A stretch of DNA of 64,000 bases from NCBI RefSeq assembly GCF_025118155.1, contig NW_026251400.1, positions 310,001 through 374,000 on the forward strand, read 5' to 3'. The DNA is from Cokeromyces recurvatus. Taxonomy: Eukaryota > Mucoromycota > Mucoromycetes > Mucorales > Mucoraceae. Position 1 is the first letter of the stretch. Every line of letters starts with the position of its first letter. The notes beneath the pieces are model-generated. The model was given only the letters and a program-made list of their open reading frames with translations, did no database searches and was not told the DNA's origin. Positions 1-64,000 of the stretch are shown in pieces. Position numbers and translations under genes: made by a program.

Positions 1-8499
<8,499 letters not shown>

Positions 8500-8838
8500 A
8501 TAAGAATAAATAAAGTCATGTATGTATAGTATACGTTTGTAATATATATTATTAATTTCTTGTAGACTTGAAAATACATGAGTGCTATATTCATTAAATT
8601 AATTAATTTATTTCTTGAAAAAATCTCAAAAAAAAAAAAAAAACGAAAAAAAAAACGTATAGCTTACTAACGAGTGCGTATAATATACATCTATTTTTCT
8701 TTCTTCATCTTTATATTTCAAGGAAAAAAAAACAAGTCGACAAGAGAAGGATAAAATCAGTATGTGTGTAGACATTGCAATTATTGCAAAATGCCAAACT
8801 CCTTTTTATACTTCTCAGCTGTGAGTCAACATAATAGT
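8500..8838. other. Intergenic, convergent 3' ends
   Basis: This is the spacer between the BEACH gene (+) and the gag/protease-like gene (-), whose 3' ends face each other. It contains A-rich tracts near 8625-8655 and no supportable gene. Confidence 0.6.
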
Positions 8839-10176
8839 TTATTTTATTTTCTCTACAATATACGGAGTTTCTTTACCAAGGAACTGAATGCATCGTGATA
8901 TTATATTTAATGTAGGATTATAAAAATGAAAGAAATCAGCTCCCAATACCAGATCTACTTTACCACCATATATAGAAGGTAAAACCTGAATTTCCATCTT
9001 TGAAGTTATATTTTGGGGGTCTGCAGGATGATGAATAGGTAATATTAAGATACCAATCGAATCGATGTAACCAAAATCAGTATTAATACCAAAATTATCA
9101 CTTTTTTGCATAGGCAATCCAAGTCTTTGTACACAATCAAGCGAAATAGCTGAACTACCCCAGCGCATCTTTGCTAACAATCCTTTTACTTTCTGACCAT
9201 TAATTGGAAGCTCTAAGAATGTCAAATTAACACCTGAATGCTCTGGTGGAACATGCGTTAGGATACGTGGATTTTCTGTTAGATCTACTACAGGTGCAGG
9301 AATTGTAATAATATTTTTCTTTTTACTATTCTTTGTTGTTTTTATATCTATTTTTGAGGGCCCTGATTTGGATACTGTTGAAGATAATGATGAATTAGGA
9401 GAAGTATCAGAAACATCATTATTTGTTACTGAAGATGCATCCAGTGTATTTGATGGATTATCCGAAATTGAAGATGTTGAACTTCCAACTGTCCACTTAT
9501 CTTTATTTGAGTCTTGTTCTTTTGCTTTGCTGTTTTCTTTTTCCCTACTTTGGCCCTTTTTCACTTCGGACTGCTGCTTCTGTTCTAATTGAGATTCATT
9601 TAATGACATATCATTAAATATTTTTTCAATTTGTTGCTGTTTTTCTTCTGATATTAATAAATGTTTGATCGAATTGATTGTCTGCTTTTTTTGTGCTGCT
9701 GAAACGCATGTATCTGGTACAAAGTAGCCAGAATCTCTTAAAGCCCTTGACTCTGGAGATTTAAAAATAGTTGTAGAAGAATTTAAATCCTCACAACCTA
9801 AAATAGCACTTACTCGAGCACAATGCATACGTGCAAGAGCAGCTACTTCTAGCCAGCTTGGACAAGACAATTCCATGTGTTCAACCATGCGTCGCCATCG
9901 AGGATGTAAATTCATAATGAATAAAATGACAAGTTCTCGATCTGAAGGTAAAAAGTTAAGTAGAAGTAGTTTTTGCTGGAATTCGCTTATGTATTCGTCT
10001 AATTGCTTTGCTAGCTTTATTTGTTCTTTTTGGATTGGAGTCCATTCTTTACTTTCAAATTGTGATTCGATTGGTGTCTGTTGCTCTGGTGCTTGAAAAT
10101 GCCCCAACTTTAAGTTTATAGATTTGTTTGATGAGGGCTTTGTAACAGCTCTCTTTTTTGTTCTTGTTCTCACCAT
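8839..10176 (-). CDS. Gag/retropepsin-like protein, catalytic motif absent
   Basis: Single-exon 445-residue protein. Residues about 55-130 (LHPRWRRMVEHMEL, WLEVAALARMHCARV) resemble the capsid-like Gag region of Ty3/Gypsy elements. A low-complexity Ser/Lys/Gln linker follows at 190-290. The C-terminal ~140 residues have the layout of a retroviral-type aspartyl protease (retropepsin/Ddi1 fold): a beta-rich lead-in, then GLLAKMRWGSSAISLDCV where the active site should be, and VDLVLGADFFHFYNP near the end. The catalytic D-T/S-G triplet is missing; AKMRWGSS stands in its place. No reverse transcriptase, integrase or LTR flanks it. I infer a domesticated gag-protease gene whose protease fold has become a binding domain. 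A decayed element that happens to remain open is the alternative. It lies 147 bp head-to-head with the Rab escort gene. Confidence 0.75.
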   Translation of the reverse strand: MVRTRTKKRAVTKPSSNKSINLKLGHFQAPEQQTPIESQFESKEWTPIQKEQIKLAKQLDEYISEFQQKLLLLNFLPSDRELVILFIMNLHPRWRRMVEHMELSCPSWLEVAALARMHCARVSAILGCEDLNSSTTIFKSPESRALRDSGYFVPDTCVSAAQKKQTINSIKHLLISEEKQQQIEKIFNDMSLNESQLEQKQQSEVKKGQSREKENSKAKEQDSNKDKWTVGSSTSSISDNPSNTLDASSVTNNDVSDTSPNSSLSSTVSKSGPSKIDIKTTKNSKKKNIITIPAPVVDLTENPRILTHVPPEHSGVNLTFLELPINGQKVKGLLAKMRWGSSAISLDCVQRLGLPMQKSDNFGINTDFGYIDSIGILILPIHHPADPQNITSKMEIQVLPSIYGGKVDLVLGADFFHFYNPTLNIISRCIQFLGKETPYIVEKIK

Positions 10177-10323
10177 ATTGTTGTTATAAGAGTAATATGT
10201 GGGAATATGTATATGTCATTTTTTTTAAGAAAAAAAAAAAAAAAGAGAGATAGCAAAAATTTCCGAATTTTTATTAATAGTATCTGTATTTCAAATATCT
10301 TACTATTTCTTTTTTCTTCAATA

Positions 10324-12387
10324 ATGAGCGACGATTTAGAAGAAATAAATTTTGATTACATTGTATTGGGAACAGGATTAATAGAGTCAATTCTAGCTGG
10401 GTAAGATATCCAGATAATATAAGGAAGTATTCTATTATTAAATTGAAAATAAAAAGATCATTAGCTAGAATCGGTAAAAAAGTCCTTCATTTGGATAGCC
10501 ATCAACATTATGGCAGTAATTGGAGTGTTTTTGGTTTTCGAGAGTTAATAAAATGGTATTTGGATAGAACTCAGGGTAATGATTAGAAACATGGTTTTAT
10601 AAATTATAAATTGAAATTTATCTATTTATAATAGAGATAGAAGAGCAAGTCATTGGTAATTCAAAAAAAATAAAAATGAAATAAAATAAAATAAAAAATT
10701 AAGCATTCAGCTTATGCAGTTTTTATTAACGCGAAAATCAACAAGTAGAAGGGGATTTAAGTATAAATTATGAACGTAGTTATAGTTCAAATTTTAAAAA
10801 CGTTCAGCTTAAAATTTGTGGAGATAAACTAGTAACAAAAGAACTCGAGGAAGGAAATTCAGCAGAGAACCTTAGTAAAAAACCATCTAATGAAGCAGAC
10901 AAAGCTCTTTTTGATGCTTATTTTAAATTAACTTCTTCAACTGAAAATGAGTTGCCATGTGAGATGAAATTATTCAATTATTTATTGAAAAATTCTCGCT
11001 CCTACAATCTAGACACGACACCTAAATTGTTAGGAGCTCGTGAAGAACTAGTAGATATTTTGATCCGTAGTGGTGTAGGACGCTACTTGGAGTTTAGAAA
11101 TGTGGATGATGTATATATTTTTGATGATTCTATTAAATTCTTTGAAAAGGTGAAAAAAAAATAATCAAAAATAATGTATTATCTTCTTTTTTTTTTCTTA
11201 TGAATGACATTATATAGGTTCCTAGTTCTAAAGAAGATGTTTTCACGAATAAGTCAGTTAGCTTAGTTGAAAAGAGAAAATTAATGAAATTTTTAACTTT
11301 TGCTATGGAATATGATATAAAAGATCCATTATTTGAAGGTTAGATAATATATAGAAGATATATGTTATACTATTTCATCATATTTTCAGGTACAGATAAC
11401 TTAAACTATGGACAATTTCTTACTGAAAAGTTTAAAATTACTGGGAAATTGAAAAATGCTATCATATATGCTATTGCCCTTGTGAATGAGAAAGGTAATT
11501 AAATTAAAGTAACTATATCATATGTATATTAATATATCTATCTATAGTTTCTATAAAACATGGCTTAGATAGAACCCATCAATTTGTTCGAGCTATGGGT
11601 AGATTTGGAAAAGGTGCTTATCTTTGCCCTCTTTATGGAGGAGCAAGTGAAATCGCTCAAGCATTCTGTAGAGTATGTGCTGTATATGGTGGCATTTATA
11701 TTCTAAACGAAGCACTAGAGAGATACGTAATTGATGAGAAGACGAATAAATGTACAGGAATAATTACAAAGGAAGGGAAAGAATATAAAGGTCAGAAAAT
11801 AATTGCTGGTATTGACTATTTGAATTATTCATGGTTGCCTCATGAAGATAATCTTAGGTAAAAGAATAAACGTTTTCTTTTGTGCATGCATTAAATTAAT
11901 ATGACATTATAGTACTTGGATTTCTAGAGCTATTTTAGTAACAGATACACGATTAGAGACAATAAATTGTGAGGGCTTAAGTTATAGTATATTCCCACCT
12001 GGTAGTGAAGCAGGTAATATAGATGAGCCTATTTATGGAATTCATCAAAATGACGAAATCATGGCATGTCCTAAAAACCAATATGTTACCTACTTATGGA
12101 CAACTTCAAAAAATGAAGATGCACTTAAAAAGGCGATTGATTTATTAACGAGTCAAGGCAAGCAGCCATTTATCAATGTATTTTATAAGCAGCGCGTTCG
12201 TAATTTGAACATGTTTGAAAACTCTGGAAAATTACCGAAGAACATCATACCATGTAGTGATCCTGATGCTACTTTAGATTTTGAGACTGCTATAAAAGAA
12301 GCACGCAATTTATTTTATGAATGTGAATCATCTGATGCAGAATTTATGCCTTCTGTAGAACAAGAAAATGAAGATACTTTTGATTGA
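10324..12387 (+). CDS. Rab escort protein (REP/CHM/Mrs6 family)
   Basis: REP presents newly made Rab GTPases to geranylgeranyl transferase II and delivers them to membranes. Eight exons: 10324-10400, 10457-10575, 10635-10655 (21 nt), 10749-11149, 11218-11338, 11390-11494, 11548-11857, 11913-12387, giving 542 aa. The N-terminus has the GDI/REP dinucleotide-fold motif ([17 protein letters not shown]) followed by [16 protein letters not shown]. Conserved REP/GDI blocks later include [21 protein letters not shown] and [14 protein letters not shown]. The first acceptor was set at 10456 because it alone yields the expected helix [13 protein letters not shown]. The length, above the ~450 aa of Rab GDI, and sequences like [10 protein letters not shown] favour REP over GDI, though both share the fold. 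The start ATG at 10324 gives the short N-terminus expected for the family. Confidence 0.9.
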
Positions 12388-12905
12388 TAAAATAAATAGA
12401 ATAGTAATTTATACAAATACGTATCGTATATATGATATGTGGTAATACTTTAATTCAATGTTTTTGTATCTTTCTCCTGCCGTTAAAATATAGCCGGCCA
12501 AAATCAAATAAACGGAATAGGGTATACATAGGCTATTTGTAATAAAAAAAAAAACAATCACTTTATTTTTTTATATATCTCAGGAGTAGATAGTAAGGCT
12601 AATTGAAGTACGATGACATTTGCTGCAGAATCAAGTATCGCAGACTAAAGTCCCTTAACTTTTTTTTTTTTTTTGTTATTTTGATAGTACATAATAAGAA
12701 GTTATGACGTTGTATGCACTTGTAGATAATTTGATAAATTGCAAGTAAAATATTATGCACTCGTACATAATTGTCAAGAGATAGGCCTATGACATCTTTA
12801 GACGGATGAGGAATCTATACTGAAAGATGTATTATCAAGAATACGATAGATATGCCTCCATACTCTACTTTACTTGTAAAAGAAAGGTATTCACACTTTA
12901 TTAAT
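12388..12905. other. Intergenic, 518 bp
   Basis: Spacer between the converging REP and YIF1 genes. It has an A-run near 12545 and a T-run near 12660. I looked for a Pol III RNA gene upstream of the T-run and recognised none. Confidence 0.5.
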
Positions 12906-14201
12906 TTAGTTTACAAGGAAAAACATATAAACTATTTGAAGTGCAGCAATTGTAAGTAAAAACCACAAACGTCTCTTACGTTGAGGATTCATTGTCGAGG
13001 GACCAGCGGCAGCATCAGGTAAAATAACATATCTCATAGAACGAAGCTAAATACAATCAGGTAAATATATATGCATAATATATATTATAAATGTATTACT
13101 TACCAAGAAGAAGCTAACACAGAAGCCTGTATAAAAGAAGATAAGCCATGAAATATAACCTTTTCCTCCAACTAATCTAACAATATCAGTGACAATTATA
13201 CCAACAAATTTGTAGCCATAATAGCATAATAAATCCAGCATAGATCCTTCAAAAGGAATACTTAGGAAGTAACAGCCTAATCTAGTATATACAATTTCCC
13301 AAAATATGACAGCAGCCGAAGTAGACACAGCAATATACAGTAATTCAGGATGAAAACTTTACAAAAAGTTAATAAACAAATCTACTCATGTTTAATTGAC
13401 TTAAACTTACTTTTTATGAAGCCCAGCAGATAAACCACAAAGTAAAACGTATGTCACTACAGCCATAACTATATAAAGCTGAATAAATATTACACTGTAT
13501 TTATTATTTGATTTTTTTCATACCAGGAATATATAAATCAGGCGAATTAATATCTTCCCTGGGTGGTTTAAATCCTTCTATTTGACCTGTTTCTGATCTC
13601 ATAATCAAACGATTCCAAGACTAGTATCAATTAGTCTCTTGTGCAAAATATATATTCATATATATCTAAACTTACTGAATGTCTCCAAGGAAATAATAAA
13701 AGTCTGATTTTGCTCATGACATAGGTATTACTAACATTAAAATAATGCCTTAAAGCAGGTAAATTCACCCATCTATTAAACTATAGATATACGTTAATTA
13801 CAAAATTTGACTCATCTAGTATTTCTTACATTCTTTTCAACATAAGCATGGCCTTGTGCCATTGCACTTCCTGCAAATTGCATGCCCATTTGAGCTGCAG
13901 GATCATTAAAATTAAATTGAGAATAGAAATTGCTTGCAATCTGCGTTGGTTGCTGAGGAGTATAAGCATTAGGATCATATGTTTGATTCATCTTCATGGA
14001 TTGTTGAGAATAGTTTTGGTTATATTGATATTGCTGTTGATTTAATCCAGGTGAGGGAGTATTCGTTTGATTTACAGTAAAGTCTGGAATAGGATGTTGA
14101 GGCACAGGATGTTGAAGTGGTGGCGGAGATTTAGATGAAGAAGGATTCCCATAAGGTTGATTATGATATTGATAATTAGGATTACCTCCAGATGGATACA
14201 T
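12906..14201 (-). CDS. YIF1: YIF1-type Golgi/ER transport protein
   Basis: Yif1 is a multi-spanning membrane protein that partners Yip1 in ER-to-Golgi vesicle traffic. Six exons (reading direction): 14201-13830, 13780-13676, 13620-13524, 13468-13411, 13356-13104, 13046-12906; 341 aa. The first ~110 residues are Pro/Gln/Asn-rich and cytosolic. The family core follows: FNFNDPAAQMGMQFAGSA, then HYFNVSNTYVMSKIRLLLFP and SPDLYIPVMAVVTYVLL. About five hydrophobic membrane segments fill the C-terminal half, ending in MFFLVN. The exon 3/4 join was set at 13468 because it reproduces the conserved LYIPVMAVVTY; the other nearby AG gives a stop. Length agrees with Yif1 proteins (about 300-350 aa). Its 5' end is 609 bp from the divergent MFS gene. 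Confidence 0.92.
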
Positions 14202-14810
14202 TCTTTTTTTTTTTTTTTATTGTTTAATAATAAAAAATAACGCGAAATAAATAAACTTTAATGAACAATTGTACTTGTTCAGTTGAATCTGGATTAGGTG
14301 TGTATTTTTGAAACTCCGTTGTATTGGAGTAAGCAGTCTTCGTCGATATTGTCATAAAAATTATTTTATCATTCTTCGTTGATTTGTTATTAAATGTACA
14401 CCAGCATATATTTCGATTGTTACAAATAAGGCATCTCCTATTATCCTGGATAATAATCAAATTTCGACACAGGCTTATGTATTATAAGATAATTTGTGAT
14501 AAGGAGAGAAAAGAGCCTTATTTTTTGATACTGTTTCATTTCCAATGTTCGCGATCTATCACAACTTATTTGTATGAACTTAGCTTAAGCAACTATATAA
14601 AGCAAGAGAAATTGATATAATATATACAAGTATTATTTATTTGCTTAAATAAAAAAAAGATAGCTAATAACTCGTAAATATATAAAGAGAACAATTTGTT
14701 ATGAAATTTTAATTCTTCCTGTATGAAGAAGTTTAAATCATAAAATTATGTAGAAATAAATATTTATTATTTCTTTTTTTTTCTCTCCTCTTTTTTTTTC
14801 ATTAAACTTA
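14202..14810. promoter_or_regulatory. Divergent intergenic region YIF1 / MFS transporter
   Basis: This 609-bp spacer lies between two gene starts pointing away from each other, so it should hold both promoters. T-rich pyrimidine tracts lie just before each ATG (14204-14218 and 14773-14800). Two short ORFs in it (14224-14460 and 14384-14620, opposite strands) show no recognisable protein and look like chance frames. Confidence 0.4.
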
Positions 14811-16756
14811 ATGACTATCATTGACCCACCTATAAAAGTCAATTCAGAGTTTTACAAAAGAAAGGCGTTTACTCTCAAAGAAAATGATGAAATTAGACCT
14901 GTTATTGCTGACAAAGTGTCGGAGGAGATAATAATTATTACAGAAGCTGAATGCAAAGAAGATATTGAAGATGTTATAGTTTTAGAGGAAACCGGAAACG
15001 TAGAAAGGCATTTAAAAAAAGTATACAAAGATTATCTAAAAATATATTCATATGTTAATATATCGTTAACAATATAGAGGACATTATCACGGAAACGGAA
15101 ATGGTTTATACTATCTATTGTAGCTCTTCATGGCTTTCTTGGTCCTTTAACTAGCTCAATATATGTAAGTTGCTTATACAAACTGTTAAGAGTATTATCA
15201 TTTATCTTTTTTTTTTTTTTTTTTGTTAATTTTTGAACTTATGATATGTAGGTTCCAGCTATTTCTCAAGTGAGGAATTCATTTAATACATCAAGTACAG
15301 CAATTAATGCAACAATATCCCTCTATATTTTTACTATGGGATTTGCGGTATAAATTATCATACATTAAAAAGGGAGTGCAACTAACTGATTAAAATATAA
15401 TTTATAGCCTCTATTCTGGGCATCATTATCTGAAAGGCAAGGTCGAAGGAGAGTGTACTTAATGGCTACAGTTTTATATATTATAACTACCATAGGTTGC
15501 GCTCTTTCAAAAACAATTGAGCTTTTTATTATTTTACGTGCATTCCAAGCTGTAGGTGCTAGTGCCTCACAGGCTGTTGGTGCTGGGTAAGTCAGCCATG
15601 CATATAATTATGTTATCTAAACGACTATGTATATAATAGGACAATTACTGACTTATTCAATGTGCAGGAACGCGGTAATGCAATGGGGATTTTTCTTTTA
15701 GGTCCTCTCATTGGGCCAGTAATTGGACCTATTGCTGGAGGATTTATCAATGAATGTATGTAAGCAATGAATATGAAGAGAAAGAAAAAAATGAATTAAT
15801 GAGTGTATCTATAGATTTGGATTGGCGATATATTTTTTGGTCTTTGTCAATAATGGGAGGACTTACATTTTTCCTAGTTTTATTTTTTGTACCAGAGACA
15901 TCATCAATAGTACTCATGAAAAAGGAGCGACGATATATTTTTGCAAGGTTACTTGATTCTAACCGAGAAGAATCTATATGGAAAAGTATGTTGAGACCTT
16001 TTAGGTTCATACTTTTACCAGCTGTTTTTCTTTCCACTACTCCTTACTCAATCGCATATGGATTCATGTACTTTGTAATTGCAAGTTTACCTTATCAATT
16101 ATCCTCTCGATATCATTATTCAAGTTATCAGATCGGTTTAGCTTATATCGCAAATGGACTTGGTAATGCTATTGGAGCTTTTGTATCTGGTAAACTAGCA
16201 GATCAAGCTCTTAATAAACTAAATGTCGATAATGAGGAAAAAAGAAAATATTTAGAAGTAAGATTAAACCCAATGTGGATTGGTATTGTTTTACTACCTA
16301 TAGGCGAGCTACTTTACGGATGGTGTGTAAATTATAACATTCATGTATCTGCAGGATTTTTTGGACTTTTTTTGTGTAATAATAATAATAATAATAATAA
16401 TTGCATTATTTACATATACACACTCATATATGAAAAAAAAAATTATTTATCATTTTATTTTTATTTTTATTTTTGTAGTGGGACTTGGTGTAGGTCTAGT
16501 TCAGACACCTTGCAATACATATATCGTCGATCTTTACCAAAAACATTCCGCTTCAGCTATGAGTGCAGGAAACTTATTAAGATGTATTTCTGCTGGATGC
16601 ACACCATTAGTTGCCCCAATAATAATAGCAGAAATAGGAAATGGCTGGTCGTTGACAATTCTTGCAATTATTAGTTCGATGAGTAGTATTTGTATATTTT
16701 TAGTTCAACGATATGGACAATTATGGAAAGAACAATTTGATTCCCATTTGGAATAA
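14811..16756 (+). CDS. MFS transporter, drug:H+ antiporter (DHA1) type
   Basis: Proton-coupled plasma- or vacuolar-membrane exporter of the major facilitator superfamily. Seven exons: 14811-15020, 15078-15164, 15252-15347, 15408-15586, 15640-15755, 15815-16375, 16479-16756; 508 aa. About 85 cytosolic N-terminal residues are acidic. Helix 1 follows (WFILSIVALHGFLGPLTSSI), then the MFS motif A between helices 2 and 3 (FWASLSERQGRRRVYL) and the DHA1 motif C region (GPLIGPVIGPIAGGF). A central loop with RPFRFILLPAVF and a second six-helix half follow. The intron at 16376-16478 holds an (AAT)n microsatellite, and a read-through frame across it is spurious. Substrate is not predictable; polyamine/drug exporters of the Tpo/Qdr type are the nearest kind I recognise. 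The neighbouring protease and GAD are on the same strand but appear to be independent genes. Confidence 0.9.
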
Positions 16757-17302
16757 TATACATATATTTATATTTATATGTATATATTTATTATATAACT
16801 TAATAATTTACTTTATAATATTTCTGAAATAAACAAACATATATTTATTATTCTTAGATGATAATAATCATTAAATACAGTGTATTAGCTTTTTGTATAA
16901 CTCTACTTGATATATTTTAAAAAAAAAAGAAAATAATAATTCTATTCGTGACTATTCAATAACTGTAAAAATATCCCTATTTGATATGAAGGTAATTTAC
17001 AGTATACAACGAAATGCATGATGATGATAAATTCCGAGTATTTTGCTAATAGATAAGAGAAAATTAAAATTATCGTCTTTATAAAACCAGAATTACAACA
17101 TATGTTTGTTTTATATGAATATAGATTTTTTTTTTTTCATTTCTGTTTAAATTTTCACTAATGGAAATGAAACCTGACTTGTTAGAGCATTTAAATTTAA
17201 GTAAATATACATATTCTCATCCTTATAGAAAAGGTTACAGAATTTATATAAATACAATATAACTCTTTTAATCTTCTTCTTCTTTTTAATTGTAAAATAA
17301 TT
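16757..17302. other. Intergenic, 546 bp
   Basis: AT-rich spacer between the MFS transporter and the protease, both on the + strand. A pyrimidine-rich stretch (about 17265-17290) precedes the protease ATG. I see no gene. Confidence 0.5.
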
Positions 17303-18972
17303 ATGGGGTCTATGGTATCGCTATTTCTGGTCTGTATTGTTGCTAGCATTAAAATATATTCTATCAATGCATTAGAAACCAGAAGTAATGGTTTAGCTGG
17401 AGAAGGTATTCAGCATAGTTTCCCTACTCACATTGTTAAACTAAAAACAGGCAATTACCAGAATGCTACAGGTACAATATATATATATATATATATACAT
17501 ATTAGTCTTCTAATCCTTTTCAATAATATAATGAATTTATAGTTCTTGAAGCTGCTTCTTTTATGAAAGGACATTATGAAACTTTTCAAATTTTACATGG
17601 CTTACAGAATGGCTATTTTGATCTTTCGGCCACTACAAGCAATAGCTTTGATATTAGCTCTATAAAAAATGTCGATATAGATTCAAAATTTGAAGCTATC
17701 TTCGGTACTTTTCAAGCTTCTTTTGTCGATTATCTAAGCCAACTTGAAGATGTAGAATATATTGAGCCAAACCATATTTATAGGGCACCTGTTTTACCTG
17801 CGCTTGTTGATCCCAAGCCATATGTTCCTAGTTCTATGAAGCCGATTAATAATGAGCAACATCAAAAACGTAATCTAATAACACAATTTAATGTACCTAG
17901 CTGGGGGCTTGCACGTGTTAGTCATCGTGACAACGATGATTTAGCGTCCTATACTTATGAAGACTCATTTGGGTAAATCGGCAATATTACTTATATATAT
18001 ATATATATATTTATCATTGATAGTTGATTTACTCTTATTTCTTATAGTCATGATATTCATGTATATATTTTTGACTCTGGAATAGAGCCTACACATCCTG
18101 ATTTCGGCGGACGTGCCATTATGGAAGCTAATTTTATCGAATATGAAGGAGACACAGACCTTGCTGGACATGGTATGTTTTTCATTATTATTTTTTCTTT
18201 TTTTTTTTTTTTTAAAAAAAAGGGGGGGAGAAGTATTAACTTATAGTTTATTAGGCACTCATGTAGCTGGTACAATTGGAGGCAATACATTTGGTATAGC
18301 TAAAAATGTTATTTTACACGGTGTCAAGATACTTGATGCCACTGGTGAAGGAAGAAGCTCGTCTCTTTTACAGGCTATTTCCTATGTCATTAAAAAAGCT
18401 GAACGCGGTCGCAGTCTCATCAATCTTTCCTTGACAGGTCCTCCTTCACAGGTTATTGATGATGCCCTCTCAATGATTGTTAAGCAGCATGGGATCCCTG
18501 TCTTTGTATCTGCCGGTAATACAGGAAATGATGCCTGTCAGTATTCACCTTCAGCAAATCCAGATGTCTTTGTAGTAGGTGCATCGGATATTGATGATAC
18601 AATTCCTAGTTTCTCATCTTTTGGTGACTGTGTTCGTATTTATGCACCTGGGACAAATATTACGAGCAGTTGGTTAGGAGGTCAAAGTCGATCAATGCAA
18701 GGAACTAGGTGAATAAGAAAATATATTTTATTTTCCTTTTTTTCTTTTTTTCTTTTTTTTTTTAGGTCTATTTATTTATTAACTTTATTTTGTTTTATAG
18801 TATGGCTAATCCTCATGTAACTGGTATTGCTGCCATCTTGATGAGTCAATACAAATTCTCTAAACCAAGTGAGCTTTATGAAGCTATCAAATCCTCTGCT
18901 ACTCAAAAGATTCTTAAGCAATCTTCTCATGAAGATAATAGTCTAAAATTGTTAGCTTATTATGGACATTAA
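17303..18972 (+). CDS. Subtilisin-like serine protease, proteinase K (S8A) type
   Basis: Secreted or vacuolar endopeptidase made as a prepro-enzyme. Five exons: 17303-17471, 17543-17972, 18048-18172, 18255-18708, 18801-18972; 449 aa. A hydrophobic signal peptide (MVSLFLVCIVASI) is followed by an I9-type propeptide ending near DVEYIEPNHIY. The catalytic domain begins around VPSWGLARVS. All three catalytic residues are visible: Asp in YIFDSGIEPTHPDF, His in GTHVAG (split by the 18173-18254 intron) and Ser in GTSMANPHV (split by the 18709-18800 intron). The oxyanion Asn is in FVSAGNTGND. All splice joins fall inside conserved motifs, which supports them. There is no C-terminal extension. Proteinase K and cerevisin-like enzymes have this layout; a vacuolar role is possible but not shown by the sequence. 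Confidence 0.95.
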
Positions 18973-19166
18973 CATCTTAAATAATAAAAAGGTTTTTATA
19001 ATAATGAAGCAGGGCAAGCAAATTCGCCTATTTAAGTAATAATGACGTTTAAGTATCTGAATTTTTCTATTTTATGCATTTCACACTCATAAAATAAAAG
19101 AGAAATAGGATTACTTCTTTTTCGCATTATTTTTTTTTAATTATAAATTAATTACATCTATTAAAT

Positions 19167-21555
19167 ATGGTATTCCTTTCGCGGACTATAACTGAAAGTA
19201 TGTTTAGTTTGTTCACACATACACACACATATACATATATATTAATATGTATATGTTAATTTTTTTTTCAATAGATTACGAGACTAAAAATAATAATCAG
19301 AATGAGAACCAGAATGAAACCTCCATATATGGAACAAGTTGGGCTACTAAAGATATTCCCAGGTAACTATATTATGTATAATGTATAAATACAATCGAAT
19401 TTTACAATATATATATATATATATATGTATATATAACTTCAAACTCGTATGACTGTAGATACCAATTACCTGAAGTAAGTACTGTAGCCTAATATTTAAA
19501 GATTATATATTTAATATTATATGTATATGTATATATTTATATAGGAAGAAATGCCATCGAGTAAATAACATGACAGATAAAGCATGATAACAAGATATAC
19601 TAATCAAAAAAATAAAAAAATAAAAAAATTATATAGATGTCGCTTACCATATGATTAAAGATGAAACTGCTGTAAGTTTACTCTATTATTACAAAATACA
19701 TCAATAGTTAATGTTAGAAGATAACTTACTTAGTTGGATGGAACACCAGCTTTGAATCTTGCAAGTTTTGTAACTACATATATGGAAGATGAAGCCGAGA
19801 GATTAATGACAGAAAATTTATCTAAAAACTTTATTGATTTTGAACAATATCCTCAAACAGCTGAAATTTCGGTAATGTATATCCATATATAAGAAGAGAT
19901 TATAATATATAACATATATTGTCTATATAGAATCGCTGCGTTAACATTATTGCTCGTCTTTTCAATGCTCCAGTGGATGGTCCAGAGTCTGAAGCTTTAG
20001 GTTGCTCTACTATTGGATCTTCAGAAGCACTTATTTTATGTATCTTGGCTATGAAGCGTCGATGGCAAATTGAAAGAAAATCTAAAGGATTAGCTACTGA
20101 TAAACCAAATATGATTGCAGGAGCTAACTGTCATGTTGCTTTTAAAAAAGCTATGAAGTATGTATAAATAAGATGAGGGAAAATGAATAACTAAACTATA
20201 CTCATATAGATATTTGGATATCGAACCTCGTACCGTTCCTTGCACGAGAGAAAAACTTTGTATGGATCCAGTAAAAGCTGTAGAAATGGCAGATGAAAAC
20301 ACAATCGGTATTTGTGCTATCCTTGGTTCTACTGTAAAGCTTTAAACTCGTCCCAATTTATGTAATTAATTTTTATATTATATAGTATACAGGTGAATAT
20401 GAAGATATTGCGGCATTGAATAAGATGTTGAAAGAGAAAAACCAGAAAAATGGCTGGGACATTGGTATTCATGTTGATGCAGCCAGGTAGGCTTATACTG
20501 TTTGTGTGTGGTGTATGTTTTAACTTTTTTTTTTTTTTTTTTTAATAAAATAATTCTTCTATAAAATAGTGGTGGATTTGTAGCTCCATTTGTTACTCCA
20601 GATCTTGTTTGGTAAGTGTAAATGAATGCAAATAATAATTTATTTATTTAATTTGAAAAGGGATTTTCGACTTGAACTTGTTCATTCAATCAATGTCTCT
20701 GGCCATAAATACGGTCTGACGTATCCGGGAGTTGGGTGGGCTTTATGGAGAGGAAATCAATATTTACCTGAAGATCTAATTTTTAATGTAAATTATCTTG
20801 GATCTGAGCAGGTAATGTGTTTACATGAGAAGATGTTTCAAAATAATAATAATATTAGACTTACGATTTGTATGTTTAGGCAACTTTCACCTTAAACTTT
20901 AGTAAAGATGCTTCTAATGTTATTGCTCAATACTATGTCCTTATTCGATTGGGCAGAACTGGGTTTACTCATATTATGAAAAACCTGGTAAGCAATGCTG
21001 AATATTTAGCTAATAAATTGGAAGAAACTGGAAGATTTGAAATTTTAAGTGCAAGAAACGGAAAAGGCGTTCCACTTGTGGCTTTTCATCTTAAAGAAGA
21101 AAAATTATATGATGAGGTAATTAGGAGACATTATTTAATACAAAATATATATTTATATGTATATGACATGTATAAATAGTTTGACGTTTCTGCTAAATTA
21201 CGTGAGCATGGATGGATTGTGCCTGCTTATACAATGGCCCCCAATATGGATCATCTAAAGCTCCTTCGTGTTGTTGTTCGTGAAGACTTTTCACATAATC
21301 GATGTGAAATTTTGCTTCGTGATATCCAAGCAACTCTGGCCTCTTTAGATCAATGGGATGAAAAATCCGCGGAATATTATCGGTAAATATTGTCAAATTC
21401 ACTTATTATTTTGGAAATAACATTACAATCTCATATTTTTTTTAACATAGTAAATTTCGTTCAGCTACTGAAAAGCACAAGCAACAGCATCGTCGTGCCA
21501 ATTATCAAACTAAACATAAAGATCCTGAGAAGAAACGTAATGCTCCTGGAGCTTG

Positions 21556-21559
<4 letters not shown>
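19167..21559 (+). CDS. Glutamate decarboxylase (PLP-dependent)
   Basis: Converts glutamate to GABA and CO2 (GABA shunt, acid and oxidative stress). Fourteen exons: 19167-19197, 19275-19362, 19459-19474, 19545-19560, 19637-19671, 19734-19871, 19931-20157, 20210-20333, 20386-20486, 20570-20611, 20661-20811, 20880-21116, 21180-21382, 21451-21559; 505 aa. Group II decarboxylase features: [19 protein letters not shown] near the N-terminus, [23 protein letters not shown], and the PLP lysine in [17 protein letters not shown]. The length matches GAD of fungi and plants. Exons 3 and 4 are only 16 nt each, but their phases (1+15 and 15+1) fit exactly. The 3' tail is basic ([16 protein letters not shown]), where plant enzymes have a calmodulin-binding tail; whether it binds anything is unknown. 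The stop codon runs directly into a 37-nt A tract. Confidence 0.95.

Positions 21560-21594
<35 letters not shown>
21558..21594 (+). repeat. A37 homopolymer abutting the GAD stop codon
   Basis: An uninterrupted run of 37 A begins with the last two bases of the TAA stop of the glutamate decarboxylase gene. Confidence 0.9.
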
Positions 21595-21598
<4 letters not shown>

Positions 21599-22629
21599 GC
21601 GATATAATAGGAATAAAAATATAAATATGTACTAGCATATATTTTTTTGTGAAAATATGCTACAAATAGCTTGAACAGTAATAATATTATTGATGATATA
21701 TTAATATATTTTACTTATAACAGAAAGGTCTATGTTTATAATAAATAATTGTCACTTAATTTTAAAATGATACAGAACTATTATAAACTTTTTTTAGCAA
21801 ATATTGGCAGGTTATTTGCCTTAATTATAACATTGGGAATAATAGTATTTTACTAAATATCTTGGAGAAATCCTAATAAGAAGATAAAACTAAAAGTCCA
21901 ATTATTGTGATGCATTTAAATATAACAAAATATAATCTTGATAGAGGCTTTTTTCTTTTTGAATAGCAATGTAAACTCTTATCTATATTGAATTTTCATG
22001 TAAAGGGAATAAAATAGGAAAGAATTAAATCGTTAGTAAATGATACTAATGTATCTTTCATAGAGAAGAATACAATAGAAAATTAGCATTTTTGGTTGGG
22101 CTTGATTGTTTTAAGAAACACATTCAAGACATGTCATAACATGAAATTCCAAAAGAATGACCAATACTGTGGTTTCCTATTAATAAAAATGAGATAAAAG
22201 TTTGTTATTAAAGGCTAAAAAAAATGCGAATGAGATGAATTGAAGAATAGTTAATATAAACGAAATTATCTATCATATATATTTAATTAAATTCACTCGC
22301 TAAAATTGTTTAAAAATTCAACAACTACAGTTCCAGAATTAATAAAAACTGTTTCTCAAATAATAGTAAAGTCAAGCCCATTTTATCTTTTATAATTAAT
22401 TAGAGGGCACTTCTATACGTATGACTTACATAGAAAGGGCTGTTCTAGATTGATTAATTATCATATTTTATTTACATTTCCAGCGTATTGTTATCAAAAC
22501 TATAATCTTTTTTATGATTTACTGGCAAGTTAAGATATTTTAGAAAGAGGTACTGAAAGATATGTAGTTTCGTTTATGTCTCCATCAAAACAGAGATGGC
22601 GATTTATATAGACGTATCGATCATAAAAA

Positions 22630-22671
<42 letters not shown>

Positions 22672-22834
22672 AATAAATATGAATCATATATTTGTAAGCA
22701 GAGTTTACATATTTATTTGATTAATATATGCAGGGAGTGTATTTTAGGATATATTTATATATTTATAACTACTTATTATGAGATTTTCATTTTTAAAGTA
22801 TACAACATATATGTATATACTCTCTCAAGTTTTT
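21595..22834. other. Intergenic, ~1.2 kb, no gene seen
   Basis: AT-rich spacer between converging GAD (+) and an orphan gene (-). It holds a 39-nt T run at 22632-22670. No ORF with recognisable content and no tRNA-like sequence was found. Confidence 0.5.
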
Positions 22835-23457
22835 TTATACAAATGCTAACTTGTTCTTAAATTGTTTCAATGATAGTGTAATCTTCTCTGTTAAAGGTGT
22901 TGTAGATATTTTATTAACTAGTATAGACTTTGGGGAAGTTGCTCCTCCTGGTGAATGCTGTCTATTTTTCGCTTTCACGGCTGTAGAGACATTAGTGAAT
23001 ATTATAAACTTGACTGTAACTTTTTCATTAAAGCTCACTTTGCGTTGTTGGCTTTTTCTCGTATCTAAAATGGTGGGGAAAGAAAGAGTAGTCATAACAG
23101 GGTAATAGGACTGATTTATTGATAAATATCGATTACTATTACTATTATTAGAAAGTTGTATTGGTTTATTTTCTTTTGACTTTATTTTTGGCATGATCTT
23201 TTGACTACGAATTGGTGAAAGAGAGGAATCCCTAAGCAATTTACTGCTTAAAATTTTTAATATTGATGGTTGTATTATATATGAGTATTTTGTACTTACA
23301 AATGCTGTCGTGGAATAGAGGGAATTATAGCCTGCTGCTGCCGCTGTAGTAATGCTTTGTTTTGTTTAGAAGTGGTATTCAAATATTTATAAAAATAATA
23401 TGATTGTGAGTAATCATTGTTGCTAATAGACAAAGGATGAATAGTATTAACATTCAT
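22835..23457 (-). CDS. Small orphan protein with RVxF-like motif
   Basis: Not a family I recognise. Two exons, 23457-23300 and 23246-22835, give 189 aa. The join (donor GTAAGT, acceptor TTTTAAG) reads through smoothly as QHFSKLLRDSSLSPIRSQK. The protein is Ser/Asn/Gln/Lys-rich and predicted mostly disordered. It contains several Ser/Thr-Pro sites (LSPIR, SPGGATSPKS, TTPLTEK), typical of proline-directed kinase targets. One short motif, RKVSFNEKV, fits the RVxF docking consensus for protein phosphatase 1. The combination suggests a regulatory protein, but this is inference from short motifs only. The start ATG at 23457 is the first in frame; a polyA-rich leader lies upstream. The antisense frame at 22851-23105 is a shadow. 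Confidence 0.6.
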
Positions 23458-24222
23458 TGAAATGATGTAAAGTGAAAAAAAAAGCTGTTTAAATCATTTA
23501 ACTGATCAACAAAAAAAAAAAAAAAAAATATAAAACTTTATTATACATGTTATTAGATAATTATTTTTAAATATCAAAAAAAAAAAAAAAAAAAAGGGGG
23601 TGGGGAAGGATAGATACATATCCCTTACTGTATATACTTCTTAATGCTAAGGGAAAAACATTTGCTTATTTATAACTTGTACAATGCTTATAATGCATTC
23701 TCTTTTTAATGTTGTTTATAACTAATGTATTCAACATTTTATTAACATTACTTTCAAACATATTAAATATTTATCCACTCACTACTTTTGCAATACTTTA
23801 TAAAAATGAATAGTAATATTTCATTCAAAGGGCTTATAATAGTATACTTAAATAAATGCAAGTATTTTACTTATGGAACTTTGCCCTGAATTGTTAATCC
23901 TTCTCCAAATAAAATAATCACTGTTGTTTTAAATCAACTTTTGACTTGGCAAAAGCTACTTTAATGTAGGCAAATAATTAATGATTTGACTCATTCTATA
24001 TTGTATTATAGTATATTAACAATAATAAAAGAGAGAGAAAGAGAAATAGAGAGAAATAGACTATAATATAAATTCATATTCAATTTTACTTTTATAACTA
24101 ATATGTTCATATATTTAATTAAGAAATAGTATACGCGCTCTCAAGGTTCAGATAAAATCTTGTAGAATATAAACTGCATATGCACGTTAAAAATACAATA
24201 AAACTAATACATAACATCTTAA
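23458..24222. other. Intergenic, 765 bp, purine/A-tract rich
   Basis: Spacer between two - strand genes. It contains A-runs near 23510-23528 and 23577-23594 and a purine stretch of AGAGAGAAA type at about 24028-24060. No gene is supportable. Confidence 0.5.
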
Positions 24223-24774
24223 TCAAGAGATAGCTAAAAGAACAGTTTGTGATACATTTACATCCTCACTTCTAACAGCAAGTTCAAATGTTACACCAGT
24301 TAATGCATTAAATGTCATACGACATCTACACAAAACTTTGGATCCATCCAAAAACATGCCAGATAAAAGTAGAGTGTGCAGATTGTTATTTTTTGGGTGC
24401 TCACTATCTTCTAGGGCTTGCATACCCAATAAATCAATTATAGAAAGGCAAGCAACTAAACAAAAAAAAAACCAACAAAAATAAGATTTTTTTTTCATTT
24501 GATAAACAGAATTACCTTCTAAGTTGGGTGCTATTTGCTTATCTAGGGCGAATGTCTCAACGACCTCGTTATCAACCAATGATTCAAATTGTTCTGAAAA
24601 ATTGGCTATATACATAGGCCGAATATAATCACTTGTCATTACTTCAGTATTTTCTACTTGATATTCATCTTCATATCCTTCAGGATCGGCCTCTCCCGTC
24701 ATGGAATCGCAATCTTTAACTTCAAATTGAAGTGTATTTGTAAAAGGGACTACAAAAAAAAGTTAAATATCTTG

Positions 24775-24806
<32 letters not shown>

Positions 24807-27671
24807 CTAAACATAATATACCATTAGCAAGTTCTTCGATATTTCCTTGCTCAAATGCAACATAAATAGTATTGGGTACATTATATTCTAGCTTGTCAGC
24901 AGGAATTTCAGCTACCTGAACAAGTCCTTCTATTTCAGGCTGCATCCGCATGTGGACATTTTCTAATAGTTGATCATTTAAAGTGTTAATACAATTAAAT
25001 TGAAATATAATATGTTTGGCAAAGATATGTTTAACACAATTGACAACGTATTCAGTTTCCCTTTCGGTTAACTCAATAGGTTTGCTTGATTTAAATAATG
25101 CTCCAAAGGATGCAAACTCTGCTATAGATGACAATTTCTCAGCATATAAGGTGTGTTGATTATGGTAAGAGAGTTCAGCCGCTGAAGAGGGGATGTTAGT
25201 CCCCTTTTCGCTATCTGTAAAAGGCTTGCCTCCCTCTTTTAATTTATGGTTTGATAGTAGTGATTTGTGTGCACCTTTATAAAGAATATTTTAGAGGAAA
25301 AAATAAATAACACATATAAAAAACATTTTTTTTTTTCGTTATATTTACGATAATAATCTTGTTCTTGAGTTTTACTAATAATTGGTATACAATTTAAATT
25401 AAATTTTTTGGTATTATCATGGGAATTAATGTAATCAACAAGCTGATGTTCCAAAGTAGGAAGAGCGTACGTTACATCTATTACAGAGTAGCAATTATAA
25501 ATAAATAAACATATATATTAGCATGTTTTCTCTGTCATTACCATTTGCCAAATATTTTTTAGTAATATCTTCCTGATCTATAGTGACTAAATATAAAGTA
25601 GCACGATCACGTACTTCATCATCCACATCATTTATACAACGTTTTAGCAAGATACAAACACTCTTCTTTACCGAGGGATCATTGCAATGAACACCAAATT
25701 TAGCAAGTGCGCTTACAGCTGCTGCTCGAATGATTGAATTGTCAAGAATCACTCGATTATAAATGTATCGAATATACTTTGTAGGTGTCGCTGTCTTGTA
25801 ACCTTCTTGACCCAATAAATATAAAACGCGGACAGAAAGCTTTGTAAATTCACAATCTTCAATAAATTCGCAAAGATAAGAGAGTGCAGCCTCTGTACAT
25901 TCAGGAATATGTTTTACCATATCAAAAATAGCTTCTACAACTGATTTTTTAAAATCATAACCACCTTCCTCCCGTAATACACTACTCAAGAAGGTAAGTA
26001 TGATGAACTGTTTAGATGGGAATTTCAGGCAAAGTGATCGAACAGCATCGATAACAATCACCTTAAATTCATCAGAGATATCACCCATAAATCCACTGAT
26101 TTGTTTCATTAAACGATCTACAGAGGCTTCATTGCCTGTCTTTAATAAAGTTGTAATAGCAAAAGTAGCAATCGTTCGATTTTGATCTGTCACAAGTGTT
26201 TCAATATCAAGATTACAAGGCGATACAGCAGCAGGTATTTCAATCGATAGCTTATTTAGTGTTCGAATGGCTGCAAAACGAAGCGTAGCCTTTGGTGATG
26301 ATAAAAATAACTGAAGTACAATAATCGCAGGTTTCAATTCCTTTAATGAAATATCAGGCATATCACAAATAGCTCGAGCAGCTTCTAAATTAACCATATC
26401 ACTCTTGTGCCGGAGGAATCCTTCTAATAAGTCATAAACTCTTCGAGTAGATCTATAATTATTATTATTATTATTATTATTTTTTGATCAATATCATATA
26501 AAGTATATATAAACAGCCTTTTTTTTTCTTTCAATACCCTCTATCATCTTCTATTAATTTACGAGAAAATCGAATTAGCATACAAATAGCAGAGCTGCTC
26601 TTTAAAACACTTGAAGAATGAGAACTGCCAAAAAAACTACTTGATTGACGAATTCCTGAAAAGGTTTGGACCAACTTTGCAACTGCTATACGATCATGCT
26701 GACGAATTAAATACAATAAACTAATTGCATGGTATTGATGTATATTGGATGTTGAAATAATAGCCTGCTGTGACTGAGTAGAATGTCCGCCGCCTGTAAA
26801 ATAAGCTGAAGCAGCTGAAGTGAAACTTGATCCGGTTAATGATTTTTGATTTACAGCTTCTTGTACCTCATTCGACCAACGTTTAACCACATCTCTAGCA
26901 ATATCAAAAAGACGATAAGATGAAACTAGTGCTGCAGAAGAAACTGAAGGTATTTTATCTACGATACATGCTTTCAAGATACGCTCAATACCTTGAATCA
27001 TAGAAGGCTATTTTCGAAAAAAAAAATAAAATAAAATAAAAAAATAAAAATTGATGACTAGTTCCATGTTCGGTCAATTATGCTTACATCAGTAATAAGA
27101 CATAATGCACGAATAGCATTAGCTCTATAAATAGTCTCTTGTTTTGATTGAATGTCTTTTATGAGAGATTGAGTTACCATAATTACATCCTCGGCAACTC
27201 CGGATAATTCTTTAATCACGAGGTACATTAATTGTCTTAAAGAAGTCTAACAAAGATAACATAAGATTTCCCCCCCTTTCTATTATTATTATAAGACAAG
27301 TCCACACTTACGTCTTTTGATTGAAAAAGCTTAATAACATTAAAAAACAAATCAGTTGCCTCTTTTACGCTCAACTGCTCGCTAGTATATAACAAATAAA
27401 TAATTTTTGTCAATAAAATTCTACATTTCCTTGCATTAATGTGTGAGTCATTGAAAATGCGAGCTTCTTGCAAAACTGAAGTTTTGTCAATGTGATAGAA
27501 TAATCCAATTTCACTAGCTTTTTTTTTTCATAATGTACAAATTAGCAAAATCGAAATTAAACAAAAAAGAAGCGAAATACTTATATCTTGTGTTATACAA
27601 ATATACAGTATTATTTTATTTTTATTTTTATTGATTTTACCTGCTTCTTCGTTTCGTTTATTATATCTCAT
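24223..27671 (-). CDS. SEC21: Coatomer subunit gamma (SEC21/COPG)
   Basis: Gamma-COP is part of the COPI vesicle coat that carries cargo from Golgi to ER. Nine exons (reading direction): 27671-27641, 27517-27312, 27246-27088, 27007-26538, 26452-25542, 25477-25349, 25274-24822, 24749-24516, 24455-24223; 941 aa. The N-terminus matches gamma-COP (MRYNKRNEEA, then KTSVLQEARIFND), followed by an alpha-solenoid trunk (AMR: IYRANAIRALCLITD, FLRHKSDMVNLEAARAI, VTYALPTLEHQLVDYI). The appendage domain is present (VPFTNTLQFEVKDC, CRCRMTFNALTGVTFELAVRS). Length is close to the family's 870-940 aa. All exon phases close. The first exon is only 31 nt and ends MRYNKRNEEA; its ATG was chosen because the family N-terminus has the same basic/acidic pattern. 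Confidence 0.95.
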
Positions 27672-28250
27672 TCTTAAAAAAAAAGAGAAGGGAAAGGATA
27701 AACGAGATGAGCAGTAAATACTACCTATTGTTTGTTGCAATTGGGATTTGCAATTTGTACAAACTTAAATGATTTCAATGCCCGCAAATACATCTTTACG
27801 ATTCATTTTACTCATCAACAACGAAGATGGTATTATAAAGCACTCGAATATAGCATATTACTCTTTATCAATTCAGTAGAAACTAAGAAAATAAATAGAG
27901 AGCCGCCTAAAGAAGTAAGAGGAATAAAAAAAAAAGTAAACGAATAAAAGCTAGAAAACTACAAGCACTATTACAAGGATAAGATGAAAAATTGAAAATA
28001 AACGAATACTTTATTTGGAAACGATTAGATGATGACGACAACCACAACAATAAGAAGTAGGTACTAGGAGGAGGATTGAAGTGCAATAACACAATAATCG
28101 TTACAGCAATAATAAAAAAAATGCTTTTGGGAGGAGGGGGATCGAAATCAATTTTTGAAAAAGGCAAATGATTGTACAATGGCTGCTTCAGCAGAATCGT
28201 TGGCGGTGATGATATAAGGATGTAGCCAAGTAACCAGTTTTTAAAGCCTG
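27672..28250. other. Intergenic, 579 bp
   Basis: Spacer upstream of SEC21 and downstream of the 28.3-29.7 kb orphan. Two overlapping short ORFs on opposite strands (27732-27947 and 27907-28179) have no family resemblance and biased composition, so I do not annotate them. Confidence 0.45.
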
Positions 28251-29735
28251 TTATTCAGTTTTTGATTTCCCAAAATTGGAATCTCCAATACCCCCATCCA
28301 CAAAGAGAGCATTAATGTCAATCAAAAGACTTTTTGCTTTCCCAACAGTACCTGATATGCATTCATCTACTAGAATTTTTTTCAGTGAAGCTTTATCTCC
28401 GTTTTTGAGGACAGATGTCCCAATGTTAGCAAATATGTTGGACCCTGGATTTCTTCCACGATCGAAATCATAGAGAGTGTAGATTAAATAAGGGTAGCAC
28501 TGGCATGACTTGGTGATGGGTCCAGAAGCTCGACATAGATAGTATGATGATGGTTCGTCGAACTTTGTGCTTAACTGTTGAAGTTGATTCATGATATTAA
28601 TGTTGCTGACTGGTGTCGCGTTGATGGTTTCAGCTAGACTTTTTGCTTTTTCGACAGAGTCTTTATCCAAGTAAATGTTTGTTAACAAAGGGTCAACTCC
28701 GATCAGCTGAAAACTTGTTGTTACGCCACCCACGCTTGGTTTTGTCATTTGGTCTAATCGAATAGAAGGAGTGACAAGAGCATTGAATGTCTGTGTGCCG
28801 ATAACCAGCGTAGGTCCATCTTTGCTATTTAGGGTTGTAGGATATACGTCAGAGTAACTAGTCTTGCATGGGGGTGGTAATGAAGTAGGGATGGCGTTGT
28901 GCTTTTTGTTTCTAAATGGTTCTCGATGTATGTCGACACTTTTCTTCCTACCATAAACTTCAATGGTGTTGACCATAATAGTTTCATTGTTGATCGCATT
29001 GTTGATAATGGATCCAGCCAATAACTGAGCAATAAAGTATTTCATATGAGGGTAAAAGGTCCAATCATAGTTGAGTAAATCAGAGTATTCAGCTGATAGT
29101 TCGACATATTTTCGCTTTTGCAATAGCTTGACGTAAGAAGACATTGCCAGTATATTGTGTATATCATGAAGACTCTCAAAAGAATAGTTGGTGCAAAGCT
29201 TTTCCTCAGAATACATATCATAAAAACTTCGTTCCAAAGGAATAGATTCAATACGAAATAGCATCTATAAATGTCATCTAGAACTACCAAGAAAAGTATA
29301 AATAGCCAGATAGTTTTTACAAGAAGAATATCTAGTTTAATTTTTTTCTAATAAAATTTATTCTTACTTGTGCCTGTGTCTCACGATTTACTTCTGTCTT
29401 CTTATATTCTTAACCCATACAACACATGAATAGTAAGTACCTGTTAATGCTGATTTTTGGCCAGTGGTATGAACAGCGGGTCTACCAGATTTCAATGAGG
29501 GAAAATCGATAAAATGCTTAGTTTTCAGATACCTTCTAAATTTCGTTTTATTACTGAATCCACTCTTATTACAAAGATAGCAGGCCAATATAATAGTAGA
29601 CGAAGTATCTTTACTGGATATGTGATGGGATGAATAGATCTGAATGTTTGAAAAAAAAAAGATAATAAAGGAAAAGAAAACAAAAACAGACGAGTTGTAA
29701 GATTGAAGTTGAAGATTTGAAAAAGCTATACACAT
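28251..29735 (-). CDS. Lineage-specific orphan with degenerate C2H2-like finger
   Basis: Not recognised as a known family. The main part is a 337-codon open frame at 29264-28251. It carries no obvious catalytic motif but several Cys (LCRASGPITKSCQC) and a mixed alpha/beta look (TLVIGTQTFNALVTPSIRLDQ, SYVKLLQKRKYVEL). A second frame upstream (29735-29421) contains ACYLCNKSGFSNKTKFRRYL followed by KTKHFIDFPSLKSGRP. It looks like a C2H2 zinc finger in which the first His is Tyr. An intron from 29420 (GTATGG) to 29265 (TTTATAG) would join the two in phase, but at 156 nt it is long for this genome and the donor is weak, so one or two genes is open. The hydrophobic N-terminus before the finger may not be translated. 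Base composition is higher in GC than its flanks, which could mark transfer or a mobile origin. Confidence 0.45.
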
Positions 29736-30201
29736 TTTTACAAAGTCGTTTATGTTTTCAAATGGTCAAAACAAGGAGTACTTTTTATTGCAAGCTCAGA
29801 ACATGTTCATGTTGCATCATTTTCATTGGCCGTTTTCTTAGTCGTATTTTCTTGTTGGTCGTATTTTCTATTGCTTTTCGCAAATTGTCTTAAATTATGC
29901 TGACAAATTTGCTGTGTTCAGTGAGCTTGTTTTATTGAAGCTTCTCCTCAATATTGTTGATTTTTTTCAATCCCTAAACGACAATCCGTCTTAAGTGAAT
30001 AGTATACTGTTTTCGATGTATGTCTCGCTTTGACTTCTTATCAGACCAATTTAAATTGTACAATCAATTATCAAAGAAAAAAAAAAAGTGGTTCTTTGAC
30101 AACATCATCATGTTTCCGGTATGAACGAACCTCATTTCCCTTTTTTTTTATTAGGCTTCTCATGTAAGCTTCGTTTTTCATTGTGAGGTTTTTCTTTTGT
30201 T
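29736..30201. other. Intergenic, 466 bp
   Basis: Spacer between two - strand ORFs. I see only AT-rich sequence and no supportable gene. Confidence 0.4.
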
Positions 30202-30357
30202 TTATTTTTCAGGTAGTTTATAGTCCAAATGCTCATCATAATTAGCAGTGTAATCGATGGGATATGCTTCAGCATCAATATCCATTTCGAAATGCATATT
30301 TCTGCTTTCATCTACAACTTCACCTTTCTCATTTTTGTAGATAAAACGTACGCTCAT
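30202..30357 (-). CDS. Small acidic ORF, 51 aa
   Basis: An open frame beginning MSVRFIYKNEKGEVVDESRN and ending HLDYKLPEK. It is acidic, Tyr-rich and balanced in composition, unlike the flanking low-complexity frames, so it may be a real small protein. The ATG at 30357 is preferred over the in-frame ATG at 30420, because the extension (VHSLQIDFSLLLNLYTF) looks like leader sequence. I do not recognise the protein. It could equally be the last exon of a gene whose upstream exons (30.36-30.73 kb) I could not find. Confidence 0.4.
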   Translation of the reverse strand: MSVRFIYKNEKGEVVDESRNMHFEMDIDAEAYPIDYTANYDEHLDYKLPEK

Positions 30358-30734
30358 TTTTGCTTTAAAGGTATACAAGTTAAGTAAAAGTGAGAAATCT
30401 ATTTGCAAAGAGTGTACCAAAAATTTCCGAAAAAAGCTTAAATGTAGGCTGGATTTACGCTTGAAATTATATGCATATTTTTTTTTTCGAGGATAAAGAC
30501 GACAAGCAAGAGTTAGATAGAAATACGATTACAAAGACTTAACTATTTAATAAGTAAGAAGAAGAAATGATAACATACATTCAAATTTTAAGTTTACAGT
30601 TCTACATGAGATCAGTATGCGAACATTCTTTTTAAGATTATCAGGTTGAGTGAGGTATTTCTGTCTATTGCGGAATAAATTTACAAATATAGGTGGTGAA
30701 TGCTGTATACATCAATAAAAAGTATTCTCTTTAT
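30358..30734. other. Intergenic, 377 bp
   Basis: Spacer between the Aven-like gene and the 51-aa ORF (both - strand). No gene or clear signal was identified. Confidence 0.4.
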
Positions 30735-31907
30735 TTAATTCAAAATATCATCTAGCCATGCTTCATCATCTACTATCACTTCTTTATCTTCATTTTTAGC
30801 AATTGGATTCTTCTTTATGACTCCTGGTTTAGGTAACGTTGGTAATGGCGTAGAGGGCTTTTGATCTAAGGCTAATAATTCATCCAAATCATCGTCTTTC
30901 TCTTTTACTGATGGTTCATCAAATATCTTTTTTATTTCCTGTTTAGACAGTACACGATGATTTGATCCATCATTTCGTAAATATATGCCCTCTCCTGATT
31001 CTGATGACTTTGTTGTCTGCTGTGATTTAAATAATACATATCCATTTGCATTTTTGGCAAATGCTGGTACAATAGGCTTATCCAGTACAGTAGGATGCTC
31101 ATTTAACGCACTTTGAGCCTATCATTATTTAGGTCAAATTTATCACTTTACAAGTGTGTTTTTTTTTTTTTTTTTTTTTTTGGGTTTACCAATTCTTCAT
31201 CTTCCTTATCTAATCCTAATAATAATTTTGTGTCGTACGCTTGAAGTGTATCTTCAAAGGTGTTGAAATCTAGTTGAAACATATTTTTACTATTCATCTT
31301 TAAATAAGTAAATACATATACAAAGTAATACACATATTCTATTCATTCAATCTTACAGCTCCATTTGAACTTAACACACTATCATTAGTAAAAGTTTGTT
31401 CATCTTTAAACTTGAAAAATGTTGAATTTCCTTCCTCTATTTTCTATACATTGTCAAACAAGTGTAATTGTATAAAATTGAATAATGTTACCTGTATTCT
31501 CAAGCATAGAAACTAAATCGGTTGTTTCACGATCAATGCCTAATTCAGCATCTCTTTCCCTAGCCTCTATGTATCAAGTAATGCTGTAAAGATCAAGTAA
31601 TTTAAATGCATGTCTCCAATTTCTATATATTACCTTGTTCTGTTTCTTCTTTATATCTATCTGCGTTTGAAGTAATTTTTCTTCTTGAAAATTTAGCTTG
31701 CAACAGCTTTCTTTGTTCAATGTCTTGCTCTGATTCTTGAAGTTCACCATTGCGTCTACGAATGGCGGACATACCAACACCTTTATCACGTGCTCTTGCT
31801 GCTCTTCTACGTGCTTCTGCTATTTCTGCTGCAGTTGTATCGCCTTCAAATTTTTTTTTCTGTTGATATCGACGAGAATCTTTTGCTTTATGTTCATCAG
31901 GTCTCAT
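30735..31907 (-). CDS. Aven-like protein (cell-death regulator family)
   Basis: Aven in animals restrains apoptosis and activates ATM at DNA damage; the role in a fungus is unknown. Five exons: 31907-31634, 31566-31492, 31436-31357, 31297-31190, 31118-30735; 306 aa. The recognition rests on the order of short conserved blocks: a basic N-terminal region (EARRRAARARDKGVG), then FSRRKITSNADRYKE (animal Aven has KRKIVSNWDRYQ), TTDLVSMLENT with FFKFKDEQTF (animal DFSVLLSS...QFRFAEEKEW), an acidic central part with DLDELLALDQ, and the C-terminal tryptophan motif DDEAWLDDILN (animal LEDWLDSMI). Length is close to human Aven (~360 aa). Exon phases all close. The assignment is from memory of the family pattern; a generic disordered protein is the alternative, but four motifs in the same order make that unlikely. 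Confidence 0.72.
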
Positions 31908-32085
31908 TTCAAATATGAATAAGAAAAAAAGAAAAAGAAAAAAGGGTATTTATTTCAAATGTTTTATCTGAGGTCAAAAAAAAAAAAAAAAAAAGAGAGA
32001 ATTGATATTGATTATCAGAATAAAACTTTATTTGGATAAGGATATACGTATCAAGTTAAATTATAATACAGTTTAAATCATCAAG

Positions 32086-32616
32086 TTATTGATCGTCTAA
32101 ATTCAAGTCCTCTATCACAGTCACTGTTGTTAATGTAGACTTGCCTTTAAATTCTTTTACTTTGGGTTCTTTCTTTGGTTGCTCTTCTTCTTCACCTTCT
32201 TCAGAGTCAAATGTGTCTGATTCTTCAATGTTTGTTCTTAACATGGCTGCCATTTCTTGTATATTTTTATCAGCTAAACGTTGACGTTGTTCTCTCATCT
32301 CTCGTCGATTTCGAAGTTTTTCTTCTCTCGCTAATTTAGCATATTTTTCTTTTGTCTTTTTCTTTCTTTCCAGTTTGCGTTTATGAAATCCTGTTAAGAA
32401 TTCGCTATTAAATGAAAATAATATAAATTAAAATTAGTTCCATAATGTACCATCCATACATTATATTCTGTGATTCATTTACGTTCTACTTGCTTCGTCA
32501 AAGTCGACACTTTCAACGATATCTTCTTTTGCCTTTCTCTTTTTAGCATAAATTTTACTACCAGCAGATAAAATATCTGTATTCTTTAATTTCTTTTTTT
32601 GATTCTTCACTTTCAT
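32086..32616 (-). CDS. Nop25/Rrp17 family ribosome-biogenesis protein (NOL12-like)
   Basis: Family members act in the nucleolus on 27S/5.8S pre-rRNA; yeast Rrp17 is a 5'-3' exonuclease for pre-60S rRNA. Two exons, 32616-32483 and 32404-32086, give 150 aa. The N-terminus is lysine-rich (MKVKNQKKKLKN). The hallmark block TEFLTGFHKRKLERKKK spans the splice site and is followed by a basic helix (REMREQRQRLADKNIQEMA). The C-terminus is acidic (SEEGEEEEQPKK). A short length (about 150-230 aa) is usual. It stands head-to-head with CCDC25 (215 bp between ATGs). Confidence 0.85.
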
Positions 32617-32831
32617 CGTTTTATATATTTGTATATTATTGTTATTGTAAAAAAAAAAAAAAGAAAAGAAAAAAAAAGAAAGAGTAGAGTATTTGCAGAG
32701 AAACAATTCAAGCATAAAATGAAAAATTGTCACATCTAAGCCCCAACTATAAATATAGATGAGATTGTTTACTTCTTCTTTCTTTCACAAAGTGTAATTT
32801 AGTTTGTCAAAAGAAAAAGGGAAAACTAAAT
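32617..32831. promoter_or_regulatory. Shared divergent promoter region Nop25 / CCDC25
   Basis: 215 bp separate the two start codons. The region carries A/G-rich tracts (32650-32682) but no motif I can name. Confidence 0.4.
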
Positions 32832-33734
32832 ATGGTCTTATATTTTACAAGCAATAGTAACTTTCATATTATAAAATTGAAAAAAAAAAGATGAAAATAG
32901 AGAGAATGAAAAAAAAAAAACTAAATTTACCAATTTCGATAGTTGTTGATCCTCCTGTTACCATTTACATGGGAAAGGATAAATATGAAAGTAAGAAGAC
33001 ATAATGTGATTCTTATGAGTAGATTACTAACTTCAAGATCTAGACGATGATTTGATTAAATATGGATTTCCTGAAGATATTTGGTAAAGTAAAAGTATTT
33101 GAAAAAAAATGAATATGAATGCTTACACATATACACAAATATGTATAGGGTAAATAGACAGTTATAATAAAATATATAAAATACGATTATAATAGGAATT
33201 ATGATATAGTTCCATGTCGATAAACTCTCTAGTGCACATGTTTATGTTCGACTCCAACCAGGACAAACTTGGCTTGATATACCACCTGAAGTTGTTAATG
33301 ATTGTGCACAACTTGTAAAAGCCAATAGTATTGAAGGCAATAAAAAGAATGGTATTACAGTAATTTATACACCTTGGGATAATCTCAAAAAGACACCTGG
33401 CATGGAAACGGGACAAGTCACGTTCCATAATCATAAAAAAGTAAAACGAGTCTTTGTCGAAAAACGTATTAATGAAATAGTTAACAGATTAAACAAGACA
33501 AAAGTTGAACGCTATCCTGACTTATTACAAGAAAAGGTACAAAGAGAAAAGATAGACAGATTAAAGGCGCGTCAAAGTGAATTTGAAGAAAAAGAAAGAG
33601 CTCGTCAATTAGCAGAAGAAAAAAGAAAAGTAGAAAAGGAAATGAATGATTTATTTGATCCTAGTTTAATGAAAAGTAATTGGAGAGAAACAGAAGTGGA
33701 AGATATAAATGCAGCTGAAGAAGATTTTATGTAA
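32832..33734 (+). CDS. CCDC25-like coiled-coil protein (NFACT-R/DUF814 fold)
   Basis: CCDC25 belongs to the DUF814/NFACT-R superfamily; in animals it is a membrane DNA sensor, in fungi its role is obscure. Exons: 32832-32856, 32943-32990, 33038-33083, a required single base 33149, then 33210-33734; 214 aa (human 208). Conserved path: [91 protein letters not shown], then a charged coiled coil and C-terminal EEDFM. Exon 3 ends in TG (phase 2) and the next exon begins TTC (phase 0), so a direct join loses one base. Reading introns 33084-33148 and 33150-33209 with a 1-nt exon G between restores Trp-Phe exactly as in the family. A sequencing indel is the alternative. Confidence 0.85.
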
Positions 33735-33834
33735 TAACAAATCTATGCATTTTATGCCATAATAAATCTATACATTTTATGACATAATAAATCTATACAT
33801 TTTATACATTTTATGCCGTAATAAATCTATACTA
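33732..33834. repeat. ~25-bp tandem repeat filling the CCDC25/PPA convergent gap
   Basis: Three full and one partial units of the type TAATAAATCTATACATTTTA plus a few bases, with one unit internally extended. The array begins at the TAA stop of CCDC25 (33732-33734) and runs into the complement of the pyrophosphatase stop (33832-33834), so it makes up nearly all of the 97-bp spacer. Each unit contains TAATAAA-like words on the + strand. Confidence 0.75.
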
Positions 33835-35093
33835 TACAAAATACCATTTAGGATCATATTCTTTAATCTCTTCTTCTTTAACTGGTTTTAAAGAGTCCTA
33901 TATGTTTATACAAGTCAGTCTCTGTATATGACAAGTATACACATTTATACATGCCTCTTCAATCACCTCCTGATTCTCTATTTTATAAGGTGAATCTTCT
34001 ATGCTTGCATTCTCACTATATATCAATATGATTGTTAAAATAGCCTATAAATCAATCGATCTTAACTTACACATTCAGTTTATAACTCTCGGTTGTATTC
34101 GGTACATTTCCTCTTATTAACCTCTGCCATGCTTCATGTGTTTCATTTACTATTTCTTTTGCATATTCTTTATTCTTGCATTCACCATTGAAAGCAAACG
34201 AATTTTCTGGTTTGCCGTCTGGAACTTTATAGACTCTAAAGAATGTTCGTGTAGCATCAAGTAAACCAGGATAATACTTTTCAATGTCATTTACATCTAC
34301 ATAAACACATGTTTAATATGCATGTATACATATACGCAGCTGTGTTATTTTACCATTTAGTTTTGAAGCCATAGGGTCCTTTGTATCAATCGTGATTACT
34401 TTCCAATCTGTCTCTCCTTCATCTAACATAGCCATAATGCCTAGTATTTTCACTTGCTTTATTTCACCTCGTTTTCCTATGTCTTCACCTATCTCAATAG
34501 CATCGATTGGATCATTATCACCTTTAGCATTAGTTTCTGTATGAACAAAACTTGGATCTTCCCATGTCTATCATTTATTTTGTTTACTAATAAGAAATAA
34601 TTGATTACCAATAACGACTTATGACTAACCTGGGGTAATGCACCATAATTCCAGATATAACCTTTAAAAGGAAAACAATTACGTACAAATCTCGGCTTTC
34701 CTTTCTTGATATCTTGTTTCAAGGGATTCCATTTTTCTCCTGTAGAAATCTTAGTATAGAATTGGATTAGCTGTTGAATAATAACAATAAACAATCTATT
34801 TTATTACTTCTACTTTAGCATTCGTCCAACGAGGAATTTCAACCACCATATTTACAATATCTTTTTGTAGTTTATTTGCATAAAGTGGAATATCATGAAA
34901 CGGTGAAACGACTTTACCATCTCTTTCTAATATAAATGACAAGTCTTTAATAAATGCAGCATGTTACAATTCATCCTACATTGGTACCTATATAAATACG
35001 ATGCAATGCTGTGAATGGTTGTCCAACACTAACAGTTTTATAGGTTGAATAGAATTTGACAAAATTAGTATTAAGTAAGCGTCGTTTTAACAT
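33832..35093 (-). CDS. Inorganic pyrophosphatase, probably mitochondrial
   Basis: Family I soluble pyrophosphatase, hydrolysing PPi to phosphate. Seven exons (reading direction): 35093-34988, 34944-34808, 34749-34630, 34567-34354, 34296-34071, 34015-33955, 33897-33832; 309 aa. The N-terminus [17 protein letters not shown] is basic with Ser/Thr and no acids, as expected for a mitochondrial presequence (PPA2 type). Core motifs: [44 protein letters not shown], the PPase signature DNDPIDA, and DEGETDWKV. The C-terminus ends EYDPKWYFV. The acceptor at 34750 was chosen because it gives [15 protein letters not shown], matching the family. The last intron appears to start with GC (GAG/GCATGT at 33954): the alternative GT donor four bases on leads to an immediate stop. 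Confidence 0.92.
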
Positions 35094-35942
35094 AATAAAA
35101 GAGCCCTTAAAATAAGAAATATAGTAAAATATCAGGGATTAAAATCTAAAAAAAAAGGGGAGGAACAGGGTATTATTATAAATTGCACGGGTCACTGTTG
35201 ACAATAAAAAAAAAAACGATTTGCTTAATTTCCATGTTTCACAACGGACAATCTGAAAAAAAGGAAAAAAGAAAACAAAAGAATATCAAAGAGAGATGCT
35301 GTTCCTTGCTAATTGTCAATGGAGTCATTCATTAAACAAGTAAACTCTTCAAATAGTAAATAATAGCCTAGAATGGTCTTCTTCTTTTTTAACTATTATA
35401 ACTCATTCTTTGTATTTTACATAAACAATCATAATAAATAAACTTGTGATAGCGATACTTATTATGCAATTTAAATATTTCCTTTTAATAGCTTGGCTTA
35501 GTTACATAAAAAAGGAGTTTATTTACATGTAAAATGTTTCTTGTCAAAACTGTATTCCTATGACAATCTTTCATTGATAACAAATGAGCCAATCGGATGG
35601 ATGTTTATTAGCTGCTTTAATGCTGAATGCTATGTTTTATCCAAATCTGGATGTCGTCAATTTTTAAATGAAGTGTATTGTTGCTCCCCCCAACTTTGTT
35701 TTTAATTCACATGAAATAATACGTTTCTTCTCCTTCTTTTTTTTTTTCCGTTCTTTTTTTTTTTTTTTTTTTTTTATATATATCTCCTTAATCTATTGTA
35801 AGTAAACAAATAATTTAAGTAAACTAGATAACGTAAAATGTGTGTAGCATAATATAAACAAATATCACATCTATAGCCACAATTATAAAAAATGTCACAT
35901 ATAAAAATAAACCAAAAACTATTTTTCTGTTCTCTTCTCCTT
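35094..35942. other. Intergenic, 849 bp, divergent
   Basis: Region between the starts of the pyrophosphatase (-) and the Ser/Ala-rich gene (+). It contains a T-rich tract at 35735-35775, just upstream of the latter. An in-frame ATG at 35892 could extend that gene by 17 residues. No other gene is seen. Confidence 0.45.
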
Positions 35943-37976
35943 ATGTCTTCTTCTAATCAAAATACTAATTCTGCTACTACAATGTCCAATTCCAACATTT
36001 CAAGAAAAAGATCTTTAACTGCTAGTCGTCAATCTGACCCTTCATCTTCTGTTCCTGCTGCTACTCATCAAAAGAAGAAGAGAAGACACTTATCAACTAT
36101 GAATGATTCTACTTTAGGTAATTTTATCACTTTGGTTTTTCTTTTTTTTTTTTTTTTTCTAACTAAACTTTTTAAATTAGTTACTGAAACTGATGTTTCC
36201 CCTATTACATCGCGTAATCTTATAAATGTACCCATCTTGCCTCAAGAACATGCTTCTCATTCATCTGACGCTTCTTCTACCCATGCTAATATTAAAACAA
36301 AAAGATCAATTCGTGATGCTTCAAAAGCTATTGCTAAAAGAAAAGAGAGACGCTTTTCTCCTATGCGTAGATCTGTTTCGCCTGTCTCAACTACTGAAAG
36401 TTCTGTCATGCCTACTAGTCAATCTTCTACCACTATTGCTCAAGCTGTTGCCTCTGCTGCTCAATATATTGCTTCTACTACTGCTGATAAGCATAGTCAC
36501 TCTTCTACTACTACTACTCAAGCTGTTGCCTCTGCTACTCAATATATTGCTTCTACTGCTGCCGAAGTTGAAACTGCTGCTGATAAACATAGTATCCCTA
36601 CCAGTCAATCTTCTACTACTATTGTTCAAGCTGTTGCCTCTACTGCTGCTGAAGTTGAAACTGCTACTGATAAGTATAATATCCCTACTATTATTGAAGC
36701 TGAGACTGCTATGGATGAACATAATGCTCATACTAGTGTTGAAACTGAAACTGTTACTAGTGATCCTGCCGCTTCTACTATTGTTCAAGCTAATGTTGCT
36801 GATGGTGCTTCTGCTGGTGGTGTTTCTGTTTGTGGTGCCTCTGTTTGTGGTGCTTCTGTTTGTGGTGCCTCTGTTTGTGGTGCTTCTGTTGGTGGTGCCT
36901 CTGTTGGTGGTGTCTCTGTTGGTGGTGATTCTGCTGGTGGTGCTGGTGGTGCGTCTGTTGGTGGTGTGTCTGCTTCTGCATCTGCATCTGCTTCTGCTTC
37001 CTCTTCTGCTACTACAACTAATGCGCAATTGATTACACCTCCATTTAAATCAATTGCTGCAATGATTGAGGAAGCACAAGCAGCTGCAGATGCGTACATT
37101 GATCCCGTTCCTGAAGCAACTAAAATCATTGAAGCGATGACTGTTACCCCAAAGTCAATCGCTTCAATGATTGCTGAAGCTCAAGCCGCCGCAGACGCAT
37201 ATGAGGACCCTACCGAGGAGGATGCCGGTACTGTTGAAACTGGTTCGAGAGCTGGCCACAAGACCAAGACTGGACCTGCCTCTTCTTCCAAGTCATCTGT
37301 TCCATTCATGAAGAAGACGGCAGGTCCACGCATCAGAAAGGCCGCCTCATCTGCCCGCTCTCGAACCTTTATGGAGCGCTACAGACTCTTTAAGGGTAGG
37401 CCATTAGAAATCATGCCTGCCCTTCAAGAACTTCCTGAGCCTGTAGTGCTCCCTCTGGCTCCTCCTCCTAGCCCTGCAACTTCCTCTTTGCCTGTCAAGA
37501 CCATCAGGCGTAAGAGGAAGTTGCATAACCAAAAGGTTGTCCTTCCTCCTCCCTCTGGCCCCCAGCAGAATCTGGTCTTTGAAGAGGCGGGAGGCCTCTC
37601 TTATGCAAACTATCTTGATCCTCAGGGCAGTGGATCCACTTCTTCCTCGTCTATTGTCCTGGGGATCAAGAAAAGAAAGGTCTCCCCCTCTTCTGTCTTG
37701 TCGGTGTCTCCACTTGCACCGGCAAGACTGGTCTCTCCTCTCCGACCAACGTCTTCTTCGCCTCCTCCATCAAGAGCTCCTTCCCCTTCTCCTTCGGTTT
37801 CTGGCTCCCAGGTGATGGACTCCCTACAAGATGAAGCTGAAGAATACTTTTCAGCCGATGATGGGAGTTCATCGCCTTACTATACGGCAAGTGAAGGGTC
37901 GCCAGAACCGGAGGGCGAGCCAAAAATGGGGTTTTGGAGCTCTCTGGTGGAGTACTTTGTTGGTCGGGAGGAGTAG
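35943..37976 (+). CDS. Ser/Ala/Val-rich low-complexity protein
   Basis: I do not recognise this gene. Exon 1 is 35943-36117 (or from ATG 35892); a 63-nt intron with a long T tract (36118-36180) is followed by exon 2 at 36181-37976; 656 aa. The intron length is a multiple of three with no in-frame stop, so retention would also give an open product. Features: a basic segment (QKKKRRHL) that could be a nuclear signal; degenerate repeats of SSTTTTQAVASATQYIAST type; a GGASVCGASV mini-repeat (36800-36970); paired blocks KSIAAMIEEAQAAADAY and KSIASMIAEAQAAADAYEDP; then Pro/Ser-rich sequence ending MGFWSSLVEYFVGREE. The first half is AT-rich with T-ending codons, while the part after ~37240 is clearly richer in G+C and in C/G-ending codons. 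Disordered nuclear or regulatory protein is a guess. Long antisense frames here are repeat shadows. Confidence 0.65.
   Translation: MSSSNQNTNSATTMSNSNISRKRSLTASRQSDPSSSVPAATHQKKKRRHLSTMNDSTLGNFITLVFLFFFFFLTKLFKLVTETDVSPITSRNLINVPILPQEHASHSSDASSTHANIKTKRSIRDASKAIAKRKERRFSPMRRSVSPVSTTESSVMPTSQSSTTIAQAVASAAQYIASTTADKHSHSSTTTTQAVASATQYIASTAAEVETAADKHSIPTSQSSTTIVQAVASTAAEVETATDKYNIPTIIEAETAMDEHNAHTSVETETVTSDPAASTIVQANVADGASAGGVSVCGASVCGASVCGASVCGASVGGASVGGVSVGGDSAGGAGGASVGGVSASASASASASSSATTTNAQLITPPFKSIAAMIEEAQAAADAYIDPVPEATKIIEAMTVTPKSIASMIAEAQAAADAYEDPTEEDAGTVETGSRAGHKTKTGPASSSKSSVPFMKKTAGPRIRKAASSARSRTFMERYRLFKGRPLEIMPALQELPEPVVLPLAPPPSPATSSLPVKTIRRKRKLHNQKVVLPPPSGPQQNLVFEEAGGLSYANYLDPQGSGSTSSSSIVLGIKKRKVSPSSVLSVSPLAPARLVSPLRPTSSSPPPSRAPSPSPSVSGSQVMDSLQDEAEEYFSADDGSSSPYYTASEGSPEPEGEPKMGFWSSLVEYFVGREE
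36805..36975 (+). repeat. In-frame GGTGCCTCTGTT-type minisatellite
   Basis: Tandem short units (15 bp and variants) encode (C/G)GAS V/VGG steps such as GGASVCGASV. Copies differ mainly in T/G changes switching Cys and Gly codons (TGT/GGT). Confidence 0.75.
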
Positions 37977-38152
37977 ACCTTTTTTTGTATATATTTCTTT
38001 TTTTTTTTTTTGTATATATTTTCCTTTTTTTTTGTAAATAAATTTCATTTTTAAAAATTATTTCTTTTAACTTGATAATAATAATGATAATAATAATAAT
38101 ACATTTATATTTAAGAAAATATCTCTTTTTAGTGTTAAGTTGAATACCTTTA

Positions 38153-38187
<35 letters not shown>

Positions 38188-38685
38188 AAAGACATATTTT
38201 CTTTTGTACCTTAATTGAAAGGAAAAAAGAAGAAGAAGAAAAAAAAAGACTGTATTGACCTCTTGCAAATGAAAATACCAATGAATATACGATTAGTCTA
38301 TATTGATTCTTGATTTTTTTTTTTTTTTTTTTTTTTTTTTCAAGATATATTTTTTTTTATCAGATAATCAGCAAGATCAACAAGTATCACTTTTCAGTCT
38401 TCTTTAAGCAACTTATTTCATCATATCAAATAAATATAAACAGATCTATTCACATCAATGTTAACTGGCGCCATCCTCTGGGAAAATAAAATTACTGTTC
38501 TGTAAAAAGTCTAGCAACTTTCTCTCTCCTGATTCACAAGTAAACATGATAAATCATAAGACAGAAATAACTCAATCTTCATTAGTTATTTATCCTTCTC
38601 GGTAGGGTTATTTTTTTTGTCATTATTATTTTCTTTTGATTTATAATAGTATGAAAAATAAAAAAGAAAGCATCTTTTGTTGATG

Positions 38686-38723
<38 letters not shown>

Positions 38724-39094
38724 AGCAATGGTAATAGCAAAAAAGCTATTTTAATGGATAACTCATATTTGCTTCTTTGATGACATATTCCCCCAAAGCA
38801 TCTTGTAGCATATAGAAAAGAGAAACATATTGATATATAAAGGAAATTTGATAGCAGCAGAGGGATAGAATCGACTAACAAATTATAATTGCAAATTATA
38901 GTATATTACTGTGTCATTTAAAAGAAATAAAAATAAAAAATAAAAAATAAAAAAAAAAATTATATCTTGTATTTAATTTTGATTGGAGTGCATAACCCCC
39001 GGTTGTTTGGAGGGATAACTAACTTTTTTGTCTCTAATAAAGCACCCCCTTACTCTCTCTCTCTCTCTCTTTCCTTCCCCTCTCTGTTGCTTAT
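37977..39094. other. Intergenic, 1.1 kb, long A and T tracts
   Basis: Spacer between two + strand genes. It contains A32 at 38154-38185, a T run at 38314-38340, A36 at 38686-38721 and a (CT)n stretch at 39054-39070 just before the mL46 start. A small - strand ORF (38582-38881) includes the A36 tract and is dismissed. Confidence 0.55.
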
Positions 39095-39977
39095 ATGCTT
39101 AAAAATATACTTTTTAATAGTAAACGAGGATTGGCCACTATTTCTCCTCTTGTGATCAAGAATAGTCGCATTCAGGCATCTGTCATCTTATCTCGCACAC
39201 CCCAAATCACTCGTGACGCTACTCCATTTGAAAAGGCCTATTTTGATTACCGAGAGAAATTGGAACGTCAGGAATCAACTACTACACCCACTGAATTTTA
39301 TTTCAAAAAGGGCTCAGTTGCTGAACGCCGTTGGAAGAATGATGAAGAAGCTCGTGAGAAAGTTATGAATGATCCTACAAAGTCGATGACTGAAGCTGTT
39401 GAAGAATCCCGAATTAAATGGGAAAGCGAAAATGAGAATTTGGTCGCAGCTAATAAAGTTGAAAAACTTGGACGAGTTACAAAGGCAGATTTAGAAAATG
39501 ATACAAAGAGTTTAGATCGTGCTTTACAAAGAACATTGTACCTTGTCGTTAAGAATACAAATGATCCCCTGAACCCCTGGCAGTTTCCTCAAGGACCTGT
39601 CGATACTTCAGAATATTTACACGAGGTATATATATAAAAAAAAAATACATGTATACTTAAACTTTTATTATTCATTGAAAATAATACTCATAATGATTTC
39701 AATATAGGCAGCAAAGCGTACATTACAAGAGCAATGTGGAGCTGATATGGATACCTGGTTTGTTGGACGTCAGCCTATTAGTATTTATAAACAGTCTTCA
39801 ACTAAAGGACAAGATAATGGAGTAAAGACATTCTTTATGAAGGCACGAGTATATGCTGGCCAAGTTAAACCTGGTAAAGATATTAGTGATTTTGCTTGGT
39901 TAACAAAGGAAGAATTAGTCAATACATTATCTCGAGATTATTATAAAGCAGTCAAAGATAGTTTAGGTGATCTTTAA
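39095..39977 (+). CDS. Mitochondrial large ribosomal subunit protein mL46
   Basis: mL46 (MRPL46; yeast Mrpl17) is a NUDIX-fold protein of the mitoribosomal large subunit. Two exons, 39095-39625 and 39708-39977, give 266 aa. The N-terminus MLKNILFNSKRGLATI fits a mitochondrial presequence. Recognisable blocks: ATPFEKAYFDYREKLERQES, RAL QRTLYLVVK, NPWQFPQGPVDTSEYLHEAAKR (the NUDIX-like helix, without a full catalytic NUDIX box), TFFMKARVYAGQV and the C-terminal ISDFAWLTKEELVNTLS. The intron falls in the NUDIX-like motif and joins HE to AAKRTLQE in phase. A CT-rich run directly precedes the ATG. Confidence 0.9.
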
Positions 39978-40117
39978 AACCTGCATTTTTTAATTTATTA
40001 GAATTTCTACTATGTACATAAATATTATATTTTTTTTTTATTATTCAAATATATAAATGTAAAGAGGATATACACACATGCATATACATTTATATATGTA
40101 CATAGTATGTATTTATT

Positions 40118-41410
40118 TCAAGTGGTCATCAAATGACTATTAGATTGGGAATATTTAATTGGGGAATTTATATTGACAGGAGTGGTATTTGTATTAGTAA
40201 AAGATGATGATGATAATGAGGAAGAGGAAGAATTCGAGAAGAAGCTATTACGCTTATTTCCTTTTAACAATTGAAACATTTTCTTAAATCCAGGCTTTTT
40301 ACTACTGGAGGAAGGACTACCACTGTCATTACTTGAATTCGTTGAGGAGAATGATAGCCTTGAATTACTAGGAAGCGATAATAATTGCTGACTTTTATCT
40401 TTAACGCCAGTTATTTTCTTTTCCCAAATCATACTTGTTCGATGCTCTTGATAGCATGAATCACATAACAAATCAGAGGTTCGTACCTTATCAGGCTTTG
40501 GCCAGCCTGAGTATAGATTATGACATTTTGCACATTCATACTCTACTTGAAGTTGACCCCATCTCTGTACTGCATATCTCTCTGCCTCTCCATATTCAAG
40601 TAAAGCTAATTTAAAGAACTTTATAAAATCTTGATTTGGATTCATTACTTTCTGTAAAGCATTGACGTATTTTTGAATTGTTTCAATAAATTGTGTTGTA
40701 GCCTTTTGTACACTTAAAGCTTGATTCTCATCAAAGCTTTGCCAGAACTTACATGCTTCATGTAATTTGAAAACCAGCTCTTCTGTATCCTTTGTTTCTT
40801 TCTCTAAACTTTGTTGTTGACTCATAAGTTCTTGACTTTTACTTTGATTTTCAGCCAGTGCTCTAGCAAGTTCATTTAAAGCGCCCTGAGAAGCATCAAC
40901 ACAAGTTCGAATCTCGGATAATTTCTCTTCTGCATCCAAATTTTTATCTCGAGCCCTAACATACTTTTTCTTGTATTGAGCTGCTATAAGTGGGACATGA
41001 TAAAGTTGATGATACTGTCGTTCTCGCTTTGACTTTTTGTTTCGTCTTTGTTCAGCATATTCTCGCATTTCGTTCAATTCCTCTTCGAGCTCTTCTAGTT
41101 CTTGTTGAACACAGATACGTCGAGAGGCAATAGCGTCATTATCTTTTATTATATAATTTAGGTCGCACTGTATCTGTTGAATGTGTTGTTGATTATCCAT
41201 TATCTTTTTTCTGTATTTATATTCAATCGCATGAACGACTTGATAAAAAATTTTATTTTTCTTTTGTCTAGCTTCCAATTGATCTTCTATTTCTCGTAGT
41301 AAAAGCATCATAAATTTGAATGCTCCATTTGATTTAGTTGAAGGTATAGAAATGATAAATTCTGCTTTGTCTAAATTAATCGGTGTCATTTCATACTGTG
41401 CTTGGATCAT
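40118..41410 (-). CDS. Coiled-coil protein with one CxxC...CxxC zinc site
   Basis: No family recognised. Single exon, 430 aa. Residues about 35-230 form long charged coiled coils (QQELEELEEELNEMREYAEQ and further). Residues ~290-330 carry a treble-clef-like zinc site, CAKCHNLYSGWP followed by LLCDSCYQEHR (two CxxC pairs 30 residues apart). A Ser-rich disordered tail with basic patches (KKPGFKKMFQLLKGNKR) ends the protein. The layout suggests a scaffold or adaptor protein; function is not inferable. The ATG at 41410 is preceded by an A/T-rich leader with A tracts. It lies downstream of RLP24 on the same strand, 320 bp apart. Confidence 0.75.
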   Translation of the reverse strand: MIQAQYEMTPINLDKAEFIISIPSTKSNGAFKFMMLLLREIEDQLEARQKKNKIFYQVVHAIEYKYRKKIMDNQQHIQQIQCDLNYIIKDNDAIASRRICVQQELEELEEELNEMREYAEQRRNKKSKRERQYHQLYHVPLIAAQYKKKYVRARDKNLDAEEKLSEIRTCVDASQGALNELARALAENQSKSQELMSQQQSLEKETKDTEELVFKLHEACKFWQSFDENQALSVQKATTQFIETIQKYVNALQKVMNPNQDFIKFFKLALLEYGEAERYAVQRWGQLQVEYECAKCHNLYSGWPKPDKVRTSDLLCDSCYQEHRTSMIWEKKITGVKDKSQQLLSLPSNSRLSFSSTNSSNDSGSPSSSSKKPGFKKMFQLLKGNKRNSFFSNSSSSSLSSSSFTNTNTTPVNINSPIKYSQSNSHLMTT

Positions 41411-41731
41411 TTTTTTTTTTTTTTTTGTTTTAATAATAGGAAGAAGAAGAAAAAAAAAATTAAAAAAAAAAATAAAAAAAAAAAAATAAAAAAAAAGAAC
41501 AATTATACATTATCACTATTTTCGCCAAGAATATAAACAACTAATGTCTATTTTAGGAGAAGTTGCACAGAAAATTCAAAGCGAATCATACATGCAAGTT
41601 TATTTTATACAAGTATAGCAATGAATAATAATAATATTATTAATAATAGGCCTAAATATGTCTAAAGAATATTTATTTATTTACAATAAAAAGAATAAGT
41701 TTCGCTCTTATATAATGTTTGCTTTGGTATT
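41411..41731. other. Intergenic, 321 bp
   Basis: Between the RLP24 3' end and the coiled-coil gene start (both - strand). It contains A/T tracts at 41410-41500. No gene is seen. Confidence 0.45.
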
Positions 41732-42350
41732 TTAATTTTCCATGTCCATGTTTTCCATCTTGGCTTTCTCGGCTTTGATAGCTTGAACTCTCTTTTTGGC
41801 TTCGAGGGGTGCCAATTCGATATTTTGATTGACAACACGAATATCGTCTTCCTTCTGTAACTCTTTATTACCAGCCATACGATTCTTATAGAAGGCTCTT
41901 TCACGTCTAGCACGAATTTCTTGTACACGTTTCATGGCTTTAAGTGTTGTTGCCATCAAGTTACGATCATATCTTACAGGAACATTGCGACGTTTTTCAA
42001 ATTCGAATGTAGAATCCTACCGAAAAAAAAAAAGTTAGAATATTCCATTATACTAGATCAATAAAAAAAAAGCTTTAAACATACAATAACCATTTCTTTT
42101 CCAGACGCTTTTCTGAATGCCTTTGTCCAGCGGACCTTACGAGGATTACGTTTCATCTTGAAATTTTTATGACATTTAGATCTACAGAAACGGAAAGTCT
42201 AGAAAAATAAATAAATAAATAAATAAAGATTAGATCACATTGGGTTACAAATCATTTTTCCTTAATTACCTTGCTGTCATTACGGACAAACATAGTACCA
42301 TGACCAGGATAACAGGGTCCAGAACAAAAATAACAACGAGTAATGTGCAT
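41732..42350 (-). CDS. RLP24: Ribosome biogenesis factor RLP24 (L24e family)
   Basis: Rlp24 occupies the eL24 site on pre-60S particles and recruits the AAA ATPase Drg1, which removes it in the cytoplasm. Three exons, 42350-42270, 42198-42085 and 42016-41732, give 159 aa. The L24e zinc ribbon is intact: [19 protein letters not shown], then [18 protein letters not shown]. It is followed by [14 protein letters not shown] and [18 protein letters not shown], which separate RLP24 from ribosomal eL24 itself. A charged C-terminal helix follows ([35 protein letters not shown]). The length is that of human RSL24D1 (163 aa). It is transcribed divergently from NMD3 with 238 bp between ATGs. Confidence 0.96.
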
Positions 42351-42588
42351 TGTTTAATATATTACAAATGAATTTTTTTAGGAAATGAAAAATAAAAAAA
42401 AAAAAAAAAAAAAAAAAAAGATAAAAAAAAAAGAACGAATCCAAAACCTTGAAGCATGACAAATTCGGAATTGTGGCTTAGATTATATAAAAAAATGTTA
42501 ATTTCTACCCGCAGTTTTCATATACAAATGTAATTTTTTTTTTTTTTTTTTCTTTTAACTAATAGATCTAGATCATCAATTAGATAAC
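42351..42588. promoter_or_regulatory. Bidirectional promoter region RLP24 / NMD3
   Basis: 238 bp between two start codons of pre-60S factors. It contains long A tracts (42390-42431) and a T tract (42534-42551). I saw no clear PAC or RRPE element. Confidence 0.5.
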
Positions 42589-44292
42589 ATGGAATATCAT
42601 CCCGAAATTGTCGAACAATTAATGTATGTAAATAGTTATATTTTATATTTTATATATTTTAACTAAATTGTTTGTTTTATATAGTTTGGTAAATAGCTAA
42701 TTTGTTTGTGGACTTTACCGCAGTAAATAAAAAAAAATAAATTAACCATTAAATATTATATAGTGTCCAGGATGTGGTGCGCCAACTCCTCCTAATGCTG
42801 CTAATATGTGTGTTAACTGTATCCGTAATGAGGTTGACATTACAGAAGGAATTCCTAAGCAAGCCACTCTTCATTTTTGTCGTAACTGTGAACGTTACTT
42901 ACAACCTCCTGGTATTTGGGTTCCTGCACAACTTGAATCTCGAGAATTATTGACACTTTGTTTAAAAAAATTGAAGGGTCTCAACAAAGTGAGGTTGATT
43001 GATGCAGGTTTCATCTGGACAGAACCTCACAGTAAACGTATCAAGGTTAAACTTACGATTCAAAAGGAAGTCTTTGTAAATACGATTTTACAACAAATTT
43101 TTGAAGTTGAATTTGTCGTATCAGGTCAACAATGTGAAGAATGTACCCGTTTAGCTGCACAAAATACATGGAAGGCAGTGGTTCAAGTTCGTCAAAAGGT
43201 GGAACATAAACGTACTTTCTTGTATCTTGAACAATTGATCTTAAAGCATAATGCACATAAGGATACAACAAATATTAAAGAAACAAAGGACGGTATTGAT
43301 TTTTATTATGGTTCTCGTAATCATGCTATTAAAATGGTTGAATTCTTAAATGCCATTGTTCCTATGAGGTAAGAAGAAGACTACTATAAAAAAAAGGGTG
43401 AAACTAACGTTGTTATCATAATAGATACAAAACCTCTGAACAACTCATATCAAAAGATATTCATACAAGTGTCAGTAATTATAAATTCACTTATTCTGCA
43501 GAGATTGCACCTATTTGTAAAGATGATCTCGTTTGCATACCCAAAAAGTTAGCTAATAACTTTGGTAATATCAACACACTCTTAATTTGTACACGTATCA
43601 GTAATTCAATTCACTTGTTGGATGTGAACACATTAGCTACAGCCGATGTATCTACTACTCAATATTATCGTTACCCTTTCCCTGCCTTGGCAAGTGCTAA
43701 GTCTATGATTGAATTTTATGTGTTGGATGTAGAACCTTTAGGACCTGTAAATAACAAATATGTTCTTTGTGATGTTCATGTCGCTCGTATGTCTGATTTT
43801 GGACGAAATGATGAAGAATTCATTGTCCGTTCTCATCTAGGTGCTATTTTATCACCTAGTGATACTGTCTTGGGTTATGATCTCTCTCGTGCTAATTTTA
43901 ATAATGATGAATATGATCACATTCATCAAGGTGACTTACCTGACGTTATCTTGGTTCGTAAAACATATCCCGCCCGTAAGAAGAAGAGTAAACCAAGAAA
44001 TTGGAAATTGCAACAATTGGGTAAAGAAGTTGATGAAATGTTACCTCGCAAACAAGATCAAGCCAAGATTGAAAATGATATGGAACTCTTCATGCGTGAT
44101 ATTGAAGAAGATCCTGAACTTAGATCCACAATTAATATCTTTAAGAATGTCAACGTACCCGCTGTAGAAAATAATACTATGACCGATGATGAAGAGGAAG
44201 AATTACCTGAAATCTCTTTGGAAGAAATGTTGGATGAAATGACAATTAACATGGATGATCCTGATGAAGATGAGGAGATGATGCAAATGTAA
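42589..44292 (+). CDS. NMD3: 60S export adaptor NMD3
   Basis: NMD3 bridges the pre-60S subunit to the exportin CRM1. Exons: 42589-42623, 42685-42688 (4 nt), 42764-43368, 43425-44292; 503 aa, equal to human NMD3. The N-terminal zinc domain is clear: LCPGCGAPTPPNAANMCVNC and HFCRNCERYLQPPG. Core blocks: ELLTLCLKKLKGLNKVRLID, TEPHSKRIKVKLTIQKEV, CTRLAAQNTWKAVVQVRQKV, YYGSRNHAIKMVEFL. Later blocks: YSAEIAPICKDDLVCIPKKL and VLGYDLSRANFN. The acidic C-terminus (ISLEEMLDEMTINMDDPDED) carries the leucine-rich NES region. The second exon TTTG at 42685-42688 is required by phase: without it exon 1 (phase 2) and exon 3 (phase 0) do not join, and with it the product reads LILCPGC, as in human NMD3 (HILCCEC). 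Confidence 0.95.
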
Positions 44293-44450
44293 AATAATTT
44301 TATTTTTTTTTTCCTGTACACATAATAAATATAGATTATTGTTCAATCCATTTTTTAATAATTGATTTTGATTGGCTTATACAATTTCTATAAAAGAGCA
44401 GCCCGTTTTAATTTTTTTTTTTTGATGACTTTTAACATTTTATCGTAAAA

Positions 44451-45131
44451 ATGCCTAGAAACTGTAAAATATTACAGACAAGTTAACAACAATAGACTAA
44501 TATCTATACATGTATGTTTTTCTTCTTTACATAAAGATTATTGTGATTTTTGCCAGTGCACTTTTCCAGATAATGTAAAAAATAGAAAGAATCATAATGA
44601 GGGAATAGCTCATGTAAATAATCGTAAATTACACTATGATTGGTATAAAGGTGAATATATAGATAAAATAACTGTCTTGAAGATTATTATTAAATTCAAG
44701 AGTTATAGATCCTTCTATATTTTTACAAGAACAAATAGCCAAACCACCTTGCAGACATTACCAACAATATGGATATTGTGAATTTGGAATATTATGTAAA
44801 TACAGTCATATTACATATGATCCAAATACAGGTAGCATGTTTGTAACAATGTAAATGAAGCAATATTAAGTTCTTTTTCTTTTTTTTTAAAAAAAAATGG
44901 AACAAAAAAGGTCAATACATATATCCTCCTGAGCTTATTCAATGGTTTCAACTTCAACAGGAAGAAGCGCTTTCGTCCACTGTTAATCTAGAAGTAACAG
45001 AAAAAACTAAAAAAAAGAGAACACGATACAAATTACCCTCTGGATGGAAAGTAAAAGACTTGCCTCCTTCTCTAAAACCACCTCCACCAAAACATGGCTA
45101 TGATTGGAATCAGGTGGGTTCATGGTCTTGA
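44451..45131 (+). CDS. ZMAT5: U11/U12 snRNP 20-kDa protein (ZMAT5)
   Basis: Component of the U11/U12 di-snRNP of the minor spliceosome. Four exons: 44451-44463 (13 nt), 44537-44650, 44709-44831, 44911-45131; 156 aa (human 170). A U1C-like C2H2 finger lies at the N-terminus (YYCDFCQCTFPDN, then NRKNHNEGIAHVNNRK). A CCCH finger follows (PCRHYQQYGYCEFGILCKYS with H). The hallmark C-terminal motif KLPSGWKVKDLPPSLKPPPP matches the human sequence pattern [20 protein letters not shown]. Exon 1 (MPRN plus one base) was chosen because it yields MPRNYYCDFC, matching MGKRYFCDYC at the human start. The next gene begins 139 bp downstream on the same strand. Its presence implies a functional minor spliceosome in this organism. 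Confidence 0.92.
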
Positions 45132-45270
45132 CAGTTGTATTTTTATCTTTTCACGTGATCCTTGAATATATGCTTTTGTATTATTTATTTTTTTTTTCTT
45201 TTTTATTAAATTTGTCATGATTACTATTTTTTTTTTTACCCCTCTTTTTTTTTTTTAAGAAAAAAAAAAT

Positions 45271-45981
45271 ATGCGCTTTATTCATTCACAATTAATGAAT
45301 TCATTTTTAAAAAGTAAGACCATCAGATATGGACATTTAAGGACTTTTCATTCAACTGCTCTTCTCAAAAGACATAATTATTTTGACACCTTCAAGTTTG
45401 TAGAGAGATTAGAAAAAGAAGGCTTCACAAGAGAGCAAAGTGAAGCTATCATGAGTTCTTTGCAAAAAGTGATTTCAGAAAGTATGACTGACTTGACAAA
45501 AATTATGGTATCTAAAGCAGAACGAGAGAAGGTATAGTCAGAAGTATATTTCCAAGTTAAAATCAATCGTTAATTTTTATTTTTTTTTTTTTCAAGCTAG
45601 GCTGTTTACGCCTATAGAGTCGATTTGGCCAAGTTAAGATCAGAAGTTCAACTTATTGAAAGGAATGATTTTACGTTAATGAAAACAGATATTGATCGGT
45701 TAGAAAATGAGCTAGAAAAACTAAGGCAAAAACTTCGAGAAGAAATTTCAAGAACTCAAGCTAACGTTCGATTAGATTTAAATCTTGAAAAGGGAAAAAC
45801 TAGAGATGAAGCAAGTGCGCAAGAAATTAAAATGAAAGAAGCAGATACTCGAATAGAAAGTGAAATATCTGGCTTAAGAACACAAATGGAAGCTATTAAA
45901 TTCCAAATTATGCAATATATGATAGGTACAATGACTGGTGCCGGTGCATTGTTTTTGGCTTACCTTAGAATGTTCAAATAA
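45271..45981 (+). CDS. Mitochondrial coiled-coil protein, DUF1640 (MCUR1/CCDC90 family)
   Basis: Inner-membrane coiled-coil protein of the family that includes MCUR1/CCDC90B (calcium-uniporter regulator and respiratory-complex assembly) and yeast Fmp32. Two exons, 45271-45531 and 45601-45981, give 213 aa. The N-terminus is a basic presequence (MRFIHSQLMNSFLKSKTIRY, then LRTFHSTALLKR). The family block FVERLEKEGFTREQSEAIM is present. A long coiled coil (LRSEVQLIERNDFTLMKTDI onward) leads to a C-terminal membrane helix (YMIGTMTGAGALFLAYLRMF). Length is typical. The intron joins AEREK to AVYAYRVDLAKL in phase. Confidence 0.9.
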
Positions 45982-46033
45982 TAATAAAAAGATTTTTTTT
46001 TATTTATTTAATTATAAAAAAGGTATATATAAT

Positions 46034-46662
<629 letters not shown>

Positions 46663-47121
46663 TTTTATAATGTTTTTTTTTTTTTAATAAAAGAAAAGAG
46701 ATTTAGAGAGAATGCATATGGACAAACGCGTTTATACAATTTAAGGCCCGCTTTCAACGTCATCGATAGTAGTTGATATTTACTTTTATATTTTAAGTGA
46801 AGTTATAAGGGAAGATAAATTTATTTTTAACACGGAAATGCATAATTTGTAATTATAGCATCCTACATCATTTGATCTGTTTTCTACATTCTAAATCATA
46901 TAGGCAATAGTCATTTCTTTTTTTTTTCATAGACAAAGACCTTAATTTGTCACCATACCACATGTTTTGTAGCCACAATGTATCCCTTCTTTTACCTCTT
47001 TGTTTTTGTTACGTAAAGAAACTATTAGTTACTATTACGTTTTTTTTTTATCTAATACAAGCAGAAAAGATATAACAAACTTATCAAAAGGAAAAGTTAA
47101 ATTATATTATGAACTTTATTT
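46663..47121. other. Intergenic, 459 bp
   Basis: Upstream region of RBX1 and 3' flank of the neurochondrin gene. A T-run occurs at 46674-46685. A small + strand frame (47000-47320) overlapping the neurochondrin C-terminus is a shadow. Confidence 0.45.
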
Positions 47122-48690
47122 TTATTCAGGAACTTCTAATCCCTCTTCTGCCATCCAAATCGATACTATTCTTATACATGCTTGTGCAATTAAATCATCG
47201 TCTAAACTTTCCTTGGTGCCTTGTTTAAATTTAAGTAATTCCATAACAACATCCATAATCTCAGATAAAGTTGTACGAAGTTTAATCAACATTTCAGGGT
47301 CCATGCCGTTAGATTCATAATTAATAGCTAAATATTCCATAGCTGCTTCCAAGATTTCAAAATAAATAGGCACCATCAAAATTTGACGCTTTTGACGCTG
47401 TTCATTAATAATTGTTTTTTGTTCATTATGTTCTCGAATAACTCGCTCATTAATATCATCAATCATCACTTTTGATTCAATTGCGATCAAGTGAATTAAT
47501 AAAGCTGGGAAATTGGCTACTGCAAAAGCCTTATTAGCAGGATCATTTGGATTATCTGAAGAAGCCTTTTCTTTCCTTCGTTTCGCAGCTTTTGTATCCA
47601 ACAATGATTTAAATAGCCAATCGTTACCAAAATAGCGTAACAAACAACTAATTAATATAATAGCCTTATCTCTTTGTTCGTCGGCTATAAAATACAAAAG
47701 TAAATACAAAACTTTGTTTTTACTTAAAAATATAAAATAAAAATAAACTTACGTAATTTACTACTCAAGATTTGTCGTAGACCACTTAATAAATTATCCA
47801 GCCAATTGTCAAGTTTCTTTTCTTGTTCACGTTTAACCTGTTGCATGACCTAAAAGAAATAGCTATAGTTTTTTTTTTTATTTTACTTCGTTTTTTTTTA
47901 TATTATTTATTTACCTCTGTTGGGATATCAGTTAATACAGAACTCAAGATATCCAATGCTTCAAATTTTAATTTTTTTTGATTGTTATTTAATGTATTTG
48001 ATAAAATAGAAATCAAAGTGTTAAGAGAATATTTTAAACTCGAATATAAACTAGGAATCTTGGTTTCATTTAGCAGTTGACATGATCGAGCATAAACAGA
48101 CTTGATCAATTCGGAGCATGCCTCACGTTCATCCTCTTTATTAGTCTCTAATAAAACCTCGAAAATATTTTTGAGAACATCAGGATCTAACATTTTTACG
48201 AGACCTTCCTTTTTGATAGCTACATGTAATAACACTTGTGTCACTTCTTTTGTAATATCGGTTGTATCATTAGGTGTTAGTAACCTTGATAAGGCTGGAA
48301 TCCTATCAACCATGGGTTGTTCACTTGCTAATGACTCAAAATGAGCAAAACAACTAAGGATGTTGACTGCGATTTCTTTCAAGACAGGATCAGGTACTTC
48401 GGAAGCCTCATTATGATCTACAATTAAAGGTTTAGGTAACCATAAAAAAAAGAAAAAGAAAAAGAGAGAGAGAAGTCGTGTGTCTTACTTGACCGAAGTA
48501 ATCGTTCAATAAATTTAAAGTTCATTCCTTTGAAAACTTTTTCAATGTCTTCACTTTTGTTCTGATCGAGTAATCTAGGTAGCATTAACATGCCTACAAA
48601 TTTCGATTCGTCTGAAGCTGAAGGAACAATCATTGATAAACAACGATCGATCTCTGCTGATCGATCTTCTGAAGAGCTTGAAATATTCAT
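47122..48690 (-). CDS. Neurochondrin family protein
   Basis: Alpha-helical repeat protein of the neurochondrin family; in animals a neuronal scaffold linked to signalling, with no known fungal role. Four exons: 48690-48489, 48417-47915, 47849-47753, 47684-47122; 454 aa. Recognisable features are the leucine-rich helices IDRCLSMIVPSASDESKFVG, MLMLPRLLDQN and VFKGMNFKFIERLLRS near the start. ILSCFAHFESLASEQPM and VLKNIFEVLLETN lie in the middle, with RYFGNDWLFKSLL and FPALLIHLIAIESKV later. These match the family pattern of sequential HEAT-like helices ending in ACIRIVSIWMAEE. It is shorter than animal neurochondrin (~730 aa), as is usual in fungi. The upstream in-frame ATG at 48756 would add a Phe-rich leader and is rejected. 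Confidence 0.8.
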
Positions 48691-48813
48691 GTATTTTGTA
48701 TAATTAAAAAAAAAAGAAAGAAAAAAAAGAAAGAAAAAAAGAAAAAAAAAATGCAATCAAGACTATAGGAAATTTATTTTATTAATAAAAAGAGAGCGGA
48801 AATAATAGATAAT

Positions 48814-50139
48814 TCACCATTGTAAGAGATTACTATCTCCTTTCCCATAAATAATATTAGCCAGTACTTTGTTCTGTTTCAAGTTGAATCGATGCAATGT
48901 ATCATCCGTTATATATTCTTTATTCAAGGAATCCATGTCATTCATATGCGCTTCAAATAATGAGTAAGTTGCCTCGAAATTTGAGCGAATAAAACTAATG
49001 TGTATTACATGAGGAAAGAGGTTTAAAATCTTGTATAGGTAATTTATTTGCGTCTTTTCAGGTAAATCAATCAATGTCAGATGCGTCACTGTAGGCAGAC
49101 TATTATCTGTAACAGTAGTGTTTATAACAAGAGCTATAGCAGTTGCCATATCCATTGTCAGATCTACTAAGGATGACGACAGAGTAGCTGAACGACAAAT
49201 GTGCCATATCCAAGCTGACAAATTATTATGTGAGCAATATTTAAGTTTAGAGACATTCAGTGATTGAACTGTCCGTCGATAATGGTTAAGACAAGAAAAT
49301 TGGCTCAATTGATTTAAATCACATGACGTTTGTGATAATGATAAATATCTCAAATGAGCTGCAAAACGAGCCAAAGCATTAAACCCGACAGATGTTAGCT
49401 TTATGCAGCCGGTAAGGTCCAGTTCAAGAAGCCGAATGTGTCTGAACTTGGCCAAGGCTACGATTGCTTTGTCTTCTAAATAAGTATTATATTGTACGGA
49501 GACGGATTTTAGTTGATCACAGTCTGTAGCCATTGCTGCTAGTCCTTGTCCCTTATGTTTTAACAGTCCATCTAGCTTTACTTTGTTTAGTTGTCGACAT
49601 GCTCGAGAGATGATAATTAACATATCATCATCTACGTTTGAACAGTAGGATAGATTCAAATAAAATAAATTAGGTAATGTCCAATTCGATGATGGTAATG
49701 ATCGCTTATTTAAATAGTTTGCATTTGACAAATTAAGTGACTGGAGACCTTCTGAACAATAGTCAATAAAAAGTTGAAAAAAGCGAGGATTAACGCTCTC
49801 ATATAGACTTTCTTCTATAATGGATAAATCAATTTTTTTCACTCGTGAAGCTGTTACTTTTCTTAATAAATGTAATTGTGAAAGAAGTCTGTTGAAAATG
49901 TAAAGGGAGTTATGAATTTTAGCTAATTTACTAAAGTTAGGCTCTTTCCATATGTCATTAGAAACAATTTCGTAAAAACTGGAGTTCAATAAAGCACAAG
50001 TCAGTAGGTCTTTAATTGTAAGTTTATTCTTTATGAGTGGGAAGACTCGATACAGTTTATTTTGCCTTTGTGCAATATATAATTGTATGGTATTATTAAC
50101 TGAAATACTATTTGCTAACTGTAGCTCGTTATTATACAT
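48814..50139 (-). CDS. F-box/LRR-type protein
   Basis: Single exon, 441 aa. An F-box-like N-terminus (FPLIKNKLTIKDLLTCALLN followed by SSFYEIVSNDIWKEP) is followed by leucine-rich repeats of the AMN1/SCF type (LQSLNLSNANYLN, LFYLNLSYCSNVDDDMLIII, LLELDLTGCIKLTSVGFNAL, LRYLSLSQTS, VQSLNVSKLKYCS). Such proteins recruit substrates to SCF ubiquitin ligases, whose RING subunit RBX1 lies 2 kb away, though proximity need not mean linkage. The F-box is degenerate, so an LRR protein without Skp1 binding is the alternative. Mucoromycetes carry many paralogues of this kind. The start ATG at 50139 may be preceded by an unrecognised leader. Confidence 0.8.
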   Translation of the reverse strand: MYNNELQLANSISVNNTIQLYIAQRQNKLYRVFPLIKNKLTIKDLLTCALLNSSFYEIVSNDIWKEPNFSKLAKIHNSLYIFNRLLSQLHLLRKVTASRVKKIDLSIIEESLYESVNPRFFQLFIDYCSEGLQSLNLSNANYLNKRSLPSSNWTLPNLFYLNLSYCSNVDDDMLIIISRACRQLNKVKLDGLLKHKGQGLAAMATDCDQLKSVSVQYNTYLEDKAIVALAKFRHIRLLELDLTGCIKLTSVGFNALARFAAHLRYLSLSQTSCDLNQLSQFSCLNHYRRTVQSLNVSKLKYCSHNNLSAWIWHICRSATLSSSLVDLTMDMATAIALVINTTVTDNSLPTVTHLTLIDLPEKTQINYLYKILNLFPHVIHISFIRSNFEATYSLFEAHMNDMDSLNKEYITDDTLHRFNLKQNKVLANIIYGKGDSNLLQW

Positions 50140-50403
50140 GTATAGAATTGAGTTATTTGTTGGAAAATGAAAAGAGAAAGAAATGTGTGCATTTGAATAT
50201 GCAGTGTACTAAAAAAAAAAAAAAAAGTGCTAAGCAGATCATGATTGTGGTATATTCAATCACAGCCTGAATATTATTATTTAAAAAAGTATCCATACCA
50301 GGAAAGCACAAAGAAAATAAAATTTGATTGAATATCTTTGTTAAGAACATTAAACTTATCTTACTCTGACTGCCATTGCAACTAATATTGATTAAGAAGG
50401 CTC

Positions 50404-50439
<36 letters not shown>

Positions 50440-50509
50440 AGAAAACATATTATTTGAATGAAACGATATAAGCAGTTCATTCAGATATTCTTAAGGACTC
50501 AAATGTTAG
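50140..50509. other. Intergenic, 370 bp
   Basis: Upstream of the F-box/LRR gene. It contains an A-run near 50210-50226 and an A33 tract at 50406-50438. No gene is seen. Confidence 0.5.
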
Positions 50510-50971
50510 GCGTGGCTACGATAGTCTAAGCGGCGGCTACGATATTGTAAGCGGCGGCTACGATATTGTAAGGCATGGCTACGATGTTCTAAGCGGTGGC
50601 TACGATGTTCTAAGCGACGGCTACGATGTTCTAAACGACGGCTACGATATTGTAAGCGGTGGCTACGATAGTCTAAGCGACGGCTACGATGTTCTAAGCG
50701 GTGGCTACGATAGTCTAAGCGACGGCTACGATGTTCTAAGCGGTGGCTACGATAGTCTAAGCGACGGCTACGATGTTCTAAGCGGCGGCTACGATAGTCT
50801 AAGCGACGGCTACGATATTGTAAGCGACGGCTACGATATTGTAAGCGGTGGCTACGATAGTCTAAGCGACGGCTACGATGTTCTAAGCGGTGGCTACGAT
50901 ATTGTAAGCGGCGGCTACGATAGTCTAAGCGACGGCTACGATATTGTAAGCGGCGGCTACGATGTTCTAAG
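50510..50971. repeat. 22-copy, 21-bp minisatellite
   Basis: Exactly 22 head-to-tail units of 21 bp, pattern CGRYGGCTACGATxxTxTAAG (R = A/G, Y = C/T). Copies vary at a few linked positions: the prefix is CGGCGG, CGGTGG, CGACGG or G-C-ATGG/G-C-GTGG, and the suffix is ATAGTC, ATATTG or ATGTTC. Copies 8 to 13 form three 42-bp dimers (CGGT..ATAGTC + CGAC..ATGTTC), a higher-order repeat. Because 21 is divisible by three, the array is open on both strands. The - strand reads heptads RS(R/H)RL(E/Q/D)(H/Y), giving a 190-codon frame at 51078-50506; the + strand reads S(G/D)GYD(S/I/V)(L/V). I have no evidence that either is translated. Confidence 0.95.
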
Positions 50972-51207
50972 CGGCGGTGTGATATTTCTTTTAAAATATT
51001 AAATAAAAATATTAGAATAAAATAAATAATATTAAGACAAAAAGAGTCAACGAAACCGAACAATAGTTCCAAAGTCAATTATTTTATTTATAAATTTAAA
51101 TTGATGGGATATTATATAAATTGTTAAAGAGGTCTTGTTGTGGTTTAGGTAAGTTTAGATGATTAAATAGAAGTCAAAGAAATAAAAATAAAAAGAAGAT
51201 AAGACAG

Positions 51208-51742
51208 AAGAAGTACGTTGAGACTTGTCAATAAGTTTATTAAAAGTAAAATCAATACAAGTATTGTTCTTAGTTATAAGTTATACAAAATAAGGGTGAA
51301 TAATGTAAGAGTATTTATATATTTTGTGAATAAGGATGATGAGTAATAAGAAGATAAAAATATAACAAATTGTATTTGATAATATAATTATAGAAGGATT
51401 ACTAAGAGTTATAATTATAGATTCATGTCTTTAGTATATATTTATTTTTATAACTAATACGTGTATTCTGAGTAGAATCAATTATTACGCGTATTTGTAT
51501 TATTCTTAGTTTACCCCAGTTTAACTTGTATAAAGTTATTTTTATAAATTTATATTCAGCAGAACAATAATAAAAGAAAGTATATTTTTAGATGTAGGAC
51601 TTTTTATTAATTAATTATTTTTCTATACAAGGGTAAATATACTAAATATGTTTATAGAGAAAATTATTATACAAATGCACTATGTATTCTATTATGACTA
51701 TTTATCTTATTGAATTAAGTTATAAATCTTACAACCATGACA
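51208..51742 (+). repeat. Long direct repeat, copy A (535 bp)
   Basis: Shares its whole length with 51973-52495, estimated by eye at over 90% identity, beginning AAGAAGTACGTTGAGACTTG and ending CTTACAACCATGACA. Small indels separate the two. The outermost bases TGTCA and TGACA lie near both ends and are inverted, as in LTRs. However, 17 shared bases before TGTCA make the LTR boundary uncertain. Either a decayed LTR pair or a local tandem duplication. Confidence 0.8.
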
Positions 51743-51972
51743 GGTCTAAGGATAAGATGTAAATCGGAAAAATGTTAGTTACGACCGTCTAAGATATGTT
51801 GTTGACAATGAAGTGTTAGTGATTTTAATATTATTACATGGAGCGGATCAAGAGAGAGTTAGGATAGAATTCCTTAAATAAATTTATGATCCGCATGTTT
51901 AATCATGAAACATGACATTATAAGTCGGCTCATGACATAATTGAAATATAAATAAAAAAATAAAATAGAAAT

Positions 51973-52495
51973 AAGAAGTACGTTGAGACTTGTCAATAAG
52001 TTTATTAAGAGTTAAGTTCAATATCCATATTGTTATTCTGTTAATAAGGGTTAATAATGTAAGAGTATTTATATATTTTGTGAATAAGGATGATGATCAG
52101 TAATAAGAAAATAAAAATATAACAAATTATAGACAATGATTATTAAGAGTTATAATTATAGATATAGATATAGATTCATGTCTTTTGTATATATTTATTT
52201 TTATAACTAATACGTGTATTCTGAGTAGACTTAGTTATTACGCGTATTTGTATTATTCTTAGTTTACCCCAGTTTAACTTGTATAAAGTTACTTTTATAA
52301 ATTTATATGCAGCAGAACAATAATAGAAGAAAGTTTATTTTTAGATGCAGGACTTTTTATTAATTAATTATTTTTCTATACAAGGGTAAATATACTAAAT
52401 ATGTCTATAGATAGAATTATTGTACAAGTGCATTATATATTTTATTATGACTATTTATCTTATTGAATTAAGTTATAGATCTTACAACCATGACA
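51973..52495 (+). repeat. Long direct repeat, copy B (523 bp)
   Basis: Second copy of the 51208-51742 repeat, separated from it by only 230 bp that contain no reverse-transcriptase or gag frame. If the copies are LTRs, the element is a very short non-coding one (TRIM-like) or has lost its interior. Confidence 0.8.
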
Positions 52496-54224
52496 TGAGA
52501 ACGACCTTGTTGGCTCGTGTCTTGAGTCCTCTGTTGTTGTCCCTGCCTTTCAGTTTGGACTTCTACTCTTTCAGTTTGTCTCCTATCCTCCCTGGAGTGT
52601 TTAAATAATTAAGATCCCTTACTTGTTGGCAGTCTTAATGATGATCATAATGATTAATTTATCCCCCATTTCCCTCCTGCCATTAGATAATGTGCTTTCC
52701 GAGCTCATCTTCGTAATACATCAATAATGATCAAAAGGTTGCTTGTATTTAAAATACCTATAAAAATATAAAATCTTCAGCCTATAACCAATAGCGTAAT
52801 CCAATTTCTAATTTTAATTTTCAGAGAAGTATATGCATACAAATGATCTACAGCTGGGTTGTTGGCTATTTCCATATAAGGAAATCCCTCCTACTGGGCA
52901 TTGTGTGACAAAAATCCTTCTTTTAATCTAACGATGGTAGAGAGATTTTACAAAACGTCTTCATTATGTAAAATATTACATTATATAATAATAACGTTAA
53001 GCCTCATAGTGCATTACGTCGTGCTGAGATTAGTGGAAAAAAGTGATTTTTTATTGTGTGCGTGTTGTGATTGTAGTAGCCTTTATAATTAAGTTAATAG
53101 AAATAAACCATCATTTATTATATAATAAAGAGGTTATTCAAATAAAACTAATATATCGCGCTTCACAGCATAATATTCATTCTACTCTCAGTTTTGATAA
53201 TAGTCATTGTTTGAGTATTCGAGCATTAAAAATAATTATATACATTATATTATGTAATAATAATAATTCAATAGGATTATGACTGTTATATTCAATTACA
53301 TAATTATTTATAAGTCATACATATTATATATAGATAGCTATAAAGATAAATGTTGTTATGTAATAATATCTTATAGGATAATAATAATAGTAGCATATAA
53401 ATAATTGGTATTGCTATAGCTGACATATTCACTGTGAATTAATATTGACGCGTCGCTTACCCCAGAAACAATAATTTAATATTTTTAGTAACAGCGACAG
53501 CTCAGGCAGAAAAGAATAAAAATAGATCTTATTGTAGGCAGAATTATTCGGAGAAAATATTTATGACTAATGCTTTATTATAGCAATATTTGCTTATCCA
53601 AATCATAGTTCTATTAATATCACTTACCTTGCAAAAACATATAAATAACCCTTTACTTTTTCACATAATTTTTCCTTGTACAATTTTTGTATTTTTTTCT
53701 TAATAAAAAAACTACGCGAAGTTTTCACAGACTTGTCTTTTGTTTTTTCTCTTTCTTTAACTTTTTGCTGTCAAAACAGTGCGAAATTCGTCATATTTAT
53801 GAACTATGATAATTTCATAGGAATGATACATTGTTACGTCGATTCGTTTACGTGATATAACAATTATTATCTTTGGTTTTCATATAAATATAAATAGAAA
53901 ATAAAATCCAATTTTGATTTTTAATGCACAGGTTTCGGTAGCAACTGTATAATATTTTTTATTTTGGATATTTTACAAGGAACATTACAACGATGTTGTA
54001 CAGCATGACTACGATGTTGTTGGTTTATTGCCAAATCAGCTGTTCAAAGTACCTTTGTTCATAATACCCTAACTGCTATGTATATTACTACAACAGGAGG
54101 ACATTTAGAGATACCGCATAGGTGCCCTTTAGTTTATACTAGTCTTACGTTTAGTTGTTTGTCGTTTTCTTTTTTTTTTTCTTTCCATTTATCTTTTTTT
54201 TAACCATCTTCCTAAGATTTTACT
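52496..54224. other. Gene-poor interval with repeat debris
   Basis: No supportable gene. A 110-bp stretch at 52497-52608 reads TLLARVLSPLLLSLPFSLDF on the + strand, loosely like a decayed LINE reverse-transcriptase motif (SPLLFN). A single diverged copy of the 21-bp minisatellite unit sits at 53985-54022. Short ORFs at 52901-53282 show nothing recognisable. Confidence 0.4.
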
Positions 54225-55368
54225 ATGACAGGTACGTTTTAAAATAGTGTTAAAGTGACTTCATTGATTTGTAACTGTATATATTTGGTATATTATCGTC
54301 ACTGTTAGACAATATTCAAAACGCTATCACCATTTCTTTGCAATGCACTCCCGGATCGGATGTAGCAAGTAAACTATTATTTAATCACGACGAAATTAAG
54401 CACACTATAGTCAGTTCTTTGACAGGTATATTACGTAACTAATAAACATTTTATATATAAAATATTGAACTAAAACTACTCAAAATAGATGGTAACATTA
54501 ATGGAAAAATGTATACCATTGCCAACAATGAACATCCAGATGGTAAAAGATCTGATGTTATATATATCCCTAAAGAGAAACCGACGGAATCAACCAGACC
54601 AATTACGGTTGAAATCCAGCAAACTCTTGACTGGGCGTTTTTTAGAAGACTAAACAGATATTGTCTCAATATCTGTGATAAATATAAGGTTATGCCATTT
54701 GTTATGGTATTTGCCATAAAAGGCTTTTCAAGTAAGTCTTTTATGAATGAATTTGTCTTGAATGAAGAAGGATATTACACAATATCAACAAATCTTTGGG
54801 CAAAATCATTGAGAATTTACACTCTTGATTCGATTGCGGAAAATGTCAGTATAGAAAAGCTAAATCCAATTATTGCTCTTGCGTATTTCCTTTGTGCGCA
54901 AGAAAAGTCTATAATTGGATTAGAGTTATGTGACAGCGTCCATCTGCAAAAGCTATACTTGTTAGCATACAAAATATTTGAAGAAGCACAGATGGAACAA
55001 AAATCGACTACTGACATAGTAATTGGTTCATTGAAAAATGCTGAAAAGCAGTTTGAAAAAATCCTGAAATGTGCTGAATCAGGAGATTCAAATCAGATAA
55101 ACAAAATAAGAAAGTATGCTGCAAATGGGGCACAATACGTTGGAAAAAAAGAAAACTCCTAGAAGAGGAAGAGGGGGAGTGTGTAACCCCAATAGAAGAA
55201 GATGAAAACGGAGATATATTGTTTGTTAAACAATATATTGAACGTTTGGATGGAAAGAGAATGGACTGGAGAGCTTGCTACTCGGAAGGAGTAGAAAATG
55301 GATATTTTACTTTGTATAATAGTTATTTATCATTAAAGGGTGCCTATCATAAGAATAGGTTATCATAA
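54225..55368 (+). pseudogene. PD-(D/E)XK nuclease-like gene, frameshifted near its 3' end
   Basis: Exons 54225-54231 (7 nt), 54309-54425 and 54489-55162 give 265 aa up to a stop at 55160-55162. The nuclease fold is suggested by DGKRSDVIYIP (Asp in the middle strand) and PITVEIQQTLDWAFFRRLNR with the E-x-Q pair, then CLNICDKYKVMPFVMVFAI. This pattern is familiar from bacterial Rpn/DUF4351-type PD-(D/E)XK proteins that accompany transposases. After the stop, a different frame continues open for about 65 codons (EEDENGDILFVKQYIERL onward) to 55368. The shift lies at an A7 run at about 55143-55150, so it may be real decay or a sequencing error. The adjacent Tc1 relic and the AT-rich flanks suggest a mobile-element neighbourhood. 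The start exon is uncertain. Confidence 0.6.
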
Positions 55369-55436
55369 ATAATTATGTTATTTCTTTTCTTCATTTATTT
55401 ATTCTGATCAAAAGATGTGAAAGAAAGTTTTATTAC

Positions 55437-56109
55437 AGCGACTCACAAAAGTGTGGCAATGTTTTATGATTTCTGTCCTTCCTTAGTGCACAACATAAAT
55501 GAAAAAAGATATATTAATTGAAGTATTTTTAATGGAAAATTGACATTATTTTTATAGCTTCTTAGTCTTATTTATATGCATGAATGTTCAATGTCATTTT
55601 ATGCGTTTTAATCATTTCGCTGCATAACAATTTTTATTTTAAATCATTTAATATCATTATTGAATTAACAAAAGGTTTATTTCTTATTTGATATCGTTTT
55701 TTTTCCTCGAATTCGTTACTAACTTTAACAACATTCCTATTAACACATAAATCATCACATACAATAGAATGAGTTCAATTCTTTACGTTAAAAAGATGGA
55801 TATTTTAGCAAAACTTAATGCTAAGGAGACTAAATATACAAGAAATTGGTTCAAGAAAAATAAAATAAATGTCCTTGAATGGCCCTCATATGCTCACCTG
55901 ATTTGAATCCAATTGAAAAACATTTAGCCTTATCTGAAGTGCAGTGCAAGCTTGCTGTCTATGATAGGCTACCAAAAAAAAACATGGTTGAGTTATGGGA
56001 GCACGTTGCTGATGTTTGGTATAATAAATTTACAGCAGAACTATGCTTGAAACACATAGAAAGCATGTCAAGACATGTTAAAACAGTAATAAAAAGTATC
56101 AAGTACTAA
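55437..56109 (+). mobile_element. Tc1/mariner-type transposase relic
   Basis: The 3' end of a DDE/D transposase survives as SPDLNPIEKHLALSEVQCKL through HVKTVIKSIKY to the stop at 56109. It is preceded in other frames by TRNWFKKNKINVLEWPSY, i.e. the expected sequence just before SPDLNPIE, but split by a frame change at about 55885. Upstream, 55437-55465 reads ACAGCGACTCACAAAAGTGT, resembling the terminal repeat of fungal Tc1-like elements. No matching inverted copy was found downstream of 56109. The N-terminal two thirds, including the first two catalytic Asp, are missing. Confidence 0.7.
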
Positions 56110-56921
56110 ACATTAAAGATACGTTATTTATTCCATTGTCTCAATAAACTATTTGCATTTATACAACTTTTAACATTATATAATGTATATATGCTATAAG
56201 TATTATAAAAAAAAAAAAAAAAAAAAAAAAGAGAGAAGACTTCCGTCTTTCTGCTAGTATATGCTATATAGTAATTTGCTAAATATATTCATATTTTCTT
56301 TTATTTCATTAAATATGATACTAATAATCTCGGTTGAAGTGATATGAAAGGAAATTAACTATTAGCGTGATTTTCAAAATAAAAACGAATGGCATTATAT
56401 TTAAAAAAAAGTAAAATTCATTGACAGAAAAAAAAAATCATGTTATTTTAATCACCTCTTACAAAACCTTTATAATGAGCAGCGGTCAGATTAAGAATAT
56501 ACCGTATATTCAACTATCACAAACATAACGTCACCAAGATGTAATCGTTCATGTTGCACTTCTGAATCTATCACGAGGTTTATATTTATTTGTTGTATAC
56601 ATTAGCAAAATAAAAAGAATTATTTAACATTAAGTAGTGATAATGTGACACTCAAATTAATTGCTCTGTAGAAGGAGAGATCAATTGTTAGACACACAAA
56701 TATAGGCTGTATATCATTATAATATGGTTGGCAGTAGTCGTTGTTAGTATAATTAAAACAATAAATAAATAAAAGGAGCGACTATAGAAAAAGAGATTAT
56801 GAAATACAATAGAGCTGAAAGGATATACATTAGAATATTGATTAATAATGATTTATATAGGGCTTTAGTATGACTATAAATATTGTATATATGGATTGTT
56901 GTATGATCAATTTACAAAGAT
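56110..56921. other. Intergenic, 812 bp
   Basis: AT-rich spacer between the transposase relic and the 3' end of the ADF-H/PH gene. An A-run lies at 56208-56230. No gene is seen. Confidence 0.5.
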
Positions 56922-58815
56922 TTATTCTATAGAAGAATAGGATATAAGTCCCTGATTTAAAGTGGTATAGATTTGTTTTCCTGTTTTCTTATCATCAGCT
57001 AATATCTGATATGAATCGCCTTGTTTATTGTGAATCACATAGGCATTGGGTACATATGTTTCTTCGTCTTCATCTATTCTTCCAACTCTTTTGATATTTG
57101 AATAAGGAATAATAGTCATGGCTTCCTTTTGCTATATAAATTTAACTTGTATGAATACTAACATGTATTAAAAGATAAGGATGTTTATTACCATTTCATC
57201 TTTAAAGAATACTAAGCCATGTGTATCTATAATAAAATATCGACGTTTCCAAAACTATTCTATTCAAGTTAGATATACAATTTCACTACTAGGTACTTTT
57301 TTATTGCACATGTACCTGACAAGTATTCGTTTGTACAGACATAAAGCCTGTCATAACTATAGTTCGACAAGTCTAGAAATAGGGTGTATATAAATGTATA
57401 TATATAAGTTCATCTGTTATATGATAAAGACAATGATGATCTAAATACCTCCTTTGGCTTTTCGACTTTTTTATCAGTTTGACTTTCTATTAAAGTACTA
57501 CTAGAATCTTTTAAAGTCTTTTTTTCTTCTTTATGAAAACTCTTTTCTTCATTAGAAATGAGAATAGGTTTGATAGAAGGTGGCTGCTGTTGCTGTTGCT
57601 GTTTTTTTAATTTGCGTTGCTGTAATTCTTGCTGCCACTTTGGTATTTCCTTTCTTTTTAATAATTCATTCTCATTGAATGATTTATTGATAAATTTTTC
57701 CTCTCGTTGTTCATATTGGGATTGTCTAAATCTTGCTTCTTCTAATTCCTTTTTCTTTGATAGTTGGTATTGTAACATTAACTCTGTTTGTTCTTGAAGA
57801 CGTGTATCAGGATCTTTATCTGTAACAGAAGGAGAGTTTATGAATGTATGATCATCTGTAGTAAAATGATGATGATGATGATTAAGAAGGGAATAATCAT
57901 TCGTAAAAGAAGATGAAGCAACAGAGGTAGGTGTAGAAGGTGTAGGTGTAGGTGTAGATGACATTCGATCGGACATAGCGTCTTCATAAAATGATGATGG
58001 CTCATCCGTTAGTAACGCTGTAGTGTTGAGTTGCAAAATAGGATAACCCTCTACGGGTGAAGATGTCCCTGATCTTCGCTTTTGTTGTTGTTGTGATAGA
58101 TTAAAAGAAGATCGTTTCGAGACAAGTGTTGATCTAGGACGAACCTTTTTCGCTTGATGACCTCCTAACTTTAATCGTGTGTGTATGTTTGTGTCACTTA
58201 AATCAGATAAATTAGAAGCAGTAATCTGTGCATGAGAGATTTTCAAAATATTAGCAATGGTTCGACTATGTACAAGCGCTCTAGCTTCATAAAAAAAATA
58301 AATAAATAAATATATCATCAGTTTATAATTGCACATGTCTTTATAAAATATGTATATATGAGTACCTCTTCGGACGCCACTAAGCAAATATATACATACA
58401 TGTATTTCAATATTAAAAATATAATTTTTATTCTAAATAAAAAAAAAAATCTATCATTATTACCTTATACTGTCTGGTATATAAGTTATTGAAATAAATT
58501 TATCTTCAATCCTGACATAACCAAATAAGATTTCATTTGTTAAATTATTTCGAAACTCGCTTTATAAAGAATGATTACTATACAACATGATATACTGTAA
58601 TAATTATGTCCTAACCTTAATCCATTTATACCAGTAGCATATAAAGAGATTATATCTCTAGTATCTTTATAACCTAATATTAACCTTTTTATTTTTTTTT
58701 TATAATATGTAATCATCATTACACTTGTTATTATTTATTCTTACCAGTTTATAGGCTCATCTTCAGTCATTGCAATGTAAGCATGACTTATTCGAGGATC
58801 ATTAACATTACACAT
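56922..58815 (-). CDS. ADF-H (coactosin/cofilin-fold) plus C-terminal PH domain protein
   Basis: Predicted actin-regulating protein. Seven exons: 58815-58745, 58684-58616, 58559-58464, 58379-58366 (14 nt), 58284-57449, 57254-57192, 57131-56922; 452 aa. Residues ~1-110 form an ADF-homology domain of coactosin/Abp1 type: DPRISHAYIAMTEDEPINW, LILGYKDTRDI, LYATGINGL, FGYVRIEDKFISITYIPDS, VRRARALVHSRTIANIL. A long disordered middle with poly-His (HHHHHF), Ser/Thr-Pro and a Gln/Lys coiled coil (ARFRQSQYEQREEKF) follows. The last ~90 residues look like a PH domain: FWKRRYFIIDTHGLVFFKDE, MTIIPYSNIKRVGRID, VIHNKQGDSYQI. The 14-nt exon at 58366 is needed to link PDSI-S to GVRRA in phase. ADF-H + PH in one chain is not an arrangement I recall as common. 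A 5' exon beyond 58815 cannot be excluded. Confidence 0.8.
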
Positions 58816-59010
58816 TTCTCTATTTGAATAAAAGAAAAAATAAAAATAAAAATAAAAAAATAAAAATGATAATAATAAAAAAAAAAAAAGAGATGATACT
58901 TATTTATCTTCTGTAGGACGAAAGGAAGTGCTTATAATTTATAAATGTCATGTACAACACCAGAATTTATTTCTCGTGTATATCATTTACACAAAAAGAA
59001 TAATTTCTCG

Positions 59011-59053
<43 letters not shown>

Positions 59054-59161
59054 TAAAACGTGGTATAATAATGACAGTAAATGTTACTATCAAGACATAT
59101 TATATAACCTTTTGTATTGACCATTTATATATTTGTGCAGAACTTTCCCCTTTCCTTTTGT
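58816..59161. other. Intergenic, 346 bp with T40 tract
   Basis: Upstream of the ADF-H gene and downstream of DIS3L (both - strand). It contains a 40-nt T run at 59012-59051. A + strand ORF spanning the tract (58945-59175) is dismissed. Confidence 0.5.
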
Positions 59162-62100
59162 TTAAAGCTCAATAACAGCTTTACTTTCAATAATGGACAG
59201 CTTTCTAAACTTTTCAAGCAATTCGTACATTGATGAAGACTTCTTTTTCTTTTTACTTTGCTCTGTAGGCTTTTTTTTTTCTTCTTCTTCTTCTTCAATA
59301 GCATGCAACATCTCCGTATTTGTCATCCTAACGAGTTTAGTAGAAGCGAGTTCAATATGTTCAAAATCGACCAATGTCATATAGACCATATGGCGATGAG
59401 CATGTGATTTTCGTAACTTCAAAGATACCTGTACATGATCGAATAAATTAAATTGTATAGGGTTAGGCAAGTCAGTAGAATGAACAGAGATGCTGTTCGG
59501 CATATCGATTTCTATTCTACAATTGGGAATAGTTTCATTTTCATCTAAAAGAAAGAGAAAGAGAGAGAGAGAAAGGTTAAAGATATATTGACAGCCTATT
59601 TTTTATTTATATATGCATCTATTTTTACTACCCTTAGTTTCCTTTCCAGTAATTAAAGACAAAGGAACACTTGGTTCACCATTTTTATCCTTAAGATACA
59701 CTGGCCCCTTTAAACCAAGTCTAAAGAAAAAAGGTTAATTCAATAATTTTGATTTTTTTTTTTAATACACTTTACCTTGGCACAAATACATAGAATCCAT
59801 TTGATCTAATTTCTGAAATAACACCTCTTTCGATAAGTGATGTATCATTAGAAGTCTAAAATGCACAAAGACTATTAAGTTAGTACTCATTTGATTACTT
59901 TTATATATATACATATTTATATACTTTACGTGCTGTAGTACATAAAGACTTTGAAACAATTCTGTGGAATCCTAAGGAAATGTAAATATTCATATATGTC
60001 TATATTAAAAATTGAGATGGATCAAATTACAATCTACTTACTCTTTGAGCAAACTTGGACTCTCTTGATTTTAAATTTAGATTTTCACAAATACTAGCAA
60101 TGGATGCATCTTTAAACATAACAGATCCACGGTCATGATTGTCCTTTATGGCAGTTGGATCCTGAACACATGTAAGTAATTGTCGATGTGCAATGATATC
60201 TGCATATCTACGAATAGGCGACTAGATAGATTCTGTTAGAATATGAAAGATGATACACTTTTTTTTTACTATATACATACTGTAAAGTGAGTATAAAATT
60301 CAAGTGCTAAACCATAATGATAGTATTCATAAGCTGGGTAATGACCAGAAGATATATATCCTGCTTCATTCATGGCTACAGTGGCCATGGTTTTTAATAA
60401 TCTTGCTATTTCAGGATCGTCTTTGCATCCTCTACTAATCTCCTCGAGTGACTGAGCTAATGTTTTATTAGATGAAAAGTCTATTGAAAATCCCTAAATG
60501 AGTCATTTATTAGTCCCATGATACAAAATGATCATTATTATTATTATTATTATTTACTCTGCTTTTTGCTGCTTTCACTAGTCCTTCAAATTGGCTTTTA
60601 GTTGGAGGTGGATGGTGTCTAAGAATGGCAGATTCTTTAAAGCCTTCATAAATTCGTTTACCAACTGATGCATTTGCTAGAATCATAGCTTCTGCTACTA
60701 ATCCATGAATCTCTAAACTATGCTTAGGAAGTAAATAAAGCAAAATTGAAGGGTTAAGATAATATAATAAACTATCTCTATCTCTATTTTCTTTTCTTTA
60801 ATATAAATATATATGTATGCATCTATATTTGTACATTTATAATATAATAAAAGGATATTTATATCAGTGATTTCATGTTGATCTGTAATTTTAAATTTGA
60901 CTTCAGATCCTTCTAACTCTAAAGCACCTTTAGCTAAGCGTCTTTCCTATTAAAAAAAAATAAAAAGGTTAGTATTATCCTCACTTTTTTTTTGTTTTTA
61001 GTTACTCTCATCACACGTAGAACTTCTGCAAGCTTTATAATACATGGTTTTAATTTTTTACATAAAATTGAGTCTAATATAAACTAATTACTAACTGAAC
61101 ATAAAAAAAAGATTGGCTTAATAAATAACAAACCTAAACCAGTTGCAACACTTTTTCCATCTAAAAGTTGTTGCGCTTGTTCATATTCCATTTCACAACT
61201 TGACCTTATAATCGATCTTCCAAACCATGTGTCCAAAATTTGATAATCTTTGTTTAATGTCCAAATAACAGAAACAGCGTAACGATCGACTTTATGTCTT
61301 AAGGAACATACTCTTTCACTGAGTACAGATGGAAGCATATCAAAGCGTCTATCTGCTAAATAAACGGTGGTTCCTCTGAATATAGATAAACATTAATAAT
61401 GAAAAGTAGAATAAGAGGAATAGTTTCTATTTTTTTTTTTTTACCTTGATTTTGCTTCTAGATCAGTGATATAATTTTCTTTTACAAAGTAACTAACATC
61501 TGCAATATGAACACCGAGTTCGATTTTTCCATCGTCTAGTTCTTTTATAGAAAGTGCATCTGGAGAAAGAAGAAAAAGAAAAAGATTCATTTATAATTAC
61601 TTTTTTTTTTGTCTTTCCTTCTATTTTAATAATGTACCATCAATATCTTGACAGTTAGGAGGATCAATACTAAAGACAGTCAAATTTCTCAAATCTCTTC
61701 TTTGAAGTATTTCATCCTATATAATAATAATTAGATGATTACGAATCTATTTAAAAGAAGATAAAGTGGTATAGAATATTACCTTTTCCGGTGTCCATGG
61801 ATTTTCAGTAGTATCGATTGGCATTTCCTTTAATGACATTTCACTAAAACCTTGACTAGCCTGAGATACTGAAATTGAATGTTCAACTAAAATAGCAGAT
61901 ATCTCTGTATCCAATTGATGAATGGGACCTAAAGAACGAACAAAATGGCCATTTGGATATTGTGAATGAATTGGCCTATAAACCAAAAAAAAAAAAAAAA
62001 AAAAAAAGTAGAGTATTAATAGTTAATAATACTATATTCTATGATATGATATGATATTATAGATTACCAATTATCAATACGAACAACTATACGTTGATTT

Positions 62101-63716
62101 TCAATAAGTTTGACATCTTGATATTTTATTCTAATCTTTGGAATAACAGGATCTAACGGAATAGCTAAATGAATTGAACCGCCTATTTCAGAACTATCCT
62201 CTTGAAGTGTAGCCACATAAGATCTCCAATTACGATTTAATACACCTACTACACGTCCTGTTGGCTGAGTTGCTGTAGTTATCGAATTCTTTAATCTATT
62301 CTCTTCATATTCTATACACTAAACATATTAATAAGAAATTCCAAAAAAAAAAAGATGAACATTAAATCTACCATCTTCTGTATTACTCGTATCAAAAGAA
62401 ATATCATTTGAAAGAGTAGTCCAATTAGTTTCAGATAATAACTCTACTACAACTAAATCTCCATGAACTATTCAAAAAGGGTTTAGTTTACAAAAATAAA
62501 TTTCTTTCTTTTCTCCCCCATTTAAGTTTACAAACCTGAGCGATTACGATTTTCATTCCCGATAATTAAAATATCTTTGCCGAGATATCCTGATCCAGTT
62601 ACATAGGCTTGATCTCGATTATCTTTTTTACAACGTAAAATACCAGAATAATAACGACTCGACTTTATACCTATTTCAAGTTCATCGATAGGCTTATACT
62701 GTGTGTGTGTGTATATATGATATATGTTAGTTTTGTAGATGACTTGTATGACTACCTTCTTTATATATACATATATGTATACATACCTCGGTATATCCAT
62801 GAACAGCAGTTGTACTTGATCCATGTGATAGTTTTAAAGATAACCTAATTTTTCCATCCTCATTGTTATCTTCTAAAACAACATCAGCTAAAACATGTAC
62901 AAGATTCTGTAACAAGCTATTATCTTTCCAATACAAGTCCAAATACTCTTTTGTCGTCATCACATTCACATCATTTGTTTCAGCATGGTGTACTTCAGAG
63001 AGTAATATAATCTTCTTTTGGTGATGTAAATGTGCGCTGTACCACCGAGCTAACTGACATAACGCTCTCCAATCACGGTCTGCACTTGTTTCATCTGGCA
63101 TTCTTGCTATCTTTGTATCTTTAAATATTTCATTATAAAACATAACACTCTTTCTTCTCGAGTCATTCATAATTTGACGAAGTTTACGATATGTTTTAAG
63201 TTTATCATGCTGTTGAAGCTATGTAATAAAATACAGTCATTTATTCGTTTGTTTGTTTTATTTATTTATTTATTTATTTATTTATATAAAAAAAAAAAAA
63301 AAGATGAGACATGCTTACATTCATGGTTACTGTTTGACTAAAAATAATACCAGTAACTTCTTCTTGTTCTAAAATTTCTAAATAACGCATAATAACCTAT
63401 TTACAGAGAGGAACACGTTAAAATAAAGTAAATAAATAATAAATCGATAATTTTAATTTTTACTGAAATATCGGGTATAATATAATGGTCTCCACTTAAC
63501 AATGTTTGTTGTTGATCATTTTGACAATGAGAAGGGCATTCTTCTGACAAACAAGGAATGTCGGTGCGTACATATTCTGTAGAAATATGAATTGTTATCT
63601 ATTTGTTGTGTGTATGTGTGTGTGTTTTAATATATAAACATACGTTCTCTAACTAGTTTTATGATGGCATTACTTCTTGTCTTTTTATAAAACGCTCGAT
63701 CTGTTTTAATAACCAT
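59162..63716 (-). CDS. DIS3L: DIS3L-type exosome exoribonuclease (RNase II/R family)
   Basis: 3'-5' exonuclease associated with the cytoplasmic exosome. Twenty exons from 63716 down to 59162 give 1047 aa: 63716-63644, 63576-63464, 63396-63319, 63218-62787, 62698-62536, 62467-62372, 62311-62068, 61975-61783, 61716-61638, 61559-61445, 61375-61134, 61073-61006, 60946-60859, 60730-60558, 60493-60281, 60221-60042, 59971-59930, 59855-59776, 59720-59632, 59544-59162. The N-terminal PIN-like region ([44 protein letters not shown]) matches animal DIS3L, whose PIN is inactive. Cold-shock domains follow ([29 protein letters not shown]), then RNB with all four catalytic Asp in [13 protein letters not shown], and SPIRRYAD. 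The S1 domain and a helical tail end the protein. The 60731-60858 intron is AT-AC with U12 signals. Confidence 0.95.
60731..60858 (-). other. Putative U12-type AT-AC intron in DIS3L
   Basis: 128-nt intron read on the - strand. The donor is ATATCCTTTT exactly at the U12 consensus, and the branch-like element TATCTTAACC (60751-60760) has one mismatch to TCCTTAAC. It ends ...TTTAC. Removing it joins EITDI to [10 protein letters not shown] in phase, which matches animal DIS3L (HDLIPKQPLEVH). No GT-AG intron in the segment gives an open frame. Confidence 0.82.
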
Positions 63717-63829
63717 TGTTAATATGAATATAAAAAATAGCACGTAAACTGTGTGTTTTTTTTTCTACAAACAAGTGTATTTTATTTAAAACAACTCACT
63801 TATTATGCACAGTCACATGTAATAAAACG

Positions 63830-63878
<49 letters not shown>

Positions 63879-64000
63879 CTGATCTAATAACAACTGACAA
63901 CAATTATAAAATGTATTACACTAAATGCATAATGTCATATATAAATAACGGTGCCTTTTTTTTTATTATTATTATTATTATTCATTAAATTTTTTTTATT
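63717..64000. other. DIS3L upstream region, A44 tract
   Basis: 5' flank of DIS3L with an uninterrupted A44 run at 63832-63875. No gene is seen to the window edge. Confidence 0.5.

Follow-up and report, generated by a model that had tools for sequence, protein, structure and literature searches.

The DIS3L locus

The window, a 64-kb stretch of the genome of Cokeromyces recurvatus (Mucorales), contains a DIS3L-type exonuclease gene of 20 exons and 19 introns, read on the minus strand and encoding 1047 aa (Table 1). The spliced model is identical to the deposited C. recurvatus protein P0001 (1047/1047 residues). This identity was reached after the acceptor of intron 11 had been set by P0001, which left intron 13 unaffected. 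The homologue, Pfam and solved-chain searches were queried with an earlier model of 1031 residues, 16 residues short owing to a wrong intron 11 acceptor. The product carries an RNB domain (Pfam, 314.7 bits). Chains of DIS3-like exonuclease 1 stood at the top of the solved-chain search with RRP44 below them, and the deposited name is DIS3-like exonuclease 1-like protein. The RNB domain and DIS3L1 as the nearest solved relative place the gene among the DIS3L exonucleases. Eighteen of its 19 introns have GT-AG ends; the exception is intron 13, which begins with ATATCC and ends in AC. A T run (59012-59051) and an A run (63832-63875), each of about 40 bases or more, flank the gene.

Table 1. Features of the DIS3L locus around intron 13 (positions in the window)
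Feature	Position	Strand	Evidence
DIS3L-type exonuclease coding region	59162..63716	-	P0001 identity, RNB, DIS3-like exonuclease 1 chains
Coding exon 13, upstream of intron 13, ends ...HEITDI, phase 1	60859..60946	-	gene model
AT-AC intron, 128 nt, phase 1, intron 13 of 19	60731..60858	-	gene model, splice-pair test, P0001
5' splice site ATATCCTTTT	60849..60858	-	9/9 to U12 consensus; U11 duplex -6.1 kcal/mol
Best branch-site match TATCTTAAC, putative branch A at 60754	60753..60761	-	7/9; weak alone
Possible other branch As within CCCTTCAA, at 15-16 nt from the end	60746..60747	-	5/9 by eye
3' splice site AC, the earliest one 10 nt or more past putative branch A	60731..60732	-	reading of intron
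Coding exon 14, downstream of intron 13, PKHSLEIHG...	60558..60730	-	gene model

Splice junction of intron 13

The donor ATATCCTTTT (60858-60849), the motif TATCTTAAC (60761-60753) and the end TTTAC, all named in the original prediction, were confirmed in the sequence, and the 3' boundary reads TTTAC/TTCC at 60731. The AT-AC splice yields a 16-residue junction peptide in phase 1, and P0001 carries the same junction residues. Splice pairs were tried with the last exon base at 60890-60791, introns of at least 40 nt and the outer ends of exons 13 and 14 fixed, a range that excludes donors further upstream, such as those of exon 13 skipping. The frame stayed open in 3082 pairs, among them 18 AT-AC, 88 AT-AG, 4 GT-AG, 2 GC-AG and 1 GT-AC. 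The deposited 15-residue junction peptide came from a single one of these pairs, the AT-AC pair 60858/60731. The claim that no GT-AG alternative stays open was slightly too strong, as four GT-AG pairs do, all from donor 60834; none of the four gives the deposited peptide. Within the range tried, the junction 60858/60731 is forced, and AT-AC termini are found at the sole junction with the deposited protein as its product. P0001 requires this junction if its DNA is identical, and if transcripts underlay its annotation, it would be direct evidence for the AT-AC junction. When intron 13 is retained, the frame stops about 50 residues on, inside the RNB domain as placed by the Pfam match. The full-length enzyme therefore depends on removal of the intron.

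Donor class and minor spliceosome components

The donor ATATCCTTTT fits the U12-type 5' splice site RTATCCTT and matches the U12 consensus at 9/9 positions; no other intron of DIS3L exceeds 6/9. Its duplex with the 5' end of the genome's own U11 was computed at -6.1 kcal/mol, and those of the other 18 introns at -1.8 or weaker. The 10-mer has a single copy in the window, in intron 13, and 607 copies across the 28-Mb genome. The excess over the reversed sequence (607 vs 189) was rejected as evidence for introns, since a first-order estimate (8.5e-6 per site, from DIS3L intron composition) already gives about 470. Of the ten donor/branch pairs found in the window, one is intron 13; five places were set aside after inspection by eye.

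Candidates for all four minor snRNAs were found in the same genome, and all match their models end to end. U11 (68.8 bits) and U6atac (63) lie above the Rfam gathering scores; U4atac (52.3 bits) and U12 (44.3 bits) lie below theirs of 53. At the level of candidate snRNA genes, a minor spliceosome is thus encoded alongside the intron. The putative pairing elements are intact, namely AAAAAGG at the 5' end of U11, GAGUAAGGA within U12 and GAAAGGAGAGAA within U6atac. PDCD7 was matched above the cut-off (29 bits, over the final 62 of 306 positions), as was a zinc finger of the U11-48K type (zf-U11-48K), a family that also matches in Sulfolobus. SCNM1 had no match in the genome, which is uninformative because that search matched nowhere. 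The candidate snRNAs presumably act on intron 13.

Branch site and tail of intron 13

For a branch site resembling UCCUUAAC, the best match was TATCTTAAC, 7/9 to TTCCTTAAC, a score that is equalled in 8.3% of random 40-nt tails and also in one GT-AG intron of DIS3L. Its duplex with U12 (-5.5) is exceeded by GT-AG introns of the same gene, down to -7.8. The branch site had been put forward as a hallmark of U12-type introns; the motif is present as described, and with these scores it is weak evidence. The assignment to the U12 class comes from the donor, the termini, the minor-spliceosome machinery and the relatives, and the branch site adds no help.

The putative branch A at 60754 lies 23 nt ahead of the last base of the intron, so the original count of about 23 nt was correct. 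Pyrimidines make up 0.80 of the 20 nt that precede AC. The optimum between U12 branch and 3' splice site is reported as 11-13 nt and a distinct pyrimidine tract as absent, features that are typical and not defining (PMC3584512). Intron 13, with 23 nt and 0.80 pyrimidine, does not show this arrangement.

We propose that U11 would pair with the donor ATATCCTTTT, that U12 would bind the suboptimal branch site near TATCTTAAC, and that U6atac would then replace U11 at the donor. The first AC past about 10 nt from the branch would serve as the acceptor, and GAT ATA A would be joined to TT CCT AAG. We infer both the identity of the branch adenosine and the first-AC rule.

DIS3L in related fungi

The best 120 of 7986 homologues were aligned, and the 37 from Mucoromycotina were compared with P0001. 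At the junction of intron 13, an indel of at least 3 residues was present in eight of the 37 models, and residues were replaced in two more (P0020 and P0025). The remaining 27 models are smooth at this point, which says nothing on the presence of the intron. Among the other fungi in the alignment, 1/41 was damaged here. The damaged models of the 37 numbered 0 to 3 at junctions 4-12 and 14-16; 3, 4 and 5 at junctions 3, 17 and 18; and 14, 11 and 10 at junctions 1, 2 and 19. Background positions had a mean of 2.7 damaged models and a maximum of 28. Other junctions and the background reach similar counts, so a tally of damaged models cannot settle the matter by itself.

The telling observation is the residues themselves. 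DI-NIL[FL] stands at the junction in 4/37 models (P0002 of Benjaminiella, P0020 and P0028 of Apophysomyces, and P0025 of Circinella), and it is the translation of A/ATATCCTT[TC] with the donor left in. The original prediction had suggested a search for the same intron position in other mucoromycetes; in protein models, donor traces turned up in these four, and the smooth models were uninformative. Intron 13 is apparently either translated through or skipped when an annotation pipeline looks for GT-AG ends. The AT-AC intron thus offers a reason for the breaks at one spot in 10 of the 37 deposited DIS3L models.

Other AT-AC introns and their spacing

Strict pairs of ATATCCTT...TCCTTRAC were more frequent genome-wide than pairs of the reversed pattern (6 vs 0 and 12 vs 2). 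The relaxed pattern CTTAAC...AC was not enriched genome-wide (16 vs 13), and pairs with GTATCC, searched at gaps of 25-55 only, were not enriched over the control (1 vs 1). Enrichment of ATATCC...TCCTTRAC and none of GTATCC hints at a bias towards AT-AC in one partial search. At least one open AC splice was possible at each of the 18 strict matches by a loose test, and since it was possible at all of them, openness proves little.

By homology and reading, 11 of the 18 loci were kept; their donors up to the eighth base and their branch cores were fixed by the search pattern. Pfam matches above the cut-off cross the AT-AC junction in 6/18: prefoldin (L027), importin (L040), DCP2 (L041), LSM12 (L042), VPS11 (L043) and ALG6/8 (L044). 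For importin-9, DCP2 and ALG6, alignments to solved chains span the junction as well, and no solved structure was matched for VPS11. Weaker matches cross it in a DNA-PKcs-like locus (L039, below the cut-off) and a channel (L048, PDB only). CDC24 (L036) has two below-cut-off domains, one on each side of the junction, and a hydrolase match in L028 lies downstream only. L013 had no homology match in the Pfam and PDB searches and was kept among the 11. All 11 (L013, L027, L028, L036, L039, L040, L041, L042, L043, L044 and L048) are probably further AT-AC introns with U12 donors, as read from sequence. L015, L017, L038, L045, L046, L047 and L049 were dropped. L047 and L049 are near-identical, and their match to the intron pattern is probably due to chance; the peptide downstream presumably resembles a mobile-element integrase.

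Together with DIS3L, 12 AT-AC introns were assembled by hand, only some of them with strong homology. Their branch-to-end distances were 11, 12, 12, 13, 19, 22, 22, 23, 23, 27, 30 and 40 nt. Each of the 12 ends at the earliest AC that lies 10 nt or more past the branch; the 10-nt limit was set after the introns had been seen and some acceptors were picked by openness, so the first-AC rule is only a proposal. The tails of importin-9 (22 nt) and the channel (30 nt, weak homology) are free of A up to the final AC, which leaves no room for a nearer branch A in these two unless the branch is not A. Importin-9 is the strongest case for wide spacing, followed by the channel. The 40 nt of LSM12 is uncertain because of another branch-like motif closer to the end. 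For LSM12, the deposited C. recurvatus protein (P0121) agrees with the AT-AC splice across the junction, and DILF or NILF stands there in 3/48 homologues (P0139, P0146 and P0159, from Apophysomyces, Lichtheimia and Umbelopsis). The AT-AC intron of LSM12 seems to be conserved in these three genera, whose models read as if the ATATCCTTTT donor had been retained.

In the AT-AC introns, the pyrimidine fraction was 0.76 in tails and 0.57 in bodies (p = 0.007). The 18 GT-AG introns of DIS3L gave 0.68 in tails vs 0.48 (p = 0.006). A pyrimidine-rich tail was rejected as a U12-specific trait here, being common to these 18 introns.

The 23-nt distance had been named the main weakness of the U12 reading. 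That judgement needs correcting, as such spacing recurs in other AT-AC introns as assembled here, and that of DIS3L is not odd in this genome. Cokeromyces, and perhaps Mucorales, may have a minor spliceosome that has lost tight spacing, takes the earliest AC more than about 10 nt away (11 to 22, probably 30), tolerates a pyrimidine-rich tail and has more AT-AC than GT-AG introns. We regard this wider reading as tentative and its chances as slightly below even; it is weighed down by strong homology across the junction in only some of the 11 introns and by a tail shared with major introns. If loose spacing holds with RNA data, these fungi would provide a natural test of acceptor choice by the minor spliceosome.

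Alternative explanations

Intron 13 could be real and AT-AC and still be spliced by the major spliceosome, like the rare U2-type AT-AC introns. CTTAAC in the branch region could double as a U2 branch, and the tail (0.80 pyrimidine) resembles those of the major introns of DIS3L (0.68), one of which equals the 7/9 branch score and several of which form stronger U12 duplexes. However, the donor ATATCCTTTT is perfect, no GT-AG intron among the 18 comes near its computed pairing with U11, and the genome holds candidates for all four minor snRNAs. We consider splicing by the major spliceosome improbable. More improbable still is an AT-AC intron that is only apparent, produced by conventional GT-AG splicing or by a misassembly. 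Four GT-AG pairs keep the frame open, exon 13 skipping lies outside the range tried, and 27/37 models of relatives read smoothly through the junction; but none of the four pairs gives the deposited 15-residue peptide, P0001 needs exactly 60858/60731 if its DNA is identical, and four relatives have a retained donor.

Overall, intron 13 is very probably a genuine U12-type AT-AC intron, removed by the minor spliceosome and lying inside the RNB catalytic domain of DIS3L. The 9/9 donor, the P0001 junction, the four minor snRNA candidates and the 4/37 relatives bear out the original prediction on this point.

Comparison with known systems

U12 introns are reported to be without support in Ascomycota and Basidiomycota (PMC10639083). 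The original prediction overstated the surprise of a fungal U12 intron: the losses are those of these two phyla, and publications since 2006-2010 describe U12 introns from Rhizopus and Phycomyces (PMC2846911, PMC10639083). U12-type introns of the AT-AC and GT-AG subtypes and minor snRNAs were reported in Rhizopus oryzae and Phycomyces blakesleeanus (PMC2846911, main text). The intron described here resembles them in its AT-AC subtype and its occurrence in a related fungus, and differs in species and gene; the words DIS3, exosome and RRP44 are absent from that main text. In the open-licence literature, as far as its text was available, no report of DIS3L intron 13 or of loose spacing in Mucorales was found, and the mention found of a DIS3L tie to a minor intron was DIS3L2, in a reference list. 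Intron 13 is thus an addition to the U12 introns already known from Mucoromycotina; of the two observations, loose spacing is the newer one to follow. U4atac and U12 are reported absent from Apophysomyces (PMC5604411). The donors retained in its protein models suggest that they were missed.

Larger sets of minor introns are described for Rhizophagus and Basidiobolus, with all four snRNAs in Rhizophagus, where the consensus features of the introns follow those of animals and plants closely (PMC10639083, main text, in which DIS3 and Cokeromyces are absent). Cokeromyces resembles both in having fungal minor introns; unlike in Rhizophagus, its branch-to-acceptor spacing looks looser. Like the U12-type AT-AC introns of animals and plants, the intron of DIS3L has a ATATCCTTT donor and an AC end, in a genome with candidates for U11, U12, U4atac and U6atac. 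It differs from them in a poorer branch site, a distance of 23 nt instead of the optimum of 11-13 nt and a pyrimidine-rich tail, where the class typically has no distinct tract (PMC3584512). The genome of this member of Mucorales has AT-AC introns in conserved genes and candidates for every one of the minor snRNAs.
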